DNA of 64,000 nt from Enterobacterales bacterium (GTDB lineage Bacteria > Pseudomonadota > Gammaproteobacteria > Enterobacterales > Kangiellaceae). Shown here piece by piece: positions 1 to 64,000 of this stretch (its first letter is position 1; each line of letters starts with the position of its first letter). A program made the position numbers and the translations under genes. The notes below the pieces were generated by a model. It was given only the letters and a program-made list of their open reading frames with translations, did no database searches and was not told where the DNA came from. Location of the stretch: positions 1 to 64,000 of the forward strand of contig JAUZSK010000013.1 in the NCBI GenBank assembly GCA_030949565.1. Reading direction: 5' to 3'.

Positions 1-570
1 CATTACCGCTGGCAGCTTGCACTATAAACCGGAATACCCGCTTGATTTTCAGTGATCAAATTGAGCACCACTTGGTTAAGCTCAGGACGATGATCGCGGC
101 TATAGCCTCGGACAAGTTTGATAGCATTGATCTCTGAGCCGTCGGTATGATATTGACCGTCTACATGTAAGCTAGTGGAGTCAAGATTAACCCCCTCGCA
201 AGGTAAGCCGAGGTAAGTGACGACTTTCTCCGACAATCCCTGATAGAGTTTTGATACACCGGTTTCATAGAGCTGATCAAGACAACGTCCAAGCGCATCA
301 TCATTAATATGCTCAGCCTTGATCCCCCTTTCTAATCAACCGCTCAACCGGTTTTTCTGCAAAATATTCGGGATACATATGCAGTGTTCGACCAACAAAT
401 CCCAAGCCATTTAACAGCATAGAAACGACCAATTCTCCGCAAGAGATATTGCGGTATTCGCTTTGATTAGGATGAGCTTGATCGAAGAATTGGGCAACCC
501 CTAACTCTTTGCACATACCAGCGACGAGACCTAAATGATCGAGTCCTTTTGTTGAATAAGACGTTGACAT
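1..570 (-). pseudogene. IS1634-family transposase, N-terminal part, frameshifted
   Basis: The protein starts at the ATG at 568-570 (MSTSYSTKGLDHLG) and has the DUF4277 N-terminal region of IS1634-family DDE transposases, including GLGFVGRTLHMYPEYF. At a five-G run near 330 the frame breaks after RLIRKG; removing one G continues as IKAEHINDDALGRCLDQLYE. The next segment contains VNLDSTSLHVDGQY, the first catalytic-Asp region. A second break near position 25 turns the expected QAASGN into a stop. With two frameshifts the transposase should be inactive unless both are sequencing errors. The C-terminal half lies outside the window. Confidence 0.75.
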
Positions 571-720
571 AGTGTTTCCGACGTTCAAAAGAAACAATAG
601 ATCAAATCAAGCAGGCTGTGTCAATAACTATTTGATTTAATTGGCATTATATCGCAAATCGAGATCCTTTAAGGGTATTTTTGATGGGACTTATTCGATT
701 AACTAGGTGCGGAATGACAG
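1..720 (-). mobile_element. IS1634-like insertion sequence remnant, cut by the window edge
   Basis: The element carries a DUF4277-type transposase reading leftward and continues past position 1. Its right end is placed near 720 because the interrupted GGDEF gene stops resembling its family there. On the minus strand the outer end starts CTGTCATTCCGCAC (707-720), a plausible terminal repeat. The other terminus and any target duplication lie outside the window, so the boundary is inferred. Confidence 0.65.
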
Positions 721-1463
721 ATGCTTGTATTGGGTAGCGCAATAATAAATTCATCATCGTGATCTCGACATAAAAGGTCACTACCCTTTAAGTGTTTATT
801 AACGGTTTTCACTAAACTCTTTAATGCGGCATCACCCATAAATTGACCGCTTCGTTCATTTAAGTCTTTAAAGTGATCGATATTCAAACGCAGTAGTGTC
901 ATAGGTAGTAGTTCGGAATTTTGTACTGCGGCATCTAAACAATACTCCAAGCCATCAAAGTCAAGAGCATTGGTAAGCGAGTCTTTTGTCGCTGTTTCTG
1001 CGAGTAATAAATAATCATTTTCTACTTCTAAATTATCGCTGACCAATTCAATATCATCCTCATCTATTTCATTCGTCGCTTCAGTGTCGTTCGATTCAAC
1101 TTCTTCTTTAATCGAAGTAATAATTGTTTCATTAGAATTAATTTTATCGCCTGAGGTAAGTAATATTTGTAAAATTTCACACACATATTGATTGCATACA
1201 TCACTACTCAGGGCTAATTTATTAAATTCTGCCGGTTTGATGCACTGATAATAAATCCAATGAATTTTTTGGCGATAATCTAGGGCATTGATATCAAGCT
1301 GATTGATTTTTTGAATAAGCTGGGGTGATTTTGTGTGAAGGTATTCATAGGCAACGGTATAGCATATGGGATCTGCCGGTAGCCGATGGTCCCTTAACCA
1401 CATTAGCGCCTTGCGAGATTTTAAACCAGCGCGTTTAATCCATTGTGAGCGTAGTTCTGACAT
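720..1463 (-). pseudogene. GGDEF-domain protein, 3' end removed by the IS insertion
   Basis: About 248 native residues remain. The first 140 residues (MSELRSQWIKRAGLKSR onward) match no domain I can name. An acidic linker follows, then a GGDEF-type domain from about residue 160: DSLTNALDFDGLEYCL, then LLRLNIDHFKDLNERSG. The signature position reads RDHDDEF instead of GGDEF, so diguanylate cyclase activity is doubtful even for the full-length protein. The reading ends at LPNTSI, after which six residues come from the IS terminus before a stop. The final third of the GGDEF fold is therefore missing. Start chosen at the ATG at 1461-1463. Probably a former signalling protein inactivated by transposition. 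Confidence 0.7.
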
Positions 1464-1588
1464 AAAGGCACTGTCTTTATAGACCTTAAACGATTAATGG
1501 TTAATTAAGTTTAGACCAGTATGGAATTTTTGCACCAATTATCGATTGCTAGTTTTAACCCTTGATGAATTTTTGGGGTACAAAAAAA

Positions 1589-2506
1589 CTAGATAATGAT
1601 TTTAAAATCTTGCTCTTCAAGGCATTTTAAATCATTTCCAACCCTTTGTTCTGAATCAATTTTTTGCAGCAAAGTGATACCCTTCTGACGATTTTTCTTA
1701 TCCAGTGGCACATAGGGTAGACGAAAGATTGGCTGGATAGCTTGTGTCATGGATAATGCGGTATTGATGGCTATCGGATTAGGCTCGCAAAAAAGCCAGT
1801 TAAACAGATCTTGCATTGACTCATTAAGTGATGTTTCTGCGCTATTGTCCATCAGCCTACGCATCAGACCCGGTACGATGTTCGAAGTGACTGAAATAAC
1901 GCCGTGAGATTGATGCTGGTGTCTGGCATTAAAACACTCGTCATCGTTGCCGCTCCAACAGGCGATACCCTGTTGCTCATAAAGCGCAATGCGTTGATTA
2001 CCGGCACATTCTTTGACTCCGATAAAATTGGCGTGTTGTGCTAATTCCGCGATCACTGCTGGCGGTATATCTTGACCCGTTCGACCCGGCACATTATAAA
2101 TAAACCCAGGACCGATATCGAGCGCAGCTGTGAGGTGTTTTTTGACACCCTGTTCGCTGGTTTTTCCATAATAGGGATTAATTTGAAGCGCGGCGTGCAT
2201 GCCCATCGCAAAGCCGTTCTCCGTTGCTCTGACCGCTTCTTTGGTGTTATTGCTACCAGTATTGCCAACAATTAATAGCTTATCAGCATAACGGTTTGCA
2301 GCATGGGCTATTAACATCAGGTGTGATTCCCAATCAAGCAAATGCCCTTCGCCGGTGGTACCACCGATAATCAGACCATCAACCCCAAATTGAATCTGTT
2401 TTTCTACCAGATAATCAAAGGCTTCTATATCGATCCGTCCTTGTGAATTAAAGGGCGTTTTAATCGCGGTGATTAAACTATTAGACTGAATTTCAGAGAT
2501 TTTCAT
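1589..2506 (-). CDS. dapA: 4-hydroxy-tetrahydrodipicolinate synthase, plant-type subgroup
   Basis: DapA condenses pyruvate with aspartate semialdehyde, the first committed step of lysine and diaminopimelate synthesis in the cytoplasm. The protein has the pyruvate-site motif GGTTGEG, the tyrosine motif YNVPGRTGQDIPP and the Schiff-base lysine in GVKECAGN. Several stretches (INPYYGKTS, WSGNDDEC, GVISVTSNIVPGLMR, FRLPYVPL) match, from memory, the chloroplast enzymes of plants rather than E. coli DapA, which has PYYNRPSQEG and YNVPSRTG. An ATG at 2504-2506 is preferred over a TTG nine bases upstream. The gene stands alone, with no lysine-pathway neighbours and an intergenic gap on each side. It is intact although flanked by broken genes. 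Confidence 0.88.
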   Translation of the reverse strand: MKISEIQSNSLITAIKTPFNSQGRIDIEAFDYLVEKQIQFGVDGLIIGGTTGEGHLLDWESHLMLIAHAANRYADKLLIVGNTGSNNTKEAVRATENGFAMGMHAALQINPYYGKTSEQGVKKHLTAALDIGPGFIYNVPGRTGQDIPPAVIAELAQHANFIGVKECAGNQRIALYEQQGIACWSGNDDECFNARHQHQSHGVISVTSNIVPGLMRRLMDNSAETSLNESMQDLFNWLFCEPNPIAINTALSMTQAIQPIFRLPYVPLDKKNRQKGITLLQKIDSEQRVGNDLKCLEEQDFKIII

Positions 2507-2782
2507 GGGCTTCAAACTAGGTTTTTGATTGTCGCAATAACGACAGAAGACGCTAATTATAAAAGAGTGGCTTGCCCGAGGCTAATAACAAAGAGTTATC
2601 TTTTTAAATTGACTGCAAAACAAGACTGAGTGGTTGCTTGATATCAGGTTAAATTCATTGTAATTACCTAATTGCTTGCGTAGAATCCGCGTCCTTTCTA
2701 TGGTTTCATTATAATTGCAAATTTAACGCTATACTCAAAGCAAGCATTTAGACTAGATAACGACTTTTATTGAAGGATTTTC

Positions 2783-4274
2783 ATGTTACTTTATTCAAGC
2801 AAGCAAGACTGGGTGGGCAATGTCAGAGGAGATATTCTAGCGGGGCTGGTGGTTGCTTTGGCATTGATACCAGAAGCCATCGCTTTTTCCATTATCGCCG
2901 GCGTTGACCCTAAAGTAGGGCTATATGCCTCTTTTTGTATTGCGGTGGTGACAGCGGTGGTGGGCGGCCGTCCAGGCATGATCTCAGCAGCGACTGGCGC
3001 CATGGCGTTATTGATGGTGACCCTTGTGAAGCAGCATGGTTTGCAGTATCTGTTAGCCGCCACGGTTTTAACCGGAGTGATTCAAATTATGATGGGCTAT
3101 TTGAAACTCGGTAGTCTTATGAGTTTTGTGTCGCGCTCGGGTTACCGGATTTGTCAACGCGCTAGCTATTTTAATCTTTATGGCGCAATTACCAGAGCTT
3201 ACTGATGTTAGCTGGCATGTTTATGCTATGACTTTGGTTGGACTTGGGGTGATCTATTTATTTCCCTATATTCCGCTGATCGGTCGATTGATTCCCTCAC
3301 CTTTGGTCTGTATTTTATCTCTAACCATGCTCACATTTTTTATCGACCTCGATATTCGAACAGTGGGAGATATGGGTGAATTACCAGATCAATTACCCTT
3401 CTTTCTATGGCCCGATGTACCACTGAATTTTGCAACCTTGGAAATTATATTTCCCTTTTCCATGGCGCTGGCGGTAGTCGGCTTGTTAGAATCACTGATG
3501 ACTGCGACGATTGTGGATGATTTAACCGATACATCGAGTGATAAAAATAGAGAATGTAAAGGACAGGGCATCGCTAATATCAGTGCTGGATTTTTGGGCG
3601 GAATGGCGGGCTGTGCGATGATAGGGCAATCAGTGATTAATGTGAAGTCCGGTGGTCGAGGTCGTCTGTCAACGCTAGTGGCTGGAATGGTTTTATTGAT
3701 TATGGTGGTATTTTTAAATGATTGGGTGGCACAGATCCCAATGGCTGCCTTGGTCTCTGTAATGATTATGGTTTCTATCGGAACCTTTGATTGGAGCTCG
3801 ATTAAAAATATTAGGAAATATCCACTTTCGACCAACACGGTGATGATTTCCACCGTTGTGGTTGTGGTTTTTACGCATAATTTAGCCTACGGTGTGTTTG
3901 TTGGAGTGCTGCTTGGGGCGCTCTTTTTTGCCAACAAAATCAGTCATTTTATGTATGCAGAAAGTCGATTGGATGAACAAACAAGCACTCGTTATTATAT
4001 TTTTCATGGGCAGATATTCTTTAATTCATCGGCTAAGTTTTTGGCGGTATTCAATTTTAAAGAGGCCGTTTCAGAAGTGGTGATTGATCTAACTCGCGCT
4101 CATTTTTGGGATATTACTGCAGTACATTCTTTAGATATGGCGGTGATTAAATTTAGACGTGAAGGCGCTAAGGTTAAAGTGATTGGTCTTAATGAAGCCA
4201 GTGAAACCATTGTGGATCGATTTGGTGTGCATGATAAACCAGAAGAATTAGAAAAAGTTTTAGGGGGACACTAA
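2783..4274 (+). pseudogene. SulP-family anion permease with STAS domain, one frameshift
   Basis: SulP/SLC26 proteins transport sulfate, bicarbonate or other anions across the inner membrane. The N-terminal part ([20 protein letters not shown]) has the typical first transmembrane segments. The central part has further membrane helices, and the C-terminal ~100 residues form a STAS domain (VVIDLTRAHFWDITAVHSLD). The reading frame breaks at a GGG run (3139-3141): removing one G joins SFVSRS to [13 protein letters not shown]. Restored length is about 496 residues, normal for the family. The ATG at 2783 follows a GAAGGA ribosome site. The stop overlaps the next gene's ATG (TAATG), so the two are translationally coupled. 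The real substrate cannot be told from sequence. This may be a sequencing error rather than a dead gene. Confidence 0.82.
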
Positions 4275-5143
4275 TGACTAATAAAATTTTATTTAGTGGT
4301 GAAAAAGTTTTGGCCTGTATCGATGGCTCATCTGTGAGTGAATATGTTTGTGATTATGCTGCTTGGATTGCATTAACGGTTGATCGGCAATTGAAACTGT
4401 TGCACACCATTGAGCAAAACCATGGCGCGGCAGTTTCTGATTATTCCGGGGCGATTGGCTTGGGTAGTCGACAAGAACTGTTGAATGAATTGACTCAAGC
4501 CGAAAATAATCGCGCGCGGTTGTTACTGAAACAAGGGCAGATCATGTTGTCGGCTGCAAAACAGCGGGTTAAGTCCTTCGGTGTGGAAAAAATTGAAAGT
4601 TACCAGCATCGCGGTAGCTTGGCAGAATCCTTAGTTGAGCTGGAGCAAGATATTCGCTTTATGGTGATTGGTATTCGCGGTAATAGCCATGAAAGTCAGG
4701 CGCAAAACCAGGGGCTTGGTCATCAATTAGAGTCAGTCATTCGTTCCATGCACAAGCCTATTTTAGTGGTCAACAAGGCTTTTTCCGAACCGCAGTCAGC
4801 GATGTTGGCTTATGATGGTAGTGACTCTTGTAAAAAGGCTTTAGCCATGATTGCATCAAGTCGATTATTTAAAAAACTACCTTGTCATATCGTGCATGTG
4901 GGTGATCATGGTGAGCAATTATTGTCCGAAGCAGTGTCGGTATTGCAAGAGGCCGGTATTGACACTAAAAGCGCACAACTTGAAGGCTCGGTGGTCGATG
5001 CTTTAGTCAATTATCAAAAACAAAATTATATCGAAATCACTTTAATGGGGGCTTTTAGTCATAATCGTTTCGTGATTTTTTAATTGGTAGTTTTTACCGC
5101 AAAATGTTGGCTGCACTAATCGGCCGTTATTTTATTACGCTAA
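4274..5143 (+). pseudogene. Tandem universal stress protein (two UspA domains), 3' end frameshifted
   Basis: Two UspA-like domains lie in tandem: residues 10-165, ending in the ATP-binding-like stretch VIGIRGNSHESQ...ESVIRSMHKPILVV, and residues 170 onward. Such cytoplasmic proteins are linked to stress survival. The start overlaps the stop of the SulP gene, suggesting one operon and perhaps regulation of the permease. After LMGAFSHNRF the frame is lost near 5071. The next 70 bases can be restored to the usual family ending (DFLIGSF, KMLAATNRP, LLLR) only by several single-base changes near 5071, 5095, 5104, 5115 and 5135, ending at a TAA at 5141-5143. Such dense damage in the last 25 codons suggests either real decay or locally poor sequence. 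Confidence 0.7.
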
Positions 5144-5149
5144 ACCTTT

Positions 5150-6742
5150 CTAGTCTGGGCTAATAAAGTATCGAGATTTGCCGGATTTTTTGGCAAGGTC
5201 TAGGCCTATTTCAGCTGATCGGATCAGATCGTTAAGTTGAATTCCCTGATTTGGGAAGCGGCTAATGCCCATACTACAAGAAGTCTCAATTGGTCTCTGT
5301 TGGATAATCACTGCTGATAGCATTACCTGTTCGATAATACTTTGTAACAGCACGCGATAATTACCTACGGAGTTTGGGTTAGCTAATAAGATTAAAAATT
5401 CATCGCCCTCTATTCGAGCAATTAGATCATTGGTTTGAAGCTGTTTTGTGAGGTTTTCACTGATTTTTGCACTAGGTTGAGTGCCGACATCTCGGCCAAA
5501 CTCCATATTGATCTTTCTAAAGTCGTCTAAATCCAAATAGAGCAATAAACAACTTCGCTGGTCATGGTTGGCATTGTAGATTTGGGTGGTCGCCAGCTCA
5601 TAGAAAGTTTGCCGATTTGGTAGATTGGTGTGTCCATCGTGAGACAAAAGATGTTGTCGCTTTTTTTCTAGTTGTTTGATTTTACTCGCTTGTGAAAAAA
5701 GATAAATAATCGAAATTATCAGTAAAAATAGGGGGGAGAGGAACCAGGCTAAATCTTTCCAGTTGTTTTGCAGCTTTTCAAAAAGTGAAAGCGCTTGATC
5801 CTTGGCATAATAACCAAGTTGTAGTTGGCTAAAAGCTTGGTCAATTTCCGCGTAATTTCTTGGTACAGTCCAGCCCATTATCTGAGCCTTAGAGGCTGCT
5901 GGATCGTCGGCTTTCATAAGCAATAAGGCCGAAGAAACCTGCTCAGCTAACTGTCTAGGAACATGAGTTAGACTGGTAATCGGCCATTCTGGGTAAAGTC
6001 GAGTTGAATTCATTAGGGGGAATGTTTTAGAGTTTCTAATGCTCGATATATCGCTTGCATCAGGGTGTATAACCTTAAATCGTGAGAGCTTAATTTTTCC
6101 TTCTTGCGCCATGCGTTCTAGAGTATCGGAACGGACAATTCCCACATCCACCATTTGATTCTTTACCGCGTAGACGACGGCATCGTGAATACCTAAAAAT
6201 TCTACCGAATGAAGTTGCTGCAGTGAAATTCCATGACTATCGAGTTCTCGATAAGCGGCGATCCAACCTCCAAGCGAGCGCTGATCAACGGCGGCTAGGT
6301 CCTGTCCGATAAGATCCGATAATTGGTTTATTTTATCGCGATCCGAGCGAGTAAAAATAACACTACCAAATTCAGTGAGGGCTATATCATTGTATTTTCT
6401 TTTTAAAGTGGCAATCGGGAAAAGTGAATAATCCAGTGATAGATCAACAAACATGGCTGAATTTGTGAGTAAAAAGTCTATTTGGTGATTTTTAACGGCG
6501 TTTTCTATTTGAGCGAAATTGAGTGGTAGAATAATAAAATGCTGTTCTGGGAGTGCTTTGTTAAGGTAATTAGCCATCTCAGTCCAGTGCGCTAGTGCAA
6601 CATCCGGACCGCGTTTGGCCAACACTCCGATCTTTAGTTCGCTGCGTTCTAGGTGCTCTGCAAGTGACGCAGAGCATAGGTGTAGACTGAGAATGACCAC
6701 AAAAAAGGTTTTAAACACTGGAGGAAGCCTTTTGAGAAGCAT
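5150..6742 (-). CDS. PhnD-like periplasmic sensor joined to a degenerate GGDEF domain
   Basis: The protein has 530 residues. A signal or anchor sequence (VFKTFFVVILSLHLCSASLA) precedes a PhnD-type substrate-binding domain (LKIGVLAKRGPDVALAHW, residues ~35-310). A transmembrane helix follows (WFLSPLFLLIISIIYLFS, ~335-355), then a C-terminal GGDEF domain. The layout suggests a membrane receptor sensing a small oxyanion or similar ligand outside and signalling inside. The GGDEF signature reads EGDEF, and the usual D-x-G-D element is D-V-G-T, so cyclase activity is uncertain; it may bind GTP or c-di-GMP without making it. It is a close paralogue of the broken gene at 7876-9477, which retains a canonical GGDEF. 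No EAL domain is present. Confidence 0.82.
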   Translation of the reverse strand: MLLKRLPPVFKTFFVVILSLHLCSASLAEHLERSELKIGVLAKRGPDVALAHWTEMANYLNKALPEQHFIILPLNFAQIENAVKNHQIDFLLTNSAMFVDLSLDYSLFPIATLKRKYNDIALTEFGSVIFTRSDRDKINQLSDLIGQDLAAVDQRSLGGWIAAYRELDSHGISLQQLHSVEFLGIHDAVVYAVKNQMVDVGIVRSDTLERMAQEGKIKLSRFKVIHPDASDISSIRNSKTFPLMNSTRLYPEWPITSLTHVPRQLAEQVSSALLLMKADDPAASKAQIMGWTVPRNYAEIDQAFSQLQLGYYAKDQALSLFEKLQNNWKDLAWFLSPLFLLIISIIYLFSQASKIKQLEKKRQHLLSHDGHTNLPNRQTFYELATTQIYNANHDQRSCLLLYLDLDDFRKINMEFGRDVGTQPSAKISENLTKQLQTNDLIARIEGDEFLILLANPNSVGNYRVLLQSIIEQVMLSAVIIQQRPIETSCSMGISRFPNQGIQLNDLIRSAEIGLDLAKKSGKSRYFISPD

Positions 6743-6805
6743 TGTTTAGCCGTTACAGAAAATTTAAGGGATATTCTCAATATAGCAGATAAATCTTTAA
6801 TTGCT

Positions 6806-7168
6806 TCAATTTTGTGCTTTGTCAATGCGTGTTAATGCTATTTCGAAGCGTTTTATTTCTCTCATTATCGAATTTCGATTGGCTTCCATAAATAAGAAGT
6901 TTTTGATAAAGCCTTGCATTGTGAGGGCTATAATAAAAGCAATTCCCCAATTGAAGGATTGCTCCCAATCGGCTCGGATAATAAAATTATAACCGGTCCA
7001 AACCGCTAACGAACCGACCACAAAGGCGGTTAAATAGATAGCAATGATCCAGCGTCTTATACCAGATTTAAAAATGCCAGACATACGCTCAAAAAGCCCT
7101 TCGTCATCCAGTAAAAGATTGTCGACTTCTGATTCCAGTTGTTGTTTCAATTTCTCATCGAAATTCAT
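6806..7168 (-). CDS. Small two-helix membrane protein coupled to an ECF sigma factor (DUF6768-like)
   Basis: The protein has 120 residues: an acidic N-terminus (EVDNLLLDDEGLFERMSGIF), then two membrane segments (WIIAIYLTAFVVGSLAVWTGY and NWGIAFIIALTMQGFIKNFL), then a charged tail. The arrangement resembles the DUF6768 family often found beside ECF sigma factors; that family assignment is from memory. Its ATG overlaps the stop of the sigma gene (ATGA), so the pair are co-translated. A role as membrane partner or anti-sigma-like regulator is inference; no zinc-binding anti-sigma motif is visible. Confidence 0.65.
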   Translation of the reverse strand: MNFDEKLKQQLESEVDNLLLDDEGLFERMSGIFKSGIRRWIIAIYLTAFVVGSLAVWTGYNFIIRADWEQSFNWGIAFIIALTMQGFIKNFLFMEANRNSIMREIKRFEIALTRIDKAQN

Positions 7169-7740
7169 GGTTGTTTCTCCAAGGTTAGGTATTTCTGTTT
7201 AAGCTGTTCTCTGGCTCGAAACAGCCGAGACTTCACTGTTCCAGTCGCGAGTTTTAGGATGTGAGCAATTTCTTTTATGCTCATTGATTCATAGTAAAAA
7301 AGGTGGATAATTTGCTTTTCAATACTCGGTAAACAATCGACAGCCTGCTGAAGGGTCGGATGCGTGTTTTCATGATGCATAGTCTCTATGGGTGCAACTT
7401 GATTCGGTTGGTTATGGTTTTCTGTGGGATGTTTACTTTCAGACTTTATTAAGTCAAGTAGTTTCCACTTTAGGGTTTTATACAACCAACTTTTAAATGC
7501 TCTGGGATCTTTTATTTGTTGAATATTGCGCGCAATTTTTATCCAAGTTTCTTGACAGGCATCGGCGGCGATATCTTGTCTATCGCAAATTTTTAGAGCA
7601 AAACTAAGCAGCGGTTTTTGATAATGACGAAATAATAAATAGAAAGCTCGAGGCTGCCCATTTTGGGCTTGTAGCACACAGTAGTCTTGCCCGGCTTGGT
7701 TCATTACTCGCTCTTTTTTAGTTTTTGAGTCAACCATCAT
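7165..7740 (-). CDS. ECF-type RNA polymerase sigma factor
   Basis: This directs RNA polymerase to stress-type promoters. Region 2 is seen at LLFRHYQKPLLSFALKIC...DACQETWIKIARNI, with the DACQETW region 2.1/2.2 hallmark, and RAFKSWLYKTLKWKLLDLI covers region 2.3/2.4. Region 4 is at LPSIEKQIIHLFYYESMSIKEIA, with the recognition helix ATGTVKSRLFRAREQL. Length (about 180-190) is normal. Possible starts are 7740, 7737 and 7704; the last follows a purine-rich AAGAGCGAG and gives MNQAGQDYC, so the true N-terminus may be 12 residues shorter. The gene sits between two PhnD-GGDEF paralogues and is coupled to the small membrane protein downstream. Confidence 0.88.
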   Translation of the reverse strand: MMVDSKTKKERVMNQAGQDYCVLQAQNGQPRAFYLLFRHYQKPLLSFALKICDRQDIAADACQETWIKIARNIQQIKDPRAFKSWLYKTLKWKLLDLIKSESKHPTENHNQPNQVAPIETMHHENTHPTLQQAVDCLPSIEKQIIHLFYYESMSIKEIAHILKLATGTVKSRLFRAREQLKQKYLTLEKQP

Positions 7741-7875
7741 AATGATTGGTTAGTCTAAAGACGAGAGAATGGGAATAAAGGTTCATTTAATCTTAGCTTG
7801 GCGAGCAGAATGATACTAAAATATGACCAACAACTCGGTTTTATATCGCACCTTGGTTGAAAGTGAATATATCCC

Positions 7876-9477
7876 CTAGGCCGCTTGGTCTTCTTTGAAC
7901 ACCACAAAATTGCCACGACCATTGTTTTTTGCCTGATAAAGCGCAAGATCAGCCTTTTTAATAAGCTCTGTGAGGTGTTCACCTTGTCTAGGGTAATGGC
8001 TAGCGCCAATGCTACAACCGATTTGTAGGGAATCACCGGTTGGTGAGACAAAGGGCATTGAGGTGGCGCTGATAATGCGCTGCATAATGGTTTTAAAGCT
8101 ATCCATCGTGTTCACATTAGCCAGCATGATTAAAAACTCATCACCACCAATACGAGCCACGATATCGGTGTCTCTTAAGCAGTTGGCTATTCGACTGGCG
8201 GTATCTTTTAACAGTTGGTCTCCGGCATCATGGCCGTGGATATCATTAATCTGCTTAAACTTATCTAAATCAAGGAATAAAATCATACTGTCCTGTTGCT
8301 CTCGGCCGGCTATTTTAAGGTATTTATTGGCCAATTCAAAAAATAGGATCCGATTGGGTAGCCCGGTTAAGGCATCGTGGGTGGCTTGTAGGCGGAGCTT
8401 TTCCCTTGAGTCTTTTAATTTTCGATTGAGAGAGATGATATACAGTGTAGTGGTCACCATACTGGTAAAGGTAAGCAAAGCGATTAAAAAGTATTTCCAA
8501 TAGCGTACTAGGACATCAAAGATGGAATAATTAGCCAGATTTTTATAAAAACCAATTTTGAGTTGGCTGTAGGCATAGTCTACCTCGCGATAGTTTTTGG
8601 GGATGGTCCAGCCCATGATTTGCGCTTGCAGGGCAGCTTGGTCGGTGGCCCGCATAATCAGCAAAGCCGAAGACACTTTTTCGGCGAGTATCTCAGACAC
8701 GTGGGGCATTGCAGAAAATGGCCATTCGGGGTACGGGCGACATGGTATGGTGGCAGCAACGGCTAATCATGGTTAACGGCGATAATCGGCGTTATAGGGT
8801 AGGTTTAAGGTGCGAAAATCTTTTAGCTGAATCAAGCCTTCAGCCGCCATTCTTTCAAGGGTATCAGTGCGTACAATACCAATATCAAATTTTTTATCTC
8901 TAATTGCTTTAACCACACCCTCATGTGTGCCAACAAAGGTTAACGATTTAAAATCCTCAACGGCAATATCATTGTCATAAACTCTGAGCGCGTTATCTCA
9001 ACCACCCAGTGATTTTTCATTCACCGCCGCCACTTTTTTATTGGGAATGTCGCTAAATTGGGTGATATTAGGATTGTCGCGTCGAGAGAAAATGACCGAC
9101 CCAAATAGGGTATAGGCTTGACCTAATATTTTACGTTTTAAAGTCGCAATTGCGGTTAATTTATAACGAAAGGTTAAGTCAACAAACATGCCTGAATTGG
9201 TTAGTAAGAAATCAATTTCATGCTGTTTAATCGATTGCTCAATTTGATCGAAGCTAATGGGTATAAGGCTAAAGTGATAATCAGTCACATGCTGATTAAG
9301 GTATTCGGCGGTCGCGCCCCATCTTTTTGTAGCGAGATCGGCACCACTTTTAGAAAGCACACCTATTTTTAGTTCACGATATTGTTTGTGGGAGGCTAAG
9401 GCCGTGTTACAAAAGATAAAAAGCAGCAATCCGCTGAGAAGGTATTTGGATAACTGTTTAAAGTACCCGTTTCGCAT
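7876..9477 (-). pseudogene. PhnD-GGDEF paralogue interrupted by in-frame stops
   Basis: N-terminal part: signal peptide and PhnD-like domain (LKIGVLSKSGADLATKRW). C-terminal part: transmembrane helix and a complete GGDEF domain with canonical RIGGDEF and HDAGDQLL. Both halves are in the same frame but are separated by stops at 8998-9000 (TGA where the paralogue has Trp in SLGGW), 8773-8775 and 8767-8769. Between 8730 and 8790 another frame reads NHD then PLLPP, resembling FPLMNS of the intact paralogue, so compensating indels may also be present. A downstream ATG at 8707-8709 could start a fragment with only the end of the sensor plus the GGDEF domain, but I see no strong ribosome site. Probably inactive as a receptor. 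Confidence 0.75.
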
Positions 9478-9627
9478 AAAGTCGACTCTTATTATTTTAA
9501 AGGGTTGCTTTAACTATAGCCGTTTTTTTTGCAAATGCTTGATTATTAGCCCTTGCAGAGGTCTGATGAGATGGGTATAAATCCTGTTAAAGACCATAAC
9601 TTGAGCTCTAGTCTTATGATTGTCGCT

Positions 9628-11296
9628 TTACACTTGTTTTAAAATAATATCGGATACTCGAAATGAATTGGCGTAAATGGTAAAAGTGGGTGTAACGCTA
9701 CCGCCATTGGGCATAAAGCCGCCATCTGTTACAAAACAATTATCAGTCCCATGCACGCGGCAATCGGCATCCAGAGCGGAGGTTTTTGGATCATGACCAA
9801 AGCGTAAACCGCCGGCGACTAAATTAGAGGTAGGAGATGAGAAGGCGCTACCGCGAACGCTTCTGGCGCCAAGGTTTTTCATCACTTGTTTGCCTTTTTC
9901 AACGATATAGCTACCCACTTTTAAATCATGTGGATGAGCGCCGACTTTCACCCTAGCCACTGGCGAGCCCCACTGATCTTTCTCGCTAGAGTCTAAGCTT
10001 ACATGGCAGTCATCGGTGGTTAGCCAGTCACAAAAGACTTCAAATTTAAAGTCTTTAGACTGGGTAAAGGCTGATTTAATGCGCTTTTTTAAGGGGCTAC
10101 CCCAGACGAGGTTGCCATTTTGCCATTTTTGATCATTGGCATCGCTGGCGGGCGAGGGTGGATCAAACACAAAGTCGATGGTTCCACCTTTCACTCGCTT
10201 ACCGAAGGCTTGCTTGTCGTCGATAAAATACCAATCCTGCAACGCTCTGATTGAAAAAGGTCCCCGGACTTTCAACTTGATCCGCTTGCTGTGGCGTAAA
10301 ATCACTAAATTCAAATAAACCATGACCAGTCCCGCCAGCGCAGCAGTGGAGGTTTTTACCAATCTGCTGATAGCGATTACCTAATCCATCGGGATGTTTT
10401 TCACCGGGTGAGCTGAGTAATAATCGAGCGGATTCAATCGAATAACAGGCGACAACGAAAATCTTTGCGCGGATTTGTTGTGATTGTTTGTGTTTATCAT
10501 AAAATTCGACTGATTCCACATTGCCTTGGCTGTTGGAATTTAAACGATACACCTTTGATTCTGTTTTAATCTCTAGATTACCGGTGGTCATGGCTTGATC
10601 CAATAAAGAAGCGCGTGAACTGGCCTTAGCGCCCGAAGCACAACCGTAACTGCCACAGTAGCCGGAATATTGACAGGAAGCGCGTCCATTAAAAGGTTTG
10701 GACAAGACACCTCTGGCCATAGGTAAAGGGTGTAACCCCATTTGATTGCAGGTTTTATCAAACCAGCTTGAGATAGGATGCTCATTAGTGGGGGGAAATG
10801 GGTAATCAGGCGTTGAGCGTGGCTCTAAAAAAGGGTGCTCAACAATTTTTCCAGAAACACCAACAATTTCTTCTACTTTACGATAATAGGGTTCCATATC
10901 GTCATAGCGGATCGGCCAATCAACCTGGTTAGCGCCGTCAATCGGTCCAAAGGTGGAAAGCAGTCGATAATCTTCCGGTTTGAGTCGATGGAAGTAGGCG
11001 CTCATAAAATTAGAGGCCCCGCCAACAATATTACCGCCCCAAAACTCTGAGGTGGTATCCGACGACCAACCTTCACCATCCGGTTCTTCTAATACATGGC
11101 GTTCTTCACTGAATTTTGAGCGAAAAACACTGTGCCGAGACAAAAGATCGTCTTTTCTAAAATCTTTTTCTTTATACCATTTGCCTTTTTCAAGGATAAC
11201 CACCTTATAACCCGCTTTGGATAGCTCATAGGCAACTGGTCCAGCACCAGCGCCGCTACCGACAATACAGCAATCATATTCTTGAGTGTTATTCAT
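9628..11296 (-). pseudogene. GMC-family FAD dehydrogenase (gluconate 2-dehydrogenase-like), one frameshift
   Basis: The N-terminal dinucleotide-binding motif CCIVGSGAGAGPVAYELSKA and the C-terminal GMC_oxred_C region (HGTDNCFVTDGGFMPNGG) mark a flavin-dependent sugar or alcohol dehydrogenase. A cysteine cluster C-x5-C-x4-C lies at CQYSGYCGSYGC, as in large subunits of membrane FAD dehydrogenases. The frame breaks at a four-base run (10262-10265): dropping one base joins QVESPG to PFSIRALQDWYF. Restored length is about 555 residues. The ATG at 11294-11296 is preferred to a TTG at 11311. The gene follows a subunit-3-like protein, so the two should form a complex. No cytochrome subunit is adjacent. 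The substrate is unknown. Confidence 0.82.
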
Positions 11297-11348
11297 AGCC
11301 TGGTTTCTCAAATTCAGCTCTCAAATCGAGCTCTCAAATAAATGATTG

Positions 11349-12020
11349 TCAAGTTAGATGGCGATAGTGAGTTCTGACATCTGGGCGAGGAAATCCCGGC
11401 TGGTGTTGCAACCATTGCCAACCAATTTGATTGGTATTACCGCCGTAAAAAGGATCAAACACTAACGCTTCTATCAAATAATAAATGAGCAGTGACAGCC
11501 AGTTTTCTCCGGCCGAAGATTGACTAATCCGTTCTAAAATTTGATGCTGTTTCTGTTGTTCCAATTTAATAAAAACAGCTCCTTGAGTTTGTTCGGATAA
11601 ACCATCTAACCAACCAATGCCCTTGACAATATATTCATCGTCGCCGTCTGCGGCATTGTCTCTATCGGTCAATGCCCATTGTAAGTAATCCAGTGCATTA
11701 ATATCCTGTGCCGAGGGGCCATCACCATCAGCGGGAAACAATTGCATCTGCACCTGATCTAAGGTTAATTTTTGTTGTTTATTAAAGCTAAAATGCTGTG
11801 CATGTGACGCAATTTTTTGCGGGCTATTGGATGCTGATTCGCTAGTGGGTGAGGTTGGTTTACAAGCGAATAGATTACCCGCGAGCAATGCAATACTGGA
11901 TTGCTGTAAAAAAGCGCGGCGATTTAAACCACTGGCCAAAGCGCCAACAAAAGCTGGCTTACTTGAGGCATTTTTATCAAGCTTGGTTCGAAGGTTATTT
12001 TTTGCAGCCGCCTTTAGCAA
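11349..12020 (-). CDS. Gluconate 2-dehydrogenase subunit 3-like, Tat-exported
   Basis: The protein has about 223 residues. A twin-arginine signal (LNRRAFLQQSSIALLAGNLFAC) is followed by a subunit-3 domain (LTLDQVQMQLFPADGDGPSA, later LVFDPFYGGN and GWQWLQHQPGFPRPD). These small subunits accompany GMC dehydrogenases and carry the folded flavoprotein through the Tat system. The cysteine after the signal may also make it a lipoprotein. The reading opens with a TTG overlapping the stop of the upstream TlpA gene, so translation is probably coupled. The exact start is uncertain, because residues 1-30 before the RR motif look like linker. Confidence 0.8.
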   Translation of the reverse strand: MLKAAAKNNLRTKLDKNASSKPAFVGALASGLNRRAFLQQSSIALLAGNLFACKPTSPTSESASNSPQKIASHAQHFSFNKQQKLTLDQVQMQLFPADGDGPSAQDINALDYLQWALTDRDNAADGDDEYIVKGIGWLDGLSEQTQGAVFIKLEQQKQHQILERISQSSAGENWLSLLIYYLIEALVFDPFYGGNTNQIGWQWLQHQPGFPRPDVRTHYRHLT

Positions 12021-12631
12021 AACGCAGGGTCCTTGTCACATTTATTATTCGCCATAAGCGATTTTTGTGACAGGCGATGGTCAATCATATTCCAATTACT
12101 GAGATGCTCTGAGATCGAATAAGGGACATGATCTCTATGAACTATCTTACCATTGATATCAATAATAAATTCAGTGGGTGTCCCCCAAACGCCATATAAA
12201 TCGGTGACTTTTTTACCAAAATCAAAGGCAAGAGGGTAATTGATATTACGATCCTGCTGAAACTGTGCCATTTTTTTAAAACTATCTTTAACGCTGGTAT
12301 CAATCGCAATAATTTCAATCTGTTTACCTAAAACAGCTTGGGTGTATTTAAGTTTAGGAATTTTTTCCATGCAGTAGGTACACCAGGTGGTCCAAAACAC
12401 CATGTAAACCGACTTTTTATGGCGGTAATCACTGAGTTTAAACTGAGTCCCGTCTAAACGGGTTAAGGTGAAGTCTGGTGCCATCATGCCTTGTTTGATC
12501 GATTTAACACTGGGTGTAGTAGTTTCGGAGCTTTTGGCGGGCTCACTGTTTGCATTAATACTAAAGCTGATGAATAGGCTCACAGCCAAGTATTTTAGTG
12601 ATGCGATTGAGTGGCGCAATGTTTTTGACAT
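12014..12631 (-). CDS. TlpA/ResA-like periplasmic thioredoxin
   Basis: The protein has 205 residues. A signal peptide (YLAVSLFISFSINANS) precedes a thioredoxin fold with the active site FWTTWCTYCMEKIPK (C-T-Y-C), the cis-proline region GTPTEFIIDINGKIV and the conserved start of the redoxin fold GMMAPDFTLTRLDGTQF. It likely acts as a periplasmic thiol-disulfide reductase or peroxiredoxin-like factor. It is first in the operon with the GMC dehydrogenase pair, which hints at maturation or redox coupling of that complex, whose catalytic subunit is cysteine-rich. The C-terminal DKCDKDPAFC-type tail adds two further cysteines. Confidence 0.85.
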   Translation of the reverse strand: MSKTLRHSIASLKYLAVSLFISFSINANSEPAKSSETTTPSVKSIKQGMMAPDFTLTRLDGTQFKLSDYRHKKSVYMVFWTTWCTYCMEKIPKLKYTQAVLGKQIEIIAIDTSVKDSFKKMAQFQQDRNINYPLAFDFGKKVTDLYGVWGTPTEFIIDINGKIVHRDHVPYSISEHLSNWNMIDHRLSQKSLMANNKCDKDPAFC

Positions 12632-13227
12632 ATTAAACTTCCCAAATGGTTTAATGAATGATTATTAATGACCTAACCAATCTATTGATGCCGTAACTCG
12701 TATCAATGATCAAATTGGCGCTAGTATGCTTTGTGCTCAGTTTGACCTTTACTTTAACAGGATGTTACAGCGTCGACACCTTTTGTAACAAGTGATTTAT
12801 GCACAAAAAGAGCAGGATTTGGATTTGTCCTTGTTTTTTGAGATTTATCAACCGACCAGTCAGGTCGCATAGGCTGCGCTAGATCACCACGAAACCCAAT
12901 ATTTTAAGCGCAAGATATAAGGCTTCATCAGTGGTACAATGGTTTTAATTAAACGCTGTTTGTTGGGTTAAAAAACACTAACCCAACCTACCTCACAGAC
13001 CGCGTAGGTTGCGGTAGAGCAACGCGAAACCCAACATTTTAAGCGCAAGATATAAGGCTTCATCAGTGGTACAATGGTTTAAGTTAAGCTATTTCTGTTG
13101 GGTTCAAAAACACCAACCCAACCTACCTCACAGACCGCGTAGGTTGCGCTAGAACAGCGCGAAACCCAACATTTTAACAGCCGAATTATACGAGGCTAAA
13201 AAAAATAGCAGAATCAAACATAGAATA
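12632..13227. other. Intergenic region, about 600 bases, mostly repeats
   Basis: No convincing coding frame is present. The left 230 bases hold the divergent upstream region of the TlpA operon. The rest is filled by the repeat units listed separately (12866-13178), followed by a short A-rich leader to the TolB/TPR gene. Confidence 0.7.
12866..13178. repeat. Two and a third tandem copies of a ~135-base repeat with internal hairpin
   Basis: Units start near 12866, 13001 and 13137. Each opens with CGCGTAGGTTGCGCTAGA or a variant, then GCGAAACCCAACATTTTAA, then a shared block AAGGCTTCATCAGTGGTACA. Complete units end with a hairpin: GTTGGGTTA/TAACCCAAC around 12962-12987 and the same stem with 8 pairs in unit two. 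The third unit stops after the AACCCAAC block. The core resembles dispersed palindromic repeats common in gammaproteobacteria. A further single core copy lies at 15428-15465, on the other side of the TolB/TPR gene. Confidence 0.8.
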
Positions 13228-15389
13228 ATGGATATCAATATGTCAGCTTCATTTTTTACAGAACTAAAAAGGCGCAATGTTTTCAAAGTGGGTGTGGCTT
13301 ATTTGGTGCTCGCTTGGGTGGTTATCCAAGTGGCATCGGCTGCGGTTCCGGCTTTACATTTACCTGATTGGGTCAATACAGCGGTGTTCTTTTTTTGGTA
13401 TTTTGGGTTTTCCTTTTGCTTTATTTTTTGCTTGGGTTTTTGAAATTACGCCACAGGGGATTAAGCGGGAAACTGAGGTTGATGGTGAGCAATCAGTGGT
13501 TCAATCAAGTGGTCGAAAAATAGATCTACTGGTTATACTGCTGTTGACACTGGTTTTAGGCTATATGGGATATGACAAATGGTTTGCTAGTAATAGCGGC
13601 AATGATTTGGCGCAGACGACTGAACCGCAAGAGGCAGATGCGGCGCAAGCTCTGGCAGTTATTCCGGTGGCTGTTTTGCCCTTTATTAACTTAAGTCAGG
13701 ATAAAAACCAAGAGTATTTTGTTGATGGATTAACCGAAGAGTTGCTAAATAGTTTGACTCGAATTAAAGGATTAAAAGTCACTGGTAGAACCTCTAGTTT
13801 TGAGTTTAAGGGAAAAAATATTGACCTAAGGGAAATCGCCAAGCAATTAAATGTGGATTATTTGGTTGAAGGCAGTGTGCGCAAACAAGGCGATAATCTG
13901 CGGATTACCATGCAGTTGATTGAGGCAAAAAGCGGCAGTCATATTTTATCCAAAAATTTTGACCGAAAGTTAAAAGATGTTTTTCAATTACAGGAAGATG
14001 TCGCTAATCAAGTCGCGGCGGCGCTTAATTTATCCTTAGTTTTAAACAATGAACAATACAATTCGGCGCTATCCAAGTTAGATTATTTATCGGTGGTAAA
14101 ACTGGTTGAGTCGCGCGCACAGCTAAATGAATTTAATGAGGAGAGCTCAAGCCAAGCCTTGGCAACCTTATCTAGGCTCAATCAAGCGTATCCCGATACC
14201 CCAGAAATTTTGGGTTTATTAAGTCGCGCCGCAATGATATCAAGCTCCGTCGGTGGTGAAGAATTAGTTACCCTTCAGAACAAAATAAGCACTGCGAAAA
14301 AGGCGTTGTTATTAGACCCTAAAAATATTGATGCTCTTTATACCTTAGCGGTTATTTATAAAGACTCTCCGCACTTGCTGGTGGAGGCTAAAAAACTGTT
14401 TCAACAGCTGATTCGGTTTTATCCGGCTAATGAAGAATACTATTATCGCTATGCGCAATATTTAATGAGTATTTCTAGCAGTTGTGAATCTTTACGGGAT
14501 TATTTCGGAACAATTCCGACTGGAGTTTTGTCCGCTGAGAGAAAAGCTTCTTTTGAATTTGTTATTTTACAATGTTTTGATCTTCAAGCTGCGAATAGAA
14601 AGTTATTAAACGCTGAAAATACTGATTTCGCTGCCATGTCATTGTACTTTACTAGTGGGGATTACAACATCCAATATTATTGCCAAAGAAATGAAAGCAA
14701 ACCCTAGCCAACGATATCTTGCTATTCGTTATGGGCAAATGTTAGCTATCGGTGCTTTTCATTCTGCAGCAGCGTTATCCAGTGAGATTAAATATAATAG
14801 CACTGGGATGTGGCCGGCTTTTGCGGCAGTCAGCGCATATTTAAACGGCGTAAAAGCACCCAAAAGTCCACTTGAATTTCTGCCTACCTTTGAAAAGACA
14901 TTCATTTATACTACCTCGCCAGATATAATTGTTAGCGTGATTAAACAAACGATTCAGCAAGAAAAAAGTGATGTTTTACAGGCATATTTAACGGGTGTTG
15001 AAGATTTTCCCATTGAGGTAGAAACGAGTTCTGGCTCAATGGGTTTAATGGTCCTGCAATATTACGCCAATAAACCGACCTTAAGCCGGCAAACCGCTAA
15101 CCGGCTGTTCGATGACTTAAACCGTTATAAACAGCAATATCCTGAATCGTTTCGTTATTGGGGGCTCGTTGCTCCCTATTTTTACAGTGCGTTTTATGCG
15201 GGAAACTTGGATAAAGTCGCTGAAATCCTAGAAAATGACTTTCCTGTCGACTTTCGATACTGGACTTTGCGCTACAAATTCACTGAATTTGTCTTACAAG
15301 GCTGGAAAGACGACCCTAATGTTATAGAGCTGTTAGCACGCATTGAAAAGGATCAAGCGCGAGCGCGGAAAAAGTTTGGTTTGCAGTAA
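13228..15389 (+). pseudogene. TolB-like/TPR membrane protein, two frameshifts
   Basis: The restored protein has about 720 residues. The N-terminus is a short cytoplasmic stretch ELKRRNVFKVGVAYLV with two membrane segments, the pattern seen before TolB-like domains in many proteobacterial regulators. A TolB/FlgO-like domain follows (VAVLPFINLSQDKNQEYFVD, then YLVEGSVRKQGDNLRITMQL), then a long TPR-like helical region. The frame breaks at a seven-T run (13390-13396; one T fewer joins VNTAVFFF to GILGFPFALFFAW) and near 14680 (joins SGDYNI to NIIAKEMKANPSQ). Start is the ATG at 13228 or, with a better GGA upstream, 13240. Function is unknown. Repeat cores flank it on both sides. Confidence 0.72.
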
Positions 15390-15427
15390 ATGAGCTTTAG
15401 CAGTTGTTTAGGCTTGCATTGTTTTGC

Positions 15428-15465
15428 TAGGTTGCGCTAAAGCAGCGCGAAACCCAACATTTTAA
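15428..15465 (+). repeat. Single copy of the dispersed repeat core
   Basis: The sequence TAGGTTGCGCTAAAGCAGCG followed by CGAAACCCAACATTTTAA matches the core of the tandem units at 12866-13178 almost exactly, in the same orientation. It lies 40 bases after the TolB/TPR gene, so that gene is bracketed by repeat copies. Confidence 0.8.
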
Positions 15466-15517
15466 CTAAGTTTAGAAGAGTGTTTGCTTAATTTGATTTT
15501 AAAGAATCAAAACAAGG

Positions 15518-17167
15518 TTAATAGCCGTAGACTTTTTTTGCATACTGCAGACTGACATAACCATTTTTAATATCATCATCTATCCGGCTTCTAGAGCGTT
15601 GTAAAGGATCACCAAAACCTGCTCCTGTTGCGGTCTCCACTCTAACGACATCACCTTGTTTCAAATCGAGTCCAGTGGTAAATGAATAGGATTCCTGCGT
15701 ACCATCTACTCGAATGACTTTGATCCCATTAGTGCTACCACTTTCGCCGCCGTTTAGAGGCCAGGGTGGAACTTCGGCACGGGTATAGGCACAAGTTAAA
15801 AAGCTATTGTCGCTATTGATTCGATAGTCCACAGTTACACCGAAACCGCCTCGGAATTCACCAGCCCCAGCATCACAAATCCGAAGCGATTGTTGCTCTA
15901 CGGTAACACCGTATCGCGTTTCGGCTACTTCGGCTGGGCAATTAAAAGTGTCGCCATGAATACCACAAAACATTGCATTAATTCCATCGTGGTCCTTTCC
16001 TGCGCCCCAGCCGCCGATTTCTGGTTCTATGATTGTAAATTGACGTTGAGTATCAGCATTTACACCGCCTAATATGGTCGCACAAATAGAAGAAAAACCA
16101 CCCGCAGGTATAAACTCGGCGACATTTTCTGCTAAACATCGACAAAGAATATCGTATAGTCTGATCATTGTTTCAAAATAAAAACCGGCTGCTGCAGGCT
16201 CCTCTGCATGATAAATAGTCTTTTGTTTTGTTTTTATTTCAAGGTTTCTAAAACAACCACCATTGCCTACAACTCGGCTTCCAATGACTCCCATCAATAC
16301 CATTTGCACGGTTAGTGTCGATGCATCTAAGGAAAGATTAATCGGACCTGTATTTTGATCTGGTGCGTCAGTAAGATCGAAAGTAATTTCACAGTCCTTA
16401 ATTTCAATACCAACCGAGAGATAGCTTCCATCATCTTGTTTTTCCTTGAGGTGATAAGATCCGTCCTTTAATTTTGAAATAACCTCCCTAGCGACTTTTT
16501 CACCATATTCTAAATGTTGATTGATCGATTCAACAAAAACGCTTTTAGAGTATTTATCGACCAGTTCTATTATTCTCTTCTCACCGACTCTCAATGCCGC
16601 AATTTGGGCCCAAAGATCACCATGTAAGAAATCAGGCATACGTGAATTTGCTTTGATTATATCCATTACCGAATCTATCACGCTATCATTTTTAAAAAGC
16701 CTAATGGCAGGATATCGAATGCCTTCTTGAAAAATCTCTGTTGCATCTCCAGACATAGAGCCAGCTATAGCACCACTGACATCATTCCAATGAGCAATGT
16801 TTGCGGTCCAAGCTATTAAGCTATTGTCGTAAAAAACCGGCTTAACTAAAACAGCATCATTGAGATGTGTCACGCCGCCGAAATAAGGGTCGTTTGTCAG
16901 AAAAATATCGCCATTTTCGATATTGTCAAATCCAAACTTATCGATTATTTTCATAACCGCTTTATCCAATGCACACACAAATGCTGGTATGCCCGAACCT
17001 GAGCTTGCTAGTTCACCATTGGCGGCTGTAATAGCAGTACCCATATCCAAAACTTCATAAATGATTGAACTCATCGCTGTTTTTTTTATGGTTGCAAACA
17101 TTTCTTCACTAGCAGAAGATAATGAACGCTGGATAATTTCTAAAGTGATAGGGTCGAATTTTCGCAT
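15518..17167 (-). CDS. hyuB: Hydantoinase B/oxoprolinase family subunit
   Basis: The protein has 549 residues with the HyuB family start (RKFDPITLEIIQRSLSSASE) and the conserved blocks ANGELASSGSGIPAF, GDIFLTNDPYFGGVTHLNDAVL and AGEFRGGFGVTVDYRI. HyuB pairs with HyuA in ATP-dependent ring-opening or carboxylating enzymes acting on cyclic amides (N-methylhydantoin, 5-oxoproline) or ketones. Length matches the usual 500-600. It lies 21 bases after HyuA, surely co-transcribed. The substrate cannot be read from sequence; no cyclase or carbamoylase lies nearby. Confidence 0.88.
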   Translation of the reverse strand: MRKFDPITLEIIQRSLSSASEEMFATIKKTAMSSIIYEVLDMGTAITAANGELASSGSGIPAFVCALDKAVMKIIDKFGFDNIENGDIFLTNDPYFGGVTHLNDAVLVKPVFYDNSLIAWTANIAHWNDVSGAIAGSMSGDATEIFQEGIRYPAIRLFKNDSVIDSVMDIIKANSRMPDFLHGDLWAQIAALRVGEKRIIELVDKYSKSVFVESINQHLEYGEKVAREVISKLKDGSYHLKEKQDDGSYLSVGIEIKDCEITFDLTDAPDQNTGPINLSLDASTLTVQMVLMGVIGSRVVGNGGCFRNLEIKTKQKTIYHAEEPAAAGFYFETMIRLYDILCRCLAENVAEFIPAGGFSSICATILGGVNADTQRQFTIIEPEIGGWGAGKDHDGINAMFCGIHGDTFNCPAEVAETRYGVTVEQQSLRICDAGAGEFRGGFGVTVDYRINSDNSFLTCAYTRAEVPPWPLNGGESGSTNGIKVIRVDGTQESYSFTTGLDLKQGDVVRVETATGAGFGDPLQRSRSRIDDDIKNGYVSLQYAKKVYGY

Positions 17168-17188
17168 AATTTAGTTTACACCCTTGGT

Positions 17189-19267
17189 CTAATTTAAAGC
17201 GATATGGATATTACTATATCCATCCAAGTGAACTTTCTGATTTGGGAAAACAACTGTCGTTGTACCTGCTTGTTCAATAATCGCTGGGCCACTAAGAGAT
17301 ACCCCAGCAGTCAGTTTGTCACCATCATAAATGGTTGATTTAAGATTGCCATGTAAGCCAAAATCAACATCTCTCTTTCCTTTAATCGCATTACCTAGCG
17401 ATGTATTTTTTAATTCTGATTTAACCCAATCTATTTTACCTGTGTCAGCTTTAACCACTAGATGATATCCAACCATTTCTATTTCATTTTCTAGTTGATA
17501 AGTATACTCTCGCAGGTAATTTTCATGAAAATTTTGAGTAACTTGTGCGATTACTTTTGAGTTCACCGAAAGAACGTTAAGAGGTATTTCTAGAGAATGC
17601 TCTTGATTTTGGTAGCGTAGTTTAATAAACATTTCTAGATTACAGTTTTCAAAGTTGATTGATTCTTCAGAAAAATAAGATTCTGCCTCGGAGAGTAGTT
17701 GCTTTAGCTGTAGATTAATATCGGATTGGTTAGCATCGTGCCATGTTTGAATTTTTGTTAGCATAAAATCTCGGCGAACATCGGATAACATCATGCCCCA
17801 TGCTGAAAATACTGCGGCATTGGCTGGAATAATAACTTTTTTTATTCCCATCTCCATCGCTAACTCAGCTGCATGGACCGCTCCACCTCCACCGAAAGCT
17901 ATCATAGTGAAGTCCCTTGGATCAAATCCCCTATTAACGGAAATGAGTTTTAATGCATTTTCCATATTATTATTAGCAATCCTAATAACACCTCTTGCTA
18001 TCTCTATGGCAGATAATTTTAATTTCTGACCTAGTTCAGTCAATTTTGTAGTGACGGATTGCATATCTGCGACAATCTCACCGTCACAAAAATAGTCTGG
18101 ATTAATTCTTCCAAGTGCAAGATTTGCATCTGTGGTTGTAATATCAGTGCCACCTTTTCCATAGGCAACGGGTCCAGGGTTAGCGCCAGCGCTCTCTGGA
18201 CCGACCGATAATTTTCCAAATAGGTCGACTTTCGCGATAGAACCACCACCATTACCAATTTCAACAAGATCAACTACTGGTACGAGAATCGGATATCCTG
18301 CCGAGAGTTTACTGCGTTCAATATAATAATCGGAGGTAATTGTTACCTTACCATCTTTAATCAAAGAACATTTTGCTGTGGTACCGCCAACATCTAGAGC
18401 TAAAACATTTTTCTCACCCAATAACTGGCTCAATTCGGCAGCCCCCAAAAAACCACTCGAAGGACCAGATTCAACAATAGTTATCGGCGTTTCTTTGGAG
18501 GCGGCAATAGAGCTAACACCACAATTTGATTGCATGACATAGAACTGACCAGTAAATTTATTATTAGCCATGCTTCTTTCAAGGTTAGTTAGATACTGGT
18601 ATGCCATAGGCTTTACAAATGCAGCTAATGCTGTGGTACTCGTTCGTTCATATTCCCGCCATTCTCTCGTAATTTGATGGGAAGCGACTATAGAAATATC
18701 GGCACATCTTTGCTTTATTTCTTTTACTAAAATCTCCTCGTGTACAGGGTTGGCATATGCATTGAGTAAGCAAATTGCAATAGAATCGATACTTCCATTT
18801 TTTAAAGCGCAAACCAAATCATCGAGCTCTTCTATTTTTAGTTTGCTCGTAATTTGCCCTTGGTGGTTAATTCGTTCGGTTATTTCAAAACGTAAATGTC
18901 TGGGTATGAAAGCGGCTGGTTTTTGGTAGTTAAAATTTAGATAGTCGGGACGATTGCCGCGTCCAATTTCTAAAGTATCTCTAAATCCCCTCGTAGTAAG
19001 AAGCGCTGTTTTCGCACCCTTCCGTTCGGTTAGAGCGTTAATAACAACCGTTGTTCCATGAGTCATTGTTTCCAATTGAGAAATGTCGACGCATCCTTTT
19101 TTTAAAACGTTCATAACGCCTTGTTCTATATTTTTTGGAATTGTATTTGATTTAACTGCACGCACAACCTGCTTGCCGTTTACGGGGTTTGTTTCAAAAT
19201 AAACCAAATCCGTAAAAGTACCACCAACGTCTGTTGCGGCTCTGCTTGTTTTCTGTTTTTCGGTCAT
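17189..19267 (-). CDS. hyuA: Hydantoinase A/oxoprolinase family subunit
   Basis: The protein has 692 residues. The N-terminal hydantoinase/oxoprolinase ATPase motif AATDVGGTFTDLVYFE is followed by THGTTVVINALTERKGAKTA and the second nucleotide-binding stretch LALDVGGTTAKCSLI. The glycine-rich block AFGGGGAVHAAELAMEMG is typical of the C-terminal half. With HyuB it forms the catalytic complex. The gene is followed directly by hyuB and preceded, after ~65 bases, by a GAF-domain gene, all downstream of a TonB-dependent receptor. This gives an uptake-plus-hydrolysis module. Start is the ATG at 19265-19267, with a GGAGA-like purine run just upstream. Confidence 0.9.
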   Translation of the reverse strand: MTEKQKTSRAATDVGGTFTDLVYFETNPVNGKQVVRAVKSNTIPKNIEQGVMNVLKKGCVDISQLETMTHGTTVVINALTERKGAKTALLTTRGFRDTLEIGRGNRPDYLNFNYQKPAAFIPRHLRFEITERINHQGQITSKLKIEELDDLVCALKNGSIDSIAICLLNAYANPVHEEILVKEIKQRCADISIVASHQITREWREYERTSTTALAAFVKPMAYQYLTNLERSMANNKFTGQFYVMQSNCGVSSIAASKETPITIVESGPSSGFLGAAELSQLLGEKNVLALDVGGTTAKCSLIKDGKVTITSDYYIERSKLSAGYPILVPVVDLVEIGNGGGSIAKVDLFGKLSVGPESAGANPGPVAYGKGGTDITTTDANLALGRINPDYFCDGEIVADMQSVTTKLTELGQKLKLSAIEIARGVIRIANNNMENALKLISVNRGFDPRDFTMIAFGGGGAVHAAELAMEMGIKKVIIPANAAVFSAWGMMLSDVRRDFMLTKIQTWHDANQSDINLQLKQLLSEAESYFSEESINFENCNLEMFIKLRYQNQEHSLEIPLNVLSVNSKVIAQVTQNFHENYLREYTYQLENEIEMVGYHLVVKADTGKIDWVKSELKNTSLGNAIKGKRDVDFGLHGNLKSTIYDGDKLTAGVSLSGPAIIEQAGTTTVVFPNQKVHLDGYSNIHIALN

Positions 19268-19332
19268 TATTTAAAATCTCCGGCTATATTGAGGCGCTTT
19301 AAAACTTGCCCAATAATTACTCTATTTTGATA

Positions 19333-19791
19333 CTAATTTACTTGCTTAAACAATAAAGTAAACCAAGGTGAGAGTCGCTCAACTTTTCGACAACTTACTA
19401 AGTTATAAGAATCCTTAACGTGAAGTAAGTTAACAACTCCAAGAAGGACACCTTCAGAAACAATAGGTACATTTATGACTGAAGCTAATCCCATATCGCT
19501 GATCAGCTGATAGTCGAAAAATACTTTCTTAATCTCGCTAATATTATTTGCTATAAAACTTTTCTGCTGAACAATAACTTGTGATGTCCACTGGTTATCC
19601 GGTAGGGTTTTATAATTACCAATCGGATAATTTATATTGTCAGTCGTATATATTCTACGAGCCCTATTATTCTTGGCATCGTATTTCATCAGCGTTAGTA
19701 GTTTAAAGTGCACTCTTGTTTTGCAGACGTTGATTACTTTTTCAAAGAATGCATCTTCTAGTAATTTTATTCGCGTACCATAATTACTCAT
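19333..19791 (-). CDS. Single GAF-domain protein of the hydantoinase locus
   Basis: The protein has about 152 residues and is essentially one GAF domain: TRVHFKLLTLMKYDA (first strands), the WTSQVIVQQKSFIANN and SDMGLASVINVPIVSEGVLLG core, ending LLHVKDSYN. GAF domains bind small ligands or act in signalling. With no output domain present it may be a substrate sensor or an accessory of HyuAB; this is inference. The ATG at 19789-19791 with GGAAAAG upstream is preferred over a TTG six codons earlier. Confidence 0.72.
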   Translation of the reverse strand: MSNYGTRIKLLEDAFFEKVINVCKTRVHFKLLTLMKYDAKNNRARRIYTTDNINYPIGNYKTLPDNQWTSQVIVQQKSFIANNISEIKKVFFDYQLISDMGLASVINVPIVSEGVLLGVVNLLHVKDSYNLVSCRKVERLSPWFTLLFKQVN

Positions 19792-19903
19792 AACTTTTCC
19801 AGCTTTCAAATATTGAAATAATATTGGTTTTAGTTTGGGCGGTTTCAGTGATGTTGAGTTTACTAAAAAGAAACCGCCCTAAATAAATGCTAGAGAATCG
19901 GCT

Positions 19904-22093
19904 CTATTCAAAATTACGGCGAACTTCGAGCCCAAATGTACGATTGTCTGCTCGATGCCCAAATCCACCTAAAACCCATTCAGAATTATATTCTTCATCG
20001 GTGAGGTTTTTTGCCCACAAATTAACCGCCCAGTCATTGTCAATACTGACAAGCCCCATTCGTAGGTTAACTAGGGTCAATGCGGATCGTTCGCTTGAAT
20101 TTAAATGGTCCCAGAACTGAGGTCCTCTTTTTTCAATATCGGTTCGAACAAATCCAGTCCAATCACTAAGCTCAAAATTATATTGAACGCCAGCGTTTAC
20201 TGTATAGTCTGCGATGTAAGGAGCTTTTTTACCAACAGAGGTATTTTCAAGAGCGAACTTCTTTATTTCGCTATCGGTCACTCCGACAGAGAAATACATA
20301 TCAAAGGTCTCACCTAATTTGCTAATTTCAAATTCACCACCGCTTATGCGCACCTCATCAATATTAGTTAAGACCTGCGCACCAAGCGCACCGACGAAGA
20401 CAAAATAGTGTTGATTTTGAACATTGTTATTAAATAATGATAGGTTAATTTTAGTATCATATTTTGATAAGTTTCCTTTAACACCAAACTCGAAATTGCT
20501 AGCTTCTTCAGCTTTGTAAATATCTTCTACACCACTTAAACCAGCACCAGCAGCGAGTGCGCCCATACCATTTTGATTAAATCCACCACTTCTAAAGCCT
20601 TGTGCATAGCTACCGAAATAGCTCCAGCTGTCATTTGGCTTATAGATATAGCTTAATTTGGGTTGTAGTTTGCTAAATGATGCCTTTCTAACTTCACCTG
20701 GTGTGCTGGTAAAAGGTGCTATGGAGCGGTTAGTTTGTTTGCGTTGATCTTTATCGTACCTAACTGACAAACTTAATTCTGACTTTTCGTTTAAGTCATA
20801 GTTAAATTGAAAAAATAATGCTGATGCTTGATTGTCATTATCGTCCGCAGCAAAAGTTTGCGTGGGATTGGCGGCATTACCCGGGAAAGGTGTGCGTTCT
20901 ATTCTTAACAAGCCTTGGTTTTCGTCAAACGACGTGGAACTAGAAATAAAGCGATCGGTTTGTAGTACATAAGCACCAGCTATCCAGCGCAAACTTTGGT
21001 CTGAACTTGAGGTAAAACGAAGCTCATAGCTATTTGCAGATATATCAAGATACTGTGTTTGTCCACCGTCAAAAACATAGGGGCCAAAAGGTGAATTCGC
21101 CGATGCGAATTGGGAATAGGGTAATTGGTCGCCGGAAATAAACTCCTCCACTTGATCAATCGAGGTGATAAATGTCATGGTTATACCGTCAAAATCATAG
21201 TCTGACTTAAACGAAAATTGGCTAATATTTCGCTTGTTAATGCCTAAGTTATTGGCCTGAATTTCAATGGTTGCATCATTTGCATCGTTGATACCGAAAA
21301 GCGGTTGGAATACAAAATTTAAAGCGCCACCATCAGTTTTTCCGTTAAAAAGTCTAAAATCTAGCTCTAATTGGTCTGATGGTTGGTAGATTAATCGAGC
21401 CCTAACATTAGTATCTTTCCGGAAGTCGACGGGTCTATTTAAAGTTGTGTTATTGATCTGTCCATCCCTATCGGCATAAGAACCTGCTAATGAATATAAT
21501 AATTTGTCATTGATTTCACCACTAAATACACCCGTAAGACCTTTATAGCCGGCATTCCCGAGGTCTAGCTCTAGATTACCTCTGGAATCTCCCGTGGGCT
21601 TCTTAGTAATTATATTTATCGCGCCACCAATTGCATTTCGACCGTACAGCGCGCCTTGTGGGCCTTTTAATATTTCTATTTGTTCGATATCAAAAAGATC
21701 TTGGTTGAACTGATTAGTGCTTATTTGTAACACACCATCAACAGCAACTGCGACTGGTGATTCACCATTACGCACTTGGCTCAGACCTCTAATAGTAATA
21801 AAACTTGAACCTGCATTTTGAGATTCTGCCATTGTGATGTTTGGCGTCATACTTATAAAATCTTGAGCGCGTTCAATTCCTTGCTCTTCAATTTCGGATT
21901 CACCAAAAACAGAAACGGTGATGGGCACATTCTGTAGATTTTCTTCGCGTTGTCTGGAAACAATGAGAACGACATTGTCATCATTACCTACTTGCTCGCT
22001 TTCTGTTTCTGGTATAGATTGAGCGGCAAATGAGTATGAGCTCATTGCTAGTGAAGAACATAGTAAACTACTTTTTATTATTTTATTGATCAT
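19904..22093 (-). CDS. TonB-dependent outer-membrane receptor of the hydantoinase locus
   Basis: The protein has 729 residues. A signal peptide (SSLLCSSLAMSSYSFAAQS) is followed by a TonB-box-like stretch (DDNVVLIVSRQREENLQNVP), a plug domain (VPITVSVFGESEIEEQGIER, then QIEILKGPQGALYGRNAIGG) and a 22-strand barrel ending NRTFGLEVRRNF with a terminal Phe-type signature. It imports a substrate across the outer membrane using TonB energy. Synteny with HyuAB suggests the ligand is their substrate or its conjugate. It is transcribed divergently from the LuxR-type regulator, with a palindrome between them. Confidence 0.88.
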   Translation of the reverse strand: MINKIIKSSLLCSSLAMSSYSFAAQSIPETESEQVGNDDNVVLIVSRQREENLQNVPITVSVFGESEIEEQGIERAQDFISMTPNITMAESQNAGSSFITIRGLSQVRNGESPVAVAVDGVLQISTNQFNQDLFDIEQIEILKGPQGALYGRNAIGGAINIITKKPTGDSRGNLELDLGNAGYKGLTGVFSGEINDKLLYSLAGSYADRDGQINNTTLNRPVDFRKDTNVRARLIYQPSDQLELDFRLFNGKTDGGALNFVFQPLFGINDANDATIEIQANNLGINKRNISQFSFKSDYDFDGITMTFITSIDQVEEFISGDQLPYSQFASANSPFGPYVFDGGQTQYLDISANSYELRFTSSSDQSLRWIAGAYVLQTDRFISSSTSFDENQGLLRIERTPFPGNAANPTQTFAADDNDNQASALFFQFNYDLNEKSELSLSVRYDKDQRKQTNRSIAPFTSTPGEVRKASFSKLQPKLSYIYKPNDSWSYFGSYAQGFRSGGFNQNGMGALAAGAGLSGVEDIYKAEEASNFEFGVKGNLSKYDTKINLSLFNNNVQNQHYFVFVGALGAQVLTNIDEVRISGGEFEISKLGETFDMYFSVGVTDSEIKKFALENTSVGKKAPYIADYTVNAGVQYNFELSDWTGFVRTDIEKRGPQFWDHLNSSERSALTLVNLRMGLVSIDNDWAVNLWAKNLTDEEYNSEWVLGGFGHRADNRTFGLEVRRNFE

Positions 22094-22409
22094 AATTAGT
22101 ATCCCCGTTGTTAATATAAAGCCAAAACATTGACTACAACAGCCATGCTAGATTAAAAAAATAGTAAACGAGCTACGCATTAGGGTAGCTAAATGCTCAA
22201 TCAAGGAAAACCTACTCTTATGGGTAGCTATGGGTGAACGGTCTTTTGACAGCACCATTTATAGGGGCATTATTCTAATGGTTTGAATTTACTTGCATTA
22301 GAATAATATCTAATATATAGAAGTCGCTCTATTGTATAATTGGTAGGGGTTTTCTATACTAGCTAATCGTTCTGAGTTAAATGTAATCAATATTTAGGTA
22401 AAAGTTTGC
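22094..22409. other. Divergent control region between TonB receptor and LuxR-type regulator
   Basis: No coding frame. The region holds the 12-bp inverted repeat listed separately, a smaller AGCTAC/GTAGCT inverted repeat (22171-22190) and two direct GGGTAGCT copies (22183-22190 and 22222-22229). These repeated elements suggest more than one binding site for a regulator. Confidence 0.6.
22269..22307. promoter_or_regulatory. Perfect 12-bp inverted repeat, likely operator
   Basis: ATTATTCTAATG (22269-22280) and CATTAGAATAAT (22296-22307) are exact reverse complements separated by 15 bases. The site lies midway between two divergent genes and about 100 bases before the regulator's start. No T-run follows, so a terminator is unlikely. 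Binding by the adjacent MalT/LuxR-type protein is inference. Confidence 0.6.
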
Positions 22410-25052
22410 ATGACGACTAATATCCACAATATCTACATAGGTCAGAAGTTTTTTCCCTGTCAACAAAGGGTTGAACTAATTTATCGAGAGGAATTGCTTG
22501 ATGAATTAGTTAAGGCTCTCGATGGCAATATTACATTGCTAAGTAGCCCCGCTGGGTTTGGTAAAAGTTGCTTGTTATCCCAGTTTTATGAGCACCTTCA
22601 GGGTTTTTCGACAATCAGTCCCATCTGGCTATCTATCGATGCAAAGGATAATGAGCCGAATCATTTCTTCAGTCTAGTTGCTTCAGTATTAGTTAGTCAT
22701 GACATTGTTGATGATTCACTAGTTTCCGCTACACATAATGTATCTGCAGAATTTCACGAGGAACGAATAGCTATCCAAATAATTAAAGCGTTGGCTCATC
22801 ACAATAAAAGAGTTGTTCTTTTTCTAGATGACTTCCACTTTATTACTCATCAAAGAATTCTAGACTTTATCATTCATTTGTCTAATTTTCACTTGATCAT
22901 TAGTACTCGTGTTACGCCTAAACTGCCCTTGTCTCAATTTGCAACTCAAGGATTACTCACTCTAATAAAGGCTGACTCACTGCGATTTTCCGAAATGCAC
23001 GCATATGATTTATTGCGCCGCTCGGTTCCACAAAAACAAATCCCAAAGCTAGTCGCTAAAGCGGAAGGGTGGCCGGTAGCTCTTCAGCTGATCTGTCTTT
23101 GGTATAAGCAGCATCCATTAGAAAAAGATCAAAATGTTGTTTTTATTGGTGACGGACCAATCGCATCCTATATGACAGAACAAATCGTAGAGTATTTAGA
23201 TGAAAGTGTTCAGAAATTTTTACTAGAAACATCGATACTCGATCGTTTTAACGCGTCACTAGCGGATGCTGTTATAAAAGGTAAAAATAGCGCGAAATTG
23301 ATGCACTCCCTCACTAACCTAGAAACCTTACTGATTCCGCTTGAACCTCAAAAAAATTGGTTTCGATACCATCATTTAATTTCTGAATATCTTAGAGTTC
23401 AGCGAGAGGCTAATTTAGATTTATCAGAAATTCAATTACTTCATGAGCGCGCTTCTCATTGGTACTTCAGGAACAACATTCTTTCAGATGCGATACTCCA
23501 CGGTCAAAAAACAGGTAATCCCTCTATAGCTGTTGAACATGTGTTTAAATTTGGTGGTTGGAAAATGATACTGACCAAAGGTATAGGTTTTGTTGAATCA
23601 ATTTTGCACTATTTTAGTGAGGAAGTTATTAGGGAGAGCTCAGTTTTAACCTTAATGAGATGTTATTTGAACTTGAAACTGGGAAATGTTAGGAAGGCAA
23701 GAGATTTATTAGAGCTAGCGAAATGTTTAGAATATGTTGATTTGACCAAGGATATTGATAAAAATCGATTGGTTATCCTAGAACAAATAGTACAGCTTTA
23801 CGAGGATAAAGCAGATATTGATACAATTAAATTAGTGTACAAAGACCTGTCAAAAGATGATTTTCTTGCAAAAGGAATATTAGAGGCTGGCCTTGCATTA
23901 ATGCATATTCAAATGGGTGAGTTTTCGATGGCAAAACAATTTGCTATAAGTGGCTTTTTATCAATGAAAAATGCGGGCTGTCTTGTTGGGGCAACCTACC
24001 TTCTCTTCCATAAAGGGCAGAGTATTGCTTATTCGGGTCAGATCGAAAAAAGCAAAACAAGTTTTTCTTAAAGCTCAGGTATATGCAAAATCACAACATG
24101 TTTATGACTCTGGGCTAGAGACTATTAGCAACTGTGTTCTAGCCAACATGTATTTTGAGCTTGGTGAATTTGATCGAGCTAGAAAATTATTGGATCTTTG
24201 TTTTATAAATATAGAAACGAGAGATAGTTGGTTTGATATATATGCTAATACATATAGAACGGCTATTTTTCTTTCTTTTAATGATAAAAATTATAATAAA
24301 TCCATTAAGCTAATTATTGCTGCTGAGCGCGTGGCATCGGAGCGCAATATTACAAAATTAAAACAGCTTGCCGACATTTGGAAAATTAAATATTTATTAT
24401 TGATAGGTAAAGAAAGTGAAGTAATTTCTCATATAAAGCATGTGCAAAATCTATATATTGTGAATGAAGACGAAAAAGTTGAAAATTGGTTTGCAATTAA
24501 AGAATATCATTCGGTTTTGTGTGAATATTATCTTGCAAATAATTTGAGTCAGAAATGCATCTTTCATGCCAATGCTCTTTTTGATATTTCAGAAAGATTA
24601 GGGCTTGAAATGGAGTTGGCAAGAGCGCAAATATATTATTCTTTAATCTATTTTTCTCAAGGCAACCAGAGGAAATGTGGGAAGCATACTTTGATTCATC
24701 AATAAACTATTGCGAGCAGGAAAAACTGATTAGTTTATTTAGTGAAATGCCCGCTGGTTTGGAGTCCCTAATAAAGAAATGGTTACGACTAAAAAAACCA
24801 AGTAAGCTACGAAACTACGCTAATGTCTTGTTATCTACTCTTAGAAAAAGAACAACCATCCTTGTTAAGGAAGATAAATTGTCACACCGAGAATCTCAAG
24901 TTATTGAGCTGCTCAGTAAAGGTTTCCAAAATAAACAAATCGCATCTCAATTGAATATTTCTGAGAATACAGTTAAGTTTCATTTAAAGAACCTATTTGT
25001 AAAGCTAGAAGTAAGTAATCGACTAGAAGCGATTACAAAATTTACTTCCTAG
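22410..25052 (+). pseudogene. MalT/LuxR-type (LAL) transcriptional regulator, two frameshifts
   Basis: The restored protein has about 880 residues, normal for large ATP-binding LuxR regulators. Walker A is SSPAGFGKSCLLSQ and Walker B VVLFLDDFHFITH. A winged-helix/TPR-like middle follows, and a C-terminal LuxR helix-turn-helix: LSHRESQVIELLSKGFQNKQ, then SENTVKFHLKNLF. It probably activates the divergent TonB/GAF/HyuAB operon when its inducer is bound. The frame breaks at a six-A run (24046-24051; one A fewer joins SGQIEK to AKQVFLKAQVYAK) and again near 24670-24690 (before EEMWEAYFDSS). If both are real, the DNA-binding domain is detached from the sensor and the locus would be uninduced. Confidence 0.78.
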
Positions 25053-25257
25053 TTAATTCGTCAAGTAATTGGACTAGTTACTTGAAAAAATCACCGACCA
25101 GCAGCTTGATATTTTTGCGTTTTACGAGATTGAAAACTCAGTGGGTAGGTAAAATATGCCTGGTTTTACCATGCTTAAAGCAAGATACCACTAGCGCCTT
25201 ATCCTATGGCTAGTGTAAAATGTTGGAATCTTTCTAAGCTTAAAAAGAGTACCTGGT

Positions 25258-26292
25258 TTGCTTCGCGTTTGTGTCAATTATCCTCTAGATCAATTAAATA
25301 CTTTTAAGGTCAAGGCAAAGGCTTCCGCTTTTGTTACCCTAGATAGCCGTGATCAATTGGATCAATTATCGGAATTAGCGCAACAATATGAGTCGGTTTT
25401 GGTCCTTGGTGGCGGTAGTAATCTGCTGTTTATTGATGATTTTTGTGGATTAGTGATTTATCCTCAATTAAAAGGCATACAAGTGGTCTCGGAGGATCAA
25501 GAGCAGGTCATCTTGCGTGTTGCAGCCTCTGAAAACTGGCATGAACTGGTTAAATACACGCTACAGCAAGGCTATTATGGCTTGGAAAACCTGGCCTTGA
25601 TCCCGGGTACTGTTGGAGCGGCTCCGGTGCAAAATATTGGGGCTTATGGGGTGGAAATTAAGCAGTTTATTGAGATGGTTGAGTGTTTAGATTTACGATC
25701 GGGTAAAACAGCCACTTTTTCCAATGCGGACTGTCAATTTGGCTACCGAGATAGCCGAATTAAACAAGCTGGGCAAGGTCAGTATTTAGTGACACAGGTG
25801 GATTTAAGGCTGTCTAAAAAACCACAGCTTGTATTGGACTATCAGCCACTGAAAACTGATTTTAAAAACGCATCAGAGGTCACGCCGCAACAAGTATTCG
25901 ATCGGGTTTGTGAGATCCGCCGCAGTAAATTGCCCGATCCCAATAAAATCGCCAATGCCGGTAGTTTTTTTAAGAACCCTTTGATAAGTGCTGAGCATTA
26001 CGCCCAGTTACAGACCGAATTTCCCGAACTAGTGGCGTACCCACAGTCGGATGGTTGTTTTAAAGTCGCTGCAGGCTGGTTGATCGATCAGGCTGGGTTT
26101 AAAGGATTGACTGAAGGAAAGATTGGCGTACATAAACAACAAGCTTTGGTCTTGGTCAATTATTCGGATTCGTCAGGACGCCATATTTGGCAATTGGCAC
26201 AAAAAATTATGCGTGCTGTCGATAAAAAGTACAAAGTGGCGCTGGAACCGGAAGTTCGAGTATTACCTGCCAAAATTTTAACTGAGGATTAG
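25258..26292 (+). CDS. murB: UDP-N-acetylenolpyruvoylglucosamine reductase
   Basis: MurB reduces UDP-GlcNAc-enolpyruvate to UDP-MurNAc with NADPH, an essential cytoplasmic step of peptidoglycan synthesis. The FAD-binding part has VLVLGGGSNLLFIDDF and NLALIPGTVGAAPVQNIGAYG. The type I C-terminal region has PNKIANAGSFFKNP, with the catalytic serine in GSFF, and the glutamate in LEPEVRVL. At 344 residues it matches the E. coli type. No ATG or GTG fits, and the TTG at 25258 is the first usable start after an upstream in-frame stop. It lies three bases before birA, as in many gammaproteobacteria. Confidence 0.93.
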   Translation: MLRVCVNYPLDQLNTFKVKAKASAFVTLDSRDQLDQLSELAQQYESVLVLGGGSNLLFIDDFCGLVIYPQLKGIQVVSEDQEQVILRVAASENWHELVKYTLQQGYYGLENLALIPGTVGAAPVQNIGAYGVEIKQFIEMVECLDLRSGKTATFSNADCQFGYRDSRIKQAGQGQYLVTQVDLRLSKKPQLVLDYQPLKTDFKNASEVTPQQVFDRVCEIRRSKLPDPNKIANAGSFFKNPLISAEHYAQLQTEFPELVAYPQSDGCFKVAAGWLIDQAGFKGLTEGKIGVHKQQALVLVNYSDSSGRHIWQLAQKIMRAVDKKYKVALEPEVRVLPAKILTED

Positions 26293-26295
26293 TCA

Positions 26296-27324
26296 TTGGA
26301 TGACCTAAACAAACCCAGTCAGGTCGATAGTCAAGATCAAACACAAAGTCGAGATAGTCAGCGCAGAATTCAATCACTGATTAAGCTGTTAGCGGATGGC
26401 CAATTTCATTCTGGACAATCATTGGCTGAAACGCTCCATATTTCGCGCACTGCGGTATGGAAAATGATTGAAAAACTCAAACAATGGCAGATTGTTATTT
26501 TTTCAGTAAGAGGTAAAGGTTATAAAATTGATAAAGGGCTAATGTTGCTCGACCAAGCGAAGATTGATCAAGCTTTAACTGGTAAAACACAGTTTTTTTC
26601 TCGATTGGTATGCTTACCCAGTATTGATTCGACCTCAAGTTATATCGCAAGAGAATGGCAAAAATCACCCGGTCAGCCTTTAGTTTGCGTGGCTGAGCAT
26701 CAAACAAAAGGCCGCGGACGCAAAGGACGAAAATGGATATCTCCCTTTGCTAGCAACCTGTATTTCTCGCTTGGATTTAATTTACCCTTTGGGTTACACG
26801 CGCTTGGTGGCCTCAGTTTAGCGATTGGCATTTGCATGGCGAGGGTCTTAAATCAAATGACATTGCCCTCTGTCAAATTAAAATGGCCTAATGATCTGCT
26901 GATTGAAGGTAAAAAATTGGCAGGTATACTGGTGGAAGCCAGCGGTGATAAGATAGACAATAGCTTTATCAATATCGGAATAGGGCTTAACTGGCGGATG
27001 GCGAGCGAGCAGGCAATTGATCAGGAGTGGTGTAACCTAACTGATTATTTAACTGGTAAAGTGGATAGAAATGAGCTTTTAATTCAAATATTGTTAGAAT
27101 TAGACCAGTGTTTGCAGATCTATTGCCGCGATGGTTTTGACTCTTTCAGCAAGCAATGGCGCGACTATAGTGCTTTTATTGATCAGCCCATCTGTATTGA
27201 AACCAGACAAGGTAAAGTCTTAGGCAAAGAACTGGGGATTAACTCTAATGGTGCCATTAGGGTAATGACGGACTCAGGTGAGTCTATTTTCTATTCCGGT
27301 GAAGTGAGTCTTCGTCCAGCCTAG
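26296..27324 (+). CDS. birA: Biotin-protein ligase and biotin operon repressor
   Basis: The N-terminal winged helix (LIKLLADGQFHSGQSLAETL, then SRTAVWKMIEKLK) would bind biotin operators. The catalytic domain has the ATP/biotin motif KGRGRKGRKWISP and KWPNDLLIEGKKLAGILVE. It activates biotin to biotinyl-AMP, transfers it to acetyl-CoA carboxylase and represses biotin genes when idle. The protein has 342 residues, slightly longer than E. coli because of a ~20-residue hydrophilic N-terminus. It begins with a TTG just after murB, so it is co-transcribed. The start is less certain than the domain call. Confidence 0.93.
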   Translation: MDDLNKPSQVDSQDQTQSRDSQRRIQSLIKLLADGQFHSGQSLAETLHISRTAVWKMIEKLKQWQIVIFSVRGKGYKIDKGLMLLDQAKIDQALTGKTQFFSRLVCLPSIDSTSSYIAREWQKSPGQPLVCVAEHQTKGRGRKGRKWISPFASNLYFSLGFNLPFGLHALGGLSLAIGICMARVLNQMTLPSVKLKWPNDLLIEGKKLAGILVEASGDKIDNSFINIGIGLNWRMASEQAIDQEWCNLTDYLTGKVDRNELLIQILLELDQCLQIYCRDGFDSFSKQWRDYSAFIDQPICIETRQGKVLGKELGINSNGAIRVMTDSGESIFYSGEVSLRPA

Positions 27325-27379
27325 TCGTCACCATGCTTCAAATGAAGAGGCAATTAAAAGCTTTTACAACCATGAGGTT

Positions 27380-28277
27380 ATGATGTCATCACAAAATCAA
27401 ACACTTTTGATTGATTGGAAATACCTCGCTCAAACTGCTGTGGTTACAGGATCTTGACGATTATAAACCACAGGCTTTTGCAGTAAAAGATCTCCATTTG
27501 GAGCATGACAAGCTGTTAATTCATCGGACTGACTCTATCTTTGCTGAATCAAAGTCCACAAAAGTCAAAGATATTGAGGCATTGCGTCAAGTGGTAACCC
27601 GACAGCAAGGCTCTGTCAAACAAGCGCTTATTAGTTCGGTTAACACGGATACCAATAACCAACAGTTGCAAGAATTGCTTAATTCCTTAGATATACCCAC
27701 TTTTTTTGCACAACCGAGCAGACAAACGGGACCATTGATCAATGCATATCAAGCGCCTGAGCAGTTAGGCGTTGACCGTTGGTTAGCAATGATCGCTGGG
27801 CTCAAATTCAGCCCTGCAAGTGCCTTTGGCGTGATTGATCTAGGATCTGCGATAACACTGGATATCATTGATGCAAAAGCACAACATTTAGGCGGTCATA
27901 TTGTGCCTGGAAAAGCGCAGTTAACCCAAATTTTAGCGCAAATGGGGCAAATACGGCTGGATAACTCTATAAAGGCTAATCCGGAGCATGCATTGGGTAA
28001 AAATACCGCTGAGTGCGTTCAATTGGGATGCGAACAAATGGTCAAAAGCTATTTATTAAGCTCACTGCTTGAATATCAAGAAAAATACCAGATAAAACAG
28101 TGGTTTATTACTGGTGGCGGTGCTGTTGATTGGTTAAAGACTCTGCTAGTGGAAGGGCAATCGGTGGAAACCGGCCAAATGGAGTCATTCAAGGTGGTGA
28201 TTGATCAATTAACCCATGTACCGGACTTGAATTTTTATGGATTGATGCAATTATTGAAGCTATTGGAGCAAAAATAG
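27380..28277 (+). pseudogene. coaX: Type III pantothenate kinase, frame broken near the N-terminus
   Basis: CoaX phosphorylates pantothenate, the first step of coenzyme A synthesis. Family motifs are visible: IGNTSLKLLW (phosphate motif), GVDRWLAMIAGL, FGVIDLGSAITLDII, GGHIVPGKAQL and FITGGGAVDWL. A good start with GAGG lies at 27380 (MMSSQNQTLLID), but two bases seem to be missing near 27411-27415, between LLID and IGNTS. Without repair the only alternative start is a TTG at 27411, which removes the aspartate of the D-x-G-N-T motif and would probably be inactive. Since CoA synthesis is essential, a sequencing error or another pantothenate kinase elsewhere is likely. It sits just before the tRNA cluster. 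Confidence 0.82.
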
Positions 28278-28348
28278 CGGGTGTTTTGCCTTATTTAGAC
28301 CGAAATCAGTAATATTGGTCAAGAATTGGTTTTTTTTTGAAAAAATCA

Positions 28349-28377
28349 TTGATCATTTTAAGATAACTCATTAGAAT
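28349..28377 (+). promoter_or_regulatory. Probable sigma-70 promoter of the tRNA-tuf operon
   Basis: TTGATC (28349-28354) and TAGAAT (28372-28377) are separated by 17 bases, followed by a GC-rich discriminator TCGCGTCCC, as is typical of growth-rate and stringently controlled stable RNA promoters. The first tRNA starts about 100 bases later. Confidence 0.5.
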
Positions 28378-28479
28378 TCGCGTCCCTGCTTTTAGAGGTG
28401 TTCCAAATAGCCTTTTTCAATCAGGATTTAAAGCACTTGTAGCCGATTGAATCATCAGTAAATATGCAAGTGGAAATTT

Positions 28480-28555
<76 letters not shown>

Positions 28556-28840
28556 TATTTTTGGATATTGGACTAGTTAACTCAGTCAATCGAGTCATCT
28601 TAATCGATATCGGGGTTGAACCACTGTTATAAGTGGTTTAGTCACCCAATAATCAGATGATCCTGAAGTAGTAGGGTTCTGATACAGAGTGTTGAGCCAA
28701 TTCAAGCTTAAAATGTGACCGTTTGACCAGTGGTAACATCTTGAATTAAATGGATAAAAAACTTGCTATTTCAACCTTAGCTTGTCATTATTCGCGGCAC
28801 TTTCCCTGCATGGCTCTATTTTGCAGGAAACAAGGTTTTT

Positions 28841-28924
28841 GGAGGGGTTCCCGAGTGGTCAAAGGGATCAGACTGTAAATCTGACGGTTCGCCTTCGAAG
28901 GTTCAAATCCTTCCCCCTCCACCA
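28841..28924 (+). tRNA. tyrU: tRNA-Tyr (anticodon GTA)
   Basis: Class II tRNA with a long variable arm, acceptor GGAGGGG/CCCCTCC, anticodon GTA at 28875-28877 and an encoded ACCA. It sits about 285 bases after the first tRNA, a gap in which I see no gene. Confidence 0.96.
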
Positions 28925-29027
28925 GTATTTTGAAAGGCTGTTTTACTATTTAAATCAGATAGTTAAATAGCTTAGAAGTTTTTGTTTGTCGTAATGAAGT
29001 AAAACTTGCGGCTAGCGAGTTGATACG

Positions 29028-29101
<74 letters not shown>

Positions 29102-29114
29102 GTTCGAACAAACA

Positions 29115-29190
<76 letters not shown>

Positions 29191-29325
29191 TTTTCCCGGA
29201 TTGGCCGTAAGGCTGTTCCGGGTTTAGTTATGTTTGATTGTTAATAACAGCCTTAGGGCGGCCGTTAATGATTAAATACAACCTATTTTTAATATTATAT
29301 TAGCTTAACTCTTTTGGAGGCATTT

Positions 29326-30518
29326 ATGTCTAAGGAAAAATTTGAACGAACCAAACCCCATGTTAACGTTCGGAACAATCGGTCACGTTGATCATGGTAA
29401 AACGACTTTAACAGCGGCGATGTGTACCGTTCTATCTGCCGAGTTTGGCGGAGCGGCAAAAGATTTCAATGAAATCGATAATGCGCCAGAAGAAAAAGAA
29501 CGTGGTATCACGATTTCAACTTCACATGTTGAATATGAAACTGAAAAGCGTCACTACGCCCACGTTGATTGCCCAGGACATGCTGATTACGTTAAAAACA
29601 TGATCACTGGTGCAGCTCAAATGGACGGCGCTATCTTAGTCTGTTCAGCGGCTGATGGCCCGATGCCACAAACCCGTGAGCACATCTTATTATCACGTCA
29701 GGTTGGCGTGCCTAAGATTGTTGTTTTCATGAACAAGTGTGACATGGTTGATGATGAAGAATTGTTAGAACTAGTTGAAATGGAAATCCGTGAATTGTTA
29801 GACATGTACGAATTTCCAGGTGACGACACGCCTATCATTCACGGTTCAGCGCTTAAAGCGTTAGAAGGCGATGAAGGCAAATTAGGTAAAGAAGCGATTT
29901 TAGAACTGGCTAAAGCGCTGGATGAATATATCCCTGAGCCAAAGCGTGAAGTCGATAAAAGACTTTATCATGCCGATTGAAGATGTTTTCTCAATCTCAG
30001 GTCGTGGAACGGTTGTTACCGGTCGTATCGAAGCCGGTATTATTAAAGTCGGTGAAGAAGTTGAAATTGTTGGTATTATTGATACCACTAAGACCGTTGT
30101 CACTGGTGTTGAAATGTTCCGAAAGCTACTTGACCAAGGTCAAGCGGGCGATAACTGTGGTATCTTACTGCGTGGTACTAAGCGTGAAGATGTACAGCGT
30201 GGCCAAGTATTAGCTAAGCCAGGAACGATTAATCCGCATACTAAGTTTGAAGCTGAAATCTACATTCTTAGTAAAGATGAAGGTGGTCGTCATACGCCAT
30301 TCTTTAAAGGTTACCGTCCTCAGTTTTACTTCCGTACCACGGATGTAACGGGTGCTTGTGAGTTACCTGAAGGCGTAGAAATGGTTATGCCTGGTGACAA
30401 CATTAAGATGGAAGTCGAATTGATTGCCCCTATCGCGATGGATGAAGGTTTACGCTTCGCTATCCGTGAAGGTGGTCGTACCGTTGGAGCAGGTGTTGTG
30501 GCTAAGATTATTGCTTAG
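29326..30518 (+). pseudogene. tuf: Elongation factor Tu, first copy, two single-base insertions
   Basis: EF-Tu delivers aminoacyl-tRNA to the ribosome using GTP. The G-domain motifs [22 protein letters not shown] and NKCDMVDD are present. Compared with the intact copy at 46751-47941 there is one extra T at about 29369 (after HVNV) and one extra A in the run at 29957-29960 (after REVDK). Removing both restores exactly 396 residues, nearly identical to the other copy (one visible change is E for V in IKMxVELIAP). The ATG at 29326 follows GGAGG. If real, this copy is dead and the cell relies on the downstream tuf; a sequencing error is at least as likely. Confidence 0.88.
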
Positions 30519-30544
30519 GCAACAAGGTTCCTAATTAACAGTGA

Positions 30545-30578
30545 AACGACCTTGCGATAATGCGAGGTCGTTATTTTT
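30545..30578 (+). terminator. Hairpin terminator after tuf copy 1
   Basis: The stem AACGACCTTGC pairs with GCGAGGTCGTT across a six-base loop and is followed by a T-rich ATTTTTATT. It lies between tuf and tRNA-Trp, where partial termination would lower expression of the secE side. Confidence 0.7.
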
Positions 30579-30583
30579 ATTGC

Positions 30584-30659
30584 AGGCCAGTGGCTCAATT
30601 GGTAGAGCAGCGGTCTCCAAAACCGCAGGTTGGGGGTTCGAGTCCCTCCTGGCCTGCCA
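30584..30659 (+). tRNA. trpT: tRNA-Trp (anticodon CCA)
   Basis: Acceptor AGGCCAG/CTGGCCT, D-loop TTGGTAGAGC, anticodon CCA at 30617-30619, T-loop GTTCGAGTC and encoded GCCA. Position between tuf and secE is conserved in gammaproteobacteria. Confidence 0.96.
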
Positions 30660-30759
30660 CTGCTTTAAAGTCATCACTGTTAAATGACAAAAATAGTTAG
30701 TCTAAACTTAAGCCGCTAGTTAAGGCTTATGTTTTAGCAGGATAAATGGTTGAAAACGC

Positions 30760-31137
30760 ATGAGTGTAAACGAACAAGAATCAGAAGTATCCTTTAATGG
30801 TTTAAGATGGTTAATCACCTTTCTAGCTTTAGGTGGGGCTGTTTATGCCAATCATTATTTGATTGATGAATCGTTATTGGTTCGGGTAGCCGTGATTCTT
30901 GCACTGGTTGCAGTCGGTTTCGCTATCGCCTTAACTACGAGTAAAGGCAAAGCAGGCATTATATTCGCTAAAGAATCGAGAATTGAGGCAAGAAAAGTGG
31001 TATGGCCGACGCGTGCAGAAACTGTTCAAACTAGCATGATCATTTTGGTCGCGGTTGTTCTTGTTTCTATTATGCTGTATCTAATCGATATGGGATTGGT
31101 TTTTCTCATTAGCTTTTTGACCGTAAGCGGGAGTTAA
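30760..31137 (+). CDS. secE: Preprotein translocase subunit SecE
   Basis: SecE clamps SecY in the inner-membrane protein export channel. At 125 residues it has the three-helix gammaproteobacterial form: two N-terminal helices ([19 protein letters not shown] and [16 protein letters not shown]), the conserved amphipathic segment [17 protein letters not shown] and a last helix ([20 protein letters not shown]). The stop is five bases before nusG, its usual operon partner. Confidence 0.95.
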
Positions 31138-31142
31138 TCTTT

Positions 31143-31676
31143 ATGGCACTAAGGTGGTATGTTGTTCAAGCATATTCTGGCTATGAAGGTAAGGTCAGAG
31201 GGTTTATCGAAGACCGAGTTAAGCAATTTGGTCTAGAAGATAAATTTGGTCAGGTACTTGTTCCAACGGAAGAAGTGGTTGAAATGAGAGATGGTCAAAA
31301 ACGAAAAAGCTCACGTAAGTTTTTTCCTGGCTATGTGTTAGTTGAAATGGATATGGATGATGAAAGCTGGCATTTGGTACGCGACACACCTCGTGTATTA
31401 GGCTTTATCGGCGGCACCAAAGAACATCCTGCACCTATTAGCCAAAAAGAAGCAGACCAAATTTTAAATCGTCTTGAAGAGTCGACTGATAAACCAAGAC
31501 CAAGAACATTATTTGAAGTGGGCGAAGCGGTTCGCGTTAACGATGGTCCCTTCGCAGAATTTGAAGCAGTGGTTGAACGTGTTAATTATGATAAGAGTCG
31601 ATTATCCGTATCAGTTATGATTTTCGGCCGTTCTACACCTGTTGAACTGGATTTTAGTCAGGTTGAAAAAGGCTAA
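31143..31676 (+). CDS. nusG: Transcription termination/antitermination factor NusG
   Basis: NusG binds the RNA polymerase clamp, aids elongation and links to Rho and ribosomal S10. The NGN domain is seen as [19 protein letters not shown] and [19 protein letters not shown], and the C-terminal KOW as [20 protein letters not shown]. The 177-residue length is standard. A ~210-base gap follows, ending before rplK; it has a T7 run after GTGGGCG but only a weak hairpin. Confidence 0.96.
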
Positions 31677-31885
31677 AAGAGGTAAAAATTGCTGAATCGA
31701 GTCAGTAGTACAAGGGCTGATGAAATTGAGCAAACATATTGTTGTAAAAAAATGACCATAGCTTGCGACAGCCGTGGGCGTTTTTTTACGTTATTGAAAA
31801 GCGGGGAGCTAAACCTTAATGAGGTGCTGATTTAAAGTACCAAATTAACCAGTTAGGCGTTTGAACCCATACGAGGGAAATTAAA

Positions 31886-32314
31886 ATGGCTAAAAAAGTC
31901 ACGGCTTATATCAAGCTACAAATTGGCGCAGGCGCTGCCAATCCAAGTCCACCGGTAGGTCCTGCATTGGGTCAACATGGTGTGAATATCATGGAATTCT
32001 GTAAAGCTTTTAATGCGGCGACAGATAAAATGGAAAAAGGTCTCCCGATTCCAGTTGTTATCACTGTTTATGGCGACCGAAGCTTTACTTTTATTACTAA
32101 AACTCCACCAGCGGCAGTTTTAATTTTAAAAGCGATTGGTCTTAAAAAAGGAAGTGGACGCCCTAACACTGAAAAAGTTGGCAAAATAACCCGTGCTCAG
32201 TTAGAAGAAATTGCTAACACCAAAGAGCCCGACCTAACGGCTGCAGATATAGACGCAGCAGTAAGAACACTATCAGGTACGGCGCGCTCGATGGGCGTGG
32301 ATGTGGAGGGTTAA
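31886..32314 (+). CDS. rplK: 50S ribosomal protein L11
   Basis: L11 forms the GTPase-associated centre on 23S rRNA with L10-L12 and is needed for RelA-dependent stringent response. The proline-rich N-terminal domain ([20 protein letters not shown]) and the RNA-binding C-terminal domain ([28 protein letters not shown]) are complete at 142 residues. A GAGGGAAATTAAA leader precedes the ATG. Three bases separate it from rplA. Confidence 0.96.
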
Positions 32315-32317
32315 GAC

Positions 32318-33019
32318 ATGGCTAAGCTATCTAAAAGACAAAAAATGATTAACGAAAAAGTTAATTCTGAAAAGCTTTATTCATTTGCTGACGCGGTTGA
32401 ACTACTTAAAGAAGTGTCCAGCGTAAAATTTAATGAATCTTGCGACATGGCGCTTAACCTTGGCGTTGATCCGCGCAAATCGGATCAAGTTGTTCGAGGC
32501 GCAACTGTTTTACCAAACGGTACAGGCAAAGACGTACGAGTTGCTGTATTTACTCAAGGCGCTAATGAAGAAGCGGCTAAAGCAGCCGGTGCTGACATCG
32601 TTGGTATGGACGATTTAGCAGCAGAAGTTAAAAAAGGCAATATGGATTTTGATGTGGTTATTGCTAGCCCTGACGCAATGCGTGTGGTTGGTCAATTAGG
32701 TCAAATCTTAGGTCCCCGTGGATTAATGCCTAACCCTAAAGTCGGTACGGTGACTCCAGATGTTGCAACAGCCGTTAAAAATGCTAAAGCTGGTCAAGTT
32801 CAGTATCGAACTGATAAAGCGGGTATTGTGCATGCAACTATTGGCAAGTTAGGTTTTGATGCTAAAGCTCTCGCTGAAAATTTGGCAACATTGATTGAAG
32901 CCATAAAAAAAGGCAAGCCAACTTCGGCTAAAGGAACTTTTTTAAAGAAGCTATCTTTGAGTAGCACTATGGGGCCAGGTATCAATATTGATATTTCCTC
33001 TGTAGAGACTCAAGACTAG
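32318..33019 (+). CDS. rplA: 50S ribosomal protein L1
   Basis: L1 builds the mobile stalk near the ribosomal exit site and in many bacteria represses its own rplKA mRNA. The protein has 233 residues with [20 protein letters not shown], the [16 protein letters not shown] signature and a complete C-terminus (MGPGINIDI). It directly follows rplK and ends before the long rplJ leader. Confidence 0.96.
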
Positions 33020-33109
33020 TTATAAAAGATTGGTTTTAAACTTTATTTGGATTGATTAAATTAAGTTTAAAACTTGGGTTTCCAACAACTAAAAAGTGTT
33101 TTACACCGC

Positions 33110-33262
33110 TTAGATTTTTGGAAACCGTCATAGACCGTAGGTGGAAGTTTTTGATGTTGTATACCTTTATGAGGTGGTATCAAAAGCTTGTCTTAAAATG
33201 GCCTACGCAGACGGTGGTACCCGTTCAGATTTCTGTTCGGTTCGCCGTTTACGGGAGTTAGA
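33110..33262 (+). promoter_or_regulatory. Ribosomal L10 leader (autoregulatory mRNA structure)
   Basis: The untranslated stretch before rplJ contains GAAACCGTC (33119), GTAGGTGG, then GGCCTACGCAGACGGTGGTACCC (33199) and CCGTTTACGGGAG, the conserved blocks of the gammaproteobacterial L10 leader. In the family, L10-L12 binds here and represses rplJL. No coding frame is convincing in the 305-base gap 33020-33324. Confidence 0.7.
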
Positions 33263-33324
33263 TTTTTCTAGCTTATTTTGTAAACCTTCCAATTGAGAAA
33301 TTGGAAATAGTGGAGGTGAACGAC

Positions 33325-33852
33325 GTGGCACTTGGACTAGAAGGTAAAAAGCAGATTGTAAAAGAAGTAGCAGACGTTGCTTCTGGTGCATTATCTGCAG
33401 TGATTGCCGAATACCGAGGAATGTCAGTTGAACAATTGACTGAACTACGTGTTAAAGCCAGAGAGGGTGGCGTTTACTTACGAGTAATACGTAACACTTT
33501 GGCTAAACGTGCTGTTGTAGATACTGAGTTCGCTTGTTTAAACGATGCGTTAGTTGGTCAGGTTATTTGTGCGTTTTCGCTCGAAGAACCTGGAGCTGCG
33601 GCTAGATTGGTGCGTGATTTTGCAAAAGATTGCGAGCAACTAGTCACTACAGCTGTCGCAGTTGGTGGTGAAATGCATGGCGCTGAGCAATTAGATGCTG
33701 TTGCAAAACTACCAACCAAAGACGAAGCAATATCGCAATTAATGAGTGTAATGAATGGACCAGTGACCAAACTGGCACGTACATTGAACGAATTCCCATC
33801 TCGAATTACGCGAGTAATCGATGCGGTTCGTACTCAAAAAGAAGCGGCTTAA
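33325..33852 (+). CDS. rplJ: 50S ribosomal protein L10
   Basis: L10 anchors L7/L12 dimers to the ribosomal stalk base. The GTG at 33325-33327 is chosen because GGAGG ends eight bases before it and the protein then begins VALGLEGKKQIVKEVADVA, like other L10 proteins. A longer reading from 33301 would place the ribosome site inside the gene. Conserved blocks include VIAEYRGMSVEQLTELR and RVIRNTLAKRAV. The length of about 175 fits the family. rplL follows after 132 bases. Confidence 0.95.
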   Translation: MALGLEGKKQIVKEVADVASGALSAVIAEYRGMSVEQLTELRVKAREGGVYLRVIRNTLAKRAVVDTEFACLNDALVGQVICAFSLEEPGAAARLVRDFAKDCEQLVTTAVAVGGEMHGAEQLDAVAKLPTKDEAISQLMSVMNGPVTKLARTLNEFPSRITRVIDAVRTQKEAA

Positions 33853-33984
33853 ATATTCGCCCCTGTTGTTTAAAACAGAGTGAAATAAATACAGTACGAA
33901 ATTCTATTTTTGGAATTTCATTTTTAAAATATAACTTTGGTAGAACCCTAATGGTCTATCGATACATACTTAGGAGAATGAGTA

Positions 33985-34362
33985 ATGGCTCTTTCTAAAG
34001 ACGATATCTTAAACGCAATTGCTGAAATGTCTGTAATGGACGTGGTTGAATTAGTTGAAGCAATGGAAGAAAAATTTGGCGTAACTGCTGCCGCTGCGGC
34101 TGCTGTTGTTGCTGGTCCTGCTGGCGATGCTGGTGGCGCTGCTGCAGAACAAACTGAATTTGATGTTATTTTAACTAGTTTTGGTGAGAAGAAAGTTGCA
34201 GTCATCAAAGCCGTTCGTGGACTTACAGGCTTAGGTCTTAAAGAAGCGAAAGATGCAGTTGAAGGCACACCAACTCCAATTAAAGAAGGCGTTGATAAAG
34301 CAGAAGCAGAAGATGTTAAAAAGCAGCTTGAAGAAGTTGGTGCTACGGTAGAAATCAAGTAA
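33985..34362 (+). CDS. rplL: 50S ribosomal protein L7/L12
   Basis: L7/L12 recruits translational GTPases to the ribosome. The N-terminal dimer domain ([20 protein letters not shown]), the alanine/glycine-rich hinge ([20 protein letters not shown]) and the C-terminal factor-binding domain ([19 protein letters not shown]) make 125 residues, the usual length. A TAGGAG site precedes the ATG. High expression is expected. Confidence 0.97.
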
Positions 34363-34402
34363 CTCGCCATTGTCTCTTAAGACGATAGCAGTTTTTGCTT
34401 AT

Positions 34403-34429
34403 CGGCTGGTGGTTTTTAATCACCGGCCG
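34403..34429 (+). terminator. Hairpin between rplL and rpoB (attenuator-like)
   Basis: CGGCTGGTG pairs with CACCGGCCG around a TTTTTAAT loop (one T-G pair), followed by TTTTGCCGTT. At this place E. coli has an attenuator and an RNase III site that lower rpoBC expression relative to rplJL; a similar role here is inferred from position. Confidence 0.5.
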
Positions 34430-34634
34430 TTTTGCCGTTAAAAAAAGTGCTGGATTTAGCCCCAGCAAGAAACGTATTTTTGATACGGACCTCGTTCCTG
34501 ATACCTAATGGAACCGCTAAAAGAAAAGAGGTTTGTGGTAAACGTTTTATTATTTTTTAGAAATTAATGCCAGTCGATTTCGCCGTATCAAGAGTTGATT
34601 GGTGACAATAGTGATAGCTAACTGAGGAGCCCAG

Positions 34635-37600
34635 ATGGCCTATTCATATACTGAGAAAAAACGAATCCGTAAGGATTTTAGTCGTAATAAAAGAGTATTG
34701 GAAGTTCCATACTTGTTAGCCATTCAACTTGATTCATATCGAAAGTTTCTTGATGTTGAAAATATAGAACAATCCGGTTTAGAAAAAGCATTTAAATCGG
34801 TTTTTCCTATCACCAGTTATTCTGGATCAGCCGCGCTTGAATACATTAGCTATAAATTAGGCGAGCCTACTTTTGACGTGAAAGAATGTCAAATGCGGAG
34901 TATTACTTATTCAGCAGCTTTACGCGTAAAAATCCGTTTGGTTATTTACGATAAAGAAAACAAAAATAAGACCGTTAAAGAAGTGCGTGAGCAGGAAGTC
35001 TACATGGGTGAAATGCCTTTGATGACAGACAACGGTACCTTTGTTATTAACGGTACTGAGCGAGTGATTGTATCTCAATTACATCGTAGCCCTGGCGTAT
35101 TCTTTGATTCAGATAAAGGTAAAACGCACTCTTCCGGCAAGTTGCTTTATAACGCTCGCGTTATCCCTTACCGTGGTTCATGGCTGGATTTTGAATTTGA
35201 TCCAAAAGATTGTCTTTTTGTTCGAATCGATCGACGAAGAAAACTACCAGCATCTATTTTGTTAAGAGCGCTTGAGTTTTCGACCACTGAAATGCTCGAA
35301 ATGTTTTTCGATTTCGATAAAATAGAATTAGCCAAAGACGGAACTATCTTACTCGAGCTTATTCCAGAAAGATTACGTGGTCTCACCGCAACTTTTGATA
35401 TAAAAGGTAAGCGTGGCAAGGTGCATGTAGAAGAAGGTCGACGTATAACCGTTAGACACATAAAAGAACTAGAAAAAGCTAATATTAAAAAATTAGAAAT
35501 ACCGACAGAGTATTTAATTGGTAAAGCGGTTGCAAAAGATATTATCGATAAGGATACCGGTGAAATTTTAGTGGAAGCGAATGCTGAAATTACCGAAGAA
35601 TTGCTAGAAAAGCTGCGTGAAGTAAAGGTTAAAGAGTTTGAAACTATTTATACCAATGATCTCGATCGCGGTCCTTATATGTCAGATACCCTACGAATTG
35701 ATCCAACATCTAATCGCTTAGAAGCGTTAGTTGAAATCTATCGTATGATGCGACCTGGCGAGCCACCAACCAAAGATTCAGCTGAAGCTTTGTTTGAGAA
35801 TTTATTCTTCAGTAAAGATCGATATGACTTGTCTCGCGTAGGTCGTATGAAATTTAACCGTCGAATTGGACGTGAAGGTGATGAAGGCGAAGGTATTTTA
35901 TCCAAAGACGATATTATTGCTGTGGTTCAAACCTTATTGAACATCCGTAATGGTAAAGGCGTGGTAGATGATATCGACCATTTAGGCAATCGACGTATAC
36001 GTAGTGTTGGTGAAATGGCTGAAAATCAATTCCGCGTTGGTATTGTGCGAGTGGAACGAGCGGTTAAAGAAAGACTCAGCATGGCTGAAGCCGATAACCT
36101 AATGCCGCAAGACTTGATTAATGCTAAACCTGTGTCGGCAGCGATTAAAGAATTCTTTGGTTCCAGTCAGTTATCGCAATTTATGGACCAAAATAATCCC
36201 TTGTCAGAAATCACCCATAAGCGCCGTGTTTCAGCTTTAGGCCCCGGTGGTTTAACCCGTGAACGTGCAGGATTTGAAGTTCGAGATGTGCATCATACTC
36301 ATTATGGACGTGTTTGCCCTATTGAAACGCCGGAAGGTCCAAACATTGGTTTGATCAACTCACTTTCTTGCTATGCAAGAACTAACGACTATGGTTTCTT
36401 GGAAACTGCTTACCGTCGAGTTGAAAATGGATGTGCTACCGATAAAATTGATTTTCTGTCAGCCATTGAAGAAGGCGAATTCCATATAGCTCAGGCCAAT
36501 GTTGCTTTGGATAAAAAAGGAAATATGACAGAAGAGCTTATTTCTTGTCGTTACCAAGGTGAATTTACTTTGACCTCGGTGGATAATATTCAATATATGG
36601 ATGTATCACCACAGCAGATCGTTTCAGTCGCGGCCTCATTAATTCCATTTTTGGAACATGATGATGCAAACCGTGCTTTGATGGGATCAAACATGCAACG
36701 ACAAGCGGTTCCAACTCTACGTGCGCAAAAGCCATTAGTTGGTACGGGTATGGAACGTACTGTTGCCGTAGATTCTGGTGTAACGGTAGCGGCTGATCGT
36801 GGCGGAATAATCGAATTTGTTGATGCAAGCCGTATCGTGGTTAGAGTCAATGATGATGAAACTATGGTGGGTGAAGCGGGTGTGGATATTTACAACCTTC
36901 GTAAATATACGCGCTCCAATCAAAATACTTGTATCAACCAACGACCTATCGTCAATATTGGCGATCAAATTGGTCGTGGTGATGTGTTAGCTGATGGTCC
37001 ATCGACTGATTTAGGTGAATTAGCGCTAGGACAAAACATGAAAATTGCTTTCATGCCTTGGAACGGATACAACTTTGAGGATTCGATTTTAATCTCAGAA
37101 AATGTGGTTAAAGAAGATCGTTTCACGAGTATTCATATTCAAGAAATTACCTGTATCGCTCGAGATACTAAGTTGGGTTCAGAGGAAATTACTGCTGATA
37201 TTCCAAACGTTGGTGAAAGCGCATTAGCCAAGCTTGATGAATCAGGTATTGTCTATGTGGGTGCAGAAGTTAAATCCGGTGATATTTTAGTGGGTAAGGT
37301 GACACCTAAAGGTGAAACCCAGTTAACCCCTGAAGAAAAACTACTGCGGGCAATTTTTGGTGAAAAAGCCAGCGATGTGAAAGATACTTCTCAGCGGGTT
37401 TCCACAGGAACCGTTGGAACCGTTATTGATGTGCAGGTTTATACCCGTGATGGTGTGGATAAAGACCAGCGTGCATTGAGCATTGAAGGCAGCCAAGTGG
37501 CACAAGCCAAGAAAGATCTTAATGATGAATTTTCTATTTTAAAAGGCAATATCTATAACCGTGCTTATAAAATTCTGTTGGACTCCGTGGCCGAAAAAGG

Positions 37601-38705
37601 CCCTAACATTCTGAAAAAAGGCAGCAAGATTACTGCTGAATACTTAACAGAAATTGGTGATGGACAGTGGTTAGATGTTCAACTTCGAGATGAAAAAGCA
37701 CAGCAATCGTTAGAAGCTTTAGCCACTCATCTTGAAGAAAAACGTGAAGAATATGACCGTAAATTAGAAATCAAGCGTAACAAAATTACCCAAGGTGATG
37801 ATCTGGCTCCGGGCGTACTAAAAATTGTTAAGGTTTATATGGCGGTTAAGCGTCGTATACAACCAGGCGATAAGATGGCTGGACGACATGGAAACAAAGG
37901 GGTTATTTCTAACATTGTTCCGGTAGAAGATATGCCATACCTTGAAAATGGTGAAGCGGTTGATATCGTGTTAAATCCGCTTGGCGTACCATCACGTATG
38001 AATATTGGTCAGATCCTTGAAACCCACCTAGGTTGGGCTGCAAAAGGCATTGGTCGCAAGATTGATAAGATGATCGAAGAGCAAAAAGATATTGCTGAAA
38101 AGAGAGAGTTCTTAGGCAAGGTCTATAATCATCGCGAACAAGAAACCGTTGATCTTAAACAACTGACCGATGATGAAATCAATAAACTTTGTGAAAATCT
38201 TCGTGCTGGCGTACCCATGGGCACACCGGTATTTGATGGTGCAAAAGAATCTGAAATTAAAGAAATGCTTGAGCTTGCGGGTGAAGCCCGACATGGCCAA
38301 AGCTGGTTATTTGATGGACGTACCGGTGAAAAATTTGAACGTCCGGTAACAGTTGGTTATATGTACATGCTTAAATTGAATCACTTGGTTGATGACAAAA
38401 TGCATGCACGTTCTACGGGTTCTTATAGCTTGGTTACACAGCAACCATTGGGTGGTAAAGCACAGTTTGGTGGCCAACGTTTCGGAGAAATGGAGGTATG
38501 GGCACTAGAGGCATACGGTGCAACTTACACCCTACAAGAAATGTTAACCGTTAAGTCCGATGACGTTACCGGACGAACGCGTATGTACAAGAATATTGTT
38601 GATGGCGATCACCGTATGGAGCCTGGTATGCCAGAATCCTTTAACGTTTTAGTGAAAGAAATTCGCTCTCTTGGTATTAATATTGAGCTAGAGCAAGAGC
38701 ACTAA
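34635..38705 (+). CDS. rpoB: RNA polymerase beta subunit
   Basis: The protein has 1356 residues, close to the E. coli beta length, starting [20 protein letters not shown]. The rifampicin pocket ([18 protein letters not shown], then [13 protein letters not shown]) is wild-type, so rifampicin sensitivity is expected. The catalytic [13 protein letters not shown] region and the C-terminal clamp ([20 protein letters not shown]) are intact. An AACTGAGGAG site sits just before the ATG. rpoC follows after 94 bases that include the perfect palindrome TAGCGGCCGCTA (38716-38727). No frameshift in over 4 kb. Confidence 0.98.
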
Positions 38706-38799
38706 CAAAACACGGTAGCGGCCGCTAATTGATCACAACATCTGATTATAGCGGCTGATTTAATCCTCAGTTTTTATTGACCTCCGGGAGGAGAATAAG

Positions 38800-41700
38800 T
38801 TGAAAGATTTATTAAACTTTATTAAACAGCAAAATCAAACTGAAGAATTCGATTCGATTCGAATTGGACTGACTTCGCCTGAAACAGTTCGTTCATGGTC
38901 TTATGGTGAAGTGAAGAAGCCAGAAACCATCAACTATCGTACCTTTAAGCCTGAAAGAGACGGTTTATTTTGTGCTAAGATTTTTGGCCCCATTAAAGAC
39001 TATGAATGTCTTTGTGGGAAATACAAACGCTTAAAGCATCGCGGTGTTATCTGTGAAAAATGTGGCGTTGAAGTGGCGCTGGCTAAAGTGCGTCGTGAGC
39101 GAATGGGTCATATTGATTTAGCCTGTCCGGTTGCGCATATTTGGTTTTTAAAATCACTGCCATCGCGTATTGGTTTGCTACTCGATATGACGCTTCGTGA
39201 TATCGAACGAGTTCTTTACTTTGAAGCCTTCGTCGTGACTGAACCCGGTATGACGACGCTCGAAAGACGGCAGTTACTAAATGAAGAAGCTTACCTTGAT
39301 GCGTTAGAAGAATTTGGCGATGAATTTGATGCCAAAATGGGTGCTGAAGCCGTGATGGATTTGTTAACTCATATTAATGTTCAGGACGAAGCCAAAGCCA
39401 TTCGGGATGAAATTCCAAACACCAATTCAGAAACCAAGCTGAAGAAGTTTACTAAACGGCTTAAAGTGTTAGAAGCTTTTATTAAATCTGATAATAAACC
39501 TGAGTGGATGATCATGACGGTTCTTCCGGTTTTACCACCAGATCTGCGTCCATTGGTTCCCCTTGAAGGTGGTCGATTCGCGACTTCTGATTTAAACGAT
39601 TTGTATCGTCGAGTTATTAATCGTAACAACCGTCTTAAGCGTTTACTCGATCTTAATGCACCTGACATTATTGTGCGTAACGAAAAAAGAATGCTACAAG
39701 AATCGGTCGATGCTTTGCTCGATAACGGTCGTCGTGGACGAGCTATAACAGGTTCAAACAAACGACCATTAAAATCTCTTGCCGATATGATCAAAGGTAA
39801 GCAAGGTCGTTTCCGTCAAAACCTTTTAGGTAAGCGTGTTGATTATTCGGGTCGTTCGGTCATTGTGGTAGGACCGACACTGAGATTACATCAGTGTGGA
39901 TTGCCTAAAAAAATGGCACTGGAATTATTCAAACCTTTTATTTTTGGTAAATTAGAGCTACGGGGTCTTGCCACTACCATTAAAGCCGCCAAGAAAATGG
40001 TTGAACGAGAAGAATCTGTGGTTTGGGATATCCTCGAAGAGGTTATCCGTGAACATCCAGTCATGCTAAATCGTGCACCAACGTTGCACAGACTGGGTAT
40101 TCAGGCATTTGAGCCAGTATTAATTGAAGGAAAAGCCATCCAATTGCACCCATTAGTTTGTGCGGCTTACAATGCCGATTTTGATGGTGATCAAATGGCT
40201 GTGCATATCCCTCTGACCATCGAAGCACAAGTTGAGTGTCGTACGTTAATGATGTCTACCAACAATGTGCTTGCACCGGCTAACGGCCAGCCTATTATTG
40301 TACCTTCACAGGATGTTGTTTTGGGGCTTTACTATTTGACCCGAGAAAAAATTAACGTTCAGGGCGAAGGTATGGTGTTTGTCGATACGGCGGAAGTACT
40401 ACGTGCTTACCGTACTGGTGTTACTCAACTCCACGCAAAAATTAAAGTTCGCCTTAATATCACTGAAAAAAATGACGCAGGCGAAGAAATCAAAATTTCT
40501 CGATTGGTTGATACTACCGTTGGTCGAGCGCTGCTTTATGAAGTCGTGCCCGCGGGGCTTCCATTTGACTTAGTTAACCTTAAGATGACTAAGAAAGCGA
40601 TTTCTAACATTATTAACCAATGTTATCGACGTCTAGGACTAAAAGCGACGGTTATTTTTGCTGATCAGCTCATGTATACCGGTTTTAACTATGCGACACT
40701 TTCTGGTGCTTCAGTCGGTATCGATGACATGGTAATCCCTGACGAAAAAGCCTCGATTATTGAAGATGCTGAAGCGGAAGTGAAAGAAATTGAACAACAA
40801 TTTTCTTCAGGTTTGGTAACCCAAGGTGAGCGCTACAACAAAGTAGTGGATATTTGGTCTCACACTAATGAGCAGGTTGCCAAGAAAATGATGGAAAACC
40901 TCAGTTCAGAATTCGTTAAAGATGCTGACGGCAACGATGTGGTGCAGGAATCCTTTAACTCAGTCTTTATGATGGCTGACTCCGGCGCTCGTGGTAGCCC
41001 CGCACAGATCAGACAATTAGCCGGTATGCGTGGTTTGATGGCTAAGCCGGATGGTTCGATCATCGAAAGCCCCATCAAAGCAAACTTCCGCGAAGGGCTC
41101 AGTGTACTTGAGTACTTTATTTCCACTCACGGAGCGCGTAAAGGTTTGGCCGATACAGCACTTAAAACTGCTAACTCGGGTTATTTGACACGACGATTAG
41201 TGGATGTTGCACAAGATTTGGTGATTACCGAACTAGATTGTGGTACACAAAAGGGTCTAGTAATGACGCCCCTGATTGAAGGTGGTGATGTGGTAGAGCC
41301 GTTAGGTGATCGCGTTTTAGGGCGTGTTCCTGTCGAGCATATCTATAAACCGGGTACTGACGATATTATTTGTGAAGCCGGTACGCTGCTAGATGAAAAA
41401 TGGGTCGAATTTTTAGAAGAAAATTCTGTTGACCAAATCGTGGTTCGTTCGGTAATTTCTTGCGAAACACGACACGGCGTTTGCGCACAGTGTTATGGGC
41501 GTGATTTAGCTCGCGGACATCGTATTAATATTGGTGAAGCTGTGGGTGTTATTGCTGCTCAGTCAATCGGTGAACCCGGTACGCAGCTCACCATGCGGAC
41601 TTTCCATATTGGTGGTGCGGCATCGAGAGCTAGCGCTGAAAATAACGTTCAGATTAAAAATGATGGTACTTTAAAGCTGCATAACTCAAAATTTGTTACA

Positions 41701-43092
41701 CGCAAAGATAAGAAAATCGTGATTGTTTCCCGTTCAACAGTGCTCACTCTAATCGATGAGTTCGGACGTGAAAAAGAGCGATATAAGGTGCCTTACGGCG
41801 CGGTTCTTGAGTTTAAAGATGGCGCTAAAGTAAAAGGCGGAGCGATTATCGCCAACTGGGACCCACATACTCACCCAATTATTACTGAAATAGCCGGAAA
41901 AATTAAGCTAGAAGATGTGATTGAGGGCGTTAATATGGAGCGCGAAACAGACCCAATTACCGGTTTGAGTTCGTTATTAATTACTGAGTCAAAACGCTCT
42001 GGTACGAAAGCCAATGATTTAAGACCTCGTATTATCCTGTTGGATAAGAAGGGTAAAGAGCTTAATATTCCAGGAACCAAAACAGCGGCTCAATACGTAT
42101 TACCAATTAACGCCATTGTAAGTATGGAAGATGGCGCTGATGTTGGCGTGGGTGGGGCAATTGCCCGTATTCCGCAAGAAGGCTCAAAAACTCGCGATAT
42201 CACAGGTGGTCTACCTCGTGTTGCTGATTTATTTGAAGCGCGTAAACCGAAAGAGCCTGCAATTCTTGCAGAAATTTCCGGTATGGTGAGCTTTGGTAAA
42301 GAAACTAAAGGTAAGCGACGTTTAGTGATCACTCCACAGGAAGGCGATGCTTATGAAGAGCTAATTCATAAATGGCGTCATTTCAACGTGTTTGAAGGTG
42401 AGAAAGTTGAAAAGGGTGAAGTGGTATCTGACGGTGCTGATAATCCTCACGACATTTTACGTCTTAAGGGTGTTAGCGCACTGGCTAACTACATTGTTAA
42501 CGAAGTTCAAGAAGTTTATCGTTTACAAGGTGTTGGCATTAATGACAAGCACATTGAAGCCATCGTTCGCCAAATGCTACGTAAAGTATTGATTATGGAT
42601 TCTGGTGATAGCTTGTTATTAAAAGGTGAACAGGCTGAATACATCCGTGTATTGGAAGAAAACGAACGTTTAGAGAAGGACGGTAAGCAACCCATCAAGT
42701 TCCAACGTGTATTGATGGGTATTACCAAGGCATCTTTAGCCACTGAATCGTTTATTTCTGCGGCATCTTTCCAAGAAACCACACGAGTCTTAACCGAAGC
42801 TGCAGTCGCTGGTAAAAAAGACAGCCTTCGCGGATTGAAAGAAAATGTCATTGTGGGTCGTTTGATTCCTGCTGGTACAGGCTTAACTTACCATGAAGAA
42901 CGTCGTAAGCGTCTTGCCGGTGAGTATGAGTTTGAAGCAGAAGAAACGGTTTCTGCGGAAGACGCTGAAAAGGCGCTTAGTGATGCGTTAAGCTCCTCAC
43001 TTGCTGGGTTGGATGATTCTGAGGTTTCAGTTGAAGAGCCAACTAGTGAAGCTGAGCCAGAGAAACAAGCAGATGATGAAGCCAAAGAATAG
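38800..43092 (+). CDS. rpoC: RNA polymerase beta' subunit
   Basis: The protein has 1430 residues. The start is a TTG preceded by GGGAGGAG; E. coli uses GTG at the same position, so the non-ATG start is believable ([20 protein letters not shown]). The zinc ribbon [19 protein letters not shown], the catalytic [12 protein letters not shown], the second cysteine cluster [11 protein letters not shown] and the trigger-loop area ([16 protein letters not shown]) are present. The C-terminus carries an acidic tail ([19 protein letters not shown]) longer than in E. coli. A terminator follows. Confidence 0.98.
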
Positions 43093-43152
43093 GGCTTTAT
43101 CTTTGATTGTTTTTTGAACTAAGTTAGCTGAACAATAGCGACTAAAGTTCCG

Positions 43153-43190
43153 ATAAAAGGCTATTACCCTCTGGGTTTTAGCCTTTTTAT
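43153..43190 (+). terminator. Rho-independent terminator of rpoBC
   Basis: AAAAGGCTA pairs with TAGCCTTTT, with an inner CCC/GGG pairing, and runs into TTTTTATC. It lies 60 bases after the rpoC stop. Confidence 0.8.
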
Positions 43191-43317
43191 CATTAATTTG
43201 TTGATTGTTAGAGAGTATTAAACTGTATTGGTATTGTAAGCTGGTTTATATAGAGATGCTTTTCCACCGATAGGCCTTAATTTATAGGTTAAATCAGCTA
43301 TTTCCATCGCCACTCTC

Positions 43318-43346
43318 TTGACATCGACCGGTAAGGCAATTACAAT
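43318..43346 (+). promoter_or_regulatory. Sigma-70 promoter of the rpsL-rpsG-fusA-tuf operon
   Basis: A consensus TTGACA (43318-43323), exactly 17 bases, then TACAAT (43341-43346) and a GC-rich start region GCCGCTCCC. The rpsL ATG is about 85 bases further. The near-perfect boxes fit a very strong promoter. Confidence 0.7.
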
Positions 43347-43429
43347 GCCGCTCCCTTAATTTAGGTTGCCTACTAACGCCTAGCAACAAGGGATTTTATC
43401 AAGCAAAAAAGCTGGAGTTATTATAAACA

Positions 43430-43801
43430 ATGTCAACAACTAATCAGTTGGTACGCAAAGGGCGTAAAAAGATCGTCACGAAGAGCAAAGTACCTGCGCT
43501 AGAAGCTAATCCGCAAAAGCGTGGTGTTTGTACTCGTGTTTATACGACTACTCCCAAAAAGCCTAATTCAGCACTAAGAAAAGTTGCTCGTGTTCGTTTA
43601 ACTAACGGATTTGAAGTAACCTCTTATATCGGTGGTGAAGGTCATAATTTGCAAGAACATAGTGTGGTCGTTATCCGTGGTGGTCGTGTTAAAGACTTAC
43701 CGGGTGTTCGTTATCACTGCGTTCGTGGAAATCTTGATTTAGGTGGAGTAAAAGATCGCAGACAGGGCCGTTCAAAATACGGAACTAAGCGACCTAAGTA
43801 A
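43430..43801 (+). CDS. rpsL: 30S ribosomal protein S12
   Basis: S12 lies at the decoding centre. The protein has 123 residues with [20 protein letters not shown] and [13 protein letters not shown], both with wild-type lysines at the streptomycin-resistance positions. The C-terminal part reads [20 protein letters not shown], a little different from the commoner HTVRGALDTAG. First gene of the str operon. Confidence 0.97.
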
Positions 43802-44022
43802 GTTCTTTCAATTAGCTTAGCTAATGGAAACTTTGTAATACCAAGTAAAATAAATCGTAAATCAACGGATTTACGTGAATGACAAGAAAGAAGCCGTATT
43901 TAATGCTACTAGAAAGTCATTCAAATAACAGGCATCAAACCATCAAGAGTTTAACTTTAAGTCTGCAACGGAATTAAATGTTAAAATCGGTTCGGTGTTA
44001 AATTTTTAAGACATCCCTTTGA

Positions 44023-44559
<537 letters not shown>

Positions 44560-44583
44560 TTAGGCGAAGTTAGAGATATAGCC

Positions 44584-46671
44584 ATGCCTCGTAGTACGCC
44601 AATTGATAAATATCGCAATATCGGAATTGTCGCTCATGTGGATGCGGGTAAAACCACCACCACTGAGCGTATTTTGTTTTATACCGGCTTGTCTCACAAG
44701 TTGGGCGAAGTGCATGATGGCGCAGCCACTATGGACTGGATGGAACAAGAGCAAGAGCGTGGTATTACCATCACATCGGCCGCTACCACCACCTTTTGGA
44801 AAGGTATGGATAATCAGTTTGAACAGCATCGTATCAATATTATTGATACTCCTGGACATGTTGATTTCACCATTGAAGTTGAACGCTCGTTAAGAGTGCT
44901 TGATGGCGCTGTGGTGGTTTTTTGTGCTTCCTCTGGGGTTGAGCCTCAGTCAGAAACTGTTTGGCGTCAAGCCAATAAGTATCAAGTACCTCGTATGGTC
45001 TTTGTAAATAAAATGGATCGAGCTGGTGCTGATTTCCTGCGAGTCGTCGAGCAGATTGAAAATCGTCTTGGTGCATCTGCCGTACCCATCCAGTTACCGA
45101 TTGGTGCAGAAGAAGAGTTTGAAGGAATCATAGATCTTATCAGAATGCATGCTATTTACTGGCATGACGATGATAAGGGAATGACTTTTGATTATCGAGC
45201 GATTCCTGAAGCCATGAAGGCGGAATGCGAAGATTACCGAGAAAAGCTAATTGAAGCCGCCGCCGAAGCAAATGATGATTTAATGGAAAAATATCTGAAT
45301 GAAGGTATATTGACCGAATCCGATATTAAAGCCGGTCTAAGAGCGCGCACAATTGCTAATGAAATTGTATTGGCCACCTGTGGTAGTGCTTTTAAAAATA
45401 AAGGTGTGCAGAACGTACTCGATGCGGTAATTGATTATTTGCCTGCACCAATGGATATTGCTGCCATTAAAGGATTGTTAGAAGACGGTGAAACGGAAGC
45501 GGAAAGACCGGCTGATGATAAAGCGCCTTTTGCTGCATTAGCCTTTAAGATTGCGACCGACCCTTTTGTTGGAACACTGACTTTTTTCCGGGTTTATTCG
45601 GGCGTGTTAAAAACAGGTGATCAAATATTCAATTCGGTTCGACAAAAAAAAGAGCGTGTTGGGCGAATTGTACAAATGCACTCCAATAGTCGTGAAGAAG
45701 TCAAAGAAGTTTATGCGGGAGATATTGCCGCAGCTATCGGTATTAAAGATGTGGTGACTGGAGATACTTTTTGTGATGCCAACCACCCGATTATTCTTGA
45801 GCGTATGGAATTTCCTGAGCCGGTTATTTCGGTGGCCGTTGAGCCTCGAACTAAATCAGATCAGGATAAAATGGCGATAGCTTTGGCGAAACTGGCTAAA
45901 GAAGATCCGTCATTTAAAGTGAAAACCGATGAAGAATCCGGTCAAACCATTATTTCAGGTATGGGCGAATTACATTTGGATATACTCATCGACCGAATGA
46001 AGCGTGAATTCCAAGTCGATGCCAATATTGGTAAGCCGCAGGTGGCTTATCGTGAAACCATTGGAAAAGCGGTTGAAGCAGAAGGCAAGTTTATTCGTCA
46101 AACCGGTGGCAAGGGTCAATACGGTCATGTGTGCTTAAAATTAGAACCACAAGAAAGCGGCAAAGGCTTTGAGTTTGTCAATGATATTGTTGGTGGTAGC
46201 ATTCCTAAGGAGTATATCCCCGCGATTGAAAAAGGTTTACTTGAGCAGATGCAAAATGGCGTGTTGGCGGGTTATCCCATGGTGGATATTAAAGTGACGC
46301 TGTTTGATGGTTCTTACCACGATGTCGATTCCAACGAAGTGGCATTTAAAGTCGCCGCTTCAATGGGCTTTCGTGAAGGCGCACTAAAAGCTGATCCGGT
46401 ATTACTTGAACCGATTATGAAGGTTGAAGTGGTTACCCCGGAAGACTACATGGGCGATGTGATGGGTGATCTCAATCGTCGACGCGGTGTGGTTCATGGA
46501 ATGGAAGACAATCCTTCGGGTAAAGTGATTGACGCGGAGGTTCCACTGAGCGAAATGTTTGGCTACGCGACCGCCGTGAGAAGTGCTTCTCAAGGTAGAG
46601 CAAGTTATTCAATGGAATTTTTAACCTACGCAGAAGCACCTGCTAGCGTAGTAGAAGCCGTCACCTATTAG
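44584..46671 (+). CDS. fusA: Elongation factor G
   Basis: EF-G drives ribosomal translocation and, with RRF, recycling. At 695 residues it has the G motifs [37 protein letters not shown] and NKMDRAGAD, and the domain IV tip region [20 protein letters not shown]. It follows rpsG by 24 bases and precedes tuf, the classic str order. A second, different EF-G is encoded at 56291-58375. Confidence 0.97.
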
Positions 46672-46750
46672 GTTGGTTGGCAAACAGTATTACCCATTTA
46701 TGAGTATTTTATTTTAATAGTTTAAGTTAAGAGAAAAAGAGGAAATAGTA

Positions 46751-47941
46751 ATGTCAAAAGAAAAATTTGAACGAACCAAACCCCATGTTAACGTCGGAAC
46801 AATCGGTCACGTTGATCATGGTAAAACGACTTTAACAGCGGCGATGTGTACCGTTCTATCTGCCGAGTTTGGCGGAGCGGCAAAAGATTTCAATGAAATC
46901 GATAATGCGCCAGAAGAAAAAGAACGTGGTATCACTATTTCAACTTCACATGTTGAGTATGAAACTGAAAAGCGTCACTACGCCCACGTTGATTGCCCCG
47001 GACATGCGGATTACGTTAAAAACATGATCACTGGTGCAGCTCAAATGGACGGCGCTATCTTAGTCTGTTCCGCCGCTGATGGGCCGATGCCACAAACCCG
47101 TGAGCACATCTTATTATCACGTCAGGTTGGCGTGCCTAAGATTGTTGTTTTCATGAACAAGTGTGACATGGTTGATGATGAAGAATTATTAGAACTCGTT
47201 GAAATGGAAATCCGTGAATTGTTAGACATGTACGAATTTCCAGGTGACGACACGCCTATCATTCACGGTTCAGCGCTTAAAGCTCTTGAAGGTGATGAAG
47301 GTAAGCTGGGTAAAGAAGCGATTTTAGAACTGGCTAAAGCACTGGATGACTATATCCCTGAACCCAAGCGAGAAGTCGATAAAGACTTTATCATGCCGAT
47401 TGAAGATGTTTTCTCAATCTCAGGTCGTGGAACGGTTGTCACGGGTCGTATCGAAGCCGGTATTATTAAAGTCGGTGAAGAAGTTGAAATTGTTGGTATT
47501 ATTGATACCACTAAGACCGTTGTCACCGGTGTTGAAATGTTCCGTAAGCTACTTGACCAAGGTCAGGCGGGTGATAACTGTGGTATTTTATTGCGCGGTA
47601 CTAAGCGTGAAGATGTGCAGCGTGGCCAAGTCTTAGCTAAGCCTGGAACAATTAACCCACACACTAAGTTTGAAGCTGAAATCTACATTCTGAGTAAAGA
47701 TGAAGGTGGTCGTCATACGCCATTCTTTAAAGGTTACCGTCCTCAGTTTTACTTCCGTACCACGGATGTAACGGGTGCTTGTGAATTACCTGAAGGCGTA
47801 GAAATGGTTATGCCAGGTGATAACATCAAGATGGTAGTAGAATTGATTGCCCCTATCGCGATGGATGAAGGTTTACGCTTCGCTATCCGTGAAGGTGGTC
47901 GTACCGTTGGAGCAGGTGTTGTGGCTAAGATTATTGCTTAG
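46751..47941 (+). CDS. tuf: Elongation factor Tu, intact copy
   Basis: The protein has 396 residues, with [30 protein letters not shown] and the beta-barrel domains complete to [10 protein letters not shown]. It is nearly identical in DNA to the copy at 29326-30518 over long stretches, as expected from gene conversion, but lacks that copy's two extra bases. It ends the str operon and is followed by a terminator. Confidence 0.98.
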
Positions 47942-47976
47942 TTTCTAGTATTTTCTAGGAAGCTAGATAGCAACAC

Positions 47977-48008
47977 AAAAAACCGTATCCTTAGGGATGC
48001 GGTTTTTT
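47977..48008 (+). terminator. Rho-independent terminator of the str operon
   Basis: AAAAAACCGTATCC pairs with GGATGCGGTTTTTT around TTAG, ending in six T. It lies about 40 bases after the tuf stop. Confidence 0.9.
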
Positions 48009-48237
48009 ACGTTTAAAAGTATGGAGAATGAAGCTGTTCGCCTAATAATGATGGAGATGATGAAAGTAAGTCTTAATCAAGTTTGTACAGATTTAGGTGC
48101 TTTGCAATCGAATTAACTACCTATGAATTACCTAGCTTTCAAATAGGTTTCAATCGTGAGCTCTACCCTACTGAAAACAGGAAATAGTTTCCTATTTTCT
48201 TGACCGGAAACTATTTATCTAAAAATGATTTATTATT

Positions 48238-50270
48238 TTAAAGTCGCGCTATAATCGACAACCAAAACTGGCGGCCTGGTTCGTTTACCAGAATAGGTTC
48301 TGGATTAAACGGGTCCATATTTGCTCGGCTAACATGGTAGGCATATTCTCTGTCGAATACGTTATTAATACCTAGTGTTAATTGCCATAAATGATTTAAT
48401 TCGTAGCTCGCCTTAAAATTCACGCTTAACCAAGCGGATGATTGTTCATTATCTAAGCCTGACCCATACATGGGGTCGCTATCGACATTAGTTTGAGTTA
48501 AAGCCCATTTTACATCCAGCCATAAATTGACTCTATCCTTATGGTGGTTTAATTCTATGAGGCCTTCAACTGGTGGTATTTGATAGAGGGGAATGCGTGT
48601 ATTATCGTTAGTTCCTTTGACGTAGGCAATATTGGTATTAAGCCGCCAATTATTGTCAAAGTTTTGCTTAAGGGACCACTCAAAGCCATAAAGCGTTGCA
48701 TCCACATTACGATAAATAGTGGCCATATCCATAGCAATTATTCCGGACTGCATTCGGGCGCGGTCTCTTAATATAAAATTTGCGATAGAATTATAATAGA
48801 TATTGAGTTCGCTCCAACCTTCATTGAAATTCCATTTAGTACCCAATTCGATTTGATTGTGACGCTCTGGTTGAATATCGGGGTTACCGATCCAGCGCAT
48901 CATTGCTTGTCCACTCTTGGCAGCTAAATATCTTTCTGTGGCATCGGCTGTTCTTACATTGCTACTAACGCCCGCCCAATATAAAAATTTGGCGTTTTTA
49001 TAGTAGTATCGAGCAAACCCACTGAGGTTATTTTCTTGGCTATTATTGGGGGTGCTGAGATAGTAGTTTTGATAAATAGCAAGGTTTTGGGTGATAGAAG
49101 CGGACGCATTGACTTGATCGAACCGAACTCCAGTTTTTAGTCGGTGATCAACGCTAAATTGATATTCCATTTCTAAAGCGGCACCTTTTATATCAAGTTC
49201 ATTGTTAGGCCAAACCTTAGACTGTAATTGTTCTGGAATTCCCATCATACCCATAAAACGATTAGCGTTTCTCTGCACGTTCTGCCAGTCGATTGCCGTT
49301 TGCCAAATTTGTTTATTGGTTTGCCAGCTTTTGTGCCACTTTAGCCCCTTTGTGTTAGAGTTTGAATCAGTAAGCATTCTCATAGGTGCTGTTTGAGTTC
49401 TCAAACTATAGTTATCCATAATATGATGTGCTTGGTTCCAATAGATTTGATATTCGCTAAAATTAATACTTTGTGGATCACCCGCGAAATAATGTAATTG
49501 TAGGGCATCCATATCAGTTTTTGGCCCATCCATCATGGTTCCAGCAAATAGCGCATCACGACCTCGGTTAGCCATTATCGATAGTCGGATTTCAGAATCT
49601 TGACTTGGATTATAACCACCAATTAAGGTGTTGCTGGTCGTTTTAAATGCGGTTCTAGTCAGTTGGTTATTACCATCTCGATAACTTTCTTGCTGATAAT
49701 ATTGGCTAATCAGTCTGAGGTAACCATCATCGTTGCCTGTGGCAACATCAGATCCGAGTTTATAAAAACTGTTGGAATAGGACGCCATTAATTTACCTGT
49801 AATTGGGTCACCGGAAAAATCTGGTTTGTAGCGTTTAAAATTTAGAGTGCCGGCCGGTCCTCCTGCTCCTAACATAAGCGTTTCGACACCTTTATATACT
49901 TGCAATTCATCCCAGCCAAAGGGTTCAGTATACGAACCCGGAGAATCCATACGGTTGGGTCCCGCACCATGTAAATACGCGCCTTGCTGAAGTAGATTGA
50001 TACGAGTTTGACTTTGTCCTCTCAGTACAGGGTCTAGCGCGTGCCCTCCTGCTCTTATGGCAGAAAACCCAGCTATTCGAGTGAGTAGTCACCCGCGTCA
50101 ACAATCGGTTGGTTATCATAGTCTTCAAGCTGTTTCTGTTCCCCTTCAAGGCTTTGTTTAATGGGTGAACCGGTTATTATTAGAGTCGGAGAGGTGCTTG
50201 TTTCAGTGGCATTGATGTAATGGGGCAAAGAAATCATCAATGCTAAAAGGTTAATTTTGATTATTTTCAT
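48238..50270 (-). pseudogene. TonB-dependent copper receptor (OprC/NosA-like), one frameshift
   Basis: The restored protein has about 677 residues. The ATG at 50268-50270 opens a signal peptide (INLLALMISLPHYINA). The plug region reads RIAGFSAIRAGGHALDPVLR and LHGAGPNRMD. The barrel has features I recall from the copper-receptor family: YYQQESYRDGNNQ, GRDALFAGTMMDG, YWNQAHHIMDNYSLR and the Met-rich RFMGMMGIP. The frame breaks near 50076-50085, after DAGDYSL; one added base restores it. It probably imports copper or delivers it to respiratory enzymes. It is divergent from regB. The copper assignment is family-based inference. Confidence 0.75.
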
Positions 50271-50364
50271 AGTCAGATGCTCTGTAGTCGGATTATATTT
50301 ATAGAATCGGGGATTTGTTTGACGCAATATTAAGCTTATGTGCTTTATTTGACTATGTGACTAA

Positions 50365-50392
50365 TTGTCGCAGTGTAAAATTGTTTTATACT
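50365..50392 (+). promoter_or_regulatory. Possible promoter of the regBA-cytochrome operon
   Basis: TTGTCG (50365-50370), 16 bases, then TATACT (50387-50392), in the 237-base divergent gap between the copper receptor and regB. No operator could be assigned with confidence. Confidence 0.35.
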
Positions 50393-50507
50393 TGCTAAAC
50401 TCGATGGACTCTACAATCAATAGGGTTCCTTAAAATCGAATCCTTGATCTGGAAAATAAATTTAGCCCGAAATCAGTGGGGGGAAATTAAATGGGGTCGA
50501 TAGCAAA

Positions 50508-51776
50508 TTGGCTAACCTAGAAAACATTAGAATACTCAACCGAGTCAGAATGATCGTCATTATGGGTCAAATTCTATTGATCTTGATGGGGCAAGTATTT
50601 CTTGTGATTCAACTGCCGCTTGCGATCCTAACAATTCTTATACTGTGTGAAAATATTGTTCAGATTTATGCTCAAACAAGAGTTAAAAATAAGTCTAGCT
50701 TTAACTCTTTTCACTTATTTTCTTTCATTGTTTTTGATTCAGTGACGATATTTATATTTATATATGTGACTGGAGGAGCCAATAATCCTTTTAGCTATAT
50801 ACTTTTATTACCTGTTGCTCTCGGTTCATTTATGTTGTCATGGCGTTATTTAATTACCCTAACCATAATCCAAATCATGCTCTATTCGATTCTTCATTTA
50901 TATCAGAAACCTTTGTTAATCAGTTCAACGAGTCCTATTGAAGCTTTTCATTTTCACATGCTAGGGATGTGGATAAACTTTAGTTTTACAGTTGTTTTAA
51001 TCGCAATTTTTGGGCTTTTGACACGACGCGCTAGTATTGAACAAGATAAAAGGCTGCAAAGGCTACGAGAAAAGTCCTTGCAGGAAGAACAGATCCTTAG
51101 TTTAGCGATTATGTCAGCGAGTGCTGCACATGAAATAAATACGCCACTTTCTACTATGGCGGTTATCATTGACGATTTAAGCCATTCAAATTTATCTAAA
51201 GAACAACAAAATGACTTAAAAATTTTGGACGATGCACTCCATATATGTAAGGTCTCAATACAAGGATTAAACCATAAAAGTGAACAGGTACGTCAGCAAC
51301 TTAAGGAATTAGAGCATACGGCTCCGCTAAATCGATTATTTAAAACTGAATTAAAAATAATAATTGACCAGTGGTTAGTCTATCGCCCACAAATCTTAGT
51401 ATCACAGCATTGGTCCGAAGGCTTTGATAGCTACATTCACCCTATTGATATTAGTCTTGGACAAGCAATTAGCAATTTGTTGGACAACTCAGCCGAGGCG
51501 AGCATTAATAACCAATCTAATTGCATAGAATTAACGGTTTCTCTTAATAGCGATAAAGTGGTGATTGATATTGAAGATTATGGTTTGGGGATTGAAGAAT
51601 CAGTAGAAAGCTCCGCAGGCTATCAAATACAAAATTCTAATAAAAATAATGGCTTAGGATGGGGCTTGTTTTTATCTAATGTGACACTAGAAAGGTTAGA
51701 TGGCAGTGTGCAGCTTTTGATAAGCAAGAATGGTGGAGCAATAACTCAAATTATACTACCTCTATGGAGTGAGTAA
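50508..51776 (+). CDS. regB: RegB/PrrB-type redox sensor histidine kinase
   Basis: The protein has 422 residues and several membrane helices. It carries the ubiquinone-site heptapeptide of RegB (TGGANNPFSYILLLP), the H-box SAAHEINTPLSTMAVI and a cysteine after it (DDALHICKVSIQGL) at the place of the redox-active RegB cysteine. The ATP domain has AISNLLDNSAEAS and GLGWGLFLS. It likely senses the quinone pool or oxygen and phosphorylates the adjacent RegA. The start is odd: the open frame begins with TTG at 50508, while the ideal GGGGGG site precedes an ATG at 50491 in another frame; one extra G would fuse them (MGVDSKLANLENIR). Its stop overlaps regA (TAATG). Confidence 0.88.
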   Translation: MANLENIRILNRVRMIVIMGQILLILMGQVFLVIQLPLAILTILILCENIVQIYAQTRVKNKSSFNSFHLFSFIVFDSVTIFIFIYVTGGANNPFSYILLLPVALGSFMLSWRYLITLTIIQIMLYSILHLYQKPLLISSTSPIEAFHFHMLGMWINFSFTVVLIAIFGLLTRRASIEQDKRLQRLREKSLQEEQILSLAIMSASAAHEINTPLSTMAVIIDDLSHSNLSKEQQNDLKILDDALHICKVSIQGLNHKSEQVRQQLKELEHTAPLNRLFKTELKIIIDQWLVYRPQILVSQHWSEGFDSYIHPIDISLGQAISNLLDNSAEASINNQSNCIELTVSLNSDKVVIDIEDYGLGIEESVESSAGYQIQNSNKNNGLGWGLFLSNVTLERLDGSVQLLISKNGGAITQIILPLWSE

Positions 51777-52327
51777 TGCCTTTGTTTAACTTGTGCCTTA
51801 TTGATGATGATGATATCTATCGTGAAACTTTAGCAAGAAGCCTAAAGCGCCTCGATTGCACGGTTGTTCATTTCTCTACACCCCAACAAGCTATTGAATG
51901 CTTGGAAGTGGACTTTGTTGCCGAAACTCAAAACGAATTAATCATACTTTTAGATCTTAAATTAAAAAATACCAGTGGTTTGATTTGGATAAAACCGTTA
52001 AAAAAGGCTGTGCCTAATTGTTCTATCGTATTGGTAACGGGTTATGCTAGTATCGCAACAGCGGTGGAGGCTATTAAACTAGGTGCTGACAATTACCTTG
52101 CAAAACCAATAAATGCAAGAGAGATAATTATCCACCTACAAGGAGGGGTAAATCAAAAGTTTGACAATAATGATTTTTTACCGATGTCTGTTGAGCGACT
52201 AGAATGGGAGTATATCAATAAGATATTAATTGAAAATGATGGCAATATATCAGCTTCTGCTAGAGCGCTAGGCATGCATCGACGAACATTACAAAGAAAG
52301 CTTGCTAAAAAACCAGTTAGAAAATAA
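51776..52327 (+). CDS. regA: RegA/PrrA-type response regulator
   Basis: The protein has 183 residues. The receiver has the acidic pocket LCLIDDDDIYRETLARSL, the phosphoacceptor in IILLDLKLKNTSGL, and VTGYASIATAVEAIKLGADN then KP. The C-terminal Fis-type helix-turn-helix ISASARALGMHRRTLQRKL is the signature of RegA/ActR/PrrA, which controls oxidases, cytochromes and electron-flow genes. It is translationally coupled to regB and followed by a cytochrome c gene 13 bases on. Confidence 0.92.
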   Translation: MPLFNLCLIDDDDIYRETLARSLKRLDCTVVHFSTPQQAIECLEVDFVAETQNELIILLDLKLKNTSGLIWIKPLKKAVPNCSIVLVTGYASIATAVEAIKLGADNYLAKPINAREIIIHLQGGVNQKFDNNDFLPMSVERLEWEYINKILIENDGNISASARALGMHRRTLQRKLAKKPVRK

Positions 52328-52340
52328 ATGAGAGGATAGA

Positions 52341-52778
52341 ATGCAAATAACGATTAATTTACTTGTAACTACAATATTTTGTTTTGCTACGTTAACCAGC
52401 GCAGAAAGCACTTTAAAACATGGCGAAGATCTGTATAAAATAAATTGCTCTGCTTGTCATGGTGTTAATGGTGGGATGGATATGGAAAAGCGCATTGCCC
52501 CACCTATTATTGCTGTAAGAATGCACTATCTTCATAGTTATTCTGATGAAATGTCATTTGTGGATGCGATTGTAAGTTGGGTTGAGCAACCAAATCAAGA
52601 TAACACCTTGATGGCAGGAGCTGTCCGACGGTTTGGCTTGATGCCAAAAATTGCAATTTCAAAATCGGATATTGAAGCGATTGCGGAGTATGTTTATCGC
52701 GGAAAAGTGGGAAAGCCAAAAGGTTTTGATCAGCATTATAAAGAAATGCATGGTAAAAAGGGCAAAGGGAAGGGATAA
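52341..52778 (+). CDS. Periplasmic c-type cytochrome
   Basis: The protein has 145 residues. A signal peptide (NLLVTTIFCFATLTSAES) is followed by a haem-binding motif (INCSACHGVNGG) and a candidate axial methionine in RRFGLMPKIAIS. The tail is lysine, glycine and histidine rich (HYKEMHGKKGKGKG). It probably shuttles electrons in the periplasm. Position directly after regBA suggests it is part of, or controlled by, the redox system. The next gene is convergent. Confidence 0.86.
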   Translation: MQITINLLVTTIFCFATLTSAESTLKHGEDLYKINCSACHGVNGGMDMEKRIAPPIIAVRMHYLHSYSDEMSFVDAIVSWVEQPNQDNTLMAGAVRRFGLMPKIAISKSDIEAIAEYVYRGKVGKPKGFDQHYKEMHGKKGKGKG

Positions 52779-52988
52779 AAGCATAGTCAAGATTAAATGG
52801 CTATTTAGGCATTTAGTTGTAGCGCTGAAGTGGCTGAGCTGTATATGATGGAGCCTTTTATTTCTCTAGCTAAAATATTCGATAGAAAATCAGTACCGTT
52901 TTAAATTAATTTATGTTGTTTTTATTTACTTTTTAATGGTTAGGGCTGTTGATTGATCTATCTGAATCACGCATCACTTCGAATAAAA

Positions 52989-53026
52989 AATACCACTCTT
53001 CGAGTATAAAGTTGATGAGTGGTATT
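52989..53026. terminator. Bidirectional terminator between cytochrome and lipoprotein genes
   Basis: AATACCACTC pairs perfectly with GAGTGGTATT over an 18-base loop. A-rich sequence on the left and T-rich on the right let it serve the two convergent genes. Confidence 0.65.
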
Positions 53027-53058
53027 TAAGTGATAGCTAATAGACCGCTTTTATAATA

Positions 53059-55046
53059 TTACAAATAGTAAAGCTGATATTCATAGTGATAAGCTTCAAT
53101 ATCATCGGCTGTTTGCCATAGCCCATCATTACCGCTAGCATCAAAAGCTTCTGATAGGACCCGAAATCCCTGTTGCCAGCTGTTCAACTCATAAAATTGC
53201 AGATCATCATCGGAAGTTAGCCATACTGCATCGACACCCGGCGCTCTAATAAATTTTTTCAGAGTCTGGTTACCCTGACTGTCATAAGCGAAGACAGACG
53301 CGCTATTGATTACATCATCCGTGGTAAACCAAACATTATCACTACCCATACCTGTATAAAACACCGCCTGAATAAGATTATTCGCGTTATCATAGGTATT
53401 GCTGACATAACTTGTTAGCGTATCATCACTGGTAAACCAGACGCCATCAGTGCCGGCACTTGAATAGTTATGTTTAGCCACTTGGTTATTATTTGCATCG
53501 TAGAAAAACTGTTGGTAGCGACTCACTGTATCATCAGCGGTATGAATAATGCCATCAGCACCAATATCTTGGTATGAGACACTCTTGATTTGATTGCCAT
53601 TAGCATCATAGGAAAAATCTCTCAAAAAGGCAATCTGATCATCGTTGGTTCCCCAAATACCATCAATACCAGCCGATGTACTACGAAAATAAAGATATCT
53701 AAGATCACTGTCTACAAAATAGAAATTCAAATTAGCACTGCTGATGGGATCATCGGCATTGCCCCAAACGCCATCAGTACCGGCAGATTCTATAGAGTAG
53801 TCGGCTTTTAGCTTATTAGTAGCGCTGTAAACTTTTCTGCTATAGCTAATGGCAATGTCATCCGATGTACCCCAGATTGTATCGGGACCCGCGCCAATGT
53901 AGTTAAGAAATTGGGTACGGTTTCCGTTGGCATCATATTGCATACTGAAGTATAGCGAAACGGGATCATCGTTGCTAAACCAAATACCGTCAGCCCCTGC
54001 GGATTGGTAGTTAAATATGCTAGTATTTTTACCATTTGCGTCATAGCCTTTGGTTTGATAGCTGGCAATTTGATCATCAGCATTGAACCAAATTTGGTCA
54101 GTGCCTGCGGAGCTGTAGCGGATGATTTTAACCACTAAACCAGAAGCATCATACTGATTTTCTGTGTAGCTACCGATAGTATCGTCAGCATTTTGCCAAA
54201 TACCATCGTTACCAGCATTGCTAAACCTAACCTCTTTCATTATTTTGCCGTAGAGGTTAATTTCATTCGCAGTGTAAGCCGTAATTAGCCCCGCTGCATC
54301 AAAACTAATAACTTTTGAGCGGCTAGCACCCTGAGCGGTCAACAGGATTACATTTACAGCAGCAGAGCTGACAGCTGTACCGGTTAGAGCGCCGCTAGTA
54401 GCGACAGGGGTTACTTCAAAACTAAGTGCTTTACCCATGTCTTCGGCGACCACTGTATAGTCAATCTGAGAAGCATTGCTAATCGCTACGCCATCTCTTA
54501 ACCAGCGAAAAATCGAATTACCTTCTGGATCTGCATTTTCATCACTGTAGTTATAGCTTCCTGTTAACAGATCACCAATAGTCACATCGCCCCCGTTATT
54601 ATCAACAATAGCTAGGTTGATGGCTTGTGGCGCGCTGTTTACGACGGTTAACGCGGTTGACGTGACTGCAACCCCCGTGGCGGTGCCGGTTACTGCGACG
54701 GGTGTTACGCGTAGCGTAATCTCGGTGTCAACATCTTGCTGACTAACCACATAGGTGAGCTGATTTGCCCCTGCAATTTCGTTAGTACCGCTTAGCCACT
54801 GAATAAGGCTATTGCCTTCAGCGTCATTTTCGGTGTCTGTATAAACATAGCTACCGTTTAATTGGTCACCGACTTCAAGGGCACCTCCATTGTCATCGGA
54901 AATAGTCACTTGAGTGGCTAGCGGCCCTTTATTTGTACGGGAGGCGGCGCTGCTGAACCACCTCCGCCGCCGCCACAGGCAATAAGCGTTAGACCCAATA
55001 GACTAGAACTAACCATTAGCATTGTTAATTTAAATAGTTTCTTCAT
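53059..55046 (-). pseudogene. Large repeat-rich surface lipoprotein, one frameshift
   Basis: The restored protein has about 662 residues. The ATG at 55044-55046 follows AGGAGG and opens a lipoprotein signal (LGLTLIACGGGGGG). Two Ig-like repeats follow (GDQLNGSYVYTDTENDAEGN and GDLLTGSYNYSDENADPEGN, each ~100 residues). Then come about eleven units of 30-35 residues with the pattern Y-D-A-N-G-N ... Y-x-S-A-G-T-D-G-V-W-x-x-x-D-D. The Asp/Gly-rich D-G-x-W-x-x-x-D-D loops look able to bind calcium. The frame breaks at the CCC/GGG run near 54939-54941; one more base joins AAPPP to NKGPLATQVTISDD. Function unknown; probably outer-membrane, surface-exposed. Confidence 0.75.
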
Positions 55047-55304
55047 TTTTTCCTCCTGGAAATCAATATAGATAATATTTCGACAAAAGTAGTGAATCCA
55101 ACTGATTATTTTTAGGTTGGATAACTGCTATGGTTTCTAGCATATTCTTTAGCCGAAATAGAAGCTTGAAACAACCGTGAAAGAACTTGAAACAACGTGA
55201 AACCTATATTTATCAGTGAGTTATAGAGTGTTATTTTGGGAGCTAGTGATTTTTATCGGCTTGTAGTTGAATAATTAACAAGCTTTTTTATAGGCAAATA
55301 AGGA

Positions 55305-56174
55305 TCAATGCTGAGTTTTATTGCCTTGAATAGCTTGATGCCGTTTTAGGTCTAATGCATTAAAATTAAATTGATTTAAACAGAATTCACATTTAACTGT
55401 GATTTTACCTTTTTCTTCGATCATTGATTGGATCTCCTCCACCGGAAACAAAGCCACCGAATCGAGCATTTTTTTCTTGCTACAGCCGCAATGAAACTTA
55501 ACCTCATCGAGCTGTAGATCGCGTACTTCTTCTTGATGAAAAAGTCGACTTAAAAGAACACTGGCATCAATCGATAGGCATTCTTCAGCAGTCAGAGTTT
55601 CTGCTAAATAAACCAGATGATCAAAAGAATCTTGGCTTAGCATATCGGGTAAGGCTTGCAGTAATAGGCCGCAGGATTGGCTATCATTATTAAACAACCA
55701 GATACGAGTTTTCAACTGCTCTGATAGATTGAAGTAGTCTTCTACACAGGCTGCAAAGGTGTCTTTATCAAGCGCCACATAGCCTTGATAGCGTTTACCT
55801 TTTTTGGGTTCAATGGTGATCGATAGTTGTCCGCCTTTGGTCAAATCAGAAAATGACATCCCATTGTAATCCGCTTGTTTGTCATAGCGAGCTATCCCTC
55901 GATAGCCTAGTTTGTGATTGGCTTGAACTACCAAAAGTTTCATTTTATTCGAGGTTTGAAGCTGTAAGGTCAAGCGACCTTCAAATTTAAGGGTGGTAGT
56001 CAATAATATAGTCACCGCAGCTACTTGATTTAGTAGATCAGCGATAGCGGGAGGATATTGATGACTTTGTAATAGACGCTGAACGGAGTCTTCTAGTTGT
56101 ACTAGCTCACCCCTAATACCAAAAGAGTCAAAAATAAATCGATGTATATTATCAGGCATAAATTGGGGTTTCAC
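55305..56174 (-). CDS. hslO: Redox-regulated chaperone Hsp33
   Basis: Hsp33 is a cytoplasmic holdase switched on by oxidants. The C-terminal zinc centre is complete: C-x-C in KFHCGCSKKKML and C-x2-C in VKCEFCLNQF, about 30 residues apart. The N-terminal domain has the family start FIFDSFGIRGELVQLEDSVQ and QVAAVTILLTTTLKFEGRL. The length of 289 is standard. It lies after the EF-G2 gene on the same strand, but the hairpin at 56245-56275 separates them. Confidence 0.95.
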   Translation of the reverse strand: MKPQFMPDNIHRFIFDSFGIRGELVQLEDSVQRLLQSHQYPPAIADLLNQVAAVTILLTTTLKFEGRLTLQLQTSNKMKLLVVQANHKLGYRGIARYDKQADYNGMSFSDLTKGGQLSITIEPKKGKRYQGYVALDKDTFAACVEDYFNLSEQLKTRIWLFNNDSQSCGLLLQALPDMLSQDSFDHLVYLAETLTAEECLSIDASVLLSRLFHQEEVRDLQLDEVKFHCGCSKKKMLDSVALFPVEEIQSMIEEKGKITVKCEFCLNQFNFNALDLKRHQAIQGNKTQH

Positions 56175-56244
56175 TGGATAAAGTAAAATTATAGCATCTC
56201 AATGATCAATAAAATTAACCAAATCGACATTTTGCAGACAAAAA

Positions 56245-56275
56245 ATAACCCCGAGAGCAAAACTTTCGGGGTTAT
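56245..56275 (-). terminator. Rho-independent terminator of fusA2
   Basis: ATAACCCCGAGAG pairs with CTTTCGGGGTTAT (13 pairs, one G-T) around CAAAA. Read on the minus strand it ends in TTTTTTGTC. It lies about 15 bases after the EF-G2 stop. Confidence 0.85.
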
Positions 56276-56290
56276 CGGCTAAAATAGAAT

Positions 56291-58375
56291 TTATTTTTTA
56301 GCGTTTCTTTCTTTTACTTCTTCGATGACCTTTTCAGCAACGCTGTTAGGGCAAGGCATATAGTGTGAGAATTCCATTGAGAACTGACCTCGACCAGAAG
56401 TCATGGTACGCAAACTTCCGATATAACCAAACATCTCAGATAGTGGCACATCGGCTTTAATTCTTACGCCCGTTACACCCGCTTCTTGATCTTTAATCAT
56501 GCCACGACGACGGTTTAAATCGCCGATAACATCACCAACATGATCGTCTGGCGTAAATACGTCAACTTTCATGATTGGCTCAATTAACTGAGGGCCCGCT
56601 TTAGGAATAGACTGACGGAAAGCGCCTTTTGCCGCAATTTCAAAAGCAACTGCAGAGGAGTCAACCGCATGGAATGAGCCATCAAACAATTCAATTTCAA
56701 CGTCTAACACAGGGAATCCGGCTAATACACCTTCTTCCATCATCAAACGGAAGCCTTTTTCAATCGCTGGCCAGAACTCCTTAGGAACGTTACCACCAAC
56801 AACCTTCGAGGTGAAAACATAGCCTGTACCAGGTTCACCCGGCTTGATACGGTAGTCGATTTTACCAAACTGACCCGAACCACCTGATTGCTTCTTATGA
56901 GTGTAGGAATCTTCGATTTCTTTTGTTATAGTTTCACGGTAAGCCACTTGTGGTTCGCCGACTTCTAGTTCAACACCGTAGGTACGCTTCAAGATATCGA
57001 CTTTGATATCCAAGTGAAGCTCTCCCATACCTTTTAGGATGGTATCGCCAGTTTCTTGATCCGATTCAACGATGAAAGTAGGATCTTCTGCCACCATTTT
57101 ACCAATCGCAATACCCATTTTCTCAGAACCACCTTTATCTTTAGGGGTTACAGCGATTGAAATAACTGGCTGAGGGAAAACCATTGGTTCAAGTGTACAA
57201 ACATTTTTTGGATCACAAAGGGTATGACCGGTTTGTACGTTTTTCATGCCTACGATGGCAATAATATCGCCGGCTTGAGCACGGTTAAGTTCGGTACGCT
57301 CATCGGCATGCATTTCAACCATACGGCCAATACGCTCGGTTTTACCGGTAAAAGAGTTCAACAGAGTATCGCCTTTATTGATAACACCTGAATAAACTCG
57401 AACAAAGGTTAGTGCGCCAAAACGGTCATCCATAATTTTAAAAGCAAGCGCTCGTACCGGCTCATCAGGAGAAACGATAGCAAATTCACCGGTAGGAGTA
57501 CCTTCTTCATCGGTTAATGGTTGTGGATCAACTTCGGTGGGTGATGGTAGATAGTCAACAACCGCGTCAAGAATATTCTGCACACCTTTATCTTTAAAGG
57601 CGCTACCACAATAAGTGGGGAAGAAATCGAGTTTCCGTGTACCTTCACGAACGCAGCGTTTAATGTCGTCAATAGAGGGAACTTCACCTTCTAAGTAAGC
57701 TTCCATTAAGTCATCATCCTGATCGAGTGCCGTTTCGATGAGCATTTCGCGGTATTCTGCAACTTTGTCGAGCATATCTTCAGGTACATCACCAATTTCA
57801 AAATCTTCTGGTGCGCCACTTTCACCCCAAATGTAGGATTGTTGAGTTAAAATGTCGACCACACCGACGAAATCATCTTCAATACCGATAGGCAGTGTCA
57901 TAACTAATGGACTAGCGCCCAATACGTCTTCAACCTGTTTAACAACCCGGTAGAAATCTGCGCCCATACGATCAAGCTTGTTGACAAAAATAATACGAGC
58001 CACTTCCGAATCATTGGCGTAACGCCAGTTAGTTTCTGATTGAGGTTCAACACCACCACTGCCACAGAAAACGCCAACACCGCCATCAAGCACTTTTAAT
58101 GAACGATACACTTCAACCGTAAAATCAACGTGTCCTGGCGTATCGATGATGTTCAATCGATGATCTTTCCAAAAACAAGTGGTTGCAGCCGATTGAATGG
58201 TGATGCCTCGCTCCGCTTCTTGTTCCATAAAGTCAGTGGTTGATTCACCATCATGAACTTCACCGGTTTTATGGATTTTACCCGTTAGCTTTAAAATTCG
58301 CTCTGTAGTGGTTGTTTTGCCAGCGTCAACGTGGGCAAATATACCAATATTTCTGTATTTGCTTAAATCAGTCAT
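56291..58375 (-). CDS. fusA2: Elongation factor G, second paralogue (EF-G2)
   Basis: The protein has 694 residues. All G motifs are present ([50 protein letters not shown]), as are domain III-V blocks ending [18 protein letters not shown]. It differs clearly from the str-operon EF-G (for example [20 protein letters not shown]) and belongs to the additional EF-G type found in Pseudomonas and Vibrio relatives. It may specialise in recycling or stress, or give fusidic acid tolerance; this is inference. Monocistronic with its own terminator. Start is the ATG at 58373-58375. Confidence 0.92.
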
Positions 58376-58595
58376 CTTGTTACTCTGTTTTAGGTTAAAT
58401 TCGGATTGTTTTTGTCAAATATCCGGTTAAAAAGTCTTACTAAATTTGGGTCGCCCATGCGAAAGGCGCGCATTATACACTAGATAGTGGGCTAGGTGCA
58501 CTGGCTTTTGCATAAAAATTAAACAAAATCGAGTTATTTGGATATGATGCTGGTTAAACTTGAAAACGGAAGGTCTATGGAAACATATAAGCTAC

Positions 58596-59082
58596 TTATT
58601 TAGATGTGGGAGGGGTGTTTTCAAAGATTAGTTGAATTTTTCGATTGGCTAAATATTTTTTTAACAGTGTGAAGTACTTAATGTTTCCGATATAGAGGAT
58701 TTCTAGCCCTTTTAAATCTTCCTCTTTCAATTTATCGATGGCTTGCATAAGAATTCGAGCGGTTCTCTTTGGATCTCTTCCAGATACAGCAATAGAACGT
58801 CCGGATTGATGTGCCGATTGCAAAAGTAGAATAAGGGTTTGTGCATTACCGTTTTGAACCTCAACTAAATTAGTTTCCTTCCGTTCGCCATTGCCGACTA
58901 TTGCTAGCTGACCGTACTTAGATGAATCAAAGTACAGGTGTTTTTTTCCCAAACGATCTTGTGCAAGTTGCATACGGTCTGAAAGGTTGTCATCTAGGTA
59001 GGGGGGGTGGTGTTAATTGGCAGCTTGAAGCCAAAATAACTAAAACTGATATAAAAAATATTTCTTTCAAAAATAGGGACAT
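58596..59082 (-). pseudogene. Small lipoprotein with a C7 tract after the lipobox
   Basis: The ATG at 59080-59082 gives MSLFLKEIFFISVLVI then a lipobox LASSC, followed by QLTPPP. The proline codons form a run of seven C (59001-59007 as G on the plus strand). With seven the frame ends a few codons later; with six it continues YLDDNLSDRMQLAQDRLGKK to a 161-residue protein ending IFENTPPTSK. The mature part is hydrophilic and ends with a fold I do not recognise (SIAVSGRDPKRTARILMQAI, GLEILYIGNIKYF). Slippage at this tract could switch the lipoprotein on and off, or the extra base may be a sequencing error. An internal ATG at 58973 lacks a ribosome site. Confidence 0.65.
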
Positions 59083-59180
59083 TTCTAATCCAAAGAGTGC
59101 GTTATTTAAGTCCGATGATATAACTGTTTTGATTGATTTTCCAACTCTTTAAATAACAACTAACAAAACAATAAAAGTGC

Positions 59181-59211
59181 TTGACATTTAATTGATGGGG
59201 GGGGGTAACAT
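59181..59211 (+). promoter_or_regulatory. Promoter with a nine-G tract in its spacer
   Basis: A consensus TTGACA (59181-59186) and TAACAT (59206-59211) are 19 bases apart, and the spacer ends in nine consecutive G (59197-59205). With seven G the spacing would be the optimal 17. A ribosome site (GGGAG, 59243-59247) and an ATG (59253) follow. This is the original start region of the Cys-rich gene now separated by the IS. Confidence 0.55.
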
Positions 59212-59253
59212 CGTCGTCGGTATTTTAATTTAACTAAAAAAAGGGAGTTCTTA

Positions 59254-59262
59254 TGAATACTA
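59254..59262 (+). repeat. Left target-site duplication of the ISAs1-type element
   Basis: TGAATACTA directly precedes the IS end (CAGGGCAA) and is repeated exactly after its other end (60466-60474). It lies inside ATG AAT ACT, the first codons of the interrupted gene. Confidence 0.85.
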
Positions 59263-60465
59263 CAGGGCAAGATCGTACTTTATTGAACTTTTAGGTAAAT
59301 TGGTGATCAGATCAGTATCAACCACGAGGAGATACTGCTATGACATTTATAGACCATTTTACTTCAATAGAAGATCCACGAACGAATATTAACGTTAAAC
59401 ATGACCTTTTAGATGTGCTATTTTTAACGGTAAGTGCTGTATTATCAGGTGCAGAAGGCTGGAAGGACATTAAAGAGTTTGGCGATAACAAGCTCGATTG
59501 GCTAAGACAATATAGAGACTTTAAAAACGGAATACCGGTCGATGACACCATTGCTCGGATCATAAGGGCAACCGAGCCTGCACAATTAAACCAGGCATTT
59601 ATTAATTGGGTTAATGAAGTGAGGGTCGATAAGGGGCAAGAACAAATAGCGCTTGATGGAAAACATTACGCCGTTCATTTGATGGAGATAGGCAAAACCG
59701 CATTACACAGTATTACCGCTTGGAGTCGCTCACAAGGATTGGTTCTTGCTCAATTAAAATCGACGGGTAAAAAAAATGAAAATGCTTCGGTTATTGACAT
59801 GCTCAATGTGCTGAATATCAAAGGTGCGTTGATAAGCGCCGATGCGATGAATACACAGAAAAAATCGTCAATACTATTGTTGAAAAGAAAGCGGACTATG
59901 TGCTTTGTGTCAAATTGAACCATAAGAAATACGTCATGAAATTGCCGGTTATTTCCATAAAATCAAAAGAGAAACACCTGAGTTTATTGAAGAGTTTGAG
60001 GAAGTTGATAGTGGTCATGGTCGCATTGAAGCTAGGAAATATAGGCAACTCAGAGAGTGAATGAATGGATTAGTGAGGCGAGTAATTGGTCCAATATTCA
60101 AACGGTTATTGAGGTTGAGCGAGAGCGACATTTTAAAGGTGAAGTGGTGCAGCAAGAAACCTTGTATTACATTAGTTCTTTGGCGCCGGATGTGGAAAGA
60201 ATAGGTAAAGCCATTCGCAGTCATTGGGAGTGGAAAGCACCCATTGGATCCCTTGATGTGACGTTTAAAGAAGATGACTGTCGGATCCGAAATGGTGACG
60301 GAGCTGAAAATGTTGCTGTTATCCGACGATTTGCTTTGAACTTAACGAAACTACACCCTCAAAAAAATAGTATGAGAGGTAAATTGAAGCAGGCAGGATG
60401 GAGTGATAAATTTCGCTCTGAACTAATTTTTGGTCAAAATTAGTACAAAGTATGCGGTTGCCCTG
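59263..60465 (+). mobile_element. ISAs1-family insertion sequence, complete but with a damaged transposase
   Basis: The element is 1203 bases. Its ends are inverted repeats: left CAGGGCAAGATCGTACTTTA and, as reverse complement, right CAGGGCAACCGCATACTTTG, 16 of 20 matching. It is flanked by an exact 9-bp duplication, in the range usual for ISAs1 elements. It carries a single transposase gene. The intact duplication shows simple transposition without later rearrangement. Confidence 0.88.
59340..60443 (+). pseudogene. ISAs1-family DDE transposase with several frameshifts
   Basis: The N-terminal DDE_Tnp_1-associated part (FIDHFTSIEDPRTNINVKHD) and catalytic region (QIALDGKHYAVHLM, ALISADAMNTQKK) are in frame. 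Then the frame breaks at an A6 run (59859-59864), near 59930 (after NHKKY) and near 60050 (after RKYRQL). Further indels around 60225-60255 turn the expected SHWGxEN-LHW motif into SHWEWKAPIG. The end (LDVTFKEDDCRIRNGDGAEN, VIRRFALNL) is typical of the family. The GAGGAGATACTGCT sequence before 59340 is a good ribosome site. As written, no active transposase can be made. Confidence 0.85.
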
Positions 60466-60662
60466 TGAATACTAAAAAACTAATATTATCGGTATTTGCC
60501 GCGACTATAATTAATGTTACAATGGCGATACCAACTGAAGATGATGATGGAATTCGTTGTAACTCTGGAGGTTGTAGCGATGTTGTTACAACGCCCCGTG
60601 GGACCTGGGTTTGTGATAGTGACGGTTGTCGTTTTTTTCCAGTTAGGACTGAAAGAAAGTAA
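60465..60662 (+). CDS. Tiny secreted four-cysteine protein, start rebuilt by the IS insertion
   Basis: The protein has 65 residues: a signal peptide (LILSVFAATIINVTMA) then a ~44-residue acidic mature part with two C-x4-C pairs, CNSGGC and CDSDGC. These could form disulfides or bind a metal in the periplasm. I do not recognise the family. The natural start was the ATG at 59253, now 1.2 kb upstream. Here the last G of the IS and the TG of the target duplication form GTG, in frame with AAT ACT AAA AAA. No ribosome site is obvious before it (TTGCCCTG), so expression is probably poor. The membrane-anchored gene 60685-61344 follows after 22 bases. Confidence 0.6.
   Translation: MNTKKLILSVFAATIINVTMAIPTEDDDGIRCNSGGCSDVVTTPRGTWVCDSDGCRFFPVRTERK
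60466..60474 (+). repeat. Right target-site duplication of the ISAs1-type element
   Basis: TGAATACTA, an exact copy of 59254-59262, directly after the IS right end. It supplies the TG of the new start codon. Confidence 0.85.
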
Positions 60663-60684
60663 TTTTATAGGGTAAGAGCTCAAA

Positions 60685-61344
60685 ATGAATAAAGTATTTA
60701 TAGGTATCGTTAGTTTACTTGTCGCTCTTGCCCTTTATATAAGCTTGAACCAAGATCATGAGCTCAAAAACAATCCAATTATTTTACATAATGTGTCAGA
60801 TAAAATTGATAAACTGGATAATGCTATTCCACAAAAAATGGAAGTACAAAAGACACTATCAAAACAAGCATCAGTATCTAAAAACAGCCAAGTAGTGAAT
60901 AGCAAACTTAAACCACAAAATACTAATTATCCACTTGCTGAAGCTATGTCTGCTGAAGCTATGCAAGATTTAGCAAAAATATTAGAAAGACAAAATCAAA
61001 TGGTATCGAAGAAATTCACATCCAATAACGAATGGTATGGTGTATTTCAAGTGGATGATTATTCTGAGTGGGGATACCATTTGTCAGAAAAATTTAACGA
61101 AAAAATTCTGAATGACAAAATATGGCAAGAACGACCGGTGGAGCTACTTTCTGCAGATTGTCGTACCCGTTTTTGCAAAATTTCTTTCCGTGTTGATGAT
61201 GATATTCCTGTGAAAGATAGAAACTTTTTTTATCCAGATTTGTTGCAAAATATCGATGAAGCAAATTTAAAATCAGCAGTGTTTTATGATTCTGAAACCG
61301 GTGAACTTAATATATACGCTGAACGATGTATCGACTGTGAATAA
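60685..61344 (+). CDS. Membrane-anchored periplasmic protein with paired cysteines, function unknown
   Basis: The protein has 219 residues. One N-terminal helix (VFIGIVSLLVALALYISL) acts as an anchor or signal. A low-complexity linker of ~60 residues follows, then a C-terminal domain of ~130 residues with SADCRTRFCKISFRVDDD and a terminal CIDCE. The C-x4-C pair before a beta strand resembles a hypothetical family in gammaproteobacteria whose role I do not know. It follows the tiny four-cysteine protein, suggesting an envelope pair with shared redox or metal chemistry. The ATG at 60685 is preceded by AGGGTAAGAG. Intact reading frame. Confidence 0.65.
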   Translation: MNKVFIGIVSLLVALALYISLNQDHELKNNPIILHNVSDKIDKLDNAIPQKMEVQKTLSKQASVSKNSQVVNSKLKPQNTNYPLAEAMSAEAMQDLAKILERQNQMVSKKFTSNNEWYGVFQVDDYSEWGYHLSEKFNEKILNDKIWQERPVELLSADCRTRFCKISFRVDDDIPVKDRNFFYPDLLQNIDEANLKSAVFYDSETGELNIYAERCIDCE

Positions 61345-61374
61345 AACTGTTCTATAAGATGCGGAATTGCCCAT

Positions 61375-61797
61375 TTAATCACTTGATATCTGTTTAAACC
61401 GATGAATCTGCCTTCTTTGCTTTTTATCCGGTTTGCCTTGGGTTTTGGGTGCGCCAATTTTTCGCATTTCTGCTATTTGTAAGCGTTTTTGGATGCTTTC
61501 TTCGGTTTCTTGGTACAGGGTTTGAGCAATGCTGGCGGATTGTCGGCGTTCTGAAAGACCTTTGACAACGACTGTTTTTTCATCGAAACCTTGTCTCAGT
61601 TTAACCTGGTGATCTAGCTGAACACAGCGGCTCGGTTTGCATTTATGCCCCTGATAATCCACCTTTCCACCGTCAATTGCGGCTTTGGCCAATGCTCTGG
61701 TTTTATAAAATCGGCAGGCCCAAAGCCATTTATCAATACGAATATTGGTATCGGGTTGGTTGTAGTTGGCTTTTGTCGGTGATTTGGATGATTTCAT
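61375..61797 (-). CDS. hslR: Heat shock protein Hsp15 (S4-domain, ribosome recycling)
   Basis: Hsp15 binds 50S subunits carrying stalled nascent chains. The S4 RNA-binding domain is IRIDKWLWACRFYKTRALAK, then AAIDGGKVDYQGHKCKPSR, followed by a basic C-terminal tail (KIGAPKTQGKPDKKQRRQIH). The protein has 140 residues, similar to E. coli HslR with a ~15-residue N-terminal extension. It is convergent with the preceding gene and has 30 bases between the stops. Confidence 0.93.
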   Translation of the reverse strand: MKSSKSPTKANYNQPDTNIRIDKWLWACRFYKTRALAKAAIDGGKVDYQGHKCKPSRCVQLDHQVKLRQGFDEKTVVVKGLSERRQSASIAQTLYQETEESIQKRLQIAEMRKIGAPKTQGKPDKKQRRQIHRFKQISSD

Positions 61798-62176
61798 AGC
61801 TATTTTGATCTTTATTAACCCTTTTTAATCCTTTTGTCGTTTATTTAAGTCAGGTTATCTTAATTGGCTTCGATGAGATTAGTATTGAAGGCTAATAATG
61901 TTTCTAATGCTCAAAATGGTCAAGTGAAATTCTAAATTAGACTAAAATGCAGGGGTTTTTGGGAGTAAATGCATCAATTTTGGTAAAGATTGCATCGACT
62001 GTGTCTTTTTAACGGTTTCATAGGTTAAATATTGGCATGATTTGGGTTAAACTAGTCCGGTTGCGTCAGCTAAGTTAGATGGCAGGCGCCCCATAGGTGC
62101 GTAATAGAGGCTACTTTGGTAAATGACGCGTTATTTTATCAGTCTCACGCCCTTTTTTATGGTTTATTAGGAATTT
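61798..62176. other. Intergenic region before gspC
   Basis: This stretch separates two divergent genes, hslR and gspC. It contains T-rich tracts and a short GCGCC/AGGTGC inverted repeat (near 62084-62099). I see no clear promoter boxes and no coding frame. Confidence 0.5.
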
Positions 62177-63094
62177 ATGAAGTTATCCACTGACAATTTA
62201 ATCGCTTGGGGTAAAAACTACAGTAATTGGTTACCTGTTATCCAGTGGACCGGTTGGTTCACCCTTTGCCTTATTCTGGCCAAGTTATTTTGGGCATTAA
62301 CCATGCACTTTACAGCCGCAAGTCCAAGTCTTCAGCTTGGACCGATTAAACAAGTTAGTCAGAGCAAATCGACAACCGCAATCAATGTGAAGCCTTTAAT
62401 TGAAAAACACTTATTTGGTAGTAGCGATCAACCGATGTCGGTGGTGGTTGAAGATGTGGTTGAAAGAGTCACTCAACTAAACCTCAAGTTAAGAGGTATC
62501 TATGCGGCCAGTAATCCCTCACGTTCTAATTCGATTATTGAAGATGGCAAAGGCAAGCAAGCGGTTTATTTTATTGGTGACTCACTCAATGTATCGGGGC
62601 GAGTGTTCTTGCGACAGGTTTACCGTGACCGAGTTATTTTAGAAACCAATGGTGTGAAAGAAGTGTTAAAGCTAAAAGATGATATTCCAGGTGTTCGATC
62701 GCCACTTTCTAGCATCCAGTCCAAATTGAGTAAGAAAATCCGTAAAGTACAGGATAAAAGAAAAAATCAGATGATTACTCGCTCGCTGAGTAAATATAAA
62801 AAACAGCTGAAAGAAAACCCTGTGAGTTTAGTCGGGATCGTTAACTATCGTCCCAAGTTAGAAAATGGTGAAATGATCGGCATAGAAATTTCACCGGGTA
62901 AAGATAAACGCTTATTTACTCAGTTAGGGCTAAGACGTAAGGATGTTATCACCGCAATCAATGGTGTGGCCTTAGATAATATACAAAATGCAATGAACCT
63001 GTTGTCGGATATCGGAAATATGCGTGAACTACAGGTTGATATCAAACGAGAAAATGAATCGGTTAATTTGTTAGTGAATTTGGATGAAAAGTAG
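62177..63094 (+). CDS. gspC: Type II secretion system inner-membrane protein GspC
   Basis: GspC links the inner-membrane platform to the GspD secretin and helps choose substrates. The protein has 305 residues: a short cytoplasmic start, one membrane helix (WTGWFTLCLILAKLFWALT), the periplasmic HR domain (IEKHLFGSSDQ, NLKLRGIYAAS, QAVYFIGDSLNVSGRVFLRQ) and a C-terminal PDZ-like domain (FTQLGLRRKDVITAINGVAL). It is the first gene of an operon with gspD 18 bases downstream. The ATG is preceded by a weak AGGAATTT. Confidence 0.92.
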   Translation: MKLSTDNLIAWGKNYSNWLPVIQWTGWFTLCLILAKLFWALTMHFTAASPSLQLGPIKQVSQSKSTTAINVKPLIEKHLFGSSDQPMSVVVEDVVERVTQLNLKLRGIYAASNPSRSNSIIEDGKGKQAVYFIGDSLNVSGRVFLRQVYRDRVILETNGVKEVLKLKDDIPGVRSPLSSIQSKLSKKIRKVQDKRKNQMITRSLSKYKKQLKENPVSLVGIVNYRPKLENGEMIGIEISPGKDKRLFTQLGLRRKDVITAINGVALDNIQNAMNLLSDIGNMRELQVDIKRENESVNLLVNLDEK

Positions 63095-63112
63095 CAATCG
63101 AGTGGTGTTTTA

Positions 63113-64000
63113 ATGACAAATATAAGAAGTTTAAACAATTATAAAAAAGGATGGAATTTGGTGTCTAGACAATTTGTTCAAAAATTGAGTTTTGCACTCT
63201 TATTATCGATATTTATATCCTCGACCGCTATAGCCGACAAGGCAACCATCAATCAAAAAGATACCGATATCGGTGTTTTTATTGAAATGGTCAGTCGCTT
63301 AACCGGAAAAACCTTTATCGTCGATCCACGGGTTCGGAATAAAAAAATTACCGTTATTTCACAGCACGAAATGGACGAGAAGGAAATCTTCGCGTTATTT
63401 TTAAGCGTACTTAAGGTGCATCAGTTTGCAGCGGTTAAAACCGGTAATGTTTATAAAATAGAGCAACTCCAAACCGCCAAGCAAGATTCGGTTTCAGTCT
63501 ATACTAAAGGCCAAAAATACGATGGTGACCAATTAGTTACGCGAGTGATTAAAGTTGATAATGTTGATGTGGCGATGTTGGTGCCTTTGCTTAGAACATT
63601 GATCCCTCAACAAGGACACATGGCACAATACAAGCCAACCAATGTGATTGTTATCCATGATACTTCGGCAAACCTTGAGCGTATTGTTAAAATTATTCGT
63701 AAAATTGATAAAGAAAGTAATGAAGAAATCCAAGTAATTGAATTAGAACATGCGTCAGCGACCGAAGTGGTTCGCATCTTACAAAGTCTGGAAAAACAAA
63801 ATAGTGGCGCTAAAAAGGCCAATGCCAGAAAACCAAAGTTTGTTGCGGACGAAAGAACTAATAGTATTTTACTCAGCGCCGATAAAAAAGCGTCTATCCG
63901 ATTAAGAGCTTTAATTGCACAACTCGATTCACCACAGAAAAATTCTGGTAACACCAAGGTTCGTCATCTGCGCTATGCTAAAGCGGAAGATCTCGCTACG
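63113..64000 (+). CDS. gspD: Type II secretion system secretin GspD, N-terminal part
   Basis: The frame is open for 296 codons from the ATG at 63113 to the window end. A signal sequence (LSFALLLSIFISSTAIA) is followed by the N0 domain (DTDIGVFIEMVSRLTGKTFI, VDPRVRNKKITVIS) and N1/N2 domains (RVIKVDNVDVAMLVPLLRTL, VIELEHASATEVVRILQSL, FVADERTNSILLSADKKA). It forms the outer-membrane channel of type II secretion. The C-terminal secretin domain lies outside the window. An in-frame GTG further in (at VSRQFVQKL) could also start the protein. Confidence 0.93.
   Translation, partial: MTNIRSLNNYKKGWNLVSRQFVQKLSFALLLSIFISSTAIADKATINQKDTDIGVFIEMVSRLTGKTFIVDPRVRNKKITVISQHEMDEKEIFALFLSVLKVHQFAAVKTGNVYKIEQLQTAKQDSVSVYTKGQKYDGDQLVTRVIKVDNVDVAMLVPLLRTLIPQQGHMAQYKPTNVIVIHDTSANLERIVKIIRKIDKESNEEIQVIELEHASATEVVRILQSLEKQNSGAKKANARKPKFVADERTNSILLSADKKASIRLRALIAQLDSPQKNSGNTKVRHLRYAKAEDLAT

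Follow-up and report, generated by a model that had tools for sequence, protein, structure and literature searches.

Homopolymer tracts between the -35 and -10 boxes of promoters are well described for the genes porA, fetA, and opc (PMC2791445, PMC3639595). The porA tracts described comprise 9–11 G; changing one or two G altered surface expression up to 13-fold, and shortening the tract from 11G to 9G lowered it about 13-fold (PMC3639595). For phase variation in Kangiella, no paper was found in the literature. In this study, we analyzed a stretch of 64,000 nucleotides (the window) from GCA_030949565.1, a Kangiellaceae genome of 3.58 Mb, in which a promoter-like sequence beginning at position 59181 carries a run of nine G (G9). 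It shares with porA of Neisseria meningitidis the poly-G in the -35/-10 spacer and the putative association with a gene for an exported protein. Variation and expression change were shown for porA (PMC3639595), whereas the promoter at 59181 is represented by one assembled length, its gene is cut off by an insertion sequence (IS), and no relative was found in the searches described below. Also Neisseria opc and fetA have a homopolymer between the -35 and -10 boxes (PMC2791445), but these encode known surface proteins with demonstrated variation, while the putative products of the locus at 59181 are ORFans known from sequence.

The promoter-like sequence lies on the forward strand and consists of the hexamer TTGACA (59181–59186), identical to the -35 consensus (6/6), a spacer of 19 nt (59187–59205) composed of TTTAATTGAT and the G9 tract, and the -10-like hexamer TAACAT (59206–59211), which agrees with TATAAT in 4 of 6 positions (T1, A2, A5, and T6 kept). 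The tract (59197–59205, length as assembled) forms the 3′ end of the spacer and thereby provides the homopolymer of at least eight bases between the two boxes that characterizes a spacer-tract promoter. A Shine-Dalgarno-like AGGGAG (59241–59246) and the original ATG of a small gene (59253–59255) follow on the same strand. The first-pass annotation had placed TTGACA and TAACAT 19 bases apart with G9 closing the spacer, and had reckoned that G7 would give a spacer of 17 nt; the bases read at 59181–59211 agree with the former and the arithmetic of the latter is right. A second G-run, G7 (59001–59007, forward strand), precedes the G9 tract by 190 bases.

In our interpretation, this promoter is a relic that once belonged to a two-gene operon specific to the lineage; the operon lay in an ORFan islet between fusA and hsp15 and was later cut by an ISAs1 element. 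To this reading as a whole, including promoter activity and the predicted export of the operon's products, we assign a probability of about 0.6. According to it, the promoter would be of the sigma-70 type, with its -35 perfect, its -10 weak, and its spacer lengthened to 19 nt by G9, and would once have served an operon for a secreted 65-aa protein with four Cys and an anchored or secreted 219-aa protein. An ISAs1-family element then inserted right where the coding sequence begins; promoter and Shine-Dalgarno sequence now point into this element, and the small ORF is stranded behind it, whole and with a GTG start. Due to the overlong spacer and the weak -10, the promoter is expected to be weak at the G9 length, and slippage in the length of the G-run would shift the -35/-10 spacing. 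The reading is supported by the boxes, the Shine-Dalgarno sequence, and the ATG following each other in order on one strand, and by the target-site duplication, the IS ends, the transposase match, the open 65-aa frame, and the fusA–hsp15 distances described below; we consider the TTGACA/TAACAT pair more probably a real promoter than not. Counted against it are the 4/6 match of the -10 hexamer and the frequency of promoter-like sites, which in the region 55000–64000 show no excess over shuffled sequence; among the 38 TTGACA of the window, 7 are paired with a -10-like hexamer at 15–20 nt, so that such pairs are common.

The distance between fusA and hsp15 is 3.0 kb in this genome and about 220–280 bp in three genomes of the same genus (G002, G004, and G005), from which the islet of about 2.7 kb is absent. 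It contains a minus-strand ORF of 125 aa (58596–58973), divergent from the promoter, followed by the promoter itself, the small gene with the IS, and a 219-aa ORF. No protein family was matched by the 65-, 125-, or 219-aa products, and there was no Rfam match in the islet. The 65-aa product (60465–60662, forward strand, GTG start at the IS junction) has a signal-peptide-like N-terminus and four Cys. The 219-aa product (60685–61344, forward strand) has a hydrophobic helix at its N-terminus, with four Cys in the C-terminal part, and is predicted to be secreted or anchored; its structure prediction was of low confidence (pLDDT 45) and too poor for a structure search. The 219-aa frame starts 22 bases past the end of the 65-aa gene, and this short gap suggests that the original unit was a two-gene operon to which both genes probably belonged. 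In its present position behind the IS, the 65-aa ORF has no evident ribosome-binding site or promoter.

Sister loci were sought at the DNA and protein levels. Neither the locus by DNA nor the 65-aa protein was found among 60 relatives, and a search of 394 genomes of the order for the 219-aa protein gave no relative. Within the genus and the family neither protein was found, and the genome collection and plasmids yielded no relative of either. No genome searched carries the locus for a comparison of tract length with sister strains.

The IS, an element of 1203 bp (59263–60465, forward strand) with imperfect terminal inverted repeats (CAGGGCAA...), is flanked by a target-site duplication TGAATACTA with its left copy at 59254–59262 and its right copy at 60466–60474. 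The duplication is perfect over 9 bp, and the ends of the element are the same as those of the other copies, of which the genome holds about 15 in total. Target duplications of the ISAs1 family have 8–10 bp, and they are present at most other copies in this genome, too. One copy (L020) encodes an intact transposase of 367 aa matching NF033564 (transpos_ISAs1) at 6e-115; in the window copy a DDE_Tnp_1_assoc match was obtained and the transposase frame is broken as assembled. With regard to transposase, terminal inverted repeats, and short target duplications the element is an ordinary member of the family, but its copy in the window parts a promoter from its gene and rebuilds a GTG start. The duplication begins at base 2 of the original ATG. 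The IS breaks into ATGAATACTA, which continues from 60466, so the anatomy behind the earlier proposal that the promoter formerly served the gene of a very small, secreted protein rich in Cys holds. At the right-hand junction, the last base of the IS (G) and the TG of the duplication form the GTG at 60465–60467, and thereby the whole 65-aa frame survives. The reading frame now found downstream of promoter and Shine-Dalgarno sequence comprises 13 aa (MNTTGQDRTLLNF) and then runs into the IS transposase. Only in the arrangement before the insertion would the promoter have been directly upstream of the small gene; today the 1203-bp element lies between them, so a switch would be left with nothing intact to regulate, with entry into the IS as the one possible exception. 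Elsewhere in the genome, the flanks of the IS copies L006 and L017 look swapped (CACTAAAGGA and TAATTCACCC at opposite ends), a pattern that recombination between two copies or a misjoin in the assembly would produce.

Alternatively, a G-run without function may have come to lie beside promoter-like hexamers by chance in the AT-rich, decaying DNA of the islet, which we consider rather unlikely but the most serious competitor of the relic promoter. Dinucleotide shuffles of the window contained on average 0.53 G8 matches, and at least two such matches, as given by one G9, occurred in 9 of 100 shuffles; taken alone, the G9 run is thus marginal. A chance origin is also favored by the promoter-like sites being at chance level and by the second run (G7) close by. 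The genome contains five G9 runs, one G8 run, and none longer, and the other four G9 runs lie in unrelated settings, namely a phage-like region, an intergenic gap, the vicinity of a contig start, and the inside of a reading frame. What speaks against chance is the combination: when G9 was set at every position across 139 kb of the genome, an exact TTGACA plus a -10-like box surrounded it with a probability of 5.5e-4 per tract and strand, corresponding to about 0.5% over all five G9 runs and both strands, a value computed post hoc with the arrangement already seen. Here, Shine-Dalgarno sequence and ATG follow downstream in addition.

General G-tract contingency loci were considered as well and ruled out, since the other G9 runs share no promoter layout. 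Four of the five G9 runs directly precede TAA and the fifth precedes ATAA (59197–59205; C5:88487, C41:17904, C50:348, and C72:68119), while TAA follows about 3% of G4–G5 runs and 0 of 14 distinct G7–G8 runs seen. Two of the five have a G7 or C7 at most 200 bases away (59001–59007/59197–59205 and C41:17904/C41:18058); G7 runs are rare, with about 15 in the genome.

The first-pass annotation had proposed a possible phase-variable switch. Slipped-strand mispairing of the G9 tract by one or two bases would alternate the spacer between a weak 19-nt form and a strong form of 18 or 17 nt, and a subpopulation would express the secreted operon, either in ancestors or in IS-free cells. Its spacer-tract anatomy, which resembles that of porA, opc, and fetA (PMC2791445, PMC3639595), stood up, as did the spacer arithmetic and the lost link to a small gene whose predicted secretion would make it a typical kind of target. 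The variation of the tract itself did not gain support, as there is a single assembled sequence and no relative with the locus among the genomes searched. Furthermore, G9 is at the short end of the 9–11 G described for porA (PMC3639595), mutS is present in the genome, so that nothing points to elevated slippage, the remaining four G9 runs lie outside such spacers, and the gene is detached from the promoter in this genome. An on/off length switch at G9 is possible, and overall we judge the phase-variable reading unlikely.

The assembled length has to be considered, too. Among 13 near-identical IS copies, 28 indel cells were counted versus 15 substitutions, with most indels in short homopolymers, and at two A-tracts all four length combinations were present, so the length changes are recurrent. 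As assembled, the transposase frame is intact in 1 of 14 full-length ISAs1 copies (L002–L008, L017–L023) and broken in the others mainly by differences in homopolymer length, probably representing assembly errors in repeats. Recurrent indels together with IS copies inside contigs are typical of the homopolymer errors that long reads leave behind in repeats, from which we infer a long-read assembly. Uncorrected long-read consensus in repeats is known to leave such errors (PMC8812927). No frameshifts versus relatives were found in the conserved unique genes near the site, namely hslO, fusA, hsp15, gspC, part of gspD, and a second fusA, and G9 as the assembled length is therefore plausible. A general homopolymer cap at 9 (G9 common, G10 absent) was ruled out by A-runs of at least 10. 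That the assembly gives a wrong tract length, so that the true spacer may be a normal one of 17 or 18 nt, as the pattern in the IS copies would allow, is the least likely alternative, because the G9 tract lies in unique, apparently well-corrected DNA 57 bases from the IS and A-runs of 10 and more were kept.

For use of GCA_030949565.1, this means that homopolymer lengths in its repeats are unreliable and that the regulated gene is detached from its promoter. By analogy with porA, a switch of this type may have run a secreted operon confined to this lineage, in a gammaproteobacterium for which no such switch is known to be described, and the IS may later have locked the operon off with its frame whole; we regard this course of events as improbable. 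If it were true, clean loss of the IS would put the operon back under the switch. If the tract varied, the locus would add another example of promoter-spacer phase variation in an organism other than a host-adapted pathogen, acting on an ORFan secreted operon.
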